A stretch of DNA of 64,000 bases from Bacteroidota bacterium. GTDB lineage: Bacteria; Bacteroidota; Ignavibacteria; SZUA-365. The DNA is taken from the NCBI GenBank assembly GCA_014860565.1, contig JACZJN010000108.1:1-64000 (forward strand), read 5' to 3'. The notes under the pieces were generated by a model. That model saw nothing but the letters and a program-made list of their open reading frames with translations. It did no database searches and had not been told where the DNA came from. The stretch's first letter is position 1; every line of letters begins with the position of its first letter. A program made the position numbers and the translations under genes. Shown here piece by piece: positions 1 to 64,000 of the stretch.

Positions 1-223
1 CCGCTACAGCACCGCACTCAGCATTTTTCAGGAGGTTTCCGAGCAGGCTCCCGATGCACTTTTACGCGTGCGCAGCATGTACTGGATGGGTGAAACCTAT
101 TTCGGGATGAAGCGTTACCGCGATGCTCGCGAACAGTTTGAACGCGTGCTCAGCGCTACCGATATTGAATCGCTCCGTGCTCCCGCGAAGCTGATGATCG
201 GAAAATGCAACAAGTTTCTGTGA
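1..223 (+). CDS. TPR-type protein, C-terminal end (partial)
   Basis: The window opens inside a forward reading frame (frame 2) that runs 74 codons to TGA at 221-223. The visible peptide has a helical, TPR-like pattern (WMGETYFGMKRYRDAREQFE) of the kind found in YbgF/CpoB-like and other tetratricopeptide proteins. TPRs usually mediate protein-protein contacts. The N-terminus, any signal peptide and the family are outside the window, so the function is not assigned. A strong hairpin terminator follows 20 bases after the stop, so this gene ends its transcription unit. Confidence 0.6.
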   Translation, partial: RYSTALSIFQEVSEQAPDALLRVRSMYWMGETYFGMKRYRDAREQFERVLSATDIESLRAPAKLMIGKCNKFL

Positions 224-242
224 GCGGTCTCCTCGAAGAATC

Positions 243-271
243 ACGGGGTCCTACGGGATCCCGTTTTTTTT
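243..271 (+). terminator. Rho-independent terminator after the TPR gene
   Basis: A nine-pair stem (243-251 with 256-264, one G-T wobble) with a TACG loop is followed by an eight-base T run ending at 271. It separates the upstream partial gene from mce-uvrC. Confidence 0.85.
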
Positions 272-384
272 GCGCCTTGCGGAGTGGCGCGAATATCATG
301 CCTTTCTCCCTTTCTCCCAATTCCCTAACTTACATTGATACGGCAGTTTCACCGTATTCATGTACCACAATAGACATACCTTCA

Positions 385-789
385 ATGATCAAACGCATCG
401 CGCATATCGGTATCGCCGTGAAAGACCTCACGGATGCGCAACACACATTTCAAACGCTGCTCAATCTGCAGCCATCCCACGTCGAACGCGTGGAAGAACA
501 GAAAGTGGAAGTCAGCAGCTTTCATGTCGACGACACAAATCTGGAACTCACGTCCGGGATCAGCGATGATTCACCGATCAGCAAATTCATCGAAAAACGC
601 GGTGAAGGCATCCACCACATGGCCTTCGAAGTCGATGACATCCATGCCGAACTCGCACGGCTGAAAGCGGCCGGCATCCGTCTCATCGACGAGGAACCCC
701 GCATGGGAGCGGACAACTTCCTGGTCGCATTCATCCATCCCAAATCTGCCGGCGGTGTGCTGGTGGAGCTCTGCCAGCCTGCCACCTGA
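385..789 (+). CDS. mce: Methylmalonyl-CoA epimerase (VOC family)
   Basis: The 134-residue protein matches methylmalonyl-CoA epimerase, which interconverts (R)- and (S)-methylmalonyl-CoA in the propionate/succinate route. It is a vicinal-oxygen-chelate fold enzyme. Visible signatures are the N-terminal IAHIGIAVKDL with a likely metal-binding His, GIHHMAFEVDDI with the second His in mid-protein, and the C-terminal VLVELCQ with the Glu ligand. The frame is open back to 205, but the family N-terminus (MIKRIAHIGIAV) fixes the start at 385; the extra upstream codons would overlap the terminator at 243-271. uvrC starts 11 bases downstream, so the two probably share a transcript. The mutase partner is not in the window. 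Confidence 0.88.
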   Translation: MIKRIAHIGIAVKDLTDAQHTFQTLLNLQPSHVERVEEQKVEVSSFHVDDTNLELTSGISDDSPISKFIEKRGEGIHHMAFEVDDIHAELARLKAAGIRLIDEEPRMGADNFLVAFIHPKSAGGVLVELCQPAT

Positions 790-800
790 TCCACGATCCC

Positions 801-2675
801 ATGACTGAGCACGCGGTTCCGGAAGACCTTCAACTGAAACTGGACAACCTCCCCAAGTCCCCAGGGGTGTACCAGTTCAAGAACGACGACGGGAAAATTA
901 TCTACGTCGGAAAGGCGAAGAACCTCCGGAACCGCGTGCGCTCCTATTTTCAGGAGAAAGGGGCATCAGACCCCAAACGCGACATGCTCGTTTCACGGAT
1001 CGTGGATGTAGAACTGCTGGTAACCGATTCGGAAGTGGAAGCGCTGCTGCTCGAGAACAACCTGATCAAGGAGCACAATCCTCGCTATAACGTCCGCCTG
1101 AAAGACGATAAAAGCTATCCATATATCGTCGTGACGAACGAGCCCTATCCCCGCATTTTTCCGACGCGGCAGATCCGGCGCGATGGCTCACGGTACTACG
1201 GTCCCTACACCGACGTCAAGGCCATGCATCTCATGCTGAGGACCATACGAAGTATCTTTCCCATCCGCAGCTGCGACTATCTGCTCACAGCGGAGACGAT
1301 CGCGCGTGGCAGCATACGTGTGTGCCTGGATTTTCATATCCGGAAATGTGAAGGCCCCTGCGAAGGCCATGTCTCACCCGAGCATTATCGCGCGATGATC
1401 GATCAGGTTGAGCAGCTGCTCAAAGGGAAAACACGCGTCCTCAGGCAGCTGCTCGAGGATGATATGCAAGGCTGTGCGGAAAGACTGGAGTTCGAAAAAG
1501 CGGCGGAGCTGCGCAACCGGCTCAATGCGCTGAAAACCTATCAGGACAAGCAGAAGGTTGCCTCGTCTGATTTCAAGGATCGCGACATCATCGCCCTGGC
1601 GCGCAAGGAAGGCGATGCAGTGGGCGTCGTTTTCCGGGTGCGCGACGGGAAGATCGTCGGTAAGCAGCACTTCCCTTTCACCGGCGCTGAAATCGAAGCC
1701 GACGCCGATATCATCGAACACATCGTCCATCGTTATTACACAAAGACGATGGACATTCCTCCCGAGGTGATTGTTCCGTACGAGCTCGAATCCCAGCAGG
1801 CGCTCGAATCATGGCTGCAGGAGAAGGCGCAGATGCGCGTGCAATTCTCGATTCCGAAAATAGGCGACAAACTGAAACTCCTGCACATGTGCAGGGCCAA
1901 CGCCACGTTTCTTCTTGACGAAATTCAGCTGCAGAAGCTCAAGGCGGCGAGCATGCTGCCGAAATCGGTGGAGATGCTGCAGACCGATCTGCATCTTCCC
2001 GAAGTACCGAGGCGCATTGAATGCTTCGACATCTCGCATTTCCAGGGTGCGGAAACCGTCGCCTCCATGGTTTCTTTTCTCGATGGAAAACCGCGTAAAA
2101 GCGAATACCGCAAATTCAGCATTCGCACCGTGGAGGGAGTCGACGATTTCGCGAGCATGCGCGAGGTCGTGCATCGGCGCTATTCTCGATTACTTGAAGA
2201 AGGACAACCCATGCCCGATCTGATCGTGATCGACGGTGGCAAGGGGCAGCTTTCTTCCGCCGTCGAGATTCTGCGGGAGCTGGGTCTGGAGTCGCAACCC
2301 GTGATCGGGCTCGCCAAACGGCTCGAGGAGGTATTCGTCCCCGGGGAGAGTCTCCCGATGAACATCGCCAAGACCTCGGCCGGGCTGAAGCTGCTGCAAC
2401 GCATCCGGGATGAGGCCCATCGCTTTGCGGTGACCTATCACCGGGAACGCCGCAGCAAAAGCACCCTGCAGACCGAGCTCGAGGAGATCGACGGTGTCGG
2501 TCCCAAACGCGCACAGGCGCTGCTCACGGGCTTCGGATCGGTGCGGGCGGTACAGGAGGCGGATGTGGAGGCGTTGGCCGAGCAGGTGGGCTGGTCGGCC
2601 GCCAAAAGCGTGTATCAGCACTTCCATGCTGCAGAAACCGAACAAGAGAGTATCATCGAGAACGGAGATTCATGA
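801..2675 (+). CDS. uvrC: UvrABC excinuclease subunit C
   Basis: UvrC makes both incisions flanking a DNA lesion in nucleotide excision repair. The 624-residue length is normal. In order: a GIY-YIG nuclease domain (about residues 20-50, PGVYQF then IIYVGKAKNLRNRVRSYF), a UVR motif that contacts UvrB (about 214-246), the RNase H-like C-terminal nuclease (IECFDISHFQG, about 395 onward), and a helix-hairpin-helix pair near the end (LEEIDGVGPKRAQALL). Cysteines at about 158, 175, 183 and 187 match the cluster that binds [4Fe-4S] in E. coli UvrC (last spacings 8 and 4). Its stop overlaps the next gene's ATG (ATGA, 2672-2675), indicating translational coupling. Confidence 0.97.
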   Translation: MTEHAVPEDLQLKLDNLPKSPGVYQFKNDDGKIIYVGKAKNLRNRVRSYFQEKGASDPKRDMLVSRIVDVELLVTDSEVEALLLENNLIKEHNPRYNVRLKDDKSYPYIVVTNEPYPRIFPTRQIRRDGSRYYGPYTDVKAMHLMLRTIRSIFPIRSCDYLLTAETIARGSIRVCLDFHIRKCEGPCEGHVSPEHYRAMIDQVEQLLKGKTRVLRQLLEDDMQGCAERLEFEKAAELRNRLNALKTYQDKQKVASSDFKDRDIIALARKEGDAVGVVFRVRDGKIVGKQHFPFTGAEIEADADIIEHIVHRYYTKTMDIPPEVIVPYELESQQALESWLQEKAQMRVQFSIPKIGDKLKLLHMCRANATFLLDEIQLQKLKAASMLPKSVEMLQTDLHLPEVPRRIECFDISHFQGAETVASMVSFLDGKPRKSEYRKFSIRTVEGVDDFASMREVVHRRYSRLLEEGQPMPDLIVIDGGKGQLSSAVEILRELGLESQPVIGLAKRLEEVFVPGESLPMNIAKTSAGLKLLQRIRDEAHRFAVTYHRERRSKSTLQTELEEIDGVGPKRAQALLTGFGSVRAVQEADVEALAEQVGWSAAKSVYQHFHAAETEQESIIENGDS

Positions 2676-3709
2676 TTCGCACCTTCATCCTCTGCGCATT
2701 CCTGTTGCTCTCCGGCGGCTTGCGCGACCTTCACGCACAACGCATCCCCGACAATACACTCCATGAGCTGATTCGACGCGGCATTCATTTTTCGGGACAG
2801 CAGAACTACGCATCAGCGATGGGTGCTTTCGATCGCGCGATCGCCAGTTATCCCGAACATCCTGCGGGATTTCTCAATAAGGCGATCCTTCTGATGGTCA
2901 TGTCGTTGGATTTCGAGGTTCCGGTCGAAATGCCGAAATACCTCGAGCTTCTCGAAAAGGTGGAAAAGATGGGCGCACGCATGTCGGAGTCTTCCGGCAC
3001 GGCAGCCGAGGGCCTTTATTACCTGGGCATGGCCCGGAGCTACATCGCCTACTACCATTTCCGCGACGGGGAAAACTGGCTGAGCGGCCTCTCTCACGGT
3101 CTGAAAGCAACAGGGTATCTCGAAGACTGCCTTGAAAAGAATCCGCGCGCATATGATGCCATGACCGGTGTCGGTACCTACAAGTACTGGAAGAGCAGGA
3201 ACATGTCATTCCTCACCTGGACGCCGCTCGTTGACGACGAGCGACATGCCGGGATCAACCTCCTCCGGCTTTCGGAAATCAAGGCAGACTACACCGCCCA
3301 GCAGGCAACGAACTCGCTGATCTGGATCTACATCGAGGAAGAGCGCTGGAACGACGCCATCCGCTCGGCCAATGGCATTCTGCGGCGTTTCCCTACAAAC
3401 CGTCTTTTTCTCTGGGGACTCGCCTCGGCCGCGGAAGGGAAAGAAGATTGGGCGCTGGCGCGAGAAGCCTATCGTCGCATCGTCGCATCAATCGACGCGC
3501 AAGTGAGCGAGCGCAGGTATATAGAAATCCAGGCACGGGCGAAGATAGCTTCGATGAGCTACGAACTCGGCGACAGACGCACGGCAAAGCAGGAGTGCGA
3601 ATGGGTGTTGCGCCAGCGGGACATCGATCTGTCCGGATTTACAGCGGATGGCTCCGATCGCATTCAGCGCCGCATCGAAGAGATGGAAGAACTGAAGGAA
3701 AAGTTATAA
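2672..3709 (+). CDS. Exported TPR-repeat protein
   Basis: The 345-residue protein starts with a signal peptide (about residues 1-22, ending LRDLHAQ). The mature part is rich in TPR-like helical pairs (NYASAMGAFDRAIASYPEHPAGFLNKA and several later ones), which suggests a periplasmic scaffold or adaptor. There is no lipobox and no catalytic motif. The ATG overlaps the uvrC stop by four bases. The link to uvrC is probably just shared transcription. A hairpin follows 2 bases after the stop. The specific role is unknown. Confidence 0.75.
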   Translation: MIRTFILCAFLLLSGGLRDLHAQRIPDNTLHELIRRGIHFSGQQNYASAMGAFDRAIASYPEHPAGFLNKAILLMVMSLDFEVPVEMPKYLELLEKVEKMGARMSESSGTAAEGLYYLGMARSYIAYYHFRDGENWLSGLSHGLKATGYLEDCLEKNPRAYDAMTGVGTYKYWKSRNMSFLTWTPLVDDERHAGINLLRLSEIKADYTAQQATNSLIWIYIEEERWNDAIRSANGILRRFPTNRLFLWGLASAAEGKEDWALAREAYRRIVASIDAQVSERRYIEIQARAKIASMSYELGDRRTAKQECEWVLRQRDIDLSGFTADGSDRIQRRIEEMEELKEKL

Positions 3710-3710
3710 C

Positions 3711-3738
3711 AAACCCCGGAACATATGTCCCGGGGTTT
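3711..3738. terminator. Bidirectional hairpin between convergent genes
   Basis: AAACCCCGG (3711-3719) pairs with CCGGGGTTT (3730-3738). The interior ACATATGT is itself self-complementary, with one A/C mismatch between the two stems. It lies between the forward TPR gene and the reverse T9SS gene and can serve both. The T-run is short on each strand, so efficiency is uncertain. Confidence 0.65.
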
Positions 3739-3764
3739 ATGATCGCAGGGATGATTTCAAAACG

Positions 3765-6557
3765 TCACTTCGTGAGGAGCATTTTTCCTGTCTGTGTCTG
3801 CGTGCCCACGGTCACAGTATAGAAATACGCACCGCCGGGAAGATCAGCCGCCTCGAACGGCACGGAAATGGATTCATTCTGCCGCACTTCCCCGTCGAAG
3901 GCGACTGCCACCTGTTCGCCGAGCGTGTTATACACAGCAAGCCTTGCCATGCCATCCTCGGGTGACTGGAAAGTAATGGTCGTCGAGGGATTGAACGGAT
4001 TCGGGAAGTTTCCGATTTCAATGCGTGCCGTGCCGGCGAGCACTTCCACGATCGGTGAGTAGGAAACGCTGCCGTCGCGATCGATCTGCCGCAGGCGATA
4101 ATACAACGTACTTGCGGGAGCCCCGGCATCCTCGAAGGAATATTCGGTGGGAGAATTCTTGCTTCCCTGGCCTTGTTCAAATCCGAGCGTGGTGTACGCG
4201 CCATCCTTTTCCGTCGCACGTTCGATCTCGAATCCATAATTATTCAATTCCGTCGCTGTATTCCAGCGCAGATCAACCGTATTGTCTTTCCGACGCGCAC
4301 TGAACGATACGAGCTCCACCGGAAGCGGAGAATTAAGATCGGCGATCGCATAGCGATGTTTGAAGCTGGTCAAACCGTCGAACACGAATGTCACGATATT
4401 CGATACCGTATTGACCGAACTGCCGCTGAGTTTCGTAAACTGATCCTCCCCCGCGGTGTCATATACGCCGTGCGCGAGCAGAAGCGTATTCTCATCGTTA
4501 CCGTTGAGTTCCGAATCCTTGTAGTAAAGCCCAAGCGTATACTGCCATGCCGCGGGCGTAAGATCCGACCCGACACGCTGAATGTCGTAGCAGCGAGAAA
4601 CCGCCTGCTGATCAGGGGCCATTTTGGCGAATTTGAAATCATAGATTTCGTCACCGATAAGCGTGGGAATCAATAGGGTAATATAGGCGCCATTGAACGT
4701 ATAGGTACCAGTCGCCTGCAGGGTTCTGCGCACCGTCCCGATCACCTCCCCGATTCCCGAAACCGCCATCTGCGGTGCCGCTGCATCGAATGTGAGCATG
4801 TAGCCCGTCATATCGAGGTCCTTCGCAAGCGAAAGCGATTTATTGACAGTGAAGTCCGTCGTGGCTGTCAGCGTTCCGCCGGCATTGGATGCCACGAGAC
4901 TATTAAACGTCAGATTTCCGGAGAGAGAAACAGTGTACGCATTCAACGTCGTCGCAACCAGGCCGCTGCCGCCGGTATAGGTTCCCCCAATCACGCAGGT
5001 CGACCCGACCGCCATCGTGTTATGCGTGAATCCTCCCATGAACGAGTTGTTTCCGTCGGAAATGTTCACCGAGGGACCATTCACCGTAAACGCACGCGTG
5101 AAATCATTGACCGACGGGTGATTGCTGCCGTTTATCGACAGGTTCTCATTCACCGTCACCATTCCATTCACATCGCACTCGCTGTTCAACGTGAAATCTC
5201 CATTCACCGTAACATTTCCGGCGATACCGACCGGCGCATCCACCGTCAGACTGTTCCCGCAGATAATACTCCCGGTCACACTGTGTTTCGCTTCGCCTCC
5301 GGCGAACGAGACGCTCGAATTGTCGCCGCTCACTGTCAGGTTTTTCATGAACACCGTTCCTCCGTTCACTCTCAGAGTAGCGTTCGATCCGGTCATTGAA
5401 AGCAGACCACCAAACGAAATCGCACCGGAATATCCACCCTCACCGATGAGCAGCTCCGCGCTCGAATTCGAGAGGCTGACGTTTTTAAGACTGAGATCCC
5501 CGTTCCCGATCGTCCCGTCACCGATGGTAATCGAGCTTCCCGTGAAGCTCAGGGTCGCACTGTCGATCGCCGTCGCCGCCGTGCCGCCAATCGTCGTGCC
5601 AGTGAAGGTGTATGTCCCTTTGCCAAAAATATGATTGGCTGCGCTGTTGTTCGTCAGTCCGCTGCCGCAGGTCACATTCCTGTCATAATTCGCAAAACGC
5701 GCAGCGCCCTGTAACTTGAACTCTTCCAGCACGGTGATGGACGAAGGAATCGACTTGTTCCCGCTCCCCTCCAGCGTCAGGTTGTAGTATGTAAGTGATG
5801 GATCGATCGTCTGATCGCCAGCCCGAAGATAGCGCACCTCGCTACCTGGAGCGAGGGTAAGTGTGGATGACCATGAGTAGTTATCTGAGAGATTAGCTGT
5901 CCCAACACCGATTGAACCACTCACTGAAATTGAGCCAAAAGTTTTCAGAATCTCCGAACTTGGGAAAGTCCCAGTGGTTGTGATACTTCCACCTATCAAT
6001 GCATTGCTGAAGGCTACTATTCCCACACCCCCGTTTGCATTTACTACTGCACCAGGATTTACATTGATTGTATTGACATACACTGCACCGTCAGTTAATG
6101 TCAGAGTGCCACCGGTTTTAACAGTCAATGCCGAAAGTGACGCGTCGATACCACCAAAGGTGGTGTTCAAATTGATCGCACCATAGCAATCAATAGGAGC
6201 TCCACCGACCTCTAATATACCATTACCTTCAATGTTTAATGTCCCGTGGATGAAGACGTTTCGGTTCAAACCCCCAATTCCAACCTTAATGTACCCATCA
6301 GTATTAATTGTTAACGAAGCACCTGCATTAACCGTGATAGATCTAATCTCGTACGATGAATATGTGTTCACCGACATTGTAATGTTGTGGTTGATAATGA
6401 CAATATCACCTGTCTGCGGGAAATTCGTTGATGGATTCCAAGATGTGTTATAATGCCATTGGCCATCGGCCACGGAAGTATACGTCGTGGCATCTGAGGG
6501 TCTAGCACACAAAAGAAGAATAATAACCATCGCATAATAACACAGTTGTCGTGACAT
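3765..6557 (-). CDS. Large secreted protein with T9SS C-terminal sorting domain
   Basis: The 930-residue protein has a signal peptide (about 1-24), then W-rich sequence followed by FPQTGDIVIINHNITM, the opening typical of beta-helix surface proteins. A long run of Gly/Ser/Thr/Val-rich repeats follows (GSITTTGTF, GNVTVNGDFTLNS and similar), consistent with a parallel beta-helix. Near residue 745 comes PVELVSFSARRKDNTVDLRW, a fibronectin-like module often seen before T9SS tails, and the last ~85 residues form a type A sorting domain (NFPNPFNPSTTITF through GKMLLTK). It should be exported by Sec, moved by T9SS and anchored or released at the cell surface. A strong ribosome site (AGGAG) precedes the ATG. 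The 5' part (about 5870-6557) is clearly more AT-rich than the rest. The ligand or function is unknown. Confidence 0.85.
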   Translation of the reverse strand: MSRQLCYYAMVIILLLCARPSDATTYTSVADGQWHYNTSWNPSTNFPQTGDIVIINHNITMSVNTYSSYEIRSITVNAGASLTINTDGYIKVGIGGLNRNVFIHGTLNIEGNGILEVGGAPIDCYGAINLNTTFGGIDASLSALTVKTGGTLTLTDGAVYVNTINVNPGAVVNANGGVGIVAFSNALIGGSITTTGTFPSSEILKTFGSISVSGSIGVGTANLSDNYSWSSTLTLAPGSEVRYLRAGDQTIDPSLTYYNLTLEGSGNKSIPSSITVLEEFKLQGAARFANYDRNVTCGSGLTNNSAANHIFGKGTYTFTGTTIGGTAATAIDSATLSFTGSSITIGDGTIGNGDLSLKNVSLSNSSAELLIGEGGYSGAISFGGLLSMTGSNATLRVNGGTVFMKNLTVSGDNSSVSFAGGEAKHSVTGSIICGNSLTVDAPVGIAGNVTVNGDFTLNSECDVNGMVTVNENLSINGSNHPSVNDFTRAFTVNGPSVNISDGNNSFMGGFTHNTMAVGSTCVIGGTYTGGSGLVATTLNAYTVSLSGNLTFNSLVASNAGGTLTATTDFTVNKSLSLAKDLDMTGYMLTFDAAAPQMAVSGIGEVIGTVRRTLQATGTYTFNGAYITLLIPTLIGDEIYDFKFAKMAPDQQAVSRCYDIQRVGSDLTPAAWQYTLGLYYKDSELNGNDENTLLLAHGVYDTAGEDQFTKLSGSSVNTVSNIVTFVFDGLTSFKHRYAIADLNSPLPVELVSFSARRKDNTVDLRWNTATELNNYGFEIERATEKDGAYTTLGFEQGQGSKNSPTEYSFEDAGAPASTLYYRLRQIDRDGSVSYSPIVEVLAGTARIEIGNFPNPFNPSTTITFQSPEDGMARLAVYNTLGEQVAVAFDGEVRQNESISVPFEAADLPGGAYFYTVTVGTQTQTGKMLLTK

Positions 6558-6784
6558 GTTTCATCTCCTTTTTTTATACACGGCACCAACAGGCTGGGTG
6601 CTTGCGCACGGCCATAGATTCCCGTTATGAAATGAGCGATCGTGAAAATGGGGCGAGTGTTGCACCCTGCTAAAGAGAATCAGGCGATGATCTCTTTTAT
6701 CAACGAAAACAATATATCGGCTCTAACCTTTCAAGACAATTACAAAACCGAACATTACAGAATTGTAATATTTGCCCCTTGAAC

Positions 6785-6816
6785 GCAAAACGCCCCCGGA
6801 AAAACCCGGAGGCGTT
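6785..6816 (-). terminator. Terminator of the trxB redox operon
   Basis: Read on the reverse strand, AACGCC-T-CCGG pairs with CCGG-C-GGCGTT (one mismatch) around a short T-rich loop, followed by TTTT. It lies 28 bases past the trxB stop. The rest of 6558-6784 holds only the upstream region of the T9SS gene; I see no further gene there. Confidence 0.7.
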
Positions 6817-6843
6817 CTGCCAGTTTCTCTGAGAGCGGACGTA

Positions 6844-7788
6844 TTATTCGATACCCTGCGCGGCGAGCCAGCGCTCGGCGTCGATGGCCGCCATGCAGCC
6901 GCTCCCGGCGGCGGAAATGGCCTGGCGATACACGTGATCCTGTACATCACCGCATGCGAACACACCTTCGATATTGGTGTAGGTGCTGCGATCCTTCGGG
7001 ATCAGGTATCCGTTTTCATCCATGTCGAGCATGCCCACGAAAAGGTCGGTATTCGGACGATGTCCGATACCCATGAACAGACCGTCTGTCTTGAAATCTT
7101 CCAGTTCACCGGTCTCGGTATTCTTGAGGACAAGATGCGTGAGTTTCTTGATGCCGTTTTCCTCGGTGCCCTTGATATCTTCCACCGTAGAGAACCACTT
7201 GAACTCGACCTTGCCGTTTTTCTCGGCGCGTTCCCCCATGATCTTTGACGCACGCAGTTCTCCGCGGCGATGGATGATGGTGACCTTGCTCGCGAACTTC
7301 GTGAGATACAGAGCCTCTTCCATCGCGGTATCGCCACCCCCGACAACCGCGACTTCCTGATTACGGAAGAAAAATCCGTCACAGGTCGCGCATGCGGAGA
7401 CGCCATAGCCCATAAATTCTTTCTCGCTTTCGAGACCGAGCAGCTTAGCGCTTGCCCCGGTCGAGACGATCACCGAGTCAGCAGTATAAACAGCCTCACC
7501 TACCATGACCTTGAACGGCCGCTGGGATAAATCGACGGCAGTGACATGCTCGAACTTGCTCTCGGCGCCGAAACGCTGTGCCTGCTTGCGCATTTCATCC
7601 ATGAGCTGGGGACCGGTAATGCCTTCCGGGAATCCCGGGAAGTTCTCAACTTCTGTCGTAATCGTGAGCTGCCCTCCGGGCTGATTTCCTTCGAATACCA
7701 GCGGGGCGAGGTTTGCGCGTCCGGTGTAAAGGGCGGCAGTGAGTCCCGCAGGACCGGATCCGATGATGATGACTTTACGATGTTCCAT
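6844..7788 (-). CDS. trxB: Thioredoxin reductase
   Basis: This 314-residue NADPH-dependent flavoprotein reduces thioredoxin. It shows the FAD-binding GSGPAG near the N-terminus, the redox-active pair CATC (C133 and C136, close to the E. coli positions), the NADPH-binding GGGDTAMEEA, and a C-terminal FAD motif (GVFACGDVQD). The frame is open to 7839, but MEHRKVIIIGSG at 7788 is the family start and has GGAAGG just upstream. It overlaps the 3' end of queG by 14 bases. The CXXC pair argues for a true thioredoxin reductase rather than the single-Cys YpdA/Bdr bacilliredoxin reductase, which matters because bshC lies nearby. Confidence 0.95.
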   Translation of the reverse strand: MEHRKVIIIGSGPAGLTAALYTGRANLAPLVFEGNQPGGQLTITTEVENFPGFPEGITGPQLMDEMRKQAQRFGAESKFEHVTAVDLSQRPFKVMVGEAVYTADSVIVSTGASAKLLGLESEKEFMGYGVSACATCDGFFFRNQEVAVVGGGDTAMEEALYLTKFASKVTIIHRRGELRASKIMGERAEKNGKVEFKWFSTVEDIKGTEENGIKKLTHLVLKNTETGELEDFKTDGLFMGIGHRPNTDLFVGMLDMDENGYLIPKDRSTYTNIEGVFACGDVQDHVYRQAISAAGSGCMAAIDAERWLAAQGIE

Positions 7789-8779
7789 AATCCTTCCGAT
7801 GTGCTGTTGTTCCGGGTTCTGTATCTGTATGTGATTCACGTTGCTTCAAAAGGGTTCGCGCGTTCCGCCGTAAACCTGCCGCCTTGGTACGCTTGATAGG
7901 ACTCCTGCGATACCGGTCTCTGAATTCCTCGTCCTCGAGCACAGCGAGTTCTCCGATCCCCGGTGCGATATTCCATGGCCGGGGAGAGAATCCTGCTTCC
8001 TCAGTCGGAAGCGCGAAGGAATTCCACGGACACACATCCTGACAAACATCGCATCCGTAGACCCAGCTTTGAAAGTTCATCTTCGCTGCCTCCGATGGAT
8101 GTTCGCCCTTATGCTCGATCGTGAGATAGGAGATGCAGCGCGCCGCATCGACGATATACGGCCGGACAATCGCTGCAGTCGGACACGCGTCAAGACAACT
8201 CGTGCAGGTCCCGCAGAAGTCCGCCATTGGGGTATCGTAAACCAACGCCACGGTCGTCAGTATTTCACCAAGGAATACCCACGACCCCATATCCCGCGTG
8301 ATAACATTGCCGTGTTTCCCGAGCCAGCCGATACCCGCCTTCACGGCCCAGGCCTTGTCCATTACCGGGCCGGTATCCACATAGCGCCGTGTGCGCGCCT
8401 CGGGGCATTCACGAACGATGAATTCCTCCAGCGCGGCCAGCCGTTCACCGATGATATCGTGATAATCGTCTCCCCAGGCGTAGCGGGACACGCGCGCGTT
8501 CCCGAAATCTTTTGAATGCTCGTGCGGAGTGAAGTAGTTCATCGCGACGCTGATCACGCTCTGCGTTCCCTCCAGTACCTGACGCGGATCACAGCGGCGC
8601 TCCGGATCGCGGGCCATCCAATGCATCCCTGCCTCGAAGCCTGAGGCGAGCCAGGCGCCGAGCCGATCGGCTTCCCAATGCAGTCGTCCTGCCTCGGCGA
8701 AGCCGATGTGGGAGAAACCCAGGGAAAGTGCATGACGGCGTATGCGTTCGGTGAGAGAGGACGCGGGATTCACCACCAT
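7775..8779 (-). CDS. queG: Epoxyqueuosine reductase
   Basis: QueG carries out the last step of queuosine synthesis, reducing epoxyqueuosine in tRNA anticodons with cobalamin and two [4Fe-4S] clusters. The 334 residues include the conserved MDKAWAVKAGIGWLGKHGN block and two ferredoxin-like clusters (CGTCTSCLDACPT and CDVCQDVCPWN). The length is near the family norm for the short form without the extra C-terminal HEAT repeats. It overlaps both neighbours (Rieske gene upstream by 10 bases, trxB downstream by 14), so the genes are translationally coupled. The neighbouring ferredoxin and Rieske proteins are possible electron donors, which is an inference. Confidence 0.95.
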   Translation of the reverse strand: MVVNPASSLTERIRRHALSLGFSHIGFAEAGRLHWEADRLGAWLASGFEAGMHWMARDPERRCDPRQVLEGTQSVISVAMNYFTPHEHSKDFGNARVSRYAWGDDYHDIIGERLAALEEFIVRECPEARTRRYVDTGPVMDKAWAVKAGIGWLGKHGNVITRDMGSWVFLGEILTTVALVYDTPMADFCGTCTSCLDACPTAAIVRPYIVDAARCISYLTIEHKGEHPSEAAKMNFQSWVYGCDVCQDVCPWNSFALPTEEAGFSPRPWNIAPGIGELAVLEDEEFRDRYRRSPIKRTKAAGLRRNARTLLKQRESHTDTEPGTTAHRKDYGTS

Positions 8780-9102
8780 GAAGCCTCGTTATCTTCGGGC
8801 ATCGCTACCATCACATTCTCACCCTCGCAACGAACCTCGTACTGCGTAAGTCTGCTCGAGGCGTTGACACTCTTTCCCGTTGCGAGATCGAATTGCCAAC
8901 CATGCATAGGACAGGTGATGATCGTGCCCTCGAGCTCCCCTTCCGCGAGCACCGGGATATGCTGATGCGGGCAGATGTTCTCAATGGCATGCACCGTCCC
9001 CGAAATCAGAAATAAGGCCAACTCCCGCCCTTCCACAGTGAACGCATGCCCCTTGCCCTCCCGCAGCACTGTCCGTTCGGTTACCTTTACGAAATTGGCC
9101 AT
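8770..9102 (-). CDS. Rieske [2Fe-2S] ferredoxin-like protein
   Basis: This small soluble Rieske protein has 110 residues. The cluster ligands are visible as CPHQH and CPMHGWQF, spaced about 18 residues apart, as in NirD-like and dioxygenase-type Rieske ferredoxins. There is no transmembrane helix or signal peptide, so it is probably a cytoplasmic electron carrier. It lies three bases after the MBL gene and overlaps queG by 10 bases. Its partner is not shown by the sequence; QueG, the MBL protein or an enzyme elsewhere are all possible. Confidence 0.88.
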   Translation of the reverse strand: MANFVKVTERTVLREGKGHAFTVEGRELALFLISGTVHAIENICPHQHIPVLAEGELEGTIITCPMHGWQFDLATGKSVNASSRLTQYEVRCEGENVMVAMPEDNEASWW

Positions 9103-9105
9103 GCT

Positions 9106-9987
9106 TCATTCCGGAGAATCATGGGGCGTCGATGAGAGCAACTGCTCCAGCGTTCCATAGCGGCCGAGCCGGAATCCCTTCTCCGTACTTTCCACCGTAG
9201 CGGCTTCGACAAGGGGATCATGTTCGAAAATCAGTATATCGCCGTTCGAGGCAGCCCTGGCAAGCAACGTGTTTTTTTCCTCGAGCGTCAGCAGCGGCTG
9301 CAGATCGTAGCCCATGATCCAGGCACCGGGCACATGTGCGCTCATCGGTACAAGGTCTCCGGTGTAGAGCAATGATCGTCCGTGCCCCTGCACGCGAACA
9401 AGCTGCTGACCGAATGTGTGTCCGTTGACGATATCCAATGCCAGATCATCAAAAATGTTCTCGTCCCCGTCAAGCAACTGCAAACGGCCTGCGTCCTGCA
9501 GGGGCATGTAATTATCCGGAAGGAAGCTCGCCCGGTCGCGGTCCGAGGGATTCATCGCCCATTCCCAGTGCCGACGCTGTACGTAATGGGTCGCATTCGG
9601 AAAGGTCAATGAAAGATCGGCGCCTGTCCGTGTCACCGATCCCCCGGCATGATCGAAATGCAAATGTGTGAGAATGACGTCGGTGACGTCAGCGGCTTCG
9701 ATTCCGAGGCGGGACAACCCGCTGACGAGGGAGAAGGCACTGAAATCGATTGCGAAAATCTGTGCGAACTTCTCGCTTTCCTTGTGTCCCACGCCGGTAT
9801 CGACGATGATCACACGATCGTCCCTCCGAAGACAGAGGGAACGCATGGTCATATCGATGCGGTTGAGCTCATCCGGAGGATTGTTTTTCTTCCAGAGATT
9901 CTTCGGGACCACTCCGAACATCGCACCACCGTCGAGCTTGAAACGCCCCGTCTCCAGGAGGTCGACCTGCCAGTTTCCGAATACCAT
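9106..9987 (-). CDS. MBL-fold metallohydrolase
   Basis: This 293-residue protein has the metallo-beta-lactamase superfamily signature HLHFDHAGG, a later GHTFGQQLV with another metal His, and YTGDLVPMSAHV with the bridging Asp. Such proteins bind two metal ions and hydrolyse varied substrates, including lactones, thioesters and nucleic acids. The overall look resembles the quorum-quenching lactonase/glyoxalase II-like group, but the substrate cannot be told. There is no signal peptide, so it is probably cytoplasmic. It lies three bases from both the ferredoxin and the Rieske gene in the same operon. Confidence 0.85.
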   Translation of the reverse strand: MVFGNWQVDLLETGRFKLDGGAMFGVVPKNLWKKNNPPDELNRIDMTMRSLCLRRDDRVIIVDTGVGHKESEKFAQIFAIDFSAFSLVSGLSRLGIEAADVTDVILTHLHFDHAGGSVTRTGADLSLTFPNATHYVQRRHWEWAMNPSDRDRASFLPDNYMPLQDAGRLQLLDGDENIFDDLALDIVNGHTFGQQLVRVQGHGRSLLYTGDLVPMSAHVPGAWIMGYDLQPLLTLEEKNTLLARAASNGDILIFEHDPLVEAATVESTEKGFRLGRYGTLEQLLSSTPHDSPE

Positions 9988-9990
9988 GCG

Positions 9991-10323
9991 TCAGCGACCG
10001 ATTTCGTCGAGATACTTTACCTTTTCGAGAAGCTGTTCCTTCGTTTCGACATTTTTCGGATCCGGGAGACAGCAGTCCACCGGACAAACGGCAGCGCACT
10101 GCGGTTCGTCATGGAATGTCTCGCATTCGGTGCATTTGTCAGGAGCGATGTAGAAATAATCGGCCGACCAGAATCCGGCCGCGCCCGAGGGAGCCGCGTC
10201 GCCCTCGCCATAGGCCTTCCCACCCAGTTCCCAATCCGCGCCGCCTTCATAGATGGCGGTATTCGGGCATTCGGGTTCGCACGCACCGCAGTTGATGCAT
10301 TCGTCGGTGATATAAATAGCCAT
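9991..10323 (-). CDS. 2[4Fe-4S] ferredoxin
   Basis: This 110-residue ferredoxin is the first gene of the redox operon. Cluster one is [12 protein letters not shown]; cluster two is [21 protein letters not shown], with the longer Cys spacing seen in Chlorobium- and Allochromatium-type ferredoxins. A Gly/Ala-rich insert of about 30 residues ([16 protein letters not shown] region) separates the two motifs and makes it longer than the ~60-residue Chlorobium forms. It should be a cytoplasmic low-potential electron carrier. The MBL gene starts three bases after its stop. Confidence 0.92.
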
Positions 10324-10444
10324 TCTTGACTCCTATCTGATTCGTATGCTACGTTCGATTTAAGAATAACATTCTTTTTTTCCTGCAGGTTTCCTCCAAA
10401 GTACCATCTTTCCGGACTTGAGACAACGCGCGCCGCGCAGCCGC

Positions 10445-10476
10445 TTGCCTCTGCGGCCTTCCGCTCGTATATTTTG
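10445..10476 (+). promoter_or_regulatory. Possible Bacteroidota-type promoter of bshC
   Basis: TTG at 10445-10447 and TATATTTTG at 10468-10476 are separated by exactly 20 bases, close to the Bacteroidota -33/-7 pattern (TTG, TAnnTTTG), though the -7 box is one base longer than consensus. It lies 26 bases before the bshC ATG in the region between the divergent ferredoxin and bshC genes. Confidence 0.45.
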
Positions 10477-10501
10477 TTTTTTCACGCAACATCTGGCATG
10501 C

Positions 10502-12127
10502 ATGATTACCCTTCCCTTCTCCTCACTGCCGGGAACGCCGCATCTCTTCGCCGACTACGCTGAAAACGTATCGGACGCGCGGAATTATTTCATGGGACAT
10601 TTCTCCGACCTGATGGCGTTCGAGACCCATCTCCAGCAGCTGGAGCGGCGCAGCTATTTACGTGAGCCACTCTATGCCGCGCTCGCGGCTCAAAACAAGA
10701 GCTTTCTTGCTGGCGACAACACCTTCATGAATCTCGAGCTGATGAAATCTCCCACCACCTTCGCCGTCGTGACAGGACAGCAGGTCGGGCTGTTTACCGG
10801 CCCGTTGTACACGCTGTACAAGGCAATGACGGCCGTGCAGCTCTCCCGCTGGCTCGAGGAGCAATTTCCCTCCTACCGATTTGTCCCGATGTTCTGGTTG
10901 GAGAGTGAAGACCATGATTTTCTCGAGATCAACAATGCCGGCGGTATCAGCGCGGAGAATGAATTCTTCAAGGTGCGCTACGCACAGCCGGAGGAAGATG
11001 CGCCCAAGGATCTGAAGCCCGTCGCACTCCGTCCCATCGAAGGACGCATCGAGGATACCATTGCCGAACTCCGTTCCCGCCTTCCTGCCACCGATTTCAC
11101 GGAGGAACTGTTCAGCATGCTGCGCAACGCCTATGCACCGGGCGGCAGTCTCCAGCGCGCATTCGCGCGTCTCTTCAACGCACTGTATCCCGAGGCGGGT
11201 GTCGTGTTCATCGATCCTTCGGATCCGACGATCAAACAGCTCGCCACGCCCGTGATCCTGCAGGAACTCGAGACGTTCCCGACGACGGGCGAGGAAGTGA
11301 TCAAGCGCAGTGCGGAACTCGAGGAACGTTATCATGCACAGATCAAACCTCGTGCGGTGAACCTGTTTGCGATTCACAAAGAAAACCGCTTTCCTATCGA
11401 GCCCAGTGAGTACGGTTTCTTCCTGAAGGGAACGCGGCAGCGATACACCCGTGACGAATTGCTCGAGCTGGCAGGGGCGGAACCTGAACGCTTCAGTCCC
11501 AACGTACTCCTCCGGCCCATCATGCAGGATTTTCTGCTCCCGACCGCGGCGTACGTCGCGGGACCGTCAGAGGTATCCTATTTTGCGCAGCTTCAGCCTG
11601 CCTACGATCACTTCCAGGTACCGATGCCGGTCATCTTTCCGCGTGCCAGTCTCACGATTGTGGAAAACAAGGTGGAGAAGGTGTTCCGCAAATTCAATCT
11701 CCCCTACGCCGCGATGTTCCTGGATGACGAAGCCGCATGGCGGCTGGTACAAAGCGGCGAAGAGCACAACGAGAGGTTCGATTTCGCGGAATTCCGCGCG
11801 CGTCTTGCCGTACTGATGGAAGAACTTCCGGGACTCGCGGAAGCAGAGCATCCCAACCTGAGAAACCCTGCCGAGTCCACCCTCAATAACATGCAGCGCA
11901 GCCTCGCCACTTTCGAAGACAAGCTACTGCATCATCGGCGGCAGACCGATGACGTATTGACCCGGCAGATCGAAAAAATGCATGTGTACCTCTTCCCCGA
12001 AGGCAAGCCGCAGGAACGGCAGGTGAATATCGTCACCTATCTCAACCGCTACGGCTTCGATATCCTCCGGAAGATCGAGGACGCCTGTGTCCCCTTCCCA
12101 GCCGAACATCGCATGCTCTTTCTCTGA
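10502..12127 (+). CDS. bshC: Bacillithiol biosynthesis cysteine-adding enzyme BshC
   Basis: BshC joins cysteine to glucosaminyl-malate, the last step of bacillithiol synthesis. The 541-residue length is typical. Family signatures include VTGQQVGLFTGPLYTLYKAM (about residues 95-115) and FVPMFWLESEDHDFLE shortly after, plus ETFPTTGEEVIKRSAELEE and a Glu/Arg-rich helical C-terminus. The frame opens upstream at a TTG (10418), but MITLPFSSLPG at 10502 fits the family. It is transcribed divergently from the ferredoxin-trxB operon. BshA and BshB are not in the window. Its presence predicts bacillithiol as the low-molecular-weight thiol. Confidence 0.95.
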   Translation: MITLPFSSLPGTPHLFADYAENVSDARNYFMGHFSDLMAFETHLQQLERRSYLREPLYAALAAQNKSFLAGDNTFMNLELMKSPTTFAVVTGQQVGLFTGPLYTLYKAMTAVQLSRWLEEQFPSYRFVPMFWLESEDHDFLEINNAGGISAENEFFKVRYAQPEEDAPKDLKPVALRPIEGRIEDTIAELRSRLPATDFTEELFSMLRNAYAPGGSLQRAFARLFNALYPEAGVVFIDPSDPTIKQLATPVILQELETFPTTGEEVIKRSAELEERYHAQIKPRAVNLFAIHKENRFPIEPSEYGFFLKGTRQRYTRDELLELAGAEPERFSPNVLLRPIMQDFLLPTAAYVAGPSEVSYFAQLQPAYDHFQVPMPVIFPRASLTIVENKVEKVFRKFNLPYAAMFLDDEAAWRLVQSGEEHNERFDFAEFRARLAVLMEELPGLAEAEHPNLRNPAESTLNNMQRSLATFEDKLLHHRRQTDDVLTRQIEKMHVYLFPEGKPQERQVNIVTYLNRYGFDILRKIEDACVPFPAEHRMLFL

Positions 12128-12164
12128 GCGGCCGGGCATTCCCCAATGCTTCTCTCATCGAACG

Positions 12165-14231
12165 CTATCTGGGATAGCGCTCGATGATCAGACTCACGGT
12201 GCGATTGTAGAATCGTCCTTCCGAAACGTCATTCGAAAATACGGGCGAGGTTTCGCCCATTCCCTGGCTGACTACCTGTTCGGCTGCCTCCTCGCCCATG
12301 CGGGCGAGCAACGCCTGCCGGACTGCATTGGCGCGCTGCTGCGACAGTTTGAGATTGTATTCATCGCTGCCTATGACGTCGGTGTAGCCGTTGACAGTGA
12401 TGCGCGATCCTGCAGTGATGCGAGGAAAAACGAATTCCTGCATGATGTGTTCGTTCTGCGTGCCGGGTTCCGCCACATCGAAGGGGAAAAGGATCAGACT
12501 TATTTTTTCTTTCGTGATGCCATCGTCGGAGACCGAAACGTTCTGCCGGCGCTCACTGCGCACTTCGCGTACGCGAATTGTCACGGGTTCGCTGACGTCG
12601 CTGTCACCCGCGCGATCGCGAACAAGAAAACGGCAGAGCAGATTGCCGGAGCTTGCAGGCAGCGATCCTTGCCGGTTTTTCCAATTCCATGTGATGCTTT
12701 TTTCCGGTTGTGTCCCCTGGCGCTGGTCGAACTCCGTTCCTGACTGCTCGACGGTCAGCACCCAGGATTCGAGTCCCTCGTCCGCACTAATGGTCGGGCG
12801 GAACTGCACGGTTTCCGGAGTGATCCCAGCGATGCGGCGGACAAAGGTTACAGGACGAAGAATCTCGATATTATCCGAGGAAATTTCAACGCGGCGATTT
12901 TCCGCCTGCCCCATCGTATCGCGCGACGACGAGGGAAGAGGAGGCAAGGCACCGGTCGCCAACACAATCCGCGATTCATCGATGCCCCAAACGGTTCGCA
13001 GGTATTCACGCACGGATTCAGCGCGGCTCCTTGCCAGCGTTTCGTTCCGTTTTTCCGTCCCCGTATTGTTGAGATAGCCGCTGACGGTGATCGCGCTTCC
13101 CGGAATACCCTTCAACCGGCTTCCGATGACATTGAGGATATTGTAGTAGAAATCGAGCGCACCGCCCTCTATCGCACCTTCCTCGAACGCGGCGACCGCA
13201 TCCGGTGCCAGACGCTGATAGCGTTCGGGAATGACCGCGGACCCCTGGTCGAAAAACACATAATTGAGGAGCGGGAAGGTCTCTCGTATGATTTCTTCTT
13301 CCATCAGCAGTTCCTCCGTCGATGCCGTCAGAGCGGCGCTCGGGGCATTCTTGAAGCGGTAGCTCACCGTATAGCCTTTCGCCACGATCTTGTTTGCGAT
13401 CGCCTCGAAAATGCTTGAGAGATCCTCTGCGTTCCGCGCCTGGAAGTGTTCTCCGCCCGTACTCGCTGCCAACTCGACAAGGAAGTCGTTCGCCTGCGTG
13501 AGGTAGTCGATGGTAAAGAAGACGGTCCCATGTTTATCGGCACGAAGGGCCGTTTCCGCAGCCACGGTGCTTCCGAGATCCTGACCATCACTGAAAATGA
13601 TGGCATAGCTTCGGTCCACCTTCCCCGTATCCGCCTTGATCTGCTGGGAGACGGCATACACTCCATCGTAGAGATACGTGTTGCGAGATAAATTCGGCTC
13701 GACGAGAAGCTTGCCTGTATATTCAGCCGCGCGATTTTTGTCCGTTGTATAGGGCAGCCGGATCATCGGCAGCGGCTTTCCGTTGTATTCGAACGGCGCC
13801 ATCGCAAGATCGCCCTCCCGAAAAAACATGACGGCAACACGAACGGCCGGAGAAAAGGACTTGATGGTCTGGTCGAGAGTGCTGCGGAGGCGATTGAGAT
13901 GGGGACTCATCGACTGACTGTTATCCACCATAAACACCACACGCATGACGGTGTTCTCCACGGCGGTGATCTCGGTGACGCTCAGGATCTCCGCTTTTTT
14001 CTTCCCTTTGCTGATGTCGAAATCCGCAGGCACGAGTCCAGGGATGTGCTCGCCGGACTGATTAACGGGCGTCACTGTGAGCTTTGGGGGATCGCTCTCC
14101 TCCACGCTTCTGACTTCAGCCTTCACGACCTTGGGATGACTGCAGGTCAGCGTCATCGCTTGATCCATTTGCGCATGCAGCGGCGCCGCGACGCACAGAC
14201 AGACAAGGGCGAACAATGAAAGTGCTTTCAT
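12165..14231 (-). CDS. VWA-domain protein with two OmpA-like modules
   Basis: The 688-residue exported protein has a signal peptide (MKALSLFALVCLCVAAPLHAQ). A von Willebrand A domain follows with the MIDAS DNSQS near residue 110 and SDGQD later. The second half carries two OmpA-like segments: one around LNNTGTEKRNETLARSRAES with AENRRVEIS, and a C-terminal one with VNGYTDVIGSDEYNLKLSQ and FYNRTVSLII. OmpA-like domains normally bind peptidoglycan, while VWA binds protein partners. Of two adjacent ATGs I chose 14231, which has GGAG seven bases upstream; the earlier one lies directly on that site. The glycosyltransferase gene lies upstream by 48 bases. A small hairpin overlaps the stop codon (12163-12179). 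Confidence 0.85.
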   Translation of the reverse strand: MKALSLFALVCLCVAAPLHAQMDQAMTLTCSHPKVVKAEVRSVEESDPPKLTVTPVNQSGEHIPGLVPADFDISKGKKKAEILSVTEITAVENTVMRVVFMVDNSQSMSPHLNRLRSTLDQTIKSFSPAVRVAVMFFREGDLAMAPFEYNGKPLPMIRLPYTTDKNRAAEYTGKLLVEPNLSRNTYLYDGVYAVSQQIKADTGKVDRSYAIIFSDGQDLGSTVAAETALRADKHGTVFFTIDYLTQANDFLVELAASTGGEHFQARNAEDLSSIFEAIANKIVAKGYTVSYRFKNAPSAALTASTEELLMEEEIIRETFPLLNYVFFDQGSAVIPERYQRLAPDAVAAFEEGAIEGGALDFYYNILNVIGSRLKGIPGSAITVSGYLNNTGTEKRNETLARSRAESVREYLRTVWGIDESRIVLATGALPPLPSSSRDTMGQAENRRVEISSDNIEILRPVTFVRRIAGITPETVQFRPTISADEGLESWVLTVEQSGTEFDQRQGTQPEKSITWNWKNRQGSLPASSGNLLCRFLVRDRAGDSDVSEPVTIRVREVRSERRQNVSVSDDGITKEKISLILFPFDVAEPGTQNEHIMQEFVFPRITAGSRITVNGYTDVIGSDEYNLKLSQQRANAVRQALLARMGEEAAEQVVSQGMGETSPVFSNDVSEGRFYNRTVSLIIERYPR

Positions 14232-14279
14232 CTTCATTCTCCGAAGAAATTCACAATCAACCGCTGACACGAACCCGAG

Positions 14280-15374
14280 CTATAGCTTGCGGCCTTTCCA
14301 GACCACGCGCCCACCGAGCAGCACGGCAAACGGAAGCATCGTTACATATATGAGGTAATACAATTCGAAGATAACGAAGTGACGATAAAGATGCTGAAGG
14401 CGGAATTTTTTCAGCGCATAGCTGAGGAGAAAAGCGTCTCCCAGACTTTTACCGACAAGCCCGATCAGCCACGCCCAGAACGGAAGTCCGAACCATGGCA
14501 GCAGCAGGATGGCGGCGTTCATCAGAAATCCAATGCTCATGATGGCGAATCCGATCGGATGGATATCGAGTCCCCCGCGCCCCCATCTTCTCTTCTGTCG
14601 GAACAGTTCCCTGAAACTCACGCATGGTTCGCTCCAGACCACGGCGGCGGGGTTCACCGGATACCGCACGATCCAGTCGGTTTTGTAGGCGATTGCTTTG
14701 AAAAGAGCGAAATCTTCCGTTACACTGAATCCGACTCCCTGGTATCCGCCGACATCTTCGTATGCCTTCCGGCGGAATGACATATTATTTCCCACTGCAC
14801 TCAGCGCCTTGCCCCATCCCACTCCCGCAGAAGCGATCGTCAGGAGGTAGGTCCAGTCCAGCGCCTGCATGCCGGAAAACACCGATGTGTTTTTAATTAA
14901 TGTATATCCACAGACACAGCCGGTCTGTTCATCATATTGCCCGACGGTTTCCTCGACCCAGTCCGGCGGTACGATGCAATCAGCATCGGTAGTGAGGATG
15001 ATTTCTCCATGGCTTTTCTCGATTGCCTGCGCGATGGCATTCGCTTTCCCCCGCATACCCTGCACCTGTCCTTCAGAATGCATGGGTCGAAGCGCGGGAA
15101 TCCGATTGGTCCAGGAATGAATAATCTCCGAAGTGCGATCAACGGAGTTGTCATCGATCAGGATTATTTCCAGATCACCTCGGTAATGCAGTGCGGCGAG
15201 GCTCCCCAGGCACGCGTCCAGATTCTCTTCTTCATTTCTGGCGGCAACAAGTACTGAAACGCTGGGCAGCCTCGTACCGCCCGGCGGCGTATCCGCGCGG
15301 CGTGCACCGGTGTAGAACAGCAGTATCTTGAGAAGATAGAGTGCCAGCAATATGAAGAGAATTGCAGTCAGCAA
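14280..15374 (-). CDS. Family 2 glycosyltransferase, membrane-bound
   Basis: The 364-residue protein has one N-terminal transmembrane helix (about 1-20), a GT-A domain with VSVLVAARNEEENL, the DDN at the end of strand 4, a DAD metal site, TEDF as the probable catalytic acid block and QKRRW, then two or three C-terminal membrane segments. This matches processive or polyisoprenoid-type GT2 enzymes that build cell-surface glycans. The start appears to be TTG, with GAAGGA about five bases upstream and no nearby ATG. It follows the deacetylase by 16 bases, so the pair may synthesise and modify one polysaccharide. The sugar is unknown. Confidence 0.85.
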   Translation of the reverse strand: MLTAILFILLALYLLKILLFYTGARRADTPPGGTRLPSVSVLVAARNEEENLDACLGSLAALHYRGDLEIILIDDNSVDRTSEIIHSWTNRIPALRPMHSEGQVQGMRGKANAIAQAIEKSHGEIILTTDADCIVPPDWVEETVGQYDEQTGCVCGYTLIKNTSVFSGMQALDWTYLLTIASAGVGWGKALSAVGNNMSFRRKAYEDVGGYQGVGFSVTEDFALFKAIAYKTDWIVRYPVNPAAVVWSEPCVSFRELFRQKRRWGRGGLDIHPIGFAIMSIGFLMNAAILLLPWFGLPFWAWLIGLVGKSLGDAFLLSYALKKFRLQHLYRHFVIFELYYLIYVTMLPFAVLLGGRVVWKGRKL

Positions 15375-15390
15375 GGCGGTCCTTCGATTG

Positions 15391-16077
15391 TCAAAGCGTC
15401 ACGGTACGCAGACCGTTTCGGCGCAGCATGCTGCCGAGCGCGGAAATGCACACTGCCGTCCGTTCCCATGACTGGGGATGGTCATGCAGCACGATGATAT
15501 CTCCTCCCCGCACATGTTCGACCCTCCTGCGAAGTTCATCGACATCGACCCGGGGATCAAAATCTCCCGGCATGGCGCTCCACAGCACGAGTCTGCAGCC
15601 GTGGAGAGCTGGGAGGTCGCGATGCGCGGGATGCAGCCGGCCATAGGGTGGCCGGTAGTGCTTCGCATGGAAACCTGTAACCGATTCGATCGTGGCGAGA
15701 CTCTTGCCGAGATCCTCATCCACTTCATCTCTCTTCTTTCGTGCCATATCCTCGTGCATGAAACCGTGCGTAGCAATCGCATGGTCGCGCTGGAGAATCA
15801 TCCGCGCCGTTTCGGGATGGGAGATTGCTGCTCTCCCACTCAGGAAAAAGGTGCCTTTGATGGACTCGGCTTCAAGAGCATCGAGCAGGTTCTCCGACGT
15901 TTTGGAGGGACCGTCGTCAATCGTTACAGCAACGGCTGTCGTGTCGGCAATTCGGCACAGAGCACCCGGATACAGCATTGGCATTGCGGATTGCATCCGA
16001 TATCGTACAATCTGCAGTATGGAATCAATATGCATCAACCTGGTCAAATATCCTTCGCGATGCAAATTATCCAGCAT
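15391..16077 (-). CDS. Polysaccharide deacetylase (NodB homology)
   Basis: The ~228-residue carbohydrate esterase 4 family protein shows the catalytic base and metal Asp in VAVTIDDGPS, a His-bearing motif ATHGFMHED (H-x3-H), RPPYG as the third motif, and the late Leu/His motif IIVLHDHPQS. Such enzymes remove N-acetyl groups from glycans such as peptidoglycan or exopolysaccharide. An ATG at 16077 is the chosen start; a TTG at 16086 is also possible and neither has a clear ribosome site. It is downstream of the outer-membrane protein gene by about 20 bases and upstream of the GT2 gene, which supports a surface-glycan role. Confidence 0.85.
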   Translation of the reverse strand: MLDNLHREGYLTRLMHIDSILQIVRYRMQSAMPMLYPGALCRIADTTAVAVTIDDGPSKTSENLLDALEAESIKGTFFLSGRAAISHPETARMILQRDHAIATHGFMHEDMARKKRDEVDEDLGKSLATIESVTGFHAKHYRPPYGRLHPAHRDLPALHGCRLVLWSAMPGDFDPRVDVDELRRRVEHVRGGDIIVLHDHPQSWERTAVCISALGSMLRRNGLRTVTL

Positions 16078-16096
16078 CGCGCGCAATGAAACCGGT

Positions 16097-16942
16097 TCAG
16101 AAATCGAAATTCAGTCCCGGTCCCCAGTACGACCACATCCGGTCATAGAATTCGCCGTGTTGACTGGGACCGTGATAATACGCAAGGAAGAGGTTCACAC
16201 CAGAACCGCGCCAGGTCCCGATCTTTGCGCCGATCTGCAGTCCGTGTGCCGAGCGCATGGCACCGTTGTCGAGGATGCGCAGATCATACGCGCAGTAGAG
16301 ATGAACGCCGTCGAACGGTGCGTCGCGCCACACGGCCTCAACCCCAGCCTGCATCGCATATTTGCCCAGTTCCGCCGGATCGATGTGGTAGATATACTGC
16401 GCACCAGCGTACACGCGGAGCATGCCGCTATAGTCATACGCCAGCACGAGATCGACGAATTCACGACTGTAGACTTGCGGGGGATCAGCATCACGCCACG
16501 CAGCGGTCGTCTTGTCGTAGCTTCCATCTACCAGATGCGCACTGATATGACTCAGCCGCAAGCGCGCGGAGACCGAGGATGTCTCGTCAAGATCATGCCG
16601 GTACGAAGCGTTGACACCAAAAAGGTAATCCACCGCGTCGACGGGAAAATGAAATGCCGCCTCCTGGCGGAGCGATGTCCACGTGAAAAAATCGGCACCC
16701 ACCGCTCCCCTGTCTCCCTCCCGTACGCCTTCGAAGTGAAGCAGGTCGATGGAGTTTCCGATATCCAGCCGCAGCCGTTCTTCCTCCACCAGACGTGACA
16801 TGCCGACACGGGGTTCCACGTGATGAGCAATGAGAGGCGGAAACAAAAGTCGCCCCTGACCACCGGAGACGTCGCCACTACTCTGAGAAAAAAGCGCCGC
16901 GGGAAAGGCGGCGAGGCAGAATAAGACAATAAATACTTTCAT
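16097..16942 (-). CDS. DUF1207-like outer-membrane beta-barrel protein
   Basis: The 281-residue protein begins with a signal peptide (about 1-19, ending ALFSQ). The mature sequence has LFPPLIAHHVEPRVGMS, alternating hydrophobic and polar strands, and ends in a terminal Phe (GPGLNFDF), typical of outer-membrane barrels. RLSHISAHLVDGSY and YSREFVDLVLAYDY resemble blocks of the DUF1207 family; this assignment is from memory. The function is unknown. It heads the deacetylase-GT2-VWA/OmpA group on the same strand, suggesting an envelope role. Confidence 0.7.
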   Translation of the reverse strand: MKVFIVLFCLAAFPAALFSQSSGDVSGGQGRLLFPPLIAHHVEPRVGMSRLVEEERLRLDIGNSIDLLHFEGVREGDRGAVGADFFTWTSLRQEAAFHFPVDAVDYLFGVNASYRHDLDETSSVSARLRLSHISAHLVDGSYDKTTAAWRDADPPQVYSREFVDLVLAYDYSGMLRVYAGAQYIYHIDPAELGKYAMQAGVEAVWRDAPFDGVHLYCAYDLRILDNGAMRSAHGLQIGAKIGTWRGSGVNLFLAYYHGPSQHGEFYDRMWSYWGPGLNFDF

Positions 16943-16951
16943 ACTCCCAAA

Positions 16952-17209
16952 CTACAAGTCTTCATCCTCATCCGCAAAAAATGCGGGTTCGTCGATCCGG
17001 TCCTCCGCGACGAATATTCGCGCGCAGACATCGCCCTGGAACTTGCCATTTTCGCGGCAATTATCGAACCGCCTGTGCAATTGTTCAAGGTTTTTGGCTT
17101 CATCGCTGATCGCAAGATCTTCCATGTCGTTGCAATTCAGGCAAAATTCGATTTCCCGGCCAGGGGCTTGAACCGGGTGTTGCAGACTCTTCTTATCTTT
17201 TTTATCCAT
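16952..17209 (-). CDS. Small cysteine-containing protein of unknown function
   Basis: The 85-residue frame is acidic and charged, with CLNCND early and two later cysteines (DNCREN, GDVCARI). The Cys pattern could bind zinc or an Fe-S cluster, but I recognise no family. No competing gene lies here, and it is nine bases upstream of the DUF1207-like gene on the same strand, which favours a real gene. No clear ribosome site is seen, and a TATAAT-like hexamer lies about 25-40 bases upstream. The coding status is moderately likely. Confidence 0.5.
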   Translation of the reverse strand: MDKKDKKSLQHPVQAPGREIEFCLNCNDMEDLAISDEAKNLEQLHRRFDNCRENGKFQGDVCARIFVAEDRIDEPAFFADEDEDL

Positions 17210-17295
17210 AGGGGTTTACCACATAAAAACCACCCCGGTATTATAAGAAGATAACACGAGAAACCGAAGTTAATTTTGCGTGAGCGCTGTTGTGA

Positions 17296-18525
17296 TTATT
17301 CGTATCGCAGCGCGTCGATGGGATCGAGGTTCGAGGCTTTCCAGGCGGGATACGTGCCGAAAGCGACGCCCACGAAACAGCAGGCAACGATGCCAACGGC
17401 GATCCATCCGACATCGACAACAGGACCGATTTCGAGCACCATGGCGAGCACGTTCCCGGCGGCGAGACCGAGCATGATGCCGATCAATCCACCGAGCAGG
17501 GAAATGACGACGGATTCGAAAAGGAACTGCGAAACGATCGAGTGACGTGTGGCACCCACCGCCTTACGGATACCGATTTCACGCGTACGCTCCGTAACGG
17601 AGACCAGCATGATGTTCATGATGCCGATACCGGCCGCAAGCAACGCGACAGCAGCAATCGCCATGGTGCCGATTTTCACGTAGTACGTCGTTTCGTTGAA
17701 CTGACGGATCAGTGATTCATTCGAAAAAATGGCGAAGTCGTTGTCCTCTCCCGGGGGAACGTCGCGTACCGCGCGAAGGACTCCGATCACTTCGTCCTGC
17801 ACTGCGTCGAAATTCTCACGCGATTCCGCCTGTACCATGATATGGATACTGCGGTTTTTTCCGTACCGCTCGAAAAAGGTAGTAATAGGAATTATGAAAT
17901 AACGGTCCTGATTTCCGAATAACCCGCCCTGTGGTGCAACCGTCCCTATCACCTTGTAATGTACGCCTCCGAGAGACACCATTTCGCCGACGGGATTGTA
18001 GGATGGAGGGAAAAGCGCCTGCGCCAGATCGCTGCCGAGCACCACCACTTTCCGGGTCAGGTCGAGATCGGACTGCGTCAATCCCCTCCCCTGGTCTATT
18101 TCCCATTGGTTGGTGGGCAGACCGTCTGGAGTCTCGCCCGCGATGGAAACATTCGGATCCGTTTTCTTGCTGCGCCAGCGCACTTCCACGCCGAATTTCC
18201 AGACTTCAAGACCGATGTGCTTCACGCCTCGTGTGCGTTCGACGACCGCCAATCCCTGTTCGTACGTAATATCCTTGCGGTTGCGCGCATGCGCCTGCCA
18301 GCCGGGTCCACCCCCATGCTGGTTGTCGTATTTCTGCACCTGGAACGTGTTGGCGCCGAGGGCGCTCAGGCCGCCTTCGATGCTGTATTGGAGCGCCCCC
18401 AGGGAGGTCATGACGGCGATGATTGAGAACACCCCGATGGCGACACTGAGCACGGTGAGGAAGGAACGGAGCCTGTTGCTGCGCAGGGTTCCGAAAGCGG
18501 TCGCTATGCTTTCGCCAAAATACAT
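17296..18525 (-). CDS. MacB/FtsX-type ABC transporter permease (second copy)
   Basis: The 409-residue permease has one N-terminal transmembrane helix, a large periplasmic MacB-type domain, and three C-terminal helices with the conserved VTERTREIGIRKAVGATRHSIVSQFLFE block. The last residues, NLDPIDALRYE, are typical of the family. The frame is open beyond, but MYFGESIATAFGTLRSN at 18525 is the family start, six bases after the paralogue upstream. With the preceding permease it could form a heterodimer served by the shared ATPase. The substrate is unknown. Confidence 0.9.
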   Translation of the reverse strand: MYFGESIATAFGTLRSNRLRSFLTVLSVAIGVFSIIAVMTSLGALQYSIEGGLSALGANTFQVQKYDNQHGGGPGWQAHARNRKDITYEQGLAVVERTRGVKHIGLEVWKFGVEVRWRSKKTDPNVSIAGETPDGLPTNQWEIDQGRGLTQSDLDLTRKVVVLGSDLAQALFPPSYNPVGEMVSLGGVHYKVIGTVAPQGGLFGNQDRYFIIPITTFFERYGKNRSIHIMVQAESRENFDAVQDEVIGVLRAVRDVPPGEDNDFAIFSNESLIRQFNETTYYVKIGTMAIAAVALLAAGIGIMNIMLVSVTERTREIGIRKAVGATRHSIVSQFLFESVVISLLGGLIGIMLGLAAGNVLAMVLEIGPVVDVGWIAVGIVACCFVGVAFGTYPAWKASNLDPIDALRYE

Positions 18526-18530
18526 GGTGT

Positions 18531-19757
18531 TTACTCGTAGCGCAGGGCATCGACCGGATTCATCCGTGCGGCAGTGAACGCCGGGATGATGCCGGAAATA
18601 AGTCCTACACCGATGGAGATGGAAAGAGAAAGAATCACAACCCACAAGGGCATGCTCGAGGGGAGAATCTCATTGATGATCAGACTCAAGGGAAATGAAA
18701 CCCCAAGACCGATCAGTCCCCCGAGCGTACAAATAGTCGCGGCCTCGATGAGAAACTGCAGAAGGATGGTGCGGCGCTTGGCACCAAGCGCTTTGCGGGT
18801 ACCAATTTCCTTTGTGCGCTCCTTCACGGAAACGAACATGATGTTCATGATGCCCACGCCACCCACGAGCAGCGACAGTGAGGTTATGAGGAATCCTACG
18901 ACACCGATGGTGCTGACCACACTGTCGAACACCTGTTTGAGGAAGTCCTGCGTATTGACGCCGAAATCATTTTCTTCTCCAGGCGGCACGCCGCGGATCT
19001 TCCTGAACATGCCGATCATTTCCTCCTTCGCCTCCTCTTTGTCTGTTCCTTCCCGCATTTTCACATGAATGTCGATGCTGCGATTGGAGCCAAACACTTT
19101 CAGGAAGTTTGCCATGGGCACGAAGACCTGCGTATCCTTGCTGAACATGCTGGTGCCAAGGAAGTCGCCCTCTTTTTCGAAGACACCGATGACACGATAG
19201 CTGTATCCTGCCACCTTGATGGTTTTTCCGACAGGGTCTTCCCGTTCGAACAGATTCTTGGCGACGTCGAAACCGATCACGCAGACAGGACGCCCGGCAT
19301 TCGATTCGTAGAGGTTGAAAAACCGTCCTTCGCCTGGTACGACCCCCGAGGTGATCTCATATTCCGGAACCGTTCCGTTAACATTTCCCTTCACCGAACG
19401 GTTGCGGTATTTGAACGTTTGCTGCCAGGTGCTGACAACGGGAACCACAGCCTCGGCAAGCATGAATTTTTCCCGGAGTTCTTCCGCCTGTTCGACGGTG
19501 ACATCCTTCCGGTTGCGCGCCTTCCACCACTCGCCGCCAAACCAGTCCCACTTGCTCAGGTAGTACACATCGGTCCCGAGCGAAGAAATGCTCTTGTCGA
19601 GAGCCGAACCAAGTCCTTCGATCACCGTCGCCATCAGCGTCACGACGACGATGCCGATCACGATACCCAGCGTCGTAAGAACCGAGCGCATTTTGTTGGC
19701 GCCGATAGCGGTCAACGCGATGCGCATCCCTTCCTTGAATTCGTACAGCCTGAACAT
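18531..19757 (-). CDS. MacB/FtsX-type ABC transporter permease (first copy)
   Basis: The 408-residue permease has the same layout as its neighbour: N-terminal helix, extracytoplasmic MacB-like domain, and C-terminal helices with FVSVKERTKEIGTRKALGA, ending ARMNPVDALRYE. It starts nine bases after the ATPase gene. In MacB the ATPase and permease are one chain; here they are separate, and there are two permeases, as in many Bacteroidota operons. It likely works with the downstream permease, the adaptor and the TolC-like channel. Confidence 0.92.
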   Translation of the reverse strand: MFRLYEFKEGMRIALTAIGANKMRSVLTTLGIVIGIVVVTLMATVIEGLGSALDKSISSLGTDVYYLSKWDWFGGEWWKARNRKDVTVEQAEELREKFMLAEAVVPVVSTWQQTFKYRNRSVKGNVNGTVPEYEITSGVVPGEGRFFNLYESNAGRPVCVIGFDVAKNLFEREDPVGKTIKVAGYSYRVIGVFEKEGDFLGTSMFSKDTQVFVPMANFLKVFGSNRSIDIHVKMREGTDKEEAKEEMIGMFRKIRGVPPGEENDFGVNTQDFLKQVFDSVVSTIGVVGFLITSLSLLVGGVGIMNIMFVSVKERTKEIGTRKALGAKRRTILLQFLIEAATICTLGGLIGLGVSFPLSLIINEILPSSMPLWVVILSLSISIGVGLISGIIPAFTAARMNPVDALRYE

Positions 19758-19766
19758 GGCGCTACA

Positions 19767-20471
19767 CTAGTGTTCGTAAATGAGGGGTTTTTCTACCTTC
19801 TCGTCGCTGGCAATCTTGCCGTCGAAGAGACGGATGATGCGATGCGCGTGCGCGGCAATATCTTCCTCGTGCGTGACGAGAATGATGGTATTGCCTTCGC
19901 CATGCAGATCCGAAAAAAGCTGCATGATTTCGATTCCGGTCTTGGAGTCGAGGTTTCCCGTCGGTTCATCAGCGAGTATGATCGAAGGATCGTTGACGAG
20001 CGCACGTGCGACGGCCACACGCTGCCGCTGTCCGCCCGAAAGCTCATTGGGCTTATGCGTCATTCGGTCCCCGAGGCCGACTTCCCGCAGCGCCTTCTCT
20101 GCCTTCTCCCGCCGCAGATGCGACGGAACGCCGGCATAAATCAGCGGAAGCTCGACGTTATGCAGCGCCGTGGAACGGGGAAGCAGATTGAAGGTCTGAA
20201 AGACGAAGCCGATTTTCCTGTTGCGAATTTCGGCAAGTTCGTTGTCGTTGAGATCACCGACGTTCTGTCCTTCGAAATCGTACAGCCCGGACGTCGGAGT
20301 ATCGAGGCAGCCGACGACATTCATGAGTGTTGATTTTCCGGAACCTGAGGGACCCATGATGGCAACGTATTCGTTGGCCTCGATATCGAGCGAGACACCC
20401 GAAAGCGCATGCACGAGTTCCGCGCCCATATCGTAGTTCTTGACCACGTCTTTAATGTGAATGATCGGCAT
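19767..20471 (-). CDS. ABC transporter ATP-binding protein (MacB/LolD type)
   Basis: This 234-residue ATPase shows Walker [10 protein letters not shown], the Q-loop region [17 protein letters not shown], the signature [15 protein letters not shown], Walker [13 protein letters not shown], and the switch His in ILVTHEE. The sequence is of the MacB/LolD group, which drives mechanotransmission-type export rather than import. It lies between the adaptor (12 bases) and the first permease (9 bases) in one operon. Confidence 0.94.
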
Positions 20472-20483
20472 GGGTACGGTTCC

Positions 20484-21797
20484 TTAGTTGCTGAACATGC
20501 GGCGCTGGGACAGTTTGTTGTCCACACGCACCTGGGTGCTATCGTTGAGTTCGCGGCTGATGGCGCGGTAGCTGCCTTTGACCACCTCTTCACCGGTCTT
20601 CAGACCGTCTTTGATCTCGATATACGTATCGCTGCTGATGCCGGTGGTAACCGGAATCTTGCGCGCACGGCCATCCTTCACGATGAAGACCACTTCCTGC
20701 GGCTTTTCTTTTTTCTGGGTCTCCTGATCGGTAATGCCTTCGATCTGAACGTCGCCCATGTCCTGCTCATCTCCACCCATTTCTGCGTCGACTTCCTTTT
20801 TCTCACGTGTAGTGACGCTCTGCAGCGGAACAGTCACGACGTCTTTACGCGTTTCTGTTTCAATTTTTGCGGAGCACGACATACCCGGTCGGAATTCCTT
20901 ATCCTCTGCGTTCACGATCAGACGCACTTCGAAATTGGTGACCTCTTCCTGTGTACCGAGTCCCTTCGTCGTAGCAGTATTGGCGATCTGATAGACTGTC
21001 GCCGTGAATACGTGGTCGGGATAGGCATCGACATCGATGCGTGCGGTATCGCCGATATTGATCAGCACAACGTCATTTTCATTGACCTCCACGCGCGATT
21101 CCAAAATCGACAGGTCGCTGACCGTCATTATCTCGGTGCCCTGCGTGAAGCTCGATCCGGAAACGCGCTCCCCGAGCTTGGAGATGCGCTGTGTCACGAT
21201 GCCGTCGATCGGCGAGTAGATCGCCGTCTTTGCGAGGTCTTCGCGTGAGCGGGTGAGGCTCGCCTCGGCGTTTTGCACATCGAAGCGGGAGGCATCGACG
21301 TTGGCCTTGGCGATTTCGTACAGGCTCTTGCTCGATTCCACATCCGACTCGGAAATCAGGCCTTTCTTGAAGAGTTCCTGCTGACGCTTGTACTCGCTTT
21401 CCACCTTGCGGAAGTCGGCTTCGCGCTGCACGAGCATCGCTTTCATCCGGTTGAGATTCGCGATGCTCTGATCACGCTGCGCAGCGTACTGATCGGGCTT
21501 GATGCGCACGAGGAGCTGGCCCTTGCGCACGACATCGCCCTCTTCCACCGGCAGCTGTATGATCTCACCCGACACCTCGGCATTGATTTTCACCTGCGTC
21601 TGGGGCTGAATCTTCCCGGTGGCTTCGACCACCTGCGTAATTGTGCGGCGCTCCACTTTCTCGGTCTGCACCACGATCACTTCGTCCTTCTTACTGCCGA
21701 AGATCACCGCAACGATGATGATGACAAGCAGTGCGCCCAGCGCGGAGAAAATGATGATTTTCTTCTTCTTGTTTTTGTTCTTCCCGTTATTGGCCAT
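20484..21797 (-). CDS. Periplasmic adaptor (HlyD/MacA family)
   Basis: This 437-residue membrane-fusion protein has a Lys-rich N-terminus followed by one transmembrane anchor (IIIFSALGALLVIIIVAVIF), a biotinyl-lipoyl-like half (GEIIQLPVEEGDVVRKGQLL), a coiled-coil hairpin with KVESEYKRQQELFKKGLISE, the second lipoyl half (IYSPIDGIVTQR) and beta-barrel domains. It connects the inner-membrane ABC complex to an outer-membrane channel. An acidic insert (EMGGDEQDMGDVQIEG) lies late in the chain. It lies 22 bases after the TolC-like gene. Confidence 0.93.
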   Translation of the reverse strand: MANNGKNKNKKKKIIIFSALGALLVIIIVAVIFGSKKDEVIVVQTEKVERRTITQVVEATGKIQPQTQVKINAEVSGEIIQLPVEEGDVVRKGQLLVRIKPDQYAAQRDQSIANLNRMKAMLVQREADFRKVESEYKRQQELFKKGLISESDVESSKSLYEIAKANVDASRFDVQNAEASLTRSREDLAKTAIYSPIDGIVTQRISKLGERVSGSSFTQGTEIMTVSDLSILESRVEVNENDVVLINIGDTARIDVDAYPDHVFTATVYQIANTATTKGLGTQEEVTNFEVRLIVNAEDKEFRPGMSCSAKIETETRKDVVTVPLQSVTTREKKEVDAEMGGDEQDMGDVQIEGITDQETQKKEKPQEVVFIVKDGRARKIPVTTGISSDTYIEIKDGLKTGEEVVKGSYRAISRELNDSTQVRVDNKLSQRRMFSN

Positions 21798-21819
21798 TGT
21801 TGTCGCCTCTATTGCACTG

Positions 21820-23145
21820 TTAGTTCAGGTTTCTTCCGAGCTGGTAATCCATCTGCTTCTGCACCACGAGATAGTTGAACGTCGCGTTGATGACGTCGGA
21901 TTCGGCGAGAGTCAGATTCGCACTTGCGGTTGTGAGATCAAGCAGAGTTCCCGATCCAAGGTTATAGCGCTCCTGCGCGGTACGTTGGTCCTCCCTCGCC
22001 GACTGCAGTTTCTTTACGGAGATATCAATGTTTTTCTCCGATGTTTCCAGGGCATTGAGCGCCTTCATCACTTCGGTTGCGATCGACCTCCGAAGCTGTT
22101 CGAGGGAGTATTCGCTGTCCATGCGCTGAATTTCCGAGCGTTCAACGGCACCTGAAACCTGGAAGTTGGAAAAAATCGGGACCGAAAGCTGCAGACCGTA
22201 GATGAAGCGGTCGTACAGCGTGAAATCCTTCAGCTCGAGGTTATTCCAGTTATACTGTGCGAAAGCGGACAGACTGGGGTAGTGCCCCGATTGCGCGACG
22301 CTCACTCCCTTCTCGGCGCTTTGCAGCGAAAGCTCCGCTTGCCTGTAGTCGGAACGACGGCTGACAGCCTCCTTGATGAGCGCATCGAAGTCTCCGAGTC
22401 CGCTTCTGAAACGGACTATTTCCGTGGGCTCGATGGAGGACGGGAGTTCGTCGGAAGCCAGCGTAAAATCCGGACGCGGGGAAAGTCCCAGAAGTGCCTG
22501 CAGGTCAACCATGGCGTTCTGGTAGTTATTCCTGGCCTCGATGACTCCGAGTTCGTCATTGCCAACCACGACCTGCTGGCGATACACATCTGCCAGCGGA
22601 ACAGAGCCCACCGTATTCATTTCGCGAATGCGGTCGAGCTGTCCCTTGCTGCGTTCGAGATTGCTCTCCGCGACGCGCGTCAGCTGTTCCATGCGCAGCA
22701 CATTGTAGTAGTACTGCTGGATGGAGTAGACGATGGTCTGCTGCGTGCGCATGAAGCTTTCTTCCGCGGCGTTGTAATCGATGATGCTCTGATCGACCGA
22801 GTTGAAATTGCGCATGCCGTCAAACAGCGTCAGTCCCGCCTGCACATTGTAACTGTAGGAATTTCGTGAGCGAAGCAGATCATTCGCGCGGAACGCGAGC
22901 TGATCCTCATCCGAACGGCTCCACGTCGCCGAACCACGGAGGCTGGGAAGGAACTGGCCGAAGGCCTCTTTTTTGAAGGTCGAGCTTCGTTCCACATTAT
23001 TGCGCGAACGAAGGATGTCGATGTTGTTTTTCAGTCCGGTCTCCACGCACTGCTGCAGGGTGTAGCCATTCTGGGCTTGTCCCATTGCCGGGAGTGCACA
23101 CACGAGTGCGATGAGGAGAACGAGGATTGTCCTGGAAGGATTCAT
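21820..23145 (-). CDS. TolC-family outer-membrane efflux protein
   Basis: This 441-residue outer-membrane channel has a signal peptide ending ALPAMGQAQ. GYTLQQCVETGLKNN is the typical start of a TolC repeat, and the two halves carry long helical hairpins (YNAAEESFMRTQQTIVYSIQ; YNLGSGTLLDLTTASANLTLAESD). The frame continues upstream to 23256, but the signal peptide places the start at 23145. It is the first gene of the export operon (TolC, adaptor, ATPase, two permeases), so the system looks complete. The substrate could be a drug, peptide or lipid. Confidence 0.93.
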   Translation of the reverse strand: MNPSRTILVLLIALVCALPAMGQAQNGYTLQQCVETGLKNNIDILRSRNNVERSSTFKKEAFGQFLPSLRGSATWSRSDEDQLAFRANDLLRSRNSYSYNVQAGLTLFDGMRNFNSVDQSIIDYNAAEESFMRTQQTIVYSIQQYYYNVLRMEQLTRVAESNLERSKGQLDRIREMNTVGSVPLADVYRQQVVVGNDELGVIEARNNYQNAMVDLQALLGLSPRPDFTLASDELPSSIEPTEIVRFRSGLGDFDALIKEAVSRRSDYRQAELSLQSAEKGVSVAQSGHYPSLSAFAQYNWNNLELKDFTLYDRFIYGLQLSVPIFSNFQVSGAVERSEIQRMDSEYSLEQLRRSIATEVMKALNALETSEKNIDISVKKLQSAREDQRTAQERYNLGSGTLLDLTTASANLTLAESDVINATFNYLVVQKQMDYQLGRNLN

Positions 23146-23262
23146 GCGATTGCTTTTGTATGAGTTGCGAGATTTTCGGCAAGGATAGGTCATAATTCTT
23201 TCTCTACAACGGATCGAGGACATAAAAGTTTCATTGTCTGAAATGATCGATTCCATGGGTCT

Positions 23263-24768
23263 TCACGAGTCCTTGAGCGTCCTGGGCAATCCCTGCAGCT
23301 GACTCTTTCGCGAGTGGGGTTTCTTCTCAAGCGGTCCCGCCAGGATTTCGTCCTTGATGGAAAGCAGGTAGCCCAGCGCGGCGTCGTGCTCATTGGGAAT
23401 GATTCCGTCGAGCACCGCATCTTCGATCTTCGTCTTCAGAATGCCGACCGCAATACCCGGCCGCAGTCCGCAGACACGCATGATGGTTTCGCCATCCACC
23501 GGTGGCTGCCAGCTGCGCAAGCGGTCACGATCCTCCACCAGGCGCATGCGGTCGACGAGGAGGTCATAATTCCGCAGATAGCGACTTACAAGCTTCGGAT
23601 TTTTCGACGTAATATCCGAGCGACACAGCATCAGCAATTCCTCGATATCTTCACCGGCATCGAAGAGCAGTCGTCTGATGGCAGCATCCGTGACTTCTTC
23701 ATTGATAAGCGCAATGGGACGCAGGTGCAGCAGCACCATCTTCTTGACGAAACCAAGTGGCTCCAGCGGAAGCTTCATGCGTTGGAAAATCTGCCTGGTC
23801 ATGCGTGCGCCCAGCTCGGGATGGCCGTGGAAGGTCCACCCACTCCCTTCGACAAACTGTTTCGTTTTTGGTTTCGCGATGTCATGCAAGATCGCCGAAA
23901 AACGCAGCCAGATGTTTTCGCTCACCCCGCAGAGATTGTCCAGCACTTTCAGCGTATGGTAGAAAACGTCCTTGTGATGGAAATTCTTCACGCCGTCAGG
24001 ATATTCTATTGACCGCTGGTCCACTCCGGCGAGTGTGTGGAATTCGGGAAAAACATGTTTCATCAGCCCGGTTTCCAGCATGGGCGCGTATCCGATCGAG
24101 GGCTGGGGCGCGGAAAGCGTCTTCATGAATTCGTCGCGGACGCGCTCCATCGAAACGATGCGGATACGATCCTGCATGGAGCGAATAGCTTCGAGCGCTG
24201 CAGTATCGATGGAAAATCCGAGTTGGGCAGCAAAACGGAAGGCACGCATCATGCGCAGCGGATCGTCGGAAAAGGTCGCAAGAGGATCCAGTGGCGTGCG
24301 CAGCAGCTGTCGCGTAAGATCCGCCTGTCCGTCGAAGGGATCGATCAGCGTGCCGAAATCATCATCCATCAACGAGGCCGCCATGGCATTGACCGTGAAA
24401 TCGCGACGTGCGAGGTCATCGTCGATTGTCCCTATCTGCACCACCGGTTTGCGCGAAGATTCACTGTAGACCTCCTTACGCATGCCGACAAACTCGATTT
24501 CCACGCCCTGCAGCTGCAGCCGCGCCGTGCCGAATTTGTCGAAAGACACGACCTGCGAACCGCCGAGCGCATCGTGAACATGGTGCGCGAATGCGACTCC
24601 GTCACCAGTGACGGCAATATCGATGTCCTTTGTTTCCCTCCCAAGAATCACGTCGCGGACAAAGCCCCCAACAACATATGCGCGGATGCTCTCTTTCGCT
24701 GCCAGTGCTCCGATCTCTCTGAACAAAGGGAGGACCAGCGCATTTGCGATATTTTCTATATGCGGCAT
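23263..24768 (-). CDS. cca: CCA tRNA nucleotidyltransferase / poly(A) polymerase family, HD domain
   Basis: The 501-residue class II nucleotidyltransferase has GGFVRDVILG and DIDIAVTGDG (metal-binding Asp pair), then RRDFTVNAMA and LRMMRAFRFAAQLGF. The C-terminal half contains an HD domain with HTLKVLDNL and LHDIAKPKTKQF. It adds or repairs the 3' CCA of tRNAs. The HD domain resembles that of bifunctional enzymes with phosphatase/phosphodiesterase activity. The class also includes poly(A) polymerases, so the exact activity rests on family inference. It is divergent from hsp20, with about 307 bases between. Confidence 0.9.
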   Translation of the reverse strand: MPHIENIANALVLPLFREIGALAAKESIRAYVVGGFVRDVILGRETKDIDIAVTGDGVAFAHHVHDALGGSQVVSFDKFGTARLQLQGVEIEFVGMRKEVYSESSRKPVVQIGTIDDDLARRDFTVNAMAASLMDDDFGTLIDPFDGQADLTRQLLRTPLDPLATFSDDPLRMMRAFRFAAQLGFSIDTAALEAIRSMQDRIRIVSMERVRDEFMKTLSAPQPSIGYAPMLETGLMKHVFPEFHTLAGVDQRSIEYPDGVKNFHHKDVFYHTLKVLDNLCGVSENIWLRFSAILHDIAKPKTKQFVEGSGWTFHGHPELGARMTRQIFQRMKLPLEPLGFVKKMVLLHLRPIALINEEVTDAAIRRLLFDAGEDIEELLMLCRSDITSKNPKLVSRYLRNYDLLVDRMRLVEDRDRLRSWQPPVDGETIMRVCGLRPGIAVGILKTKIEDAVLDGIIPNEHDAALGYLLSIKDEILAGPLEKKPHSRKSQLQGLPRTLKDS

Positions 24769-24926
24769 TCTATACTGAATTTCGGTTCAACCATTTCCCG
24801 ATGTCTGAAATCCCGCGCATGGTACACGCGAAAGACGGACGATATTCAGACATGAATTTTATGTAAAAAGAAATTTACGAACTCCTGTAGCTCCAAGCAA
24901 AAAGATACGTCTTTTTACCTGCCGTA

Positions 24927-24956
24927 TTGACAGAATGTCCGCATGTCATATTGTCA
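24927..24956 (+). promoter_or_regulatory. Candidate upstream activator site of hsp20
   Basis: TGACA (24928-24932) and TGTCA (24952-24956) form an outer dyad. Inside it, A/TTGTC occurs three times at an exact 8-base step (24935, 24943, 24951). The element is centred about 103 bases before the predicted sigma-54 start, the usual place for an enhancer-binding protein. Which regulator binds is not known. The rest of 24769-25020 shows no gene. Confidence 0.4.
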
Positions 24957-25020
24957 GTATTCTCTGCCGTATATTGGCCATTATTACGCTTGTTGAAGTA
25001 AGCCTCAATAAAATCAATGT

Positions 25021-25037
25021 TGGTATGGTATTTGCAA
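25021..25037 (+). promoter_or_regulatory. Sigma-54 promoter of hsp20
   Basis: TGGTATGGTATTTGCAA has GG at 25022-25023 and GC at 25034-25035, the exact GG-N10-GC spacing, with a TTTGCA -12 element. Predicted start is near 25047, 29 bases before the ATG, leaving room for the TAGGAG ribosome site. The core matches the second site at 62691-62707. Confidence 0.6.
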
Positions 25038-25075
25038 GTAACTGATTCTGAACCCTTAACGAATAGGAGCATACC

Positions 25076-25513
25076 ATGCCGCATTTCAAGTTTGACCCGA
25101 TGAAAGAGTTGGAGTATCTCTCCCAGCGCATGCGAAACATCGCCAACGAGTTTCCCGAAACCTTCAGCTTTGAATTCGGCAAAGGATTTGAGCCACGAGT
25201 AGACATCTATAATGAAGCAGATCTTGTTCGCGTAGTCGCGGAGCTTCCCGGTTTGAAGAAGGATGTGCTATCTCTTTCGTATGCAGAAGGCGTACTGACG
25301 ATCAGCGGTAACAAGCCCGTGCCCAAACAGGTTGAGGGAGTGTCGGTTTTGCGTTCCGAGCGTTCGTTCGGCGATTTCAAACGGGAGCTCGAGCTGCCGA
25401 AGGACGTCGATGCTTCGACCATTTCCGCTGTCATGAACGACGGCTTGCTTGTCATCACGATCAGTAAGAAGCCGGCCGCCGAGCAGCGTGAAATCAAGAT
25501 CGATATCGGCTGA
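25076..25513 (+). CDS. Small heat-shock protein (Hsp20/alpha-crystallin)
   Basis: The 145-residue chaperone has the alpha-crystallin domain at about residues 40-145: PRVDIYNEADLVRVVAELPGL opens it, and the region ends with SAVMNDGLLVITISKK. It binds unfolding proteins without ATP and hands them to DnaK. TAGGAG lies seven bases before the ATG. dnaK follows 99 bases downstream on the same strand; whether they share a transcript is unclear. The upstream region holds a sigma-54-like promoter, an unusual arrangement. Confidence 0.93.
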   Translation: MPHFKFDPMKELEYLSQRMRNIANEFPETFSFEFGKGFEPRVDIYNEADLVRVVAELPGLKKDVLSLSYAEGVLTISGNKPVPKQVEGVSVLRSERSFGDFKRELELPKDVDASTISAVMNDGLLVITISKKPAAEQREIKIDIG

Positions 25514-25612
25514 GGTCGGTACGAAGCAGGATAGGACTCAGTATTCCGACAGGATATTCTTAAAACGAAGAAGATTATTTTTTTGTGAACGTATTTCAAG
25601 GAGAGCGACCCA

Positions 25613-27532
25613 ATGGGTAAAATCATCGGCATTGACCTCGGAACGACAAACTCTGTCGTCGCGGTCATGGAAGGCACGACGCCGACTGTCATCCCGAATT
25701 CCGACGGTGGCCGCACGACGCCGTCCATGATCGGATTCAAGAAAGACGGCGAGCGTGTCATTGGAAACGCCGCCAAGCGTCAGGCAGTCACTAATCCGCA
25801 GAACACGGTGTATTCGATCAAGCGTTTCATGGGACGCCGCTACGACGAGGTTGCCCACGAGATCGAGGAAGTGCCGTACAAAGTCATTCGTGGAGAGAAC
25901 GAAACCGCCCGGATCGAAATCAACGACCGCATCTATTCTCCCCCCGAGATCAGCGCAATGGTGCTTCAGGCATTGAAGAAATCGGCCGAGGATTATCTCG
26001 GCGAGAAGGTCACCGAGGCGGTGATCACCGTGCCGGCCTATTTCAATGACTCCCAGCGGCAGGCGACGAAAGACGCTGGCGAAATCGCCGGTCTTACCGT
26101 GCGGCGCATCATCAATGAGCCAACCGCGGCCGCCCTCTCGTATGGCCTCGATAAAAAAAATATCCAGCAGAAAATCGCCGTCTACGATCTCGGCGGCGGC
26201 ACGTTCGATATTTCCATCCTGGAACTCGGCGACGGCGTTTTCGAGGTGAAATCCACGAATGGCGACACGCACCTGGGTGGCGATGATTTTGATCACCGCC
26301 TGATCGATTTTCTCGCTGATGAGTTCCAGAAGAGCGAGGGCGTCGATCTGCGGAAGGACCCGATGGCCCTTCAGCGGCTTCGCGAAGCGTCGGAAAAAGC
26401 GAAGATGGAGCTTTCTACCCTCATGCAGACCGAAGTGAATCTGCCGTTCATCACCGCCACGGCCGACGGTCCGAAGCATTTGAACACGACGATGACGCGC
26501 ACGAAATTCGAGCAGCTCACCGACGACCTGTTCAAGCGCACCATCGAACCGTGCAAGACCGCGCTGAAGGATGCCGGGCTCACGCCGAATGAAATCGACG
26601 AAGTCATTCTTGTCGGCGGTTCGACGCGCATTCCTCGTGTACAGCAGCTCGTCAAGGATCTGTTCGGCAAGGAGCCGCACAAGGGCTTGAATCCCGATGA
26701 AGTCGTCGCCGTCGGCGCCGCGATCCAGGGAGGCGTGCTCGCCGGCGATGTGAGCGACGTGCTTCTGCTCGACGTCACTCCCCTCTCGCTCGGCATCGAA
26801 ACACTCGGCGGCGTCATGACGACACTCATCCCCGCGAACACCACGATTCCGACCAAGAAGAGCGAGGTATTCTCGACCGCGTCCGACAGTCAGACCTCGG
26901 TTGAGATACATATCTGCCAGGGCGAACGTCCGATGGCAGCCGACAACCGTTCGCTGGGACGCTTCCATCTCGATGGCATTCCTCCCGCACCGCGTGGCGT
27001 GCCGCAGGTCGAAGTCACCTTTGACATCGACGCCAACGGCATTCTCCATGTCGCGGCGAAGGATAAAGCCACGAGCAAGGAGCAGAGCATCCGCATCACT
27101 TCCTCCAGCGGTCTTTCCGACGACGACGTGCAGAAGATGAAGCGCGAGGCGCAGGAACATGCCGCCGACGATAAAAAGCGCAAGGAAGAAATTGACCTGC
27201 GCAACCAGGCCGACAACCTTCTGTTCCAGACCCGCAAGCAGCTCGAGGAATTCAAGGAGCAGCTTGATGCCGACACGAAAGCCCGTCTCGAAGCCGATGC
27301 GAAGAAGCTGGAGGACGCGATCAAGTCCGGCGTCGCAGCCGACATCAAGTCGACGATGGAGCAGTTGAACAAGACCTGGAACGAAGCGTCCACCAAAATG
27401 TACCAGAACGCTTCGCAGCAGCCCGGGCCCGATGCCGGTGCAGACCCCGGTGCGGGCTCCACGGACGGCGGACAGGCCTCCGGCGGCGCCCAGGACGCGG
27501 ATTACGAAGTCGTCGACGACGACAAGAAATAA
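25613..27532 (+). CDS. dnaK: Molecular chaperone DnaK (Hsp70)
   Basis: The 639-residue Hsp70 begins [18 protein letters not shown], with the nucleotide-binding domain showing [17 protein letters not shown] and [14 protein letters not shown], then the substrate domain ([14 protein letters not shown]) and a Gly/Ala-rich linker before the acidic tail [20 protein letters not shown] precedes the ATG by about eight bases. grpE and dnaJ are not adjacent. A hairpin terminator follows. Confidence 0.98.
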
Positions 27533-27566
27533 GCAAGACGATTTTCCTTCTCAACAAGACAGCAAT

Positions 27567-27604
27567 GGCGCGAAATGCTTCGGTGTTTCGCGCCTTTGTT
27601 TTTC
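27567..27604 (+). terminator. Terminator after dnaK
   Basis: GGCGCGAAA pairs perfectly with TTTCGCGCC; the loop TGCTTCGGTG adds wobble pairs and a C(TTCG)G cap. TTTGTTTTT follows. It lies about 35 bases after the dnaK stop. Confidence 0.85.
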
Positions 27605-27650
27605 ATTCCCCGCCTTTCTACCTTTCTTTTTTTCCACTCTGAGGCCAATC

Positions 27651-27848
27651 ATGCTCAATCAGGAACTTCTCGATATTCTCGTCTGCCCTGTAGGTAAATC
27701 CGAACTCCGTCTCGAAGGCGATGCACTCGTCTGCACCAGCTGCGGTGCCAAATACCGCATCGAGGATGACATCCCCATCATGCTCATCGAGGAAGCGGAG
27801 CTGCCGGAGGGCGTCAATTCGCCCGACGAACTCAAGTGCGGGGAATGA
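27651..27848 (+). CDS. UPF0434/Trm112-like small zinc-ribbon protein
   Basis: This 65-residue protein matches the YcaR/UPF0434 family, related to Trm112, an activator of methyltransferases. LLDILVCPVGKSEL, LVCTSCGAKYRIEDDIPIML are characteristic. The first CXXC is degenerate here: CPVG replaces the usual CPVC, so only three of the four zinc ligands remain. The frame is open upstream into the dnaK terminator, but MLNQELLDILVC at 27651 is the natural start. It is a stand-alone gene, 52 bases before the next Asp-box gene. Confidence 0.8.
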   Translation: MLNQELLDILVCPVGKSELRLEGDALVCTSCGAKYRIEDDIPIMLIEEAELPEGVNSPDELKCGE

Positions 27849-27899
27849 TTCTGCCGCTGAAGTGTCCTCACAGGAGACAGTAATACACACGGAGAGAAC

Positions 27900-29972
27900 A
27901 TGCCGTATTGCGTTCGATCCCGGGCTATCCTTCTCCTTTTCTTCGTCTTCCACACATCCCTTACCGCACAATCCGGGTGGGAGGATATCTATCCCGCCCC
28001 GATTCCTGCATCCGCGCTGACGACGTTTGGTGATTCACTCATCGCATCGATAGACGGTGTCATCCACGTGGCAGGGGGTGACGGACGTTCCTGGCGTCCC
28101 CTCGCCAGCAATGTCGGCAGTAGCGGCGGCAATTTCGCATACGACGGCTATCAGCTGTACTTGGCAGACGGGTATAACGGTTTGCGCATGCGGAAGCCTG
28201 GTGACGAAGACTTCCATTTGCTCTACGCCGACGTCCTACCCGTTCAATCTCTTCTCTCCGTCCACGATACGCTTTTCATCACCACGCGCGATGCGCTCTA
28301 CCGGTCCGTCGATAGAGGCGTTTCGTTCGACCGCGTGCATACGGCGTACGTTCGTTCCCTCCTCCTCAGCGACGGTCATTCGCTCTACGCGCTGTTCAAT
28401 AATGACAGCCTGCGCCGCAGTGATGACGGCGGAGTGACGTGGACGCCTTGCGGCAAACCATACTGGAACGGATCGAACAGCTATTGTTTCCACCGCGGTT
28501 GTCTGTATACCGCATCTTCCACCGATCTCGCGGGGATGAAGCGTTCGACCGACGGCGGACAGACATGGAAAGTGCTGCCCGGTCTCCCCGTCGATTCGCT
28601 TCCGCATTCATACCTACGCGGCGTCATCACAATGACCGCATCGGAAGAAGACTTGCTGATTTGCACCGGAAGGGGAGTTTTCCGAAGTACCGACGGAGGC
28701 ATGACATGGGAAACGGTCTCCGAGGGATCGACGAAATTTTCATCTCTGTATAACGGACCATCCTGTCTTCTTTCGAACGGTCCCGGTGGCTGCTTTCGCT
28801 ACGATGCCTCCCGGCGTCACTGGCGGCAGGTGGAATTCTCCCGATGGAGCGATTACGGAGTGTCCCTTGCCGCCTTTGGCCGAAACGTGTGCGGGGATCT
28901 CCACCGCTTCTCTCCGGACGAAGGAGACAGCTGGTGGGCGCAGGACCGGACGACGTGGTCCCAGTGTGCGCGCCCCGACGGCACATTACTGCGGCTGCAG
29001 TGGAATTCCTATGATTCGTGCCGGCTCGAGCGGTCCATCGACGACGGTATGACCTGGTCGTTCGTGGATTCCGTGGGTCCGGGTTCGCGCGATCTCGCGG
29101 CGAATCAATCTCTCCTGCTCCTCGGCACGCCGCGCTACCTCCCGATCGGCTATCTATGGGAACTCCACATCTCCACTGACGACGGCGAGTGCTGGACGCA
29201 ACGTCTCACACTCCCGGTCGCGCTTACCGCGCCACGCGTGCTCACCGTCAACCAGCGGAATGCGATCCTGTTTTTCTCGTATCCCCTCAGTGTGTACTCT
29301 CCGGACGCCGGATTACACTGGGATACGCTGCGAACGCCGACAGAGGACTCCATTCACGTCGCCGTGCTGACGGAAAACAGTTTGTTCATCCAATCCAACT
29401 CCGGCATCTGGCAGCGAGGCTCGGATAACTCGCTGCATGCCACCGGGCTGACCGAACGCATCCCGCAGGCACGCATCGCGGGGACGTGGAAGTCGCATCT
29501 CTGCGTTCTGGGGTACGATTCGCTGTATTTTCTGGACGATATCAGCGGGGAGCTGCGTGCCGTCCCGTTACCGGACCTTCTGGTCGGATTTCCCTACACA
29601 CCGGCTTTCGCCGCGTCTGCGTCCTGCGTTTTCATCGCTCCCGCGGGCACCATTCTCCGCCTGAAGCTCGAGGGTATCCTTGATGCAGAGAACCCCGTCG
29701 CCGTTCCCGCCGGTTTCGCTGTGATCTGTCTCCATCCACACCCTGTGCGGAATCATGCAAATCTACGACTGCTGGTGGAGCGAGGAGGAGAAACGGAAGT
29801 GGACCTGCTTGATATCCTCGGTCGGGTGCGCGCGCGGCTGTACAGCGGGTACATCGACGCGGGATCGCATGATATCGGGATTGGCTTCCCTGCGCTCCCT
29901 CCGGGCAACTATCTGATCCGGTTGCGCGGGGGAACACAAACCCAGTTCCATCCCCTCATCGTGGTGAGGTGA
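27900..29972 (+). CDS. Secreted Asp-box (BNR) protein with T9SS-type tail
   Basis: The 690-residue protein has a signal peptide (to about residue 24, TSLTAQ) and repeated Asp-box beta-hairpins of the sialidase/sortilin type (YRSVDRGVSF, RRSDDGGVTW, KRSTDGGQTW, FRSTDGGMTW), which indicate a beta-propeller. There is no sialidase catalytic set. The C-terminal ~85 residues (HPHPVRNHANLRLLVERG to FHPLIVVR) look like a T9SS sorting domain without the canonical NPFNPST core. A ribosome site GGAG precedes the ATG. The next, related gene starts four bases after the stop, so the two probably arose by duplication and are co-transcribed. The ligand is unknown. Confidence 0.78.
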   Translation: MPYCVRSRAILLLFFVFHTSLTAQSGWEDIYPAPIPASALTTFGDSLIASIDGVIHVAGGDGRSWRPLASNVGSSGGNFAYDGYQLYLADGYNGLRMRKPGDEDFHLLYADVLPVQSLLSVHDTLFITTRDALYRSVDRGVSFDRVHTAYVRSLLLSDGHSLYALFNNDSLRRSDDGGVTWTPCGKPYWNGSNSYCFHRGCLYTASSTDLAGMKRSTDGGQTWKVLPGLPVDSLPHSYLRGVITMTASEEDLLICTGRGVFRSTDGGMTWETVSEGSTKFSSLYNGPSCLLSNGPGGCFRYDASRRHWRQVEFSRWSDYGVSLAAFGRNVCGDLHRFSPDEGDSWWAQDRTTWSQCARPDGTLLRLQWNSYDSCRLERSIDDGMTWSFVDSVGPGSRDLAANQSLLLLGTPRYLPIGYLWELHISTDDGECWTQRLTLPVALTAPRVLTVNQRNAILFFSYPLSVYSPDAGLHWDTLRTPTEDSIHVAVLTENSLFIQSNSGIWQRGSDNSLHATGLTERIPQARIAGTWKSHLCVLGYDSLYFLDDISGELRAVPLPDLLVGFPYTPAFAASASCVFIAPAGTILRLKLEGILDAENPVAVPAGFAVICLHPHPVRNHANLRLLVERGGETEVDLLDILGRVRARLYSGYIDAGSHDIGIGFPALPPGNYLIRLRGGTQTQFHPLIVVR

Positions 29973-29976
29973 TCCC

Positions 29977-32148
29977 ATGCACGCAAAAAGAAAGCGCTCC
30001 CCCGAGCGAGATGCCATGATCCATCAGCGATGCACCGCGTTGAAAAGAAATGCCTCCCGCCTGCTTCGCGGTGCGGTTTTTCTCCTTCTATTGCCCTTGC
30101 CCCTCCTCGGCCAGTACACACAGATCTTCGATCCGGGAATGCCGAAGATCAAGAAGATGCGGATGTTCGATGACACATTATACGGCTGTGCCGGATCCAT
30201 CTACGGCAATTCGGATCCCCTGGTTTTCTCGATAGACGAGGGAAATACATGGCGTCCGTACCGATCTCCCATTTCCTGGATGGGTGCCGAGATCACCGAT
30301 ATCGCCGTGCAGGACACGCTCATGTATGTCCTCTCCGATCGCGGACTGTTCCGCAAATCAATCCGCGAGCGCGCTTTCCAATGGGTGACACGCGTAGGCG
30401 GAACGCAGGTCATTCCCGACGGCGCGAACGTGCACATTCTCGCGGAATCGAGCGACACGACAATCTTCTACCACTCCTCCCTCTTCGGCCGCGATCCGCA
30501 ACCCTACGCACATCCGCTGAAGTCGCCGAAACTGCTGCTGGCTGAGGACAGTACGATCTGGATTTTCTATTATCACGAGTTGCATTACAGCAGCAATTTT
30601 GGCGCGAGTTGGAAACTGCGCCTGTCATACCCCGACAATCCGATAAGCAGTCTCGTGCATTACGGTGATGCCTGGTACGGCGTGCCGATGAATGGAGTGA
30701 AATTCCTGTGGCGAAGCGAAACCGGCTATACCTGGCAGCCCTTCCCCCTCCCTTTTTACGTGGGAGAAGGTGTGCAGATCGAGGAGCGCGACGGCCAGTT
30801 ATGCGTTTGGAGCGAGGGACTCGGTGTGCAGTGGTATGACGCGGCCTCGGGAACATGGACGCAAAGTGCTCCGCCGCTGCCCGGGATGGCAGGCTATTGC
30901 AAGATCAACGGTGTGCAGCATGCCACCGTATCGGGCAGCCTGTACCGCTGTGATGAAGCACGAAAGCAATGGCGGCTCGTCCTGCCGCGTTATCTCTGCG
31001 ACTGGCGAGACATGTACCCCGTCGCTACCGAGCATTCTCTGATCATCAGCAGCAGTGACGCACCGGCCGTCGCCTGGCGTTTCGATGAAACCGGCTGGTG
31101 GAATGTCCCGATCGCCCGACGGCAATATCTATCCAACATCATCGACGTCGACGGCACATTGTATGATTCCTACGACACCACGATGTGGCGTTCGACCGAT
31201 GACGGACTCACCTGGCCACGGTTCCGCTCGCTTCCGTTCAAAACGGGACGGATGTATGCCGACGGCAAGCGACTGGTAGCGCTCACGGCGCATCGTCCTC
31301 CCGACACGGCGTATGTCGTACATTCCGATGATTTGGGGAGCTCATGGGTGCGCGAAGCAGGGTTCATCGACGACCAGGGTACGCGTTCTTTTATGGCGAG
31401 GGACGCCCGCCGTATCGTAGTCACGCGGGAGAATGGTCCGATCGATCACTGGCACTATTCCCCTGACGCAGGCGGCAGTTGGCTGGACTTGAACAGCACC
31501 ATGCAGTCTCCCATCGAACACGTTGTGTTCGGGGAATCAAAGCTGTTCGCCAGGACATCGGACGGACTCTCCGTGTCCGATGACGACGGACAGAGCTGGA
31601 GCGCTCTCCCCATCCCGGCGGAGGAGTTTCAATTGCTCTTCTCCGTTCCCCGGCATGTCTGTCTTGCACTGCCAGAGGGATTTCTCTTCATCCGCGAAGA
31701 TGATCTCACGATGCGTCTCATTTCATACCCGGCGCTTGCCCCTGGCTGGGACGTCATCACTGCCAACAGCCGGTGGATTTTCTTCGGCTACCGGCATACA
31801 GGCGAACTCTGGATGCTCGACTACGAAGATGCGGTGCTTTCCGTAGCGTCCGGCTTCGGCGCGTCCGGCTTCGGCGCCTCCGCCGCGGGAAGCTGCGTCA
31901 TCGAAGGAATTTCCCCTTTCCCCCTCCACGGTACTGGTCTTGTCCACATCGAACTGAGAGCATCATCTATTCTCACGCTTCAGCTTTCCGATGCCTTGGG
32001 AAGAGCCCTCTGGAGCAGGACTTATAGCGTGCTTCACCCGGGCCGGCATTCACTTCCCATCAACCGCGTTTCGCTCCCTTGCGGCCTCTATTTTCTGCGG
32101 ATCGTATCCGGGGACAAAACTTCGATCCGTCCATTGCTCATCCAGTAG
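29977..32148 (+). CDS. Secreted Asp-box (BNR) protein, paralogue of the preceding gene
   Basis: The 723-residue protein has a long N-terminus (about 47 residues) with a signal peptide ending LPLPLLGQ; an ATG at 30016 would shorten it and is equally possible. Asp-box-like repeats are visible (WRSTDDGLTW, VHSDDLGSSW, SVSDDDGQSW), as in the upstream gene. The tail (ISPFPLHGTGLVHIELRA to IRPLLIQ) is T9SS-like but lacks the NPFNPST core. Near the C-terminus the protein has SGFGASGFGAS, encoded by a perfect 15-base tandem duplication (31846-31875), a possible linker expansion. The function is unknown. Confidence 0.75.
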   Translation: MHAKRKRSPERDAMIHQRCTALKRNASRLLRGAVFLLLLPLPLLGQYTQIFDPGMPKIKKMRMFDDTLYGCAGSIYGNSDPLVFSIDEGNTWRPYRSPISWMGAEITDIAVQDTLMYVLSDRGLFRKSIRERAFQWVTRVGGTQVIPDGANVHILAESSDTTIFYHSSLFGRDPQPYAHPLKSPKLLLAEDSTIWIFYYHELHYSSNFGASWKLRLSYPDNPISSLVHYGDAWYGVPMNGVKFLWRSETGYTWQPFPLPFYVGEGVQIEERDGQLCVWSEGLGVQWYDAASGTWTQSAPPLPGMAGYCKINGVQHATVSGSLYRCDEARKQWRLVLPRYLCDWRDMYPVATEHSLIISSSDAPAVAWRFDETGWWNVPIARRQYLSNIIDVDGTLYDSYDTTMWRSTDDGLTWPRFRSLPFKTGRMYADGKRLVALTAHRPPDTAYVVHSDDLGSSWVREAGFIDDQGTRSFMARDARRIVVTRENGPIDHWHYSPDAGGSWLDLNSTMQSPIEHVVFGESKLFARTSDGLSVSDDDGQSWSALPIPAEEFQLLFSVPRHVCLALPEGFLFIREDDLTMRLISYPALAPGWDVITANSRWIFFGYRHTGELWMLDYEDAVLSVASGFGASGFGASAAGSCVIEGISPFPLHGTGLVHIELRASSILTLQLSDALGRALWSRTYSVLHPGRHSLPINRVSLPCGLYFLRIVSGDKTSIRPLLIQ
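31846..31875 (+). repeat. 15-base tandem duplication inside the Asp-box gene
   Basis: GCGTCCGGCTTCGGC occurs twice in tandem at 31846-31860 and 31861-31875, with a related GCCTCCGCC after it. It encodes ASGFG twice just before the T9SS tail and keeps the frame, so it could vary in copy number between strains. Confidence 0.8.
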
Positions 32149-32590
32149 CGGACGGGTGTACTTAATAGGGAAGGTTACCCCCCTTTATTATTCCCGAATA
32201 AATAAAAATACAGATTTCATTCCCTACCTCTTGGCCTTTGCGGAATCTCTTCCATACTTCCAGTGTCAATTCTTCGAAGTGTACTTCTTTTTCGTCCTTC
32301 TCCCGTGCGCATAGGTGTTGAGCATCTTCTCGTAGCGGGTTACAGGGTTTAGTCCTTTCTCGTTTGTCCGCTGCCACTTTGCCTGGCAGAGTATTGTCTT
32401 CCGGTGATCCGTCGTGTTGCCATTATATGGCTGCAAGGGACGGTTCTGATGCCTCTGTATGCGGTGCTCATGTTATGGAACGGAGTCTCTGCCAGCTTCT
32501 GAAAATGGGTACTCATTTGCGAAAATAACCGGAGCTTCTCCACGTGAATGCAAGTCTCACGATTTTATTTCTGAGCATGAGGAGGAAATC
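32149..32590. other. AT-rich region without a recognised gene
   Basis: This 442-base stretch is more AT-rich than its surroundings and contains no confident gene. A reverse-strand frame around 32270-32490 reads ...KWQRTNEKGLNPVTRYEKML then a hydrophilic Lys-rich end and a stop, but has no usable start; it may be a gene remnant. A sigma-54-like site (GG 32507-32508, GC 32519-32520) lies upstream of the broken T9SS gene. I see no tRNA, terminator or insertion sequence. Confidence 0.5.
32506..32520 (+). promoter_or_regulatory. Weak sigma-54-like site upstream of the broken T9SS gene
   Basis: TGGGTACTCATTTGC has the GG-N10-GC spacing and a TTTGC -12 box, but the -24 box is TGGGTA rather than TGGCAC. 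The predicted start near 32532 leaves a 59-base leader before the ATG at 32591. Chance cannot be excluded. Confidence 0.25.
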
Positions 32591-34690
32591 ATGAAACAAG
32601 GTAAGTACGTCCTTGCAGTGTTGCTGTTATGTCTCGTGACATAACCGATGCAGGGACAGACGGGGTGGGCGGTCGACTATTTCAATGGATTTCTCGCGAA
32701 ACAGAACGGACAGAACCCGAATAATCTGCAGTTCTCCTGGACCGGGGCAATTTGGGGAACACCTTGGATGAGAGTGAGTGGGTTCCCTATCTGCTCGTGT
32801 TAAAAAAAGTGAACCTCGGAGCCGCCGGATTTACACTGGGCCGGTCTACATCTACTTCGCACTGCACCTCTCTCAGACCTTCGTCTGGAGCAATCATCTG
32901 CAGTAATCGTTAAATACACCGCTGACAGATTCGTGGGGCGGGTATCTGTACGGCGCCGCGCCGTTTTCCACGGATGCAAGGAATGGCTCGGGGTACGCAT
33001 CCAATGGTTCGAGCACACATGTCTGGGTTAACGTCGGTGGGCAAAAAGATTTCCCATTGTGTACACCGACGCGAATGGCCAAAGCTATTGTGAGGGAACA
33101 AACATTTCGCTGACAGGTCCGGCACAGGGTGGTGGAACACCTGATACGCATGTCGACACCTGGAGTTGGTCAATTTCAACAGTAGCGGGTGAGAATAATG
33201 CAACAGTTATCGGTCCATCAAACACACGGACAGTCAATATCCTTGTTGGCGCCCTCGCAACCGCGGACCAATTCGAGGTAATTCTCACGACTACAACAAA
33301 TCAAGCTGAGGGGACGTGTTCTGAAACATGTGAGTATACCTACAACATCACTCCTTTGCTGACTTGTCCGGTCGATCTTCAGCTTGCATGTACAGATCCG
33401 TTCCCGCAGCCAAACATCAATGCAGTCACGGTCAATTGCGGGGTGACGGGGCTCAACATCAATGTAGACGATATGACAACTTCATACACAGCGGCAGGAT
33501 GTTACACAGTCACACGGACCTACAGCACAGCGATTAACAACATTCCTGTATCGTGCGATCAGATACTAACAGTCACAGACCCATTGGCGCCGACGTGGAT
33601 CAACTCGCCTCCTTCCAACGTGATCGTCCAATGCGCAACAGATCCCATTCCCTTCTGGCAACCTGTTGTTACAACTGACTATACGGACAATTGCGACTCC
33701 AACCCACTGTTGGTTATCGTGATTAATCATCAGATCATTCCGCAACCTGATGGTACGAAACTTCATATTCGCTCATGGAAACTGATCGATGCCTGTGGGA
33801 ACGAATCAGCTGAAGTCACCCAAACCATCGTTGAATCCCGCTGTGAGTTCGGTACGAAGACGCAGGGATACAATGGAAATGCGGGTGGCACGGAATGCAG
33901 CACCGGGTTCAGGACTCCCATTCTGCTGAACAATGTTCTGCTGACTTCACCGCTCACGGTTGGTGAGGCAGGTCGCTCGTTCACCAAGATCCTCCTGGGT
34001 CAGACGATCACGTTCGCTCTGAACCTTCGCCTGGATCCGAACCTTGTTACGGACCTGAAACTCCCGTCGCCGACCGAGACCTACCTGTGGACGATTGCCG
34101 CGGACTATGTCAACGGTGTTTGCCTTGATGGCAACGACATCGAAACAGGACTCCCGCAGTACTTCCATATACCACCTTCGGTCCTGACTGCAATGGGTTC
34201 GAACGGGAACAACCTCGGGCTTGCGGACCTTCTGGCCTTCGCCAATCGGGCGCTCGCAGGCTTGAGCATCGCGCCGGCCACACTCTCGGACGTGACGGCG
34301 GCACTCGGCGCGTACAACCGAGGCTTCGATAACGCCCGCTTCTTCGCCGGCTACCATATGGCTTCGCCGCCGAAATCGGTTGTGCGTGAAAATGTTCCTA
34401 CGGAATTCTCCCTCGCGCAGAACCATCCCAACCCGTTCAACCCGAGTACGACGATTTCCTACACCATCCCGTTGGAGTGCAACGTGCGTCTCGCGATCTA
34501 TAATTCGCTGGGCAACGAAGTCGCCATCCTGGTCGATCATATGGTACCGGCTGGAACCCATTCGGTTGTGTGGAACTCACAGGAATCGAATGTCGACCTT
34601 CCGTCCGGCGTCTATACTTACCGCATCCTGGCGACAGGGTCGGACGGTCAGGAATTCCACGATGTGCGGAAGATGATGCTGGTGAAATAG
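32591..34690 (+). pseudogene. Frame-shifted T9SS surface protein gene
   Basis: A clear start (GAGGAGGAAATC before ATG at 32591) opens a signal peptide MKQGKYVLAVLLLCLVT, which is cut by TAA at 32642-32644, then continues in the same frame with MQGQTGWAVDYFNGFLAKQN. Coherent protein sequence then moves to the other frames (NTLDESEWVPYLLVL, then YIYFALHLSQTFVW, a second in-frame TAA near 32902, WGGYLYGAAPFSTDA) and returns to the first frame before 33059. From 33059 a 543-codon frame is open: HYR/Ig-like Cys-rich modules (DACGNESAEVTQTI), a region of unknown type, and a T9SS tail (LAQNHPNPFNPSTTISYTI to RKMMLVK). Three one-base losses and two stops explain it. GC rises from about 44% before 33800 to about 60-67% after. 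A terminator follows. Assembly errors are the alternative. Confidence 0.75.
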
Positions 34691-34748
34691 CCAGCTGCCT
34701 GCCGCAGGCGCAGGACCTTGAGTATGCGCCGCTTTCTCCTCAACAGAA

Positions 34749-34774
34749 AACGGACCCGTGAAAGCGGGTCCGTT
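34749..34774. terminator. Bidirectional terminator
   Basis: AACGGACCCG (34749-34758) and CGGGTCCGTT (34765-34774) form a perfect 10-pair stem with a TGAAAG loop. The reverse strand has TTTTCTG after it and the forward strand ATAATTTG. It lies between the forward T9SS pseudogene and the reverse transketolase genes and can serve both. Confidence 0.85.
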
Positions 34775-34816
34775 ATAATTTGCTCTGCCTGACAGGAGGC
34801 TAAATACGCTTCCCGT

Positions 34817-35737
34817 TCATTTCAGGAATTCCGCCACCTGCCGCTTGATGCCGTTTTTGTCGAGACCGAAATGGACATAGAGATCCTCGGGGGTACCCGA
34901 ACGGCCGTACTCGGTCATCCCGATGCGCTTCATCAGCGTCGGCTGCCGTTCCCCAAGCACCTCCGCCACTGCGCCACCAAGTCCGCCGATAATGCTGTGA
35001 TCCTCGACCGTTATAACGCGGCCGGTTTCCTTCGCGGCCTGCACGACGTATTCAACGTCGAGTGGAGCGATCGTATGGATGTTCACGACGCGGATGTTCA
35101 GTCCTTCGGATTCGAGTTCTTCAGCCGCCTTCAGGGCGTTGTAGACCACACCGCCAGTGGCGAAGATGACCGCATCACTGCCCTCCCTGATCACATCGGC
35201 TTTTCCGAAACGGAATTCGTAGTCGTCGCCATGCAGATCCTCGAGTCCCTGGCGCGTCAAACGCAGGAATGCCGGACTCTTATGATCCGCGAGGAAGCGG
35301 ACGGCGGCCTTGGCTTCGCGGTCATCCGCGGGCTGGATAATCGTCATGTTGGGAAGAGTGCGCATGAGCGCGATGTCTTCGAGCGCCATCTGGCTGTAGC
35401 CGTCCTCGCCGATGGCAACGCCGCAATGCGTGCCGACGACGGTGACGTTGGCCTCGCTGTATCCAATGGACATGCGGATGACTTCAAATCGACCGACGAC
35501 GAAGGTGGAAAAAGAACAGATGAAGGGTTTCTTTCCGCTGAGCGCCATCCCCGCGGCGGCACCGATCATGTTGTGTTCCTGAATGCCCATTTCAAAAAAG
35601 CGTTCAGGGTATTTTGCTGCAAAGAGCTGTGACTGGGTGGATTTCGAAAGATCCGCATCGAACACCACAACCTCGGGGTGCGTCGCGCCGAGCTCCGCAA
35701 GCTGTTCGCCGAATGAAACGCGTGTTGCTTTTGCCAT
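34817..35737 (-). CDS. Transketolase, C-terminal subunit
   Basis: The 306-residue protein corresponds to the pyrimidine-binding and C-terminal domains of transketolase. FFEMGIQEHNMIGAAAGMALSG contains the Glu that activates thiamine diphosphate; IIQPADDREAKAAVRF and a Rossmann-like C-terminal domain follow. It needs the N-terminal subunit encoded 16 bases upstream to form the active site. Split transketolases of this kind are common in bacteria and archaea and act in the non-oxidative pentose phosphate pathway. DXS-type activity is unlikely because of the split and length. Confidence 0.92.
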   Translation of the reverse strand: MAKATRVSFGEQLAELGATHPEVVVFDADLSKSTQSQLFAAKYPERFFEMGIQEHNMIGAAAGMALSGKKPFICSFSTFVVGRFEVIRMSIGYSEANVTVVGTHCGVAIGEDGYSQMALEDIALMRTLPNMTIIQPADDREAKAAVRFLADHKSPAFLRLTRQGLEDLHGDDYEFRFGKADVIREGSDAVIFATGGVVYNALKAAEELESEGLNIRVVNIHTIAPLDVEYVVQAAKETGRVITVEDHSIIGGLGGAVAEVLGERQPTLMKRIGMTEYGRSGTPEDLYVHFGLDKNGIKRQVAEFLK

Positions 35738-35752
35738 TGTTGTGCTGTGTCC

Positions 35753-36580
35753 TTAATTGAGTAACGCTTCGAGTTCCTTGATCGCGGCTTCGGTTTCCAC
35801 CGCATTCGGCGCTTTCCCGTGCCATTCGGTGGGATGTTCCATGAAGGAAACTCCCTTGCCCTTGACCGTGTTGGCGATGATGAAATGCGGCAGACCGTTT
35901 TCCTCCTGCGCGCGTGCGACGGCATCGTCGATCGCCTGCATGTCATGACCGTCGATTTCCTGCACATCCCAGTTGAAGGCGCGCAGTTTGTCGCCGAGCG
36001 GTTCGAGGTTGAGGATCTGGTTCGTCGGACCGTCGATCTGCCCCTTGTTGTAATCAAGAACGACGATCAGATTGTCGAGCTTGTGATGCGGCGCGGATAA
36101 GAGTGCTTCCCAGACCTGCCCTTCCTGCGACTCCCCATCTCCCATCACGCAATACACCTTATAGGATTTCCTGTCGAGTTTCGCCGCCATGGCCATGCCC
36201 TGGGCGATGCTCAGTCCCTGTCCGAGCGATCCGGTGCTGGCTTCCACGGGCGGGAAACTGCCGTTGTGCGGATGCCCCTGCAGGTAGCTGTCCACCTGCC
36301 GAAGCGTGAGAAGATCTTCGTGCGGAATGACGCCGCAGCGGGCGAGCACGGCATACAACGCCGGAACCCCGTGTCCCTTCGACAGCACCAGCCGGTGCCG
36401 ATCGGGATCCTGTGCGTTTTCCTTCGTCCGCTTGATGTAGCGCAAAAACAGCACGGTAAGTATGTCGATGAGCGAAAGCGAGCCGCCCGGGTGTCCCGAG
36501 CCGGCCGCATGCAGCATCCGTATGATGTCAATCCGCATTTCATTCGCGGATCGCTGCAGGGCGGGCATAGTCAAATCCAT
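35753..36580 (-). CDS. Transketolase, N-terminal subunit
   Basis: The 275-residue protein carries the thiamine-diphosphate pyrophosphate domain: GHPGGSLSLIDILTVLF, then GDGESQEGQVWEAL with VVLDYNKGQIDG, the GDG...N motif that binds Mg and diphosphate. The frame continues to 36694, but MDLTMPALQRSANEMRID at 36580 is the natural start. It pairs with the C-terminal subunit next door. The gene follows the AtuA-like pair by 82 bases. Confidence 0.92.
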   Translation of the reverse strand: MDLTMPALQRSANEMRIDIIRMLHAAGSGHPGGSLSLIDILTVLFLRYIKRTKENAQDPDRHRLVLSKGHGVPALYAVLARCGVIPHEDLLTLRQVDSYLQGHPHNGSFPPVEASTGSLGQGLSIAQGMAMAAKLDRKSYKVYCVMGDGESQEGQVWEALLSAPHHKLDNLIVVLDYNKGQIDGPTNQILNLEPLGDKLRAFNWDVQEIDGHDMQAIDDAVARAQEENGLPHFIIANTVKGKGVSFMEHPTEWHGKAPNAVETEAAIKELEALLN

Positions 36581-36662
36581 AAGGGGTATGTCGGATGAGG
36601 TTGTGTATGAAGATGCGAGTTTTCTACCGTGTCGATGCGAGCAATACGAACCGAAGTTTCCG

Positions 36663-37004
36663 TCAGGCGCTGAGGAGCGCTTCGTCGATATCAATCTCCA
36701 TTCTGAGAATCGCGGAACTGAGCGTCTTGCCTTGCGCGTCGTTTTTCAGTGAGACCGTACCGCCGCCACCGAGGGTGTTGTGGAGAATGAAATTCAGGGC
36801 GCCAAGGTTGGGGAGTTCGTATCGATCGACCGGACCGAAGCAGATACCCTCAAAGTGCTGCTTTACCGCATCAGCGGTAAGTTGTTGCACAAGAATGGGA
36901 TAGTAGCGTTCTTCGCGAGCAATCACTCCCACGTTCCCGGCGTCGCCTTTGTCGCCCGAGCGGGCATGAGCGATCTCTATGAGGCGAATGCGTTTGGTAG
37001 GCAT
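36663..37004 (-). CDS. AtuA-like C-terminal (ferredoxin-fold) domain protein
   Basis: The 113-residue protein has the AtuA-like, ferredoxin-fold domain: IAHARSGDKGDAGNVGVIAREE at the start and a later GALNFILHNTLGGGGTVSL. In many bacteria this domain is the C-terminal part of a single AtuA-type chain; here it is a separate protein starting one base after the stop of the larger gene. The two gene products presumably form one complex. Its reaction is not established. Confidence 0.85.
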   Translation of the reverse strand: MPTKRIRLIEIAHARSGDKGDAGNVGVIAREERYYPILVQQLTADAVKQHFEGICFGPVDRYELPNLGALNFILHNTLGGGGTVSLKNDAQGKTLSSAILRMEIDIDEALLSA

Positions 37005-37005
37005 G

Positions 37006-38367
37006 TCAGTTCTCCTCCACGATGACTTGCGGTGTGACGGCGGTCTTGGGCATCAGGGCCGGCCAGTAGGCGATAACATCGCTGGGCTTGGGTCGTCCAC
37101 CAGCGAAGCCGGTGACCGAAGGAGGTCCGGTGAGAATCAGGGGCGCGAGTTCCTGCCCGAAACGGGCGACGTGGTCCTTGTTTTTACCTCGCACACCGAT
37201 ACGCAGGACAACCTCGTTGATTTCCTTCGGCACATAGGCCAGCGGACCGAAGCATGAATTGTGTCCTACGAACTCACTGCGGATTTCCTCGAATTCGAGT
37301 CCGAGGTCTGAAAGGCGTGTACGGAGGATGCCGTCGGCGGCCTGCGCTTTTTCGAGGGCATCGGGCCAGGCGTAGGTGAGCGTGCCGATGGCGGAATACC
37401 CATCGTGATAGGATGCGGAGACTTTGTAGAACGGCGTCAGCGGACGTCCCTTGACATCGTAGACACGGACCCGATTTTCCCCATCCTGCTGCAGCCGGAT
37501 GCTGGTGAAATCCGCGATGCAGTCGGGCGTGATGTACTCGGTTGGATCGCCGATTTCGTAAAGCAATTGTTCCTTGACCGTCGCTTCGGAAACCAGTCCG
37601 CCCGTATTCTCATGCTTGGTGATATACACGGTGCCGTCGGGATGCGCTTCGGCAATCGGGAAACCGATATGGGCGAGATCGGGAACGGATTTCCAGTCGC
37701 CGAGGAAATTCCCGCCGCTGCTCTGTCCACCGCACTCGAGAATGTGTCCAGCGACCGTACCCGCGGCCAGTTTGTCCCAATCGTCGGCAGCCCAGCCGAA
37801 TTCGTGGATCATCGGCGCGAGAGTCAGTCCCGTGTCGGTGGTGCGTCCGGTAATGATGATCTGCGCCCCCTGGCGCAAGGCTTCGACGATGGGGAAAGCG
37901 CCGAAATACACGTTCGCGGAAACGATGCGGTCGCGGATGCTGGAGAACGCTTCCCCGCTTTCCATATTGCGGAGCTCGATTCCCTGTGCCAGGAGCGCGT
38001 CGATATTCTCGAGAATATCATCGCCGACCACCACGCCGATCTTCAGCCCCTTGATGCCCTGCTTCTCCGCTTCGCGGAAAATCGCGTCGCGGCAGGCAAG
38101 CGGATTGACACCGCCTCCGTTCGTGATGACCTTGATGTTCTTCTCCACGATATGCGGAAGCATGCGGCTCAGCTGTCCGGGAAGGTCGCGCGCGTACCCG
38201 AGCTCCGGGTTGCGCAGCTTCTGTTTCTGCATGATGGACATCGTGACTTCGGCGAGGAAATCCATCATGACATAGTCGACGGGGCCCCGCGTGACCTGAT
38301 GATACGGCGCGTCAATGAGGTCGCCCCAGAATCCCTGGCCACTGGCGATACGAATGGTCTTGTTCAA
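37006..38367 (-). CDS. AtuA/DUF1446 family protein
   Basis: The 453-residue protein matches the acyclic terpene utilisation family AtuA (DUF1446). Visible blocks include [47 protein letters not shown], and [16 protein letters not shown]. In Pseudomonas, AtuA belongs to citronellol/geraniol catabolism, but the biochemical step is not known and homologues are widespread outside that pathway. The start is a TTG with AGGAAGG six bases upstream; no ATG is available nearby. The next gene, one base away, supplies the usual C-terminal domain. Terpene partners (AtuB-H) are not here. Confidence 0.85.
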
Positions 38368-38606
38368 TGAATACCTTCCTGCCTAAGCGGAATGATTTGG
38401 GGAGGTTGGCTCGGACATTAATTCCACAATCTAAAAGGTAATACTCCCACCATTTTTTTCAAAGGAATCACGGAGATTCCCGGCATTCACAGCGCATTTT
38501 TATCGTGCCGGCACGGTGGAATCCTGTGCATCCCTCCACGGGAATGCGTATCTTTTGCGATGTTTGGCTGCGCCATCACGAATCACCACTTACCAGATGA
38601 GAGTGT

Positions 38607-40019
38607 ATGACGGAAACGATGCAAAAACCCCGGCTGAAGGATTTCCCCAAAACCTACTGGGTGGTCATCCTTTTTGAATTTTTCGAACGCGGCTCCTACT
38701 ACGGAATGATGAGCATTCTTTCGGTGTACATGACCGAACAGCTCGGATTTTCGAAAGAAGGTGTGGGGCTGATCAAGAGCACCATCCAGCCGCTGCTCTA
38801 TTTTCTCCCGATATTCTCCGGCGCGGTCGCGGATCGTATGGGCTACCGGCGAACGCTCATGGTGGCCTTTACCCTTCTGGGAGGCGGCTATTTCCTCACC
38901 AGCCAGATGACCGAGTACAGCGCCGTCTTCTTTGCGCTTGTCATCATGGGACTCGGAGCAGGAACATTCAAACCGGTTGTATCCGGTACCATTGCGAAAG
39001 TGACCGACGAACGCACCAGCACGCTGGGCTTCGGCATTTTCTACTGGACGATCAATCTCGGCGCCTTCCTCTTCCCTCTCATTGTGGTGCCCCTTCTTAA
39101 ATCCATCGCATGGCATTATGTGATCATCGCCTCCGCCGTGGGTACCGGCGCCATGCTAATCCCGACCATTTTCCTGTTTAAGGAGCCGACGGAAGCCCAT
39201 CCGGTGAAAGAGTCGTTCAGCGTCGCCCTGAAAGGCATATTCCAGAAGCTCTACATTGTCTTTACCGACTGGCGCTTCATCCTCTTCATTTTCATCTACT
39301 CATGGTTCTGGATCCTGTACTTCCAGATGTTCGACAGCGTGCTCTGGTACGTGAAGGCATTCGTCGATGCCTCGCCCCTCGACAACTGGGTGCAGGGGAC
39401 GCTGGGTATCAACTGGCATTTCGATGTCGAACACGTCACGGTCATCAACGCCGGGACGATCATTCTCCTTCAGCTCTTCATCTCACGCATCGTGAGCAAG
39501 ACGAAGGCGCTCCCGACCATGGTCACCGGTATCGCACTTGGTACCATCGGTATGGCCATCCTCGCCGTGGACACCAACATCTGGGTATTCATGGCGGGGA
39601 TCACGATTTTCTCCATCGGTGAAATGACCGCGCATCCAAAGTTCATCAGCTATCTCGGACTCATTGCTCCGCCGGACAAAAAAGCCACCTACATGGGCTT
39701 CGGTTTCCTGTACGGAGCATTCGGTTCGCTGATCGGCGGTATTCTCGGCGCCTTCCTGTATGTGCGCTTTATCGACAATCCGATGATCGCCTTCATCAAG
39801 CAGACCGTCACGGAGCGAGGCTTGAACATCAGCATGCCCGCATCGATGAAAATCGAAGACGCGCTGCAGATCGGTGAGCAGATTGGATTGACGAAGATGG
39901 ACATTTCCACACACGCACTGACAAGCGAACTCTGGCTGCTCTTCAGCGGCATCGGCGTTCTCTGCATCATCGGCCTGCTCACGTACCAGAAATTCATCGG
40001 GACGCGCGCAGGACATTGA
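38607..40019 (+). CDS. Proton-dependent oligopeptide (POT/PTR) transporter
   Basis: The 470-residue membrane protein has about 12-14 transmembrane segments and the POT signature FEFFERGSYYGMMS (the ExxER motif that couples protons to peptide). It imports di- and tripeptides driven by the proton gradient. Other blocks are LGAGTFKPVVSGTIAKV and PKFISYLGLIAPPDKKATYMG. It is monocistronic, with an imperfect promoter-like TATCTTTTG about 60 bases upstream, and is followed by a palindromic terminator. Confidence 0.92.
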   Translation: MTETMQKPRLKDFPKTYWVVILFEFFERGSYYGMMSILSVYMTEQLGFSKEGVGLIKSTIQPLLYFLPIFSGAVADRMGYRRTLMVAFTLLGGGYFLTSQMTEYSAVFFALVIMGLGAGTFKPVVSGTIAKVTDERTSTLGFGIFYWTINLGAFLFPLIVVPLLKSIAWHYVIIASAVGTGAMLIPTIFLFKEPTEAHPVKESFSVALKGIFQKLYIVFTDWRFILFIFIYSWFWILYFQMFDSVLWYVKAFVDASPLDNWVQGTLGINWHFDVEHVTVINAGTIILLQLFISRIVSKTKALPTMVTGIALGTIGMAILAVDTNIWVFMAGITIFSIGEMTAHPKFISYLGLIAPPDKKATYMGFGFLYGAFGSLIGGILGAFLYVRFIDNPMIAFIKQTVTERGLNISMPASMKIEDALQIGEQIGLTKMDISTHALTSELWLLFSGIGVLCIIGLLTYQKFIGTRAGH

Positions 40020-40045
40020 GATCGCGTGACTTTTACGCGTAACGG

Positions 40046-40075
40046 TGTAGGGGCGCAGCATGCTGCGCCCCTACA
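40046..40075. repeat. Perfect 30-base palindrome, REP-like, bidirectional terminator
   Basis: TGTAGGGGCGCAGCA pairs with its exact complement TGCTGCGCCCCTACA with no loop bases between them. ATTTTG follows on the forward strand. It lies between two convergent genes (POT transporter and Asp-box protein). Sequences of this kind (AGGGGCGCAGCATGC core) occur as dispersed palindromes in some genomes, from memory; only this copy is in the window. Confidence 0.75.
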
Positions 40076-40117
40076 ATTTTGTGATGTCACCGTGCTATGA
40101 TGCCCCTCCCCGACTGA

Positions 40118-42808
40118 CTAATCCACGACAACCATCTTCCGCACTTCCCGTTTCGCTCCGGAACGCAGTTCGTAGAAGTATGCCCCTGGGCGCATACCAT
40201 CGGCGCTGACCTGCACTTCGTGGCTGCCTGCTTCACGATATTCGTCAAGCACCGTGCGCAGCAGCCGGCCTTGCGCGTCGTACAGACGAATGGCGACCTG
40301 CCCCGCTTTCTCAATGGTGAACGGCACGGTGGATGCCTGCGCCGCAGCGTTTCCTCTGTGGCCGACAGGATTCGGATAATTCTGACCGAGTGCGAAGACA
40401 ATCGGTTTTCTGCGTTCAGCGTCTTCCACAGTTGAGACGATCGCCGACGTCCTCCACATGCCGCGTCCATGCGTCCCTGCGTAGAGAACGTCTCCTTCCG
40501 TGATCTTCAGATCGTCGATGACGACGTTTGGAAGACCCTCGCTGAACGGCAGCCAGTTCTCTCCGGCGTCAATGCTGACGTATACGCCGATGTCCGTACC
40601 GACGAAAAGGACCTGGGGATTTTTTTCCCAGATCGCGATTGCGCCGACGGGAATGTCGGGCAGACTGGTTTCAGGAGTGGCACCTTTCATGAAGGTCCAT
40701 GACGATCCACCGTCCGTCGTCTTATACACGCCGCTGCTCGGACTGAAGCCAGCCGTGCCCACGTAGGCGATGTCGCCGTTCGTGGGATGCACCGCGACCT
40801 CACCGAGAAACAGATTCGGAAGACCGGCATCGATGCGCGTCCATGTAACGCTGCTTTCCGCGGCCAGCGCGTTCGTCGTGCGGTAGGCGATCGATGAATA
40901 ACCCGTCACACCGTACAGCACATCGGGATTGGTTTTACACACGGCAAGATGCTGGAATTGCGACAGCGAACTCCCCGACCCTGTCAGATCGTCGGAAATC
41001 GGGAGCCATGCAGTTCCCCCGTTGTTCGTGCGGTACACCTTGTTCCCGCCGACGAAGAGTATCTGTCCGTCAGTCGGATGCATGATAAACGGCGTGACGA
41101 AGCTGAAAAGGTAATTATCATTGGCATCACGCAGCACAAGACCCTTCTGAATCGACGTGAAGGACGTCCCGCCATTGGTGGTCTTGCCGAGGCGGCCGTA
41201 CTGGTACGCCACATAGAATATTTTCGGATCGGTATAATCAAATGCCACCCAACCGCCATCGCCTCCCCAATTAACCAGCTGCGTCCAATTCATGGTCGCT
41301 GCATCGCCGATATTATTGCGGCGGTCCTGCGTCCCGCCCATCACGCGTGTGGGCGTCTGACGATCATAGTTGATGGAATAGAATTGCATCGTGGCCAGTC
41401 CGGTGCCAACCTCATCCATGGCCATTGTCGACTTTCGGCAATCGGTTGTACGAAATACACCGCCGTCGCTCGCGAGAAGCATGATATCCGGATTCTGCGG
41501 GCTGAAATCGGCATCATGCATATCGACCCATGCGCCCGCGAGTCCGGACTGCGTGGTCGCCTGGCGGAAGGAGTTGCCTCCGTCAGTGCTGCGCCAGCTG
41601 TTGATTCCTCCGAAAAAGACAACGTTTGAATCCGTGGGATGGCAGCGGATGTACAGATTGTAATCGCCCTGTGAACGAAGTGCTTCGCGCATGTTCGATT
41701 GTCCCGAAGATGCGAGTTTCACCCAGCTGTCGCCAAAATCGGTGGACTTGAAGATGCCGAGGAAATCCTGATTCTCGGTCGGAGCAAATTTCGGGGCGCG
41801 CTGCATCGCGCAAAAAATCGTTCCGGGAACCGAAGGTGAAAGGTCCATCGCCACGCGGCCAATAGAATCCGATGCGGGGAGATAATCCCGGACTTTGTTG
41901 AACGTAAAACGCTCGCCACGCTGGTCGGAAATGTAGATGCCATTGCTGCTGCGGCCGTTGTAATAGCCGAAACCCACCAGGATACGGTCAGGTTTTGCCT
42001 TGTCGATCACAACTGTACGCGCCGGCCCGTTGAGGACGGCTTTCCATTCGACGCCACCATCGGTGCTGCGCATCAGCGCGCCTGTGCCGCTGCCATACGT
42101 TGTCGCGGCGAAAATGAGATTCCGATCGTCAGGGTGGATAGCGATGAAGTTCACCGCCAGATCGAGATCCTTGATCACATCCTTCATTACGTTCGTCCAG
42201 GTTTCCCCACCATCCGTGCTTTTGTAGATTCCGTCGCCGTTGACGGCATCCCAGTTGTTGCTGCCTTCACCGGTGCCGATATAGATGATGTTCGGATCGA
42301 CCGGATCGATGGCGAGATGGCCGATGGCCAGCGATGGGAGATGGTCGGATTTCGCGGTCCAGGTGCTGCCTCCGTCAGTGGATTTGAATACTCCACCTGA
42401 TGCAGAGCCCGCATAGGCAATGCTGCCGTTGGTCGGGTGGAATTTCACCACGAGCACGCGTCCTGCAATGGTGTTAGGACCAACGAACGACCATGCATTC
42501 GCAAACGTCTGCTTGCGCATGGCCAGGCGGTTCACCTGCAGTTCACGATACGTCGTCGCTTCGCGCAGTCCTTCGGAGATACGCTTTGTGGAATTGAAAA
42601 TACGCGGGACAAAGTACCAGTCCTGATTTGGCTGATCACTGCTGCGGCCGGCGAGCACATCGGCCCGGCGTTCCGCACGCAACTTCATTTTCTCGGCCTG
42701 CATCCGCGAGTACAAGTGCGTATGTTGGGGTGCGGCGAGTTGAAAAAGGACGGCGGCTGTCAGCGAGGAGAGCAGCACGGTGGTCAAGGTGAGCAGTCGT
42801 CGTTTCAT
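40118..42808 (-). CDS. Secreted Asp-box protein with T9SS sorting domain
   Basis: This 896-residue protein has a signal peptide or N-terminal membrane helix (about 5-25), a Lys/Arg-rich linker, and about ten Asp-box hairpins (FKSTDGGSTWTAKSD, YKSTDGGETWTNV, MRSTDGGVEW, FKSTDFGDSW, WRSTDGGNSF, YKTTDGGSSW, YVSIDAGENW), a sortilin/sialidase-like beta-propeller pattern. The C-terminal ~85 residues (QNYPNPVGHRGNAAAQ to RKMVVVD) are a T9SS sorting domain in which the usual NPFNPST is altered. The frame continues to 42898, but MKRRLLTLTTVLL at 42808 has GGAGGA eight bases upstream. It is a large extracellular protein of unknown ligand. Confidence 0.85.
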   Translation of the reverse strand: MKRRLLTLTTVLLSSLTAAVLFQLAAPQHTHLYSRMQAEKMKLRAERRADVLAGRSSDQPNQDWYFVPRIFNSTKRISEGLREATTYRELQVNRLAMRKQTFANAWSFVGPNTIAGRVLVVKFHPTNGSIAYAGSASGGVFKSTDGGSTWTAKSDHLPSLAIGHLAIDPVDPNIIYIGTGEGSNNWDAVNGDGIYKSTDGGETWTNVMKDVIKDLDLAVNFIAIHPDDRNLIFAATTYGSGTGALMRSTDGGVEWKAVLNGPARTVVIDKAKPDRILVGFGYYNGRSSNGIYISDQRGERFTFNKVRDYLPASDSIGRVAMDLSPSVPGTIFCAMQRAPKFAPTENQDFLGIFKSTDFGDSWVKLASSGQSNMREALRSQGDYNLYIRCHPTDSNVVFFGGINSWRSTDGGNSFRQATTQSGLAGAWVDMHDADFSPQNPDIMLLASDGGVFRTTDCRKSTMAMDEVGTGLATMQFYSINYDRQTPTRVMGGTQDRRNNIGDAATMNWTQLVNWGGDGGWVAFDYTDPKIFYVAYQYGRLGKTTNGGTSFTSIQKGLVLRDANDNYLFSFVTPFIMHPTDGQILFVGGNKVYRTNNGGTAWLPISDDLTGSGSSLSQFQHLAVCKTNPDVLYGVTGYSSIAYRTTNALAAESSVTWTRIDAGLPNLFLGEVAVHPTNGDIAYVGTAGFSPSSGVYKTTDGGSSWTFMKGATPETSLPDIPVGAIAIWEKNPQVLFVGTDIGVYVSIDAGENWLPFSEGLPNVVIDDLKITEGDVLYAGTHGRGMWRTSAIVSTVEDAERRKPIVFALGQNYPNPVGHRGNAAAQASTVPFTIEKAGQVAIRLYDAQGRLLRTVLDEYREAGSHEVQVSADGMRPGAYFYELRSGAKREVRKMVVVD

Positions 42809-42833
42809 CACGATTCCTCCGGGGGATACGGCG

Positions 42834-42864
42834 ATTGCGAATAAGATGACTCCGGGTTCGCAAT
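42834..42864. promoter_or_regulatory. Inverted repeat ATTGCGAA-N15-TTCGCAAT
   Basis: Perfect 8-base arms at 42834-42841 and 42857-42864 lie about 26-56 bases upstream of the Asp-box gene's ATG and before AMMECR1. The half-site TTCGCAAT also occurs in the dyad near the histidine kinase (62622-62629). It could be an operator or leader hairpin; no regulator is assigned. Confidence 0.4.
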
Positions 42865-42980
42865 TGCGTATATTCTTGGAAAAGCTGTGGGCGGTCAATC
42901 AGATCAGGGAAAACAATTTTTACCTGACTTGAAAGATAGACCGTTCCACTTTCCGAGACAATGAAAATCGGAATACATCC

Positions 42981-43541
42981 ATGCTCGCGTCCCTGGATTC
43001 CGCTGTTCGACTGCAGTTGCTGCGCACTGCGCGCGAGGCGATACGCGCGAAACTTGAGCGCCGCGATTGCACACTGCCTGTCCTTAGAGATGCACCAGCG
43101 GCGAGCGGTGCCTTTGTCACGCTGCACGTTTCAGGTGCCCTGCGCGGCTGCATCGGATTTCTGGAACTGCAGGACGGACTGTCTGAAACCATCGCGGAAG
43201 CCGCACGACGCGCTGCCTCGAGCGATCCGCGCTTCATGCCGCTGGAAAAGGCTGAGCTCGACGATTGCAGCATGGAAATCACGCTTCTCGGGCCGCAGGA
43301 GCGCATCGCTGAGCCGGAGGATTTCATCATCGGCCAGCATGGTTTGACGCTGGATTATCGTGGCAGGCGCGGACTGCTGCTTCCACAGGTCCCTGTAGAA
43401 CGCGGCTGGAATAAAAGCGAATTCCTTTCCGCCCTCTGCCAGAAGTCTCAGGCGCCTGACCGCTGCTGGATGCTTCCCGACGCTGTCCTTTTTCGCTTCG
43501 AAGGACTCATCATCCGCGACACGGACACCGCTGATTTCTGA
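42981..43541 (+). CDS. AMMECR1-domain protein (AmmeMemoRadiSam protein A)
   Basis: The 186-residue protein has the AMMECR1 domain: GAFVTLHVSGALRGCIGFLE with the conserved LRGCIG motif, then AARRAASSDPRFMPLEKAEL. It is the 'A' component of the three-gene AmmeMemoRadiSam set. The MEMO gene follows 31 bases downstream, but the radical-SAM partner is not seen in the window. The biochemical role is not established. The gene lies downstream of a divergent Asp-box gene. Confidence 0.9.
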   Translation: MLASLDSAVRLQLLRTAREAIRAKLERRDCTLPVLRDAPAASGAFVTLHVSGALRGCIGFLELQDGLSETIAEAARRAASSDPRFMPLEKAELDDCSMEITLLGPQERIAEPEDFIIGQHGLTLDYRGRRGLLLPQVPVERGWNKSEFLSALCQKSQAPDRCWMLPDAVLFRFEGLIIRDTDTADF

Positions 43542-43572
43542 CGTACGAAACGCTGCCCAGGAGGAATACCCA

Positions 43573-44409
43573 ATGAAGGCAATGCAAATACGCCCGCCGG
43601 CAGTATGTGGTCTTTTCTACCCAGCCGATCCTACATTGCTGACGATGACAATTGACAGGCTGCTCGAAGACCAGGATGTACCGGAGACCCCGGGACGCAC
43701 GCTTGCGATTGTCAGTCCACACGCGGGATATGCCTACTCGGGTCCCACCGCCGCCGCCGCATACACCCTCCTGCGCCGCCGCAGCTTCCGGACGGCAGTA
43801 ATCGTTTCGCCCAGTCATCGCGAATATTTCAACGGCATTTCCGTGTACGAGGGAGACGCCTACCGCACACCGCTGGGCCTGATCAACGTCGATGTGGAAT
43901 TGCGCGAAAAGCTGCTGGCGTACAAGGGCATCATCACTTCTTCGCAACTCGGGCATCGCGAAGAGCACGCGGTGGAAGTACAACTGCCGTTCATCCAGCG
44001 CATCAATCCCGATGCAAAAGTGCTGCCCATTGTCATGGGTGACCAGCGCAGCGAATATTGTCTTCTGCTCGCCCAGGCACTTGCCGAAATTCTCACCCCA
44101 GATTGCATCCTCATCGCGAGCAGCGACCTTTCGCACTTCCACGACCAGGCGACAGCGGTTGACCGTGACCGCCTCATCGCCGAAGACATCACCGCGATGA
44201 AACCCATGCGCTTGCTGGACGATCTCAGCACCCACAAGGGGGAAGCCTGTGGTGGCGGAGCGATCGCTGCAGTGATGACCGCGGCGCAGGCACTCGGAGC
44301 CGACCGCGGCACCGTGTTGCATCAGTGCACATCGGGTGATGTGACCGGCGAAATGAAGCGTGTCGTCGGCTACGTTGCAGCCGCATTCACTTCCAGCAAG
44401 CCCGTCTGA
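43573..44409 (+). CDS. MEMO1-family protein (AmmeMemoRadiSam protein B)
   Basis: The 278-residue MEMO fold protein is related to class III extradiol dioxygenases. Visible residues include VSPHAGYAYSGPTAAAAY, SHREYFNGISVYEG, QLGHREEHAVEVQLPF and IASSDLSHFHD, which carry the conserved His and Asp near the likely metal site. It starts about eight bases after GGAGGAA. It lies between AMMECR1 (31 bases) and the DUF2520 gene (4 bases) and probably acts with the AMMECR1 protein. Confidence 0.92.
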   Translation: MKAMQIRPPAVCGLFYPADPTLLTMTIDRLLEDQDVPETPGRTLAIVSPHAGYAYSGPTAAAAYTLLRRRSFRTAVIVSPSHREYFNGISVYEGDAYRTPLGLINVDVELREKLLAYKGIITSSQLGHREEHAVEVQLPFIQRINPDAKVLPIVMGDQRSEYCLLLAQALAEILTPDCILIASSDLSHFHDQATAVDRDRLIAEDITAMKPMRLLDDLSTHKGEACGGGAIAAVMTAAQALGADRGTVLHQCTSGDVTGEMKRVVGYVAAAFTSSKPV

Positions 44410-44413
44410 AAAC

Positions 44414-45247
44414 ATGCATGCCCCTTCCCCGACCATCGCCCTGATCGGTGCCGGACGCGTGGGCCTGAACCTGCTGCGGCATTGCATGCGTCGAGAAGTT
44501 GCCGTCAGTGCGGTCGTGGAACCCAATCCTGAACGTTTAGAACTCATCCGACAGCTGCTTCCCGCTTCCCAGGTAACGGCGGAAGTACCTTCACATTTTC
44601 CAGAGGGAACCCGGTACGTCGTTATCGCCGTTCCAGACCGAACCATCGGCGAGATCGCTCGACAATTGAGTACGATGAAGTGCCTTCCACAAGGATTGGT
44701 GCTGTTTCACTGCTCGGGAACGCTCGACTCTTCCGTCCTCGCGCCTCTTGCGCACAATGGCTGCATCGTCGGCAGCGTTCATCCCATGCAAAGCTTTCCA
44801 TACGACGCACTCCCTGACGATGCGCTGCGCGGGATAGGGTGCGGAATCGAGGGTGATGACGCGTTCTGGCACGCGGGAAGGGAATTTGCCGCGCTCATGG
44901 AATGGCGTCCCTTACGCATCGATGCGAGGAAAAAAGCGCTGTACCATGCGGCGAATGTCTTTGCCGGAAATTTCCCGACAGTGCTGGCCGCGCTCGCCGA
45001 ATCCCTCCTGCGCGAAGCAGCGATCGCTGCCGAGGATGAACGGCTCACGCATCTGATTCCCATGATGTCGGCGGTCGTCGGACGGCTTGCGGACAGCGAC
45101 CCGGCGTCGTCATTGACCGGTCCGGCAGCACGCGGCGACCAGGACACCATCCGTCTCCACCTCGAAGAACTCGCAACGCTCGATCCCCGGTTCCGGGAAA
45201 TCTACGAAGCGCTTACCCGCGCTGCGCTCGAGTTGCTCGGGAAGTGA
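44414..45247 (+). CDS. Rossmann-like NAD(P)-binding protein with DUF2520 domain
   Basis: The ~277-residue protein has a Rossmann start IALIGAGRVGLNLLRHC, then VVIAVPDRTIGEIA, HCSGTLDSSVLAPL and GSVHPMQSFPYDA, followed by an all-helical DUF2520 domain. The architecture resembles 6-phosphogluconate dehydrogenase-type or F420-dependent oxidoreductases. The substrate is not known. The frame opens at 44360, but MHAPSPTIALIGAG at 44414, right after MEMO, is the better start. It is co-transcribed with AMMECR1 and MEMO, a link often seen in Bacteroidota/Chlorobiota genomes, from memory. Confidence 0.88.
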   Translation: MHAPSPTIALIGAGRVGLNLLRHCMRREVAVSAVVEPNPERLELIRQLLPASQVTAEVPSHFPEGTRYVVIAVPDRTIGEIARQLSTMKCLPQGLVLFHCSGTLDSSVLAPLAHNGCIVGSVHPMQSFPYDALPDDALRGIGCGIEGDDAFWHAGREFAALMEWRPLRIDARKKALYHAANVFAGNFPTVLAALAESLLREAAIAAEDERLTHLIPMMSAVVGRLADSDPASSLTGPAARGDQDTIRLHLEELATLDPRFREIYEALTRAALELLGK

Positions 45248-45286
45248 CAGGCCGTCAGGGAGCGGCTTCCGCGCTCTCATACATCG

Positions 45287-46396
45287 TTACGTGATCAGCG
45301 ATTTGATGAGTGCCGCAAAAACGCGGCGTTCGTTTTCCCAATGATACTGTTTTGAAGCGGCGAGACATGCGGCTTTCGCGCGAGCGTAACGGTCCGTATC
45401 GTCGAGCAGCACGCGTACCGCACGGACAAGGAGTTCGCCATCCGACGGATCGACGGTAATGCCCGCACCGGTCTCGCGCAGGAGCATGCCGATCTCAGGG
45501 AAGTCGCTGCCGACGACCGGCACTCCCGCAGCCATGTATTCAAACAGTTTGTTCGGCAGGCTCAAGTAATAGCTGCGTCCCAGATTTTCTATCAGGCACA
45601 TGCCGAGATCGGCCGAAGCGGTCCATTGCGGGAGATCGGCCGAAGGCACGGCAGAAATAATGCTTACACGGTCCGATACTCCGATTAGTTGAGCAGCGGC
45701 CTCGATTTCTCCGCGATAATCGCCGTCTCCCAGAAAGACGAGATGGCAGTCCGGCAATGCCGCAAGGGCATCGACCAGCGGAAGTGCCCCTCTTCCCCGC
45801 TGCAATCCGCCCTGTGAAAGCAGGATGCGGCGATCGGCGGGAATGCCGCACGCCTCGCGCAGTTTCTGCGATTCGCGCGGAGCACTCCAGTCCGGAACGT
45901 TGCGCACGACGCGCACATCCGCATGGCGATCGCGCAGTATCCCGGCGATGGATTCGTTGACAGTCAGTATTGCCGTTGCGCGGCGAGCGTAGCGGCGTTC
46001 CACCCCGGTCCAGAAACGCTGCATCAGCGAACGTCCCTGCAGGGCGGCGATCGACGCGTAGAGTTCGCGGGCGTCATAGACCAGCGGACGGCCCAGCGCG
46101 CGCGCGCCTCGCGCAGCCGCGGGCAGCGAGTACAAATCCGCCGCGATGCAGAGATCGCAGTGAAGTTCGCGCAACGCAGCGGACGCCTGCCGCCAGAATC
46201 GCGGCAACGCCTGCCGAAGCGAACTTCGCAGCGGAAAGGGAATCACCCTGGGATCGGGATGCCCGTCCCCGGATTTGAAGAGCTGAAGAATGTGCACGTC
46301 CGCCACTTCCCCGGCGGCGGCGGCGAATCGCCGCAGACGCGAATCCCGCGTCACATCCCCAACGAACGTGAAGCAGATGTGCGGACGACGGGACAT
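45287..46396 (-). CDS. Family 4 glycosyltransferase (GT-B)
   Basis: The 369-residue GT-B enzyme has an N-terminal Rossmann domain with an arginine/tyrosine-rich acceptor side and a donor-binding domain with ILLSQGGLQRGRGALPLV, VFLGDGDYRGEI and SLPNKLFEYMAAGVPVVGSD with the conserved Glu. It transfers a sugar from a nucleotide donor, probably to a lipid or cell-surface glycan. It lies seven bases after the second PorV-like gene. It is too divergent from BshA to call it a bacillithiol enzyme. Confidence 0.88.
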   Translation of the reverse strand: MSRRPHICFTFVGDVTRDSRLRRFAAAAGEVADVHILQLFKSGDGHPDPRVIPFPLRSSLRQALPRFWRQASAALRELHCDLCIAADLYSLPAAARGARALGRPLVYDARELYASIAALQGRSLMQRFWTGVERRYARRATAILTVNESIAGILRDRHADVRVVRNVPDWSAPRESQKLREACGIPADRRILLSQGGLQRGRGALPLVDALAALPDCHLVFLGDGDYRGEIEAAAQLIGVSDRVSIISAVPSADLPQWTASADLGMCLIENLGRSYYLSLPNKLFEYMAAGVPVVGSDFPEIGMLLRETGAGITVDPSDGELLVRAVRVLLDDTDRYARAKAACLAASKQYHWENERRVFAALIKSLIT

Positions 46397-46402
46397 TGCG
46401 CT

Positions 46403-47335
46403 CTAGAGTGTTATCGACAGGGAGATGGTGTGGGCGTTGCCGAAGGACTCGGAGAATGGTGTGAAGGCGTAATCGAAGCGCAGTGAACTGTATTTCGCGC
46501 CACCACCGAAGGAAATACCGTTGTTGTCGTACCCGGAGCGATATCCGAGACGGAGAAAAACCATCCCGAGGTAATCGAGCTCCGCACCGAGGTTGATATG
46601 CGTCGTGCTCTCTTCGAGCAGTGTCAATCCTTCCGCCGCGACATTCAACCCACCCTTGACGGATTCCATCGGCACGCGGTAGGAGGCGCCATAGCGGAGC
46701 AGGCTCGGCAGCTTCGTCGACACGGTGCGCAGTTCTGTCATGCTCCCGATGTTCGCGAGCGTGATGCCCGTGCGCAGATTCGCAAGCGCACCTTCTGAAA
46801 ACGGACGCACGGCGACGCCAAAATCGAAGGCGTAGCCCCCGGCTTCGTCAACGTGGATTTTTTCGAAAACGTACTTCGCGGTCGCTCCAACGTCGACACC
46901 GTCGGCGATGGCGAAAGCGGCCGTTACGCCGCCAGCGAAGTTTCGCGTATCCGTCTCGCCAATCGGCTCACCTGGAACATCTCGCAGTTCGATTCCGCCT
47001 ACGGATGTCAGTCCCATGTGTACGCCGAAGCTCCAGCCGTTGAGGGGAACGCTGACGCCGACGAATTCCGTGCTGATGTCCTCTATCCATTCGTTGTGCA
47101 TGATCGTGACCGAAGCGGCATCGTCATCCGCGATCAGGGCGGGATTGTAGTACATCGCGCTTCCCATGTCCGCATCCGCCACGCCGGCGTCGCCCATCCC
47201 CATGCTGCGAGCCCCCACACCGATCTTCAGGAACGAAAGTCCGCTTCCCCCGGACTGCGCATTGATGCGTGGAGCGGCGAGAATGAACAGAGCAAGAAGC
47301 GTGGCGATGAACAGAAAGGAGTGTGTCCGTCTCAT
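46403..47335 (-). CDS. PorV/PorQ-family outer-membrane protein
   Basis: The 310-residue barrel protein has a signal peptide ending APRINAQ and the family start LSFLKIGVGARSMGMGDAGVADA...MYYNPALI. Its C-terminus ends HTISLSITL as in outer-membrane barrels. PorV shuttles T9SS cargo from the translocon to the attachment complex, and PorQ-like proteins are similar. The frame continues to 47383, but the signal peptide places the start at 47335. It is adjacent to a second PorV-like gene and to Asp-box and lipoprotein genes. Confidence 0.88.
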   Translation of the reverse strand: MRRTHSFLFIATLLALFILAAPRINAQSGGSGLSFLKIGVGARSMGMGDAGVADADMGSAMYYNPALIADDDAASVTIMHNEWIEDISTEFVGVSVPLNGWSFGVHMGLTSVGGIELRDVPGEPIGETDTRNFAGGVTAAFAIADGVDVGATAKYVFEKIHVDEAGGYAFDFGVAVRPFSEGALANLRTGITLANIGSMTELRTVSTKLPSLLRYGASYRVPMESVKGGLNVAAEGLTLLEESTTHINLGAELDYLGMVFLRLGYRSGYDNNGISFGGGAKYSSLRFDYAFTPFSESFGNAHTISLSITL

Positions 47336-47354
47336 GCGAAAATTCCCTGTCTGA

Positions 47355-48347
47355 TTAGAACTGCAATGCGAAGGAAAGCACATGCGTCGGTGACGGCGCG
47401 ACGGGCTCGAGTATGAATGCGTAGTGAATCACCGGCTGCATCTGCGCAATCGGCTGACTGACCGAGAAACCGAAGGTGGGACGCGGATCAATGCCTGCGT
47501 CTGAGAAGTCAATGCGCTCGACGCCCCCGCGAAGCCAGATGTTCTTTGCAATGGGCACTTCGACCCCGACGCGTGCGAGATAGACATCCCCCACCGCCTC
47601 GACGTCCACGGCTGCAATTCCGTTCTCATTCGGCAGGCTATACCCGACGCCCAGACGATAGATACGCGCGAATGGATCTTCGGTGGAATTGCCGTTCTCC
47701 GCGCCATAGAGTTGGGACGTGTCCCATTTGTATTTCGTCAGAAGTTCCTGCGCGACGAAACCGATGCGCAGTGACGGCGATAAGGTATAGAGCAGGCCGA
47801 TGTCGAGACCGAAGCCGGAAGAGGTGACGCCGTCGTAGAGTCCGGAATAATAGAATTTCGCATTGAAGCCGGCGGCCAGCCTGTCCGAAAACCGCGTACC
47901 GAAATTCACGGCGAACTGATTCTCGAACACGCTGAGAATATCCGTCTTGAAGCCGTCGCTGTCATAGCCCTGAATGTTGGCGTCGCCCGCGTTGATCCAC
48001 GAGATGGATACGCCGGAGATGGACTGCACTCCGGGCTCGTCGGCATAGATGTTCGCTTCCTTGTTGTAGATGCGAATCATCTGCGTGTAGCTTACCTGGT
48101 TGAAGCGGCGGTCGAGTGCGAGAAAGCCATAGCTGCCGTGCAGTACATGGCCTTCCTGGAAGGCGCTGAGCGCCGGGTTGTAATACGTTGAGATGGTCCC
48201 GCTGTTGACCGTGGTCATGGCGTTGCCCATGCCCTGTCCACGCGCCCCGAAGCCCATGCGGGTGAATGCGCCGGCAGTACCGTTCTGGGCTTGCGCCGGC
48301 ATGACGCAGAGAAGCGCGGCGAATGCGAATAGGATGGTGTTCTTCAT
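47355..48347 (-). CDS. PorV/PorQ-family outer-membrane protein (paralogue)
   Basis: The 330-residue paralogue has a signal peptide ending PAQAQ and the same pattern: AFTRMGFGARGQGMGNAMTTVNSG...YYNPALSAFQEG. It ends THVLSFALQF with a terminal Phe, a barrel sign. The two paralogues are separated by 19 bases. Two such proteins next to a secreted Asp-box protein suggest they carry or anchor that cargo, but the sequence alone does not prove it. Confidence 0.85.
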   Translation of the reverse strand: MKNTILFAFAALLCVMPAQAQNGTAGAFTRMGFGARGQGMGNAMTTVNSGTISTYYNPALSAFQEGHVLHGSYGFLALDRRFNQVSYTQMIRIYNKEANIYADEPGVQSISGVSISWINAGDANIQGYDSDGFKTDILSVFENQFAVNFGTRFSDRLAAGFNAKFYYSGLYDGVTSSGFGLDIGLLYTLSPSLRIGFVAQELLTKYKWDTSQLYGAENGNSTEDPFARIYRLGVGYSLPNENGIAAVDVEAVGDVYLARVGVEVPIAKNIWLRGGVERIDFSDAGIDPRPTFGFSVSQPIAQMQPVIHYAFILEPVAPSPTHVLSFALQF

Positions 48348-48366
48348 GATGCTTCAATGCTCCCGT

Positions 48367-49935
48367 TTACTGCAGCGCAATGGCTTTGGTCCACACGGGA
48401 TCGTTATCGCCGATGGTCACTTGAATATAGTAGACGCCGTTCGCCACTTGATTGCCGTTGTCGTCACGGCCATCCCACACTTCATCGTGCTCGGTGTCGA
48501 TCTGCCGGCCTGCATTGCTGAGCAGCACGCGCACAGGCATCATGGCGAAATCGTAGATACGGATGGAAATCGAACCCGTGTTATCCATCTTGTAGTGAAT
48601 CCGCAGCACCTCATCGTCGGGTGCGAAGGGATTCGGATATGCGTATGCTTCTGCCGGAGAGGATATCTGCTGGGCCGCGCCGAAAATGGTCCAGTGCTGT
48701 CCGAAAAACTGCTCCGATCCGTCGCGCGTCTGCATCAGTCCATCGGAATTGGCGACAAAAACGTTGTCTCCGATCACCGCCACCGCGTAGCAGCGTTCAT
48801 CGGAGGCGACACGGCGAGATGAGGCGTCGACGAAGCGGGAGGTTCCGATCCAGCTGTTGCCACCGTCGTCTGAGCGATAGATGCCTGAATTGGTGGGGAC
48901 ATACACCACCTCGCCCTTGAACCCGAAATTGTGCGCGAATTCACCGCGCAGCGTCGTTCGCCAGGTTCGACCCATATTGGTGGTCACGCTCACGGCACGG
49001 TATTCGACCGGGTTGAGCGCGTTAACCGTCGCGGCCCATACATGCGTCACTCCCCCGATCACATTATGTCCGATGGCAACGACGAAATTGCCGGAAATGG
49101 CCTCAGTCTGATTATTGAACGAAAACTTCCTCCACGACACGCCGCCGTCGGTCGAAAGGTTGATGCCGCCGGCAGTGCCGACCCAGAGCGTGTCGTCGTT
49201 CATCGCATGCACCGAAAACACCCGGTGATTCAGACTCTCGACGAGACCGAGATCCGGGCGATTGACCGGAGAAAGATCGAAATCCAGGCTGTCGCCAGGA
49301 GAAATGGAATCGATCTGATCTGGCGGGAGCACCACGGGTGAGAAGGTCTGTCCCCCGTCCGTCGACGTGCGCAGTCCACCGGCAAAACTGGCGATGAACA
49401 CCGCCCTGCTGGTGACCGCGATGTCGTAGGTGATGTTGTTGATGTCCGTCGTGACGGCAAGCGCGTTGATCGTGTTGTTGCCGTACTTGATTTCGTAGGT
49501 GGACATGTCCGCGGATTCTTTCGGCTGCGGAACCTTCGTCCAGTTGCGGCCGAAGTCGGTCGAGACCGCAAGTCCCAGCCCTTTCGCCAGCGACCCCTGA
49601 TCGGTTTCTTCCGATCCGGCGAGCGAGGCCCACATGACTCCGCCATGCCCTTCGAGCGCGGCGATGTCTTCGAGGTCGAACGGCGCCGTGTCACCGAAAT
49701 GCGTCCACGAGCTGCCGAGATCAGGCGTCAGGTCGATGCCCTTCCCTCCTCCCATCCACAGCGTGTCACCGCGCACGAAAAGATCGACGGCACTGTTCGA
49801 CAGCGGACGATCGGCATTCGTGCCAAGCGGCTTTGACAACGAGAATGTGAGGGGAACTTCCTGTGCGTGCATGGCCAGGGCGGCAAGAAACAGCGCCGCG
49901 GCCATGAATCCCTTTTCGAAAAATGTGCGGCGCAT
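48367..49935 (-). CDS. Secreted Asp-box protein with FlgD-like/T9SS tail
   Basis: The 522-residue protein has a signal peptide (LAALAMHAQ) and Asp-box repeats (TPDLGSSWTHF, STDFGRNWTKV, STDGGQTFSPV, STDGGVSWRKF, TTNMGRTWRTT, RSDDGGNSWIG). Its last ~95 residues (AYPNPFAPDDEVLRIHYKMD to VWTKAIALQ) are FlgD-like/T9SS in type: YPNPF, then VWDGRDDNGNQVANGVYY. The ATG overlaps the lipoprotein stop by one base. It is a predicted outer-membrane or secreted protein carried by the PorV-like proteins. Confidence 0.85.
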   Translation of the reverse strand: MRRTFFEKGFMAAALFLAALAMHAQEVPLTFSLSKPLGTNADRPLSNSAVDLFVRGDTLWMGGGKGIDLTPDLGSSWTHFGDTAPFDLEDIAALEGHGGVMWASLAGSEETDQGSLAKGLGLAVSTDFGRNWTKVPQPKESADMSTYEIKYGNNTINALAVTTDINNITYDIAVTSRAVFIASFAGGLRTSTDGGQTFSPVVLPPDQIDSISPGDSLDFDLSPVNRPDLGLVESLNHRVFSVHAMNDDTLWVGTAGGINLSTDGGVSWRKFSFNNQTEAISGNFVVAIGHNVIGGVTHVWAATVNALNPVEYRAVSVTTNMGRTWRTTLRGEFAHNFGFKGEVVYVPTNSGIYRSDDGGNSWIGTSRFVDASSRRVASDERCYAVAVIGDNVFVANSDGLMQTRDGSEQFFGQHWTIFGAAQQISSPAEAYAYPNPFAPDDEVLRIHYKMDNTGSISIRIYDFAMMPVRVLLSNAGRQIDTEHDEVWDGRDDNGNQVANGVYYIQVTIGDNDPVWTKAIALQ

Positions 49936-50765
49936 CAGCGGACAATCAGTTTGTGAATGACGACGTTGCTGGAAAGATTGGAATAATCCAATGCGCGAAA
50001 TTCAAAGCGATATTCCCCCTTCGGCGTATCGGGCGGCATCTGTACTTTTCTCGTAAAGATCCCGTCGCCCGCCGTGACGTCACCGGTACCGGGTTGTCCG
50101 TCATCAAGCAGATTGAAGGGATTGCCGCTGGATGGTCGTCCGTTCGGCAGGAAAGAATTGAAGTACACGGTCTTGATATCGGCAAGACCGCTTTCATCCC
50201 AAACTTCCGCGGTGAGCGTAAGTACAACCGTCTGTATCTGCAGATCGACCGTATCGGGCGCATTCACCGACAGGATGACGGGCGCCTTGCTTCCATACAG
50301 GAGACGGAATTTGGAAACACCGCTGTTGAGCTCGGTACCCCATTCGTCTGTGCCGAAGACATCGATGCGATAGTCGCCGACGTCGCCGCGTTTGCGCGCG
50401 AAGGCAATGTCCGCTTCCCAGGTCAACGGGGTCGAGGACAGCTGCAGGTCACCGCTTGCGAGCACGGGAGATTTCCCGTCGAGACGGATCTCATAACGCA
50501 GCGTCCCGACAGCGCCACCCGAACCCAGCGGCTCAGATACTTTCACGGAAATGCGGATCGGCACGGTCACAGGATCGTCCGCCGATTTGTCCTTCCCCGG
50601 CTGCACGTTGAGGGTATCCGTGTCGACAACGTAACCGGATAACTGCATGTCAGTCAAGAGGATATGGCTGTACATTGGATTGGAATCTACGACAGCGGTA
50701 TCGTCGCTGCACCCGGCGACAATAAACGCAGCGCAGAGCAGGAGGAAGAGGTTTCTTTGAATCAT
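49935..50765 (-). CDS. Predicted lipoprotein
   Basis: The 276-residue protein has a lipobox FIVAGCSDD, with the lipid-anchored Cys at about residue 19. The mature part is rich in beta strands with a fibronectin/Ig-like look (IRISVKVSEPLGSG, AEVWDESGLADIKTVYF) and a Ca-binding-like DDGQPGTGDVTAGDGIFTR. No enzyme motif is present. It is coupled to the downstream Asp-box gene by a one-base overlap of stop and start, suggesting that the two are made together and perhaps form a surface complex. Confidence 0.8.
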   Translation of the reverse strand: MIQRNLFLLLCAAFIVAGCSDDTAVVDSNPMYSHILLTDMQLSGYVVDTDTLNVQPGKDKSADDPVTVPIRISVKVSEPLGSGGAVGTLRYEIRLDGKSPVLASGDLQLSSTPLTWEADIAFARKRGDVGDYRIDVFGTDEWGTELNSGVSKFRLLYGSKAPVILSVNAPDTVDLQIQTVVLTLTAEVWDESGLADIKTVYFNSFLPNGRPSSGNPFNLLDDGQPGTGDVTAGDGIFTRKVQMPPDTPKGEYRFEFRALDYSNLSSNVVIHKLIVR

Positions 50766-50797
50766 GGCTTGATGTTGCGGTGTTGGTATGTATGATG

Positions 50798-50832
50798 AAG
50801 CCGGGGCATGTCATAAGACAGTGCCCCGGCTT
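50798..50832. terminator. Long hairpin between two reverse-strand genes
   Basis: AAGCCGGGGCA pairs perfectly with TGCCCCGGCTT, extended by TGTC/GACA around an ATAA loop with one bulged G. It lies downstream of the M50 gene (reverse strand) and upstream of the lipoprotein gene. There is no long T-run after it on either strand, so it may be a terminator of moderate strength or a leader structure. Confidence 0.5.
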
Positions 50833-50922
50833 ACAATCACACTATCAAGGAGGCAATCCTAACATACATTCCGTCTCTTCCAAAGTCAATTGGAAAACAG
50901 AAGCGGGACCGATTTTTGCCCA

Positions 50923-51957
50923 TCACAACAGGTATATAGGCGCAGGTGAAAGACAGACGGCGAACATCACGTAGGAGAACCAGCCGAGCATACGCCGGCG
51001 GGAACCAAGTCCCGCAAATTCATGAACTTCCGGGTGCTTCACCTTGATGAAAACGGTGATAAGCACCGCCCAGAACAACCATCCCGGCCAGAATATCGCC
51101 TCAAAATGGGGAATGCTTTCCATAACTTTGAAACCCAGCTCAGTCTGGCCAATGAGGTCCAAGGCCGCGGGCAAAACCCCCATTCCACCAAAAAACGCGA
51201 GCACTGTCACGGTGATGCGTCCCACGAGATGCTGGCTGTCTCCGAACATCGCGTAGGTGACATGTCCTCCGTCGAGCTGCCCCGCTGGAAGCATGTTCAG
51301 TGCCGTGACCAGCAGGCCGAACCAGCCGGTGATCAGCAGTGGATAATGATACATCTCCGTCATGGGTGGAATGTACGCCCCGGGCTTGCTGAACAGCTGT
51401 TCGAGTACCGAATACAGCAGTGGCGAACCGAACGTGAGCGTGAGACCCGCCTGTGCTCCGGGGGAACTGCCGGTGGCGAAATCGAAATCGGGATGAATAC
51501 CGAGCAGAAAATCATGTCCGGGCAGGGTCATGAAACCGAGGATGAGCACGATTATGCTGGCGATGAAGCCGGCGATGGGTCCGGCAATGCCGATATCAAA
51601 CAGTGCCGATCGATGCGGAATGGGCTGTTTGGTACGGATTACGGCGCCCAGCGTTCCAAAGTTGACGAACATGGGCAGCGGGGGCAAGGGGATGTAATAT
51701 GGCAGCGTCGTGCGCACGCCGTGCTTCCGCGCCGCGAAATAATGTCCGAATTCATGACAGCTCAGAATGAACAGCGCCGAGATGCTGTATGGCAGTCCGA
51801 CGGAGAATGCGGCGAGATCGAACTGCCCCTGCCAGAGCATCCCCGCGATTGTCGTGGTGAGAAACGTAATGACAAACAGCGCGGCATGCTTGGCGATCTG
51901 CATCGGCGCCAGTTCAGCTTCCCGCACATGGGTTGCATCGGTCGTGAGAGGTTCCAT
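50923..51957 (-). CDS. Site-2 protease-like membrane metalloprotease (M50)
   Basis: The 344-residue membrane protein has HEFGH at residues 68-72 within a transmembrane segment (zinc site) and NMLPAGQLDGGH at about 221-232, the second M50 motif. Five or six transmembrane helices are apparent. Such proteases cleave within membranes and process signalling factors. There is no PDZ domain. The frame continues 138 codons upstream, but MEPLTTDATHVREAEL at 51957 is the likely start; the upstream part is an unrelated frame of the neighbouring HAD gene. It ends the long reverse-strand run that starts at psd. Confidence 0.88.
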   Translation of the reverse strand: MEPLTTDATHVREAELAPMQIAKHAALFVITFLTTTIAGMLWQGQFDLAAFSVGLPYSISALFILSCHEFGHYFAARKHGVRTTLPYYIPLPPLPMFVNFGTLGAVIRTKQPIPHRSALFDIGIAGPIAGFIASIIVLILGFMTLPGHDFLLGIHPDFDFATGSSPGAQAGLTLTFGSPLLYSVLEQLFSKPGAYIPPMTEMYHYPLLITGWFGLLVTALNMLPAGQLDGGHVTYAMFGDSQHLVGRITVTVLAFFGGMGVLPAALDLIGQTELGFKVMESIPHFEAIFWPGWLFWAVLITVFIKVKHPEVHEFAGLGSRRRMLGWFSYVMFAVCLSPAPIYLL

Positions 51958-51988
51958 GGATATAGCTTCTGATAATTCGGCTCTTTGA

Positions 51989-52738
51989 TCAGCCGGTGGA
52001 CCACAGTTGTCGGCGAAGGACCTGCGCCCGTTTTTTGGGACGCAATTTCCGCTGATCGATGAGCGCCGACAGGATGTCGCGCACCGTGGTAAAGGAATAA
52101 AACCGCCGGAACGTGATATTGTGTTCCTGGCACCAGTTTTCGAGCGGTCCGCGCGCGAAAACCATATCCGCGAAGCCGGCCGCTTCGAAATCGGAGGATC
52201 CGTCGCCGACGTAGATGACGAGGTCCTCATCCTGCGAAAGCAACGCCACGTGATTGCTCTTGCAATGGGCGAGCTGCGGACATCGCCGGTCGGTGTAGGG
52301 GAAATCGAGTTCGGGCGCACCTTCGCCCAGCCGCATACGATTCGCTTTGACTTCCACCTCCACTGCAGCACGCCTCAACAATCGCTCAATGTACGCATCG
52401 AAACCATCACTGAGAACAGTCAGTGGATAGCGATGCTCTCTGCACCAGTCCACGAATCGCGCAAACGAAGGATCGATTTCAAATCCCACGAGAAATGCAT
52501 CGAGCGCGGATTCCGTCAGATGGGGTGCCGCGGCATACAATCGCTGGTATGTCTCGGCGGCGTTGACTTCCCCGCGGGACCACCGCTCCAGCGTCGCATC
52601 AATATCCTCATCCGTACTGAAATGACGCAGCAGCGCCTCTCCAACGTCTTCCCGGGTGACGGTTCCGTCGAAATCCGTAAAGATGCGCACGGTCGGCTGC
52701 GGACGATCGGTTGAAGAGACGCCTGCAAAGCGGGTCAT
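51989..52738 (-). CDS. HAD-family phosphatase (MtnX-like)
   Basis: The 249-residue HAD hydrolase starts after a short N-terminus with FTDFDGTVT (nucleophile and acid Asp), has TVLSDGFDAYIERLL (motif II region) and ends the core with YVGDGSSDFEAA (motif III/IV). It resembles MtnX, the enolase-phosphatase of methionine salvage, or phosphoserine phosphatase-like enzymes; the substrate is not proved. Its ATG overlaps the gatA stop by four bases (52735-52738). Confidence 0.8.
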   Translation of the reverse strand: MTRFAGVSSTDRPQPTVRIFTDFDGTVTREDVGEALLRHFSTDEDIDATLERWSRGEVNAAETYQRLYAAAPHLTESALDAFLVGFEIDPSFARFVDWCREHRYPLTVLSDGFDAYIERLLRRAAVEVEVKANRMRLGEGAPELDFPYTDRRCPQLAHCKSNHVALLSQDEDLVIYVGDGSSDFEAAGFADMVFARGPLENWCQEHNITFRRFYSFTTVRDILSALIDQRKLRPKKRAQVLRRQLWSTG

Positions 52739-54153
52739 TGCATCGCTCCTTCTAGCACGCCCGCCGAGGCGAAAAGCAGGTCTTCACGAAACGCGGATGC
52801 CATGAACTGCACGGCCAGCGGCAGTCCTTCGCCATCCCGTCCGGCAGGAACGCTGATCGCGGGCAGGCCGGTCAGATTCGCCGCAACGGTGTACATGTCC
52901 GAACGGTACATGCGCAACGGATCCTCCATCAACTCACCGAGTGGCGCCGGCGGTCCCGGCATGACGGGCAGCAGGAGAAGATCGACCTCGGAGAGTGCTT
53001 GCCGATACGCGTCGCGAATGCGACGGCGCAGCCGCGCCGCGTGCTCAAACCACTGTTGCCTGTACCCGGCGCTGAGCACATACGTCCCGATCATGATCCG
53101 CCGCTTCACTTCCCTGCCGAAACCCTCGCTGCGGTTGCGCATCACCGCCGTGTGGAATTCCTCCTCATCGTTGCATGCATGTCCGTAGCGCATGCCGTTA
53201 TAGCGGGAAAGATTCGAGGCCGCCTCCGCATTCGCGATGACGGCATACACCGGATACAGAAGATCGGTCAGTGGCAGTAAAATCTCATCGACGGTGGCCC
53301 CGGCGGAGGTAAGTACTTCCGCGCTTCGCTGGATCGCCTCGTGCTGAGCCGCCGGCAGTTCGTCAGGAAGACATTCGCGAATAATACCGATGCGCAGTCC
53401 CTGTACTCCTTTCCCCACTGCGGAGACATAGGCAGTGACAGGATCCGCCGAACTGGTGGCGTCCGCGGTATCATGTCCGGAAATGCAGTGCAGAACACGT
53501 GCGGCATCTTCCGCAGTGCCGGCAATGACGCCAATCTGGTCGCAGGAAGAAGCGAAGGAAATGAGACCGGAGCGTGAGACGCGTCCGTAGGTGGGTTTGA
53601 TGCCAATGGTGCCGGTGCAGGCAGCGGGTTGACGCACCGATCCCCCGGTGTCGGATCCGAGCGCGGCGTGAAGCAATCCGGCTGCGACGGCCGCGGCGGA
53701 ACCGCTGCTGCTGCCCCCCGGGATGCGTCCTTCAGCCGCGGGATTTTGCGTCGGACCGTAGACCGATGTTTCTCCCGACGACCCCATCGCAAATTCATCC
53801 ATGTTCAGGCGTCCGGCAATCACCGCGCCCGCCTCGCGCAGTCGGCGGACGACAGTGGCATCATATGCGGCGCGATGTCCCTTGAGCATGCGCGACGCCG
53901 CTGTGCATTCCCTTCCACGGATCAGGATGTTGTCCTTGATCCCGACGAGCATTCCTTCAAGCCCGCGCGCATTCCCTGCGACGCTGCGCGTGTCCGCGGT
54001 TTGGGCGTCCACGTCGAGCGTATCGTCGAAAAGTTCGACGAACGCGTTGAGCCCGGGGCGAGCTACAATTTCGTTCCGGAGTGTATGTACGAGCGAGGCA
54101 CAGAATTCCTTCCGTGCCTCGATCGATTTCCGTATGTCGGAATAAGAGGTCAT
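52735..54153 (-). CDS. gatA: Aspartyl/glutamyl-tRNA amidotransferase subunit A
   Basis: The ~472-residue amidase-signature protein has a Ser-Ser-Lys triad visible as VGIKDNILI (Lys), GGSSSGSAAAVAAG and GSDTGGSVRQPA (two Ser). GatA supplies ammonia from glutamine to the GatB-bound aminoacyl-tRNA. gatB and gatC are not nearby. Two ATGs exist (54171 and 54153); I chose 54153, MTSYSDIRKSIEA, as the family start. It overlaps the HAD gene and lies 51 bases after tatA. Confidence 0.92.
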   Translation of the reverse strand: MTSYSDIRKSIEARKEFCASLVHTLRNEIVARPGLNAFVELFDDTLDVDAQTADTRSVAGNARGLEGMLVGIKDNILIRGRECTAASRMLKGHRAAYDATVVRRLREAGAVIAGRLNMDEFAMGSSGETSVYGPTQNPAAEGRIPGGSSSGSAAAVAAGLLHAALGSDTGGSVRQPAACTGTIGIKPTYGRVSRSGLISFASSCDQIGVIAGTAEDAARVLHCISGHDTADATSSADPVTAYVSAVGKGVQGLRIGIIRECLPDELPAAQHEAIQRSAEVLTSAGATVDEILLPLTDLLYPVYAVIANAEAASNLSRYNGMRYGHACNDEEEFHTAVMRNRSEGFGREVKRRIMIGTYVLSAGYRQQWFEHAARLRRRIRDAYRQALSEVDLLLLPVMPGPPAPLGELMEDPLRMYRSDMYTVAANLTGLPAISVPAGRDGEGLPLAVQFMASAFREDLLFASAGVLEGAMQ

Positions 54154-54204
54154 GTCCCAATCCGCACGCATGCGTAAGCGGGCGGCACTGCCTGACGGCA
54201 GTCC

Positions 54205-54396
54205 TTACTTGTTTTTGTCTTCGATTTTCTTTTCGTCGAGACTGATGTCATCCTGGATATCTTTCGCCGCCTTGCGGAATTCCTTGATGCCCTTGCCGAG
54301 GCCCTGCGCCAGTTCAGGAATCTTTTTCGCGCCGAAGAAAATGAGGATGAGGAAGATGATAATGAGAATTTCCCATCCGCCGATATTGCCGAACAT
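54205..54396 (-). CDS. tatA: Twin-arginine translocase component TatA/E
   Basis: This 63-residue protein has one N-terminal transmembrane helix (GGWEILIIIFLILIFFG) followed by an amphipathic helix KKIPELAQGLGKGIKEFRKA, the classic TatA form. It builds the pore of the Tat pathway for folded proteins. A strong ribosome site AGGAGG lies six bases before the ATG. TatC is not in the window. It sits between purQ (nine bases away) and gatA. Confidence 0.94.
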   Translation of the reverse strand: MFGNIGGWEILIIIFLILIFFGAKKIPELAQGLGKGIKEFRKAAKDIQDDISLDEKKIEDKNK

Positions 54397-54405
54397 AATG
54401 TCCTC

Positions 54406-55125
54406 CTAGGAAAGAATGGGCTGTTTGCCCGTAATTGCGTGAAGCAGGGATTCGAATACGCCCAATCCGTCGGCACTGCCGAGCAACTGCTCGACCACGC
54501 GTTCGGGATGCGGCATCATGCCGAGCACATTGCCCTGTTTGTTGACGATGCCGGCGATGTTGTTGAGTGAACCGTTCGGATTCGAGGCGTCGGTCACGGC
54601 TCCGTCCGCTTCGACATAGCGAAAGGCCACCTGGCCGTTGTCCTCGATCTCCGAGAGCGTATCCTGATCAGTATAGAAATTTCCTTCGCCATGGGCAACA
54701 GGAATAGCGATGACCTGTCCGGATGCATACTGACTGGTGAAGGCGGTGGAGGAATTTTCCACGCGCAGGTGCACCTGCCGGCAGACGAATTTGAGCGAGC
54801 GGTTCCGCAGCAGCGCGCCGGGAAGGAGGCCCGATTCGGTGAGAATCTGGAAGCCGTTGCATATGCCGATGACATGTCCCCCGCGTTCGGCATGCCGCAC
54901 AACTTCCTTCATAATCGGAGAGAAGCGCGAGATGGCGCCGCAGCGCAGATAGTCACCATAGGAAAACCCACCGGGGAGAATCACAACGTCGACATCCTGC
55001 AGATCGCCTTCCTTGTGCCAGAGGAATTCCGCCTGACTGCCGAGCACATGCTTGACTGCGTGATAGGCGTCGTGATCACAGTTGGATCCGGGAAAGACAA
55101 CGACGCCGAATTTCGCTTTTGCCAT
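54406..55125 (-). CDS. purQ: Phosphoribosylformylglycinamidine synthase, glutaminase subunit
   Basis: The 239-residue class I glutamine amidotransferase has the catalytic Cys in [13 protein letters not shown] and the His-Glu region [14 protein letters not shown]. It releases ammonia from glutamine for PurL in de novo purine synthesis. purS lies directly upstream (9 bases). PurL is not in the window, so the complex is encoded partly elsewhere. Confidence 0.95.
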
Positions 55126-55134
55126 GGTCGACCT

Positions 55135-55383
55135 CTAGGCTTCGTGAAGTTCGTAGGTGTAGTCTTCCATTACCTGATTGGCGAGCAGCTGGCGGCAGGC
55201 TTCGATGACGACGGCCTCCGCCGCGGCGCGGTCTGCGGCATCGACCTGCATTTCAACCAGTTTGCCGATGCGCACACCGGAGAGCGTCTTGAAGTCGAGC
55301 GACTGCAGCGCATGTTCGATGGCCTTGCCCTCGGGATCGAGGATCGACGGCCGGAGTTTCACGGTTATGATCGCCTTGAACAT
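55135..55383 (-). CDS. purS: Phosphoribosylformylglycinamidine synthase, PurS subunit
   Basis: The 82-residue PurS is required to couple PurQ and PurL. FKAIITVKLRPSILDPEGKAIEHALQSLDF is the typical start, ending with LANQVMEDY. It is adjacent to purQ and 9 bases downstream of pssA. Confidence 0.93.
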   Translation of the reverse strand: MFKAIITVKLRPSILDPEGKAIEHALQSLDFKTLSGVRIGKLVEMQVDAADRAAAEAVVIEACRQLLANQVMEDYTYELHEA

Positions 55384-55392
55384 GGGAAACCT

Positions 55393-56214
55393 TTATAATG
55401 ACGGGTCAATGGTTGCACGTTTCGCTTCTTCCCCCTCCGCGTCGGAATCCTCGTCCGAATCATGGTCATTCTCCTCCGCATCGTCTGTACGATGCGGGTG
55501 TCCGGCCTTCCGGATCTTGCGGCCCGCTGCAAAAATCGGTCCGCTGATATTGAGAAGCATGAGAACCGGGAATCCGAGTTTCCCGCGAGAAATCGCAACG
55601 GCAAGCGCGGCTACGAGCATCAGCGTTAAGGGCAAGGGATGGGACTTGAAACTTTTCAGCGAAATTTTCGGCACGACCGGGTAGCGAAAGGTACTGATCA
55701 TGAGCAAGCCGCAGGATGCGGTCAGCAGCATGAGTGCGTACTGAAGCTGCTCGCTTGCCTGGATTTCCCCGGGAGAAAAGAACAGGACGAACGAAACCAG
55801 TGTGAGCGCCGAGAGCGGAATGGGCATCCCGATGAAATGGTCCTTCGAGAACCCGACAAGCTGCACATTGAAGCGCGCAAGACGCAGCGCGCCCATGACG
55901 AGCGGCGCAGCCGCGACGAGGATGCCGAGAGTGCCCCATTGATGAAGCACGAGCGAATAGATCAGGAAAGACGGGGCCACGCCGAAACCGACGACGTCGG
56001 CCAGTGAATCGAGTTCGACGCCGAAATCACTTGCGGAATTTGTAAGGCGCGCCATCAGTCCGTCGAGCGAATCACAGACGGCAGAAAGGACGATGTACCA
56101 CAGCGCCGGAACGAACTGTTCATGCGATGCGGCAATGATGCTCAGGAACCCGAAATAGATGTTCAGGACCGTGAACAGGTTGGGTACAATCGAACGGCTG
56201 AGGCGTATGCGCAA
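55393..56214 (-). CDS. pssA: CDP-diacylglycerol-serine O-phosphatidyltransferase
   Basis: The 273-residue membrane enzyme has the CDP-alcohol phosphotransferase motif D-G-x2-A-R-x8-G-x3-D-x3-D, seen as SLDGLMARL followed by GVELDSLAD. It makes phosphatidylserine. Eight or so hydrophobic segments follow. The start seems to be TTG; no ATG with a good ribosome site is close. It is followed by purS and preceded by psd, so phosphatidylserine synthesis and decarboxylation are encoded together. The C-terminus is very acidic (DAEENDHDSDEDSDAEGEE). Confidence 0.92.
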   Translation of the reverse strand: MRIRLSRSIVPNLFTVLNIYFGFLSIIAASHEQFVPALWYIVLSAVCDSLDGLMARLTNSASDFGVELDSLADVVGFGVAPSFLIYSLVLHQWGTLGILVAAAPLVMGALRLARFNVQLVGFSKDHFIGMPIPLSALTLVSFVLFFSPGEIQASEQLQYALMLLTASCGLLMISTFRYPVVPKISLKSFKSHPLPLTLMLVAALAVAISRGKLGFPVLMLLNISGPIFAAGRKIRKAGHPHRTDDAEENDHDSDEDSDAEGEEAKRATIDPSL

Positions 56215-56239
56215 GGGGCTACTGCTTCATGGAGTTGAA

Positions 56240-56890
56240 TTACTGCTTAACGACGGCGAGCACGGTTTCGCCCGCCACGACTTCCTGATCCATCTTCACC
56301 TGCACGTCTGCATCGAGCGGCATGAGGACATCGACCCGCGAACCGAACTTGATCATGCCGAATCGTTCGCCAGCGATGGCGCTGTCACCGACTTCGATCG
56401 GACAAACGATGCGGCGGGCGACGAAGCCCGCGATCTGTTTGAACAGCAACTTGAAATTGCCGGTATTAATGCCGATATGCGTGCGTTCGTTGAGATCGCT
56501 GGATTTGTCCTCGAATGCGGGTACGAACTGTCCCTCGACGTAGCGGAAATACTCGACGGTGCCGTTCACCGGATAGCGGTTGACGTGCACGTTCAACGGG
56601 GACATGAAAATGCACACCTGCTTGGCCTTGCCACCCAGGTATTCGGTTTCCTCGACCTCGCTGATATTGACGATCTTACCGTCGGCCGGTGAGATAATCC
56701 CGCCTTCCACCGTCGGTGTCGTGCGATCAGGATCGCGGAAAAAATTGAGCGTAAAAAGAAAGGCAGACGCCCCCAGAACGATGAGGATGATGCGGACTGG
56801 CAGATTCGATGTAAACAGTCCGATCAGCACCACGGCAAGGGCGATGATCAGTATGGGAATGGCAACGTCAAGACCGTATTTTGTCAGCAT
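56240..56890 (-). CDS. psd: Phosphatidylserine decarboxylase (short form)
   Basis: The 216-residue enzyme converts phosphatidylserine to phosphatidylethanolamine. It has N-terminal membrane segments, FFRDPDRTTP and GGIISPADGKIVNI, and the self-cleavage site near FGMIKFGSRVDVL, where the GS pair yields the pyruvoyl prosthetic group. The short length is typical of the archaeal/Bacteroidota type. pssA follows 25 bases downstream. It is divergent from the methyltransferase gene at 57056. Confidence 0.93.
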   Translation of the reverse strand: MLTKYGLDVAIPILIIALAVVLIGLFTSNLPVRIILIVLGASAFLFTLNFFRDPDRTTPTVEGGIISPADGKIVNISEVEETEYLGGKAKQVCIFMSPLNVHVNRYPVNGTVEYFRYVEGQFVPAFEDKSSDLNERTHIGINTGNFKLLFKQIAGFVARRIVCPIEVGDSAIAGERFGMIKFGSRVDVLMPLDADVQVKMDQEVVAGETVLAVVKQ

Positions 56891-56996
56891 ATGCTACGCG
56901 AATGTTGGGACCGGATACAGTACCGGCATGATCACGCAAGATACCGATTTCGGGAGTAGATTCATAGCCAGTCACTCCCCCGTCTTTGGGGTGGAG

Positions 56997-57027
56997 TTGA
57001 TTTTCGAAGCGGTCGCGCCTACCTTTG
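56997..57027 (+). promoter_or_regulatory. Bacteroidota-type promoter of the methyltransferase-lpxB genes
   Basis: TTG (56997-56999) and TACCTTTG (57020-57027) are separated by exactly 20 bases, matching the TTG-N20-TAnnTTTG pattern. The predicted start is 20-25 bases before the GTG start codon at 57056. Confidence 0.55.
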
Positions 57028-57055
57028 TAAGTTTGCAAGCAATAAGGACGACCAC

Positions 57056-57625
57056 GTGACCTTCAGCCAATTTCTCTTCCGCAACCGAAGCTACACGCCG
57101 CTGCCCTTTCTCGCCGTAATGCTCATTTTCGCCGATCCGACACTCACCAGCCTGATCGTGGGCTTCATGGTCGCAGGGCTGGGTGAATTCCTCCGCGCCG
57201 CGGGCGTATTCTATGTCGGAAGCGAAACGCGTGTCACGGGTTCGGTCGGTGCAAGCAAGCTCGTTACGTCCGGGCCGTTCTCTTACACCCGCAATCCGCT
57301 CTATGTCGGGAACATCCTGATCTACCTCGGCATCGGCATCATGTCGCTGGCGCTTTTTCCCTGGCTGCAGCTCATCGCCCTGGTGTGGTTCGTCTTCCAG
57401 TACACGCTGATCGTGAAGGAAGAGGAACGATTCCTCCGCGAGAAATTCGGGCAGGAATACGACGACTACTGCGCGAAAGTGCCGCGTTTTTTCTTCCGCT
57501 TCACGCCGTATTCCTCCTGGCATCCGGTCGACATCGACTGGAAAGCCGGGTGGCATTCCGAGGCCCGCACCCTGCAGGCATTCGGACTGGCGACGCTGAT
57601 TCTCGTCATCATCTGGCTGGCCTGA
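57056..57625 (+). CDS. Isoprenylcysteine carboxyl methyltransferase-family membrane protein
   Basis: The 189-residue membrane protein has the ICMT/phospholipid methyltransferase pattern: TSGPFSYTRNPLYVGN, then FQYTLIVKEEERFLREKFGQEYDDYCAKVPRF. Three to five hydrophobic segments surround it. SAM binding is expected near the RNP and EEE blocks. Family members methylate protein isoprenyl-Cys or lipid head groups; with psd and pssA nearby a phosphatidylethanolamine methyltransferase is thinkable but unproved. The start is GTG, with AAGGA eight bases upstream. lpxB starts four bases after the stop. Confidence 0.78.
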   Translation: MTFSQFLFRNRSYTPLPFLAVMLIFADPTLTSLIVGFMVAGLGEFLRAAGVFYVGSETRVTGSVGASKLVTSGPFSYTRNPLYVGNILIYLGIGIMSLALFPWLQLIALVWFVFQYTLIVKEEERFLREKFGQEYDDYCAKVPRFFFRFTPYSSWHPVDIDWKAGWHSEARTLQAFGLATLILVIIWLA

Positions 57626-57629
57626 CTCC

Positions 57630-58766
57630 ATGAAATCCGACGCTCCGCGGATCATGATCATTGCGGGGGAAGCATCCGGCGACCTGTACGGGGCACGCCT
57701 GATACAGGCATATCGCACGCTTCATCCCGAGACAGAGTTCTTCGGCATCGGGGGCGACCTCATGCGGGAAGAAGGAGCGGAACTGCTCTATCACATCAGC
57801 CAGACGGCGATCATGGGTTTCGTGGAGGTGGCGAAACACTACCCCTTCCTCAAGGAAATGTTCAACCACTGCGAACAGCAGTATCGTGAACGGCGTCCCG
57901 ACGCGGTCGTGCTCATCGACTACCCCGGCTTCAACCTGAGATTCGCACGGAAGGTCAAGGAGGCGGGAGGACGCGTGCTCTACTACATCAGTCCGCAGGT
58001 CTGGGCATGGGGGAAAAACCGCGCGCGAAAGATGGTCGGACTCATCGATCACCTCGCATGTGTGTTCCCTTTCGAAGAAAAGCTGTTTAACGACATCGGC
58101 ATTCCCACCACGTTTGTCGGACACCCTCTGCTTGAAATTCTCGAGACCGTTGAACGCGACAGCTTCCTCGCAAAACACGGCCTGCCGGCCGATCGGCCGA
58201 TACTGGGTCTGTTCCCCGGTTCTCGCGAGCAGGAGATTCATCGCCTTCTTCCGGCGATGCTCGAAGGAGCCGAACGCGTGCGGGAACAGACCGGATGCAG
58301 CATTGCCGTCGGCGCCGCGCGACTGCCCGACAGCATCTACGAACCGTACTTGCGCAGTGTCTACGACGTGTATCTCCTCCGGGACGCAACGCATCCGCTC
58401 ATGCAGCACAGTCACGCAGCCGTCGTGGCCTCCGGCACCGCGACCGTGGAAACAGCGTGGTACGAAACCCCGATGGTCATCGTCTACCGCGCGTCGTGGC
58501 TCAATTATCAGATCGGGAAGCGGCTCATCAACGTCGACAATATCGGGATGGTGAATATTCTGGCGGGAAAGCGCATTATTCCAGAACTGCTTCAGGATGA
58601 TGTCCAGCCGGCATATATCGCGCAGTACGCGCTCCCGTATTTCGAAAACGAAAAACTGCGCAGCGACACTATCGCGAATCTTCGGCGTGTGAAGGAACAG
58701 ATGGGCAGCGCAGGCGCATCGCGCCACACCGCGGATATTCTGGAAGGATTAGTGAACCGGCGCTGA
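57630..58766 (+). CDS. lpxB: Lipid-A-disaccharide synthase
   Basis: The 378-residue glycosyltransferase of family GT19 joins UDP-2,3-diacylglucosamine with lipid X. It begins IMIIAGEASGDLYGARLIQA, then GGDLMREEGAELLY, VVLIDYPGFNLRFA, YYISPQVWAWGKNRARKM and FVGHPLLE; all are typical of LpxB. It indicates an outer membrane with lipid A. The last 18 bases overlap the convergent fmt gene. Confidence 0.96.
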   Translation: MKSDAPRIMIIAGEASGDLYGARLIQAYRTLHPETEFFGIGGDLMREEGAELLYHISQTAIMGFVEVAKHYPFLKEMFNHCEQQYRERRPDAVVLIDYPGFNLRFARKVKEAGGRVLYYISPQVWAWGKNRARKMVGLIDHLACVFPFEEKLFNDIGIPTTFVGHPLLEILETVERDSFLAKHGLPADRPILGLFPGSREQEIHRLLPAMLEGAERVREQTGCSIAVGAARLPDSIYEPYLRSVYDVYLLRDATHPLMQHSHAAVVASGTATVETAWYETPMVIVYRASWLNYQIGKRLINVDNIGMVNILAGKRIIPELLQDDVQPAYIAQYALPYFENEKLRSDTIANLRRVKEQMGSAGASRHTADILEGLVNRR

Positions 58767-59687
58767 ATCGAAGCGTTCTCCCACCTCGAGACGATGTCCT
58801 CTCAAATACTCTTCTGCCGACATCTGCTTGCGTCCTTCGGGCTTGAGCTGCCGGATCAGCACGCTCCCGCTGCCGCATTGCACATGCAGTTCAGGGACGG
58901 TTGAGATCAACGTCCCCGGGGAGCCGGAGGACGATTCCTCCGCAACGCGGCTTTCGAGTATTTTCATTTCCGCATCGTGCAACATGGTCCATGCCGCGGG
59001 ATGGGGACTCAATCCCCGGATGTGATTGTGTACCTCGCGCGCCGCTTTCTCCCACGGGATCGCGCAGGTCTCGCGAAATATTTTCGGTGCCGGCGTCGCC
59101 AGCGTATCGTCCTGCGGCCGCGGAACGGCTTTCCCCTCCGCGATCATTTCGACGGTGCGCAGCACGGTACGCGCGCCGATGTCGGCCAGCACGTCGTGCA
59201 ATTCTCCGGCCGTCATGTTTTCATCGACGGGCACACGTTCCTGTAAAAGCATATTTCCCGTGTCCACTTTTTTCCGCAGAAAGAACGTCGTCACTCCGCT
59301 CTCGGCGTCGCCGTTGATCAGCACCCAGTTGAGCGGCGCGGCCCCACGATAGCGTGGGAGCAGAGAGGCATGGAGATTGAAACTGCCGATGGAGGGGATC
59401 GTGAACACTTCTTCGGGGAGAATGCGGAAGGCCACGATAACGAACAGCTCGGCGTCACAGGCGCGGAGGGCCGCGGCGAAGGCGGGATCGCGCAGGGCGT
59501 CCACGGTCATGACCGTGAGCCCCATTTCCTCGGCCGCTGCTTTGACGGGCGTCGGACTCAGCTGCTGTCCCCTGCCCCGTTTTTTATCGGGAGCCGTGAC
59601 CACGTAGGCGATGTCGTGTCCCGCTTCATGAAGCGTGCGGAGGGAAGGCACGGCGAAATCGGGAGTTCCCATAAACACGATACGCAT
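58749..59687 (-). CDS. fmt: Methionyl-tRNA formyltransferase
   Basis: The 312-residue enzyme formylates initiator Met-tRNA. MRIVFMGTPDFAVPSLRTL starts it, and FNLHASLLPRYRGAAPLNW holds the catalytic Asn-His-Asp region signature. The C-terminal OB-like domain carries a late LIRQLKPEGRKQM. The frame opens to 59732, but MRIVFMGTP at 59687 is the family start. It lies 57 bases after def. Its 3' end overlaps lpxB by 18 bases. Confidence 0.95.
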   Translation of the reverse strand: MRIVFMGTPDFAVPSLRTLHEAGHDIAYVVTAPDKKRGRGQQLSPTPVKAAAEEMGLTVMTVDALRDPAFAAALRACDAELFVIVAFRILPEEVFTIPSIGSFNLHASLLPRYRGAAPLNWVLINGDAESGVTTFFLRKKVDTGNMLLQERVPVDENMTAGELHDVLADIGARTVLRTVEMIAEGKAVPRPQDDTLATPAPKIFRETCAIPWEKAAREVHNHIRGLSPHPAAWTMLHDAEMKILESRVAEESSSGSPGTLISTVPELHVQCGSGSVLIRQLKPEGRKQMSAEEYLRGHRLEVGERFDSAPVH

Positions 59688-59744
59688 GCGAATTTCCTCT
59701 ATAATGGTATGACTATGAAGAATACCGGGCACGCGGCGAGGGAA

Positions 59745-60305
59745 TCAATCGGCGAATTCGACCTTTGTGGCCATGTCGTAATCCGCATCGGCTTCCCCGG
59801 CACGGATTTTTTTCAGCACAGGAATCAGGAGGCGCTTGCGAAGACCGCGAAGGTAGTCGGTAAAGAATATTCCCTCGAGGTGATCCTGCTCGTGTTGGAT
59901 AACGCGTGCAAGGAAGTCGTCGACCTCGAGTTCCCGCGGTTCGAAATTGGCGTCGCGGAATTTGATGTGCAGCTTTTCGGGACGCAGGATTTCCTCCCGT
60001 ACGTTCGGGACGCTCAGGCATCCTTCTTCGTAGCCGATTTCCTCACCCCACAGGTCGGTGATCACCGGATTGATGAACACGAGCGGTTTGCTGTCCTCAT
60101 ATCCATCCACCGGACGCAGGTCGATCACGAACAGCGACTTGCCCTCGCCCACCTGGTTGGCGGCAAGTCCGACGCCGTTGGCCTTGTCCATGGTTTCGAA
60201 CATGTTGATGATCAGCTGTGTCAGTTCCGCCGAGGGTCCGGCGATCTCTCGCGTCTCCTCGCGGAGCACCGCTGCGTCGTATGGGTAGATGGGAAGAATG
60301 GCCAT
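59745..60305 (-). CDS. def: Peptide deformylase
   Basis: The 186-residue metalloenzyme removes N-terminal formyl groups. All three motifs are present: NGVGLAANQVG, EEGCLSVPN with the metal Cys, and VIQHEQDHLEG with the two His and catalytic Glu. The frame opens 130 codons upstream, but MAILPIYPYDAAVLRE at 60305 is the normal start. It pairs with fmt in the formylation cycle. Confidence 0.96.
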   Translation of the reverse strand: MAILPIYPYDAAVLREETREIAGPSAELTQLIINMFETMDKANGVGLAANQVGEGKSLFVIDLRPVDGYEDSKPLVFINPVITDLWGEEIGYEEGCLSVPNVREEILRPEKLHIKFRDANFEPRELEVDDFLARVIQHEQDHLEGIFFTDYLRGLRKRLLIPVLKKIRAGEADADYDMATKVEFAD

Positions 60306-60411
60306 GATATCCGCCTGATGGAGAAAAGAACGTCTTGTCTGCAAGCCGGGAATTCCCGTACCTTGCATGGATAACAAAGATAACCACGAAATAATTGCGG
60401 ATAAAATCTGT

Positions 60412-61203
60412 ATGGAACTCGAACTCAACGGCAAACGGGCCTTTGTGGCCGGATCCAGCGACGGCATCGGCCGCGCCATCGCCGAAGGACTCTCCGCCGA
60501 AGGCGCACACGTCATGCTTTGCGCGCGCACGGAGACGAAACTCGCTGCCCTGGCAGACACGATGCGTGCAGCCGGAGCGAAGCGTGTGGAATTCATCGCG
60601 GCGAATCTCGACGCACCGGAAGAAATCGAGCGCGTGATCGGTGAAACCCATGCGGTTTTTGGCGGAGTGGACGTGCTCGTTACGAATAACGGCGGACCCA
60701 ATCCCGGCGACTTTCTCTCGATGACGGAGGACGACTGGCTGGCCGGCTACAACCGCACGCTCATGAGCGGCATCCGTCTCATCCGCGGCTTCCTGCCCGG
60801 CATGATCGAACGTGGATTCGGACGCGTGATCAACGTGACGAGCATCTCGGTCAAGCAGCCCGTGCAGCGTCTGCTGCTGTCGAACACCTTCCGCGCGGGT
60901 GTGACCGGCATGGCCAAAACGCTCTCGGACGAGGTGTCGAAACACGGCGTCACGGTCAACAACATCGCCCCGGGCTACATCGCGACGGGACGCCAGGCGC
61001 AGCTCTTCAACGACCGCGCGGCCAAAGCCGGCGTGACCGTCGACCAGATTCGCGAGCAGCTCACCGCCAACATCCCCATGGGACGCATCGGCACGCCGGA
61101 CGAAATCGCGCACCTGGCGGTCTTTCTCGCCAGCGCGCGTTCCTCGTACATGACCGGGACAACCATCCAGGTCGACGGCGGATTGTTCCGGGGATTGATG
61201 TAG
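60412..61203 (+). CDS. Atypical SDR oxidoreductase
   Basis: The 263-residue short-chain dehydrogenase-like protein has cofactor-binding VAGSSDGIGRAIAEGL in place of TGxxxGIG, TNNGGPNPGDF for NNAG, and the C-terminal VDGGLFRG. The usual catalytic S-x12-Y-x3-K is altered: TSISVKQPVQRLLL then SNTFR, putting Ser where Tyr is expected and Arg where Lys is expected. This matches an atypical subgroup of beta-ketoacyl reductase-like SDRs. An ATG at 60367 would add 15 residues; neither start has a clear ribosome site. The response regulator starts nine bases after its stop. Confidence 0.8.
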   Translation: MELELNGKRAFVAGSSDGIGRAIAEGLSAEGAHVMLCARTETKLAALADTMRAAGAKRVEFIAANLDAPEEIERVIGETHAVFGGVDVLVTNNGGPNPGDFLSMTEDDWLAGYNRTLMSGIRLIRGFLPGMIERGFGRVINVTSISVKQPVQRLLLSNTFRAGVTGMAKTLSDEVSKHGVTVNNIAPGYIATGRQAQLFNDRAAKAGVTVDQIREQLTANIPMGRIGTPDEIAHLAVFLASARSSYMTGTTIQVDGGLFRGLM

Positions 61204-61212
61204 GAATTCAAA

Positions 61213-62577
<1,365 letters not shown>

Positions 62578-62634
62578 AGGCGGATTGCATTCTGCAACGT
62601 CCTGAGGCGTTCGATTGCAATTCGCAATCCGCCT
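62578..62634 (+). promoter_or_regulatory. Paired dyads between regulator and kinase genes (candidate enhancer or hairpin)
   Basis: TTGCA-TTC-TGCAA (62585-62597) and GATTGC-AATTC-GCAATC (62613-62629) are centred 30 bases apart, nearly three helical turns, and lie about 97 and 127 bases before the predicted sigma-54 start. The outer arms AGGCGGATTGC (62578-62588) and GCAATCCGCCT (62624-62634) also form an 11-pair stem followed by TTTC, so a terminator or attenuator role is possible too. Confidence 0.45.
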
Positions 62635-62690
62635 TTCTGCTGCCACCACTGAAATACATAGCATTCCCTCATATCCCATCTTGATCAGCT

Positions 62691-62707
62691 TCGGCATGGT
62701 AATTGCA
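62691..62707 (+). promoter_or_regulatory. Sigma-54 promoter of the histidine kinase gene
   Basis: TCGGCATGGTAATTGCA has GG at 62693-62694 and GC at 62705-62706 with exact N10 spacing, and matches the hsp20 site in most core positions (GG-C/T-ATGGTA-A/T-TTGCA). Predicted start is near 62718, so the leader would be only about 11 bases and carry the AGGAGG ribosome site at its 5' end, which is unusually tight. Confidence 0.55.
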
Positions 62708-62728
62708 TTTCCGTAAAAGGAGGCGCAC

Positions 62729-64000
62729 ATGACTTTGAGGACCCGCATACTTTTTGGATATGGAATCGCGATGACGCTCTTCACCGTTGTCCTGGTGATG
62801 GCGATACTCGCTCTTGTGCCGCTTGGAGACGCGACAGACTCCATTCTCAAGGAGAACTACCGGAGCATTTCCGCCGCCGATCAAATGCTCGCAAGTCTCC
62901 AGGAAGAAATCATCGTTTTCCTTGCGCAGGGCGAGGACGTCGCCGCGCAAATGCGCACGCTCGACGCTGCCTTTCTCTCCGCACTCTCCCATGCAACCGC
63001 GAATATCACCATCTATGGGGAATCGCCCCTGGTCTCCAAAATACGGACGCGATACGACGGCTGGCGCGCCTTCATTCTCGACCGACGCGAGGGAGCACGT
63101 GTCTTCCCGGCCGGACGAATCATTGGGGCGGATGCGCGCGACATCATTGACCGGGTGCAGGATCTGCGTAACGGCATTATTCAGCTTCGCAAACTCAACA
63201 CCGACCACATGCACGCGGCGAGCGCGGAAGCGAAGCGGCTTGCCGACCGGGCCGTACTTATCACGGTCATCCCCGGGTTTTCCGGATTGACCCTCATTCT
63301 CCTCTTCAGTCTCGTTTTATCCCGCAGGCTCGTTCATCCGATCCGCGCAATGTCCGAAGCCGCTCGTGAGATCAGTGCAGGCAAACTCGAGATCCGTCTC
63401 CCCGAGAATCCCAACGACGAACTCGGAGAACTCGCGCGTGAATTCAACAGGATGTCGGTGGAACTGCAGCGGTTTCGTGACCTGAACATCGAGGAAGTCA
63501 TTGCGGCGAGGAAGCAGAGTGATGCCGTACTCTCCAGCATCGATGACGGCATCGTCCTGATCGATACAGACATGAACGCGACGCAGGTGAATCCTGCGGC
63601 GATCCGCCTTCTCGGAGACATCGCGATTCAGCCACACCCGCTTCCCACGCTGCAGCGAATTCTCCCTGTCGCGGAACTGAACGACGCCGTCCGATCCGCG
63701 CTTGTGGATGGGATCGTCATGGAGCAGCCCGATGAGCAGCGCATCTTCCAGGTCCCGCGAAGCGATCCGAAACGATACTGTCAGTATTCCGTGGAACTGA
63801 TCCGGAATCCCGAGGACGTGCCAATCGGCGCCGTTATCGTTCTCCGTGATGTCACCCGACTGAAGGAGGTCGAGCATCTGAAGTCAGAATTCGTCATGGC
63901 TGCGTCGCACGAACTCCGCACGCCGCTCACCAGCATCGGCATGAGCATAGAACTGCTCAACGAAAGCCTCAGCGAATTTCTTACGGATCGAACGCGCGGG
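62729..64000 (+). CDS. Sensor histidine kinase, HAMP-PAS type (partial, 3' end missing)
   Basis: The visible 424 residues hold an N-terminal transmembrane helix (about 8-32), a ~140-residue helical periplasmic domain, a second helix (about 175-200), HAMP (about 199-250), a PAS-like segment (about 262-380) and the start of the HisKA domain with the phosphorylated His in MAASHELRTPLTS (H394). The layout resembles KinB. The kinase catalytic domain lies beyond the window. AAAAGGAGG precedes the ATG by five bases. It probably phosphorylates the response regulator upstream. Confidence 0.92.
   Translation, partial: MTLRTRILFGYGIAMTLFTVVLVMAILALVPLGDATDSILKENYRSISAADQMLASLQEEIIVFLAQGEDVAAQMRTLDAAFLSALSHATANITIYGESPLVSKIRTRYDGWRAFILDRREGARVFPAGRIIGADARDIIDRVQDLRNGIIQLRKLNTDHMHAASAEAKRLADRAVLITVIPGFSGLTLILLFSLVLSRRLVHPIRAMSEAAREISAGKLEIRLPENPNDELGELAREFNRMSVELQRFRDLNIEEVIAARKQSDAVLSSIDDGIVLIDTDMNATQVNPAAIRLLGDIAIQPHPLPTLQRILPVAELNDAVRSALVDGIVMEQPDEQRIFQVPRSDPKRYCQYSVELIRNPEDVPIGAVIVLRDVTRLKEVEHLKSEFVMAASHELRTPLTSIGMSIELLNESLSEFLTDRTRG

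What the first reader, a model, noticed from the sequence alone, without database searches (positions are those of the whole stretch)
62578..62731. Sigma-54 promoter with paired upstream dyads in front of the histidine kinase gene
Sequence: TCGGCATGGTAATTGCA shows exact GG-N10-GC spacing, and two dyads (TTGCA-TTC-TGCAA and GATTGC-AATTC-GCAATC) are centred 30 bases apart, about 127 and 97 bases upstream of the predicted start. Knowledge: NtrC-type regulators bind paired dyads about 80-150 bases upstream. Inference: the regulator encoded just upstream activates its own kinase gene through sigma-54, a positive feedback that could give switch-like behaviour. The predicted leader is only about 11 bases, and the outer arms also form an 11-pair hairpin, so an attenuator is the main alternative.
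Basis: partly seen in the sequence, partly recalled or inferred. Interest (0 to 1): 0.62.

Follow-up and report, generated by a model that had tools for sequence, protein, structure and literature searches.

The report
Self-wired sigma-54 potassium-uptake operon switch
A bacterial control gene sits just before a promoter carrying two copies of its likely DNA-binding site, and that promoter appears to drive its partner sensor gene together with a potassium-uptake operon; relatives across the bacterial class keep the same binding site next to the same regulator, so the site is real, although the kind of circuit is already known.

Summary
A strong sigma-54 site (GG-N10-GC, 62691-62707) and two dyads 30 bp apart lie between an intact NtrC-type regulator gene (GAFTGA) and a histidine kinase gene. 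The genome has rpoN. The dyad pair occurs once in 4.75 Mb. The strongest evidence is comparative: the same dyad (TTGCA-N3-TGCAA) stands directly downstream of AlgB-like regulator genes across Ignavibacteria (17 sites in 11 kb, none in 65 kb of control sequence). It is usually paired, and the proximal dyad is centred 70-85 bp before a sigma-54 site (72 in the window). So the dyads are most likely the regulator's operator; the hairpin is at most a weak terminator of the regulator mRNA. Past the window edge, kinase, receiver protein, two TrkA and TrkH genes run tightly on one strand, so the promoter probably drives a potassium-uptake operon. In relatives the dyads front a STAS-ExbB-ExbD-TonB operon, while sigma-54 regulators front kdp operons in a layout like the window's. 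Sigma-54 control of kdp is already published in Desulfovibrio. The sign of the feedback is not shown: Pseudomonas KinB antagonises AlgB by removing phosphate.

The parts
61213..62577 (+). NtrC/AlgB-type response regulator: receiver, AAA+ with GAFTGA, Fis-type HTH ending ATLWRKRKQYGLD
   Evidence: Pfam Response_reg, Sigma54_activat, HTH_8; sister to the AlgB-like clade of Ignavibacteria, support 88/94, long branch
62578..62634 (+). Rod-like inverted repeat starting right after the regulator stop codon; possible weak terminator (followed by TTTCTG); contains both dyads
   Evidence: no Rfam match
62583..62599 (.). Distal operator dyad GATTGC-ATTCT-GCAACG
   Evidence: class-wide consensus TTGCA-N3-TGCAA
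62613..62629 (.). Proximal operator dyad GATTGC-AATTC-GCAATC, centre 72 bp before the GG element
   Evidence: relatives 70-85 bp, one 97
62691..62707 (+). Sigma-54 promoter TCGGCATGGTAATTGCA
62718..62728 (+). Predicted 11-nt leader AGGAGGCGCAC, Shine-Dalgarno at its very 5' end
   Evidence: sequence; start inferred from -12 spacing
62729..64000 (+). Histidine kinase gene (whole gene 62729-64543 on contig G000:C181, 604 aa): HAMP, PAS, HisKA, HATPase_c; first gene of a run with receiver protein 64550-65251, trkA 65235-65708, trkA 65716-66372, trkH 66380-67858 (contig coordinates, beyond the window)

Best explanation
The gap between regulator and kinase is a sigma-54 promoter with a two-site operator. 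Phosphorylated regulator (gene 61213-62577) binds the two TTGCA-N3-TGCAA-type dyads, meets sigma-54 polymerase at 62691-62707 by DNA looping, and its AAA+ domain opens the promoter. The transcript starts near 62718 and runs through the histidine kinase, a receiver protein, two TrkA subunits and TrkH. The regulator thereby controls both its likely partner kinase and a potassium-uptake system. Shown by sequence: promoter, dyads, intact regulator, rpoN, gene order, conservation of dyad and geometry. Inferred: binding, phosphorylation by this kinase, operon transcription, potassium as signal or purpose, sign of feedback. The hairpin formed by the dyads and their flanks may in addition weakly end the regulator's own mRNA.
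For: Promoter score; rpoN single copy; GAFTGA and AAA+ domain. Dyad pair unique in the genome, and none of the 12 other strict sigma-54 sites has TTGC-N5-GCAA within 220 bp upstream. In 44 homologous loci, TTGC-N5-GCAA within 250 bp after the regulator: 17 sites at 11 loci in 11,000 bases, 0 in 65,250 control bases; with its overlapping register it tops 2304 half-site/spacing combinations. Positions not imposed by the pattern are also fixed: T at +2 in 27/27, A at -2 in 24/27. Proximal dyad centre to GG: window 72; relatives with a promoter score of at least 9: 70, 70, 70, 72, 72, 78, 78, 79, 80, 82, 85, one 97. Of 9 class-wide pattern hits picked by eye as promoter-like, 5 were next to an AlgB-like regulator. 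Trk operon content. Relatives' kdp operons have regulator, sigma-54 site 107-120 bp later, then kdp (window 114). Precedent: DVU3334, a GAFTGA regulator, controls kdpFABC in Desulfovibrio vulgaris (PMC3333781, PMC4641369).
Against: No transcript or binding data. The window regulator is a long-branch, divergent relative (best identity 45-46%). The window's dyad spacing is 30 bp; relatives have 75-78 bp. Many homologous regulators (33 of 44) show no exact dyad in the 250 bp. The predicted leader is very short. No relative with the same regulator-kinase-Trk order was found.
Confidence: 0.8

Rival explanations
1. The inverted repeat is only a transcription terminator or attenuator of the regulator mRNA, and the dyads are by-products of its stem; the kinase is expressed from read-through or another promoter.
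For: Perfect 11-bp stem beginning right after the stop codon, -27.5 kcal/mol, z -5.6; 5-bp extension of the arms beyond the dyads, not part of the operator consensus; a short T-rich tail (TTTCTG).
Against: 35-nt loop and weak T tract, not called by the terminator scan; dyads conserved in relatives as separate sites 75-78 bp apart at a near-fixed distance from sigma-54 sites; the hairpin is upstream of the predicted start, so it cannot attenuate that transcript.
Confidence: 0.1
2. The promoter and dyads are real, but another of the roughly 16 sigma-54 activators of this genome binds them, or the regulator mainly acts elsewhere and the kinase is controlled by a different protein.
For: The genome encodes about 16 strong sigma-54 activator domains.
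Against: The same dyad tracks AlgB-like regulators across families; other sigma-54 promoters of this genome carry different dyads, e.g. GCGTTCG-N5-CGAACGC; the dyad pair is unique.
Confidence: 0.07
3. Chance: a sigma-54-like match and half-site repeats without function.
For: Strict sigma-54 matches exceed the reversed control only about twofold genome-wide (13 vs 6).
Against: Joint occurrence with a unique dyad pair and class-wide conservation of dyad and distance.
Confidence: 0.03

Closest known systems
NtrC-type sigma-54 promoters with paired enhancer dyads (e.g. glnA/NtrC; from general knowledge)
   Same: Paired 17-bp dyads about 3 helical turns apart, about 100-130 bp upstream of the start; GAFTGA activator with Fis-type HTH; GG-N10-GC promoter
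   Different: Different dyad sequence (GATTGC-N5-GCAATC); operator sits at the end of the activator's own gene
KinB-AlgB two-component system (Pseudomonas aeruginosa, PMC6932827) and its Ignavibacteria homologues
   Same: HAMP-PAS kinase with NtrC-class regulator; regulator gene before kinase gene as in the algB-kinB operon; C-terminal ATLWRKRK-type HTH and operator shared with Ignavibacteria homologues
   Different: Here the kinase has its own sigma-54 promoter and leads a Trk operon; Ignavibacteria homologues have kinase then regulator and a STAS-ExbB-ExbD-TonB operon as target
DVU3334 sigma-54 regulator of kdpFABC in Desulfovibrio vulgaris (PMC3333781, PMC4641369), and kdp loci of Ignavibacteria (L112, L118-L120)
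   Same: GAFTGA response regulator adjacent to a sigma-54 promoter driving a potassium transporter, with a kinase gene in the locus
   Different: Kdp ATPase rather than Trk; in the Ignavibacteria kdp loci the dyads are TTCA-N3-TGAA 19-21 bp apart and the regulator belongs to another clade

Membership tests
Sigma-54-dependent promoter | GG at -24 and GC at -12 with 10 bp between, extended TGGCACG-N4-TTGCW | tested here: met
   TCGGCATGGTAATTGCA; second-best of the window
Sigma-54-dependent promoter | Genome encodes sigma-54 | tested here: met
   PF04552, E 1.1e-57, one copy
Sigma-54-dependent promoter | Transcript start 12 bp after GC, rpoN-dependent | not testable with these tools
   needs start mapping and an rpoN mutant
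NtrC-class response regulator | Receiver, AAA+ sigma-54 interaction domain with GAFTGA, Fis-type HTH | tested here: met
Named NCBIfam equivalogs (AtoC, NtrC, ZraR, PEP_resp_reg) | Score above curated cut-off | tested here: not met
   407 of 714, 375 of 559, 366 of 760, 358 of 503 bits
AlgB-like regulators of Ignavibacteria | Tree position with the clade | tested here: inconclusive
   sister to the 43-row clade, 88/94, end branch 1.57
AlgB-like regulators of Ignavibacteria | TTGCA-N3-TGCAA operator next to the gene | tested here: met
AlgB-like regulators of Ignavibacteria | Kinase then regulator, followed by STAS-ExbB-ExbD operon | tested here: not met
   order reversed, Trk genes follow; STAS/ExbB operon not found in this genome
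Pseudomonas AlgB | Direct sequence orthology and alginate role | not tested
   no direct comparison made
Trk potassium uptake system | TrkH channel and TrkA subunits with NAD-binding domain | tested here: met
   TrkH E 3.8e-47; TrkA_N E 8e-24 and 1e-16; TrkA_C E 4e-10
Kdp potassium system | kdpA in genome | tested here: not met
   no PF03814 match

The most novel reading that the evidence does not exclude
A KinB/AlgB-type sigma-54 module has been rewired: it kept its ancestral operator but changed its target from a STAS-ExbBD-TonB operon to a Trk potassium-uptake operon that contains its own kinase and a second receiver protein, so that potassium uptake and signalling capacity rise or fall together in one feedback loop.
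Probability: 0.4. Interest if true: 0.55.

Novelty: new variant of a known kind. Interest (0 to 1): 0.46.

Why it matters
It gives a concrete, testable operator (TTGCA-N3-TGCAA) for a regulator family spread over a whole class of mostly uncultured bacteria, and identifies two likely outputs (an ExbB/ExbD/TonB operon in most, a Trk potassium operon here). It adds Trk to the potassium systems placed next to sigma-54 response regulators, and shows an operator kept while its target and gene order changed.

Tried and rejected
Rfam at permissive threshold on 61000-63500: nothing. Sigma-70 scan: no site in the gap; Bacteroidetes-type -7 element: none. Same-genus orthologues of regulator or kinase: none found. 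TrkH search across 391 class and 396 phylum genomes: best 32-33% identity, and the two contexts looked at hold no regulator-kinase-Trk copy. Named-genome scan with TrkH: nothing. Class-wide dyad-plus-promoter pattern: most hits look like coding-sequence chance matches; only nine promoter-like ones were followed. Attenuator: rejected as the main explanation (see rivals). Literature in the open-access library: no paper found on a sigma-54 Trk operon or on AlgB-type operators in Ignavibacteria; absence there is weak evidence.

Full report
Observation. The window is G000 contig C181 1-64000. Between the regulator stop codon (62577) and the kinase ATG (62729) lie 151 bases. They hold a near-consensus sigma-54 site, TCGGCATGGTAATTGCA (62691-62707), the second-best of the 64-kb window on both strands, and two dyads, GATTGC-ATTCT-GCAACG and GATTGC-AATTC-GCAATC, 30 bp start to start. 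The homologous kdp-locus kinase in L119 starts with a similar peptide (MKLRTRIL against MTLRTRIL), so the ATG at 62729 is credible.

Chance. TTGC-N5-GCAA is expected 0.002 times in the gap. Two copies 5-35 bp apart occur only here in 4.75 Mb, control 0. None of the 12 other strict sigma-54 matches in the genome carries this dyad in the 220 bp upstream. The genome has one rpoN and about 16 strong sigma-54 activator domains.

Comparative test. Regulators most similar to this one (38-46% identity) occur throughout the class, mostly directly after a KinB-like kinase gene. Downstream of 44 such regulators, TTGC-N5-GCAA occurs 17 times at 11 loci in 11,000 bases, and never in 65,250 bases of flanking controls; with its shifted register it is the most frequent of all 4-base half-sites at spacings 0-8. 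The loci are related, so these are not independent events, but they span several families. Further examples came from named genomes (L182, L188, L224) and from a class-wide pattern (L292, L293, L295-L297). Positions outside the search pattern are fixed as well: T at +2 in 27/27, A at -2 in 24/27 (near-duplicates and the window left out). The window's distal dyad fits this; the proximal one has C at +2. Dyads are commonly paired at 75-78 bp; the proximal one is centred 70-85 bp before the GG element where a promoter scored, 72 in the window, with one outlier at 97. In several loci no promoter scored above threshold at that distance. L296 carries GATTGCATAATGCAATC, the window's own outer letters.

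Target. In most relatives with the dyads, the following operon is STAS, ExbB, ExbD, ExbD, TonB, PstS-like, TPR. That operon was not found in the window's genome (best ExbB 36%). Instead, on the same strand and nearly without gaps, come the kinase (62729-64543), a receiver protein of 233 aa (64550-65251), a TrkA-N protein (65235-65708), a TrkA-N/TrkA-C protein (65716-66372) and TrkH (66380-67858), then a TPR-CHAT gene. kdpA is absent. In class relatives with kdp (L118, L119, L120), a sigma-54 regulator gene is followed 107-120 bp after its stop by a sigma-54 site and then the kdp genes; L112 has the same kind of site after a regulator cut by the locus edge. Where read in full (L119) the kdp genes run on to a KdpD-type sensor and a kinase of the window's kind. 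Their dyads are TTCA-N3-TGAA pairs 19-21 bp apart, one copy often degenerate. A GAFTGA regulator controlling its own kdp operon is published for Desulfovibrio vulgaris DVU3334 (PMC3333781, PMC4641369).

Phylogeny. The window regulator is sister to the AlgB-like clade (88/94) on a long branch; the kdp regulators form another clade. Its same-family counterparts L122 and L128 sit inside the AlgB-like clade, so the window's copy is a divergent relative rather than a plain vertical orthologue.

Mechanism. Most likely, phosphorylated regulator binds both dyads and activates sigma-54 polymerase for the kinase-Trk run. The feedback sign is open: in Pseudomonas, KinB antagonises AlgB by dephosphorylation (PMC6932827), in which case feedback here would be negative. 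The hairpin arms extend 5 bp beyond the dyads, so a weak terminator function is possible beside the operator function; it cannot attenuate a transcript that starts at 62718.

Open points. Why the pair is 30 bp apart here and 75-78 bp in relatives is not explained. Potassium as the signal is inferred from gene content only.

Noticed in passing
25020-25036 (+): Highest-scoring sigma-54-like site of the window (TTGGTATGGTATTTGCA, 16.3), 40 bp before an Hsp20-like gene (25076) followed by dnaK (25613).
   Followed up: partly
L059 and L061 (G000:C117:17627, G000:C139:27095): Two other sigma-54 sites of this genome have similar upstream dyads (GCGTTCG-N5-CGAACGC at -110; GGCGTTCG-N5-CGAACGCC at -90), which suggests a second sigma-54 regulon with its own operator.
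   Followed up: no
L065 (G000:C210:34142) and L055 (G000:C50:29661): Two more sigma-54 sites lie just downstream of sigma-54 activator genes, the same layout as in the window.
   Followed up: partly
L114, L128, L109, L111, L139, L143 and others: KinB-AlgB-like pair followed by operator and a conserved STAS-ExbB-ExbD-ExbD-TonB-PstS-TPR operon across Ignavibacteria; no description of its function was found.
   Followed up: partly
G000:C181:67902-71249: Large TPR-CHAT gene directly after trkH on the same strand; CHAT domains are often caspase-like proteases.
   Followed up: no
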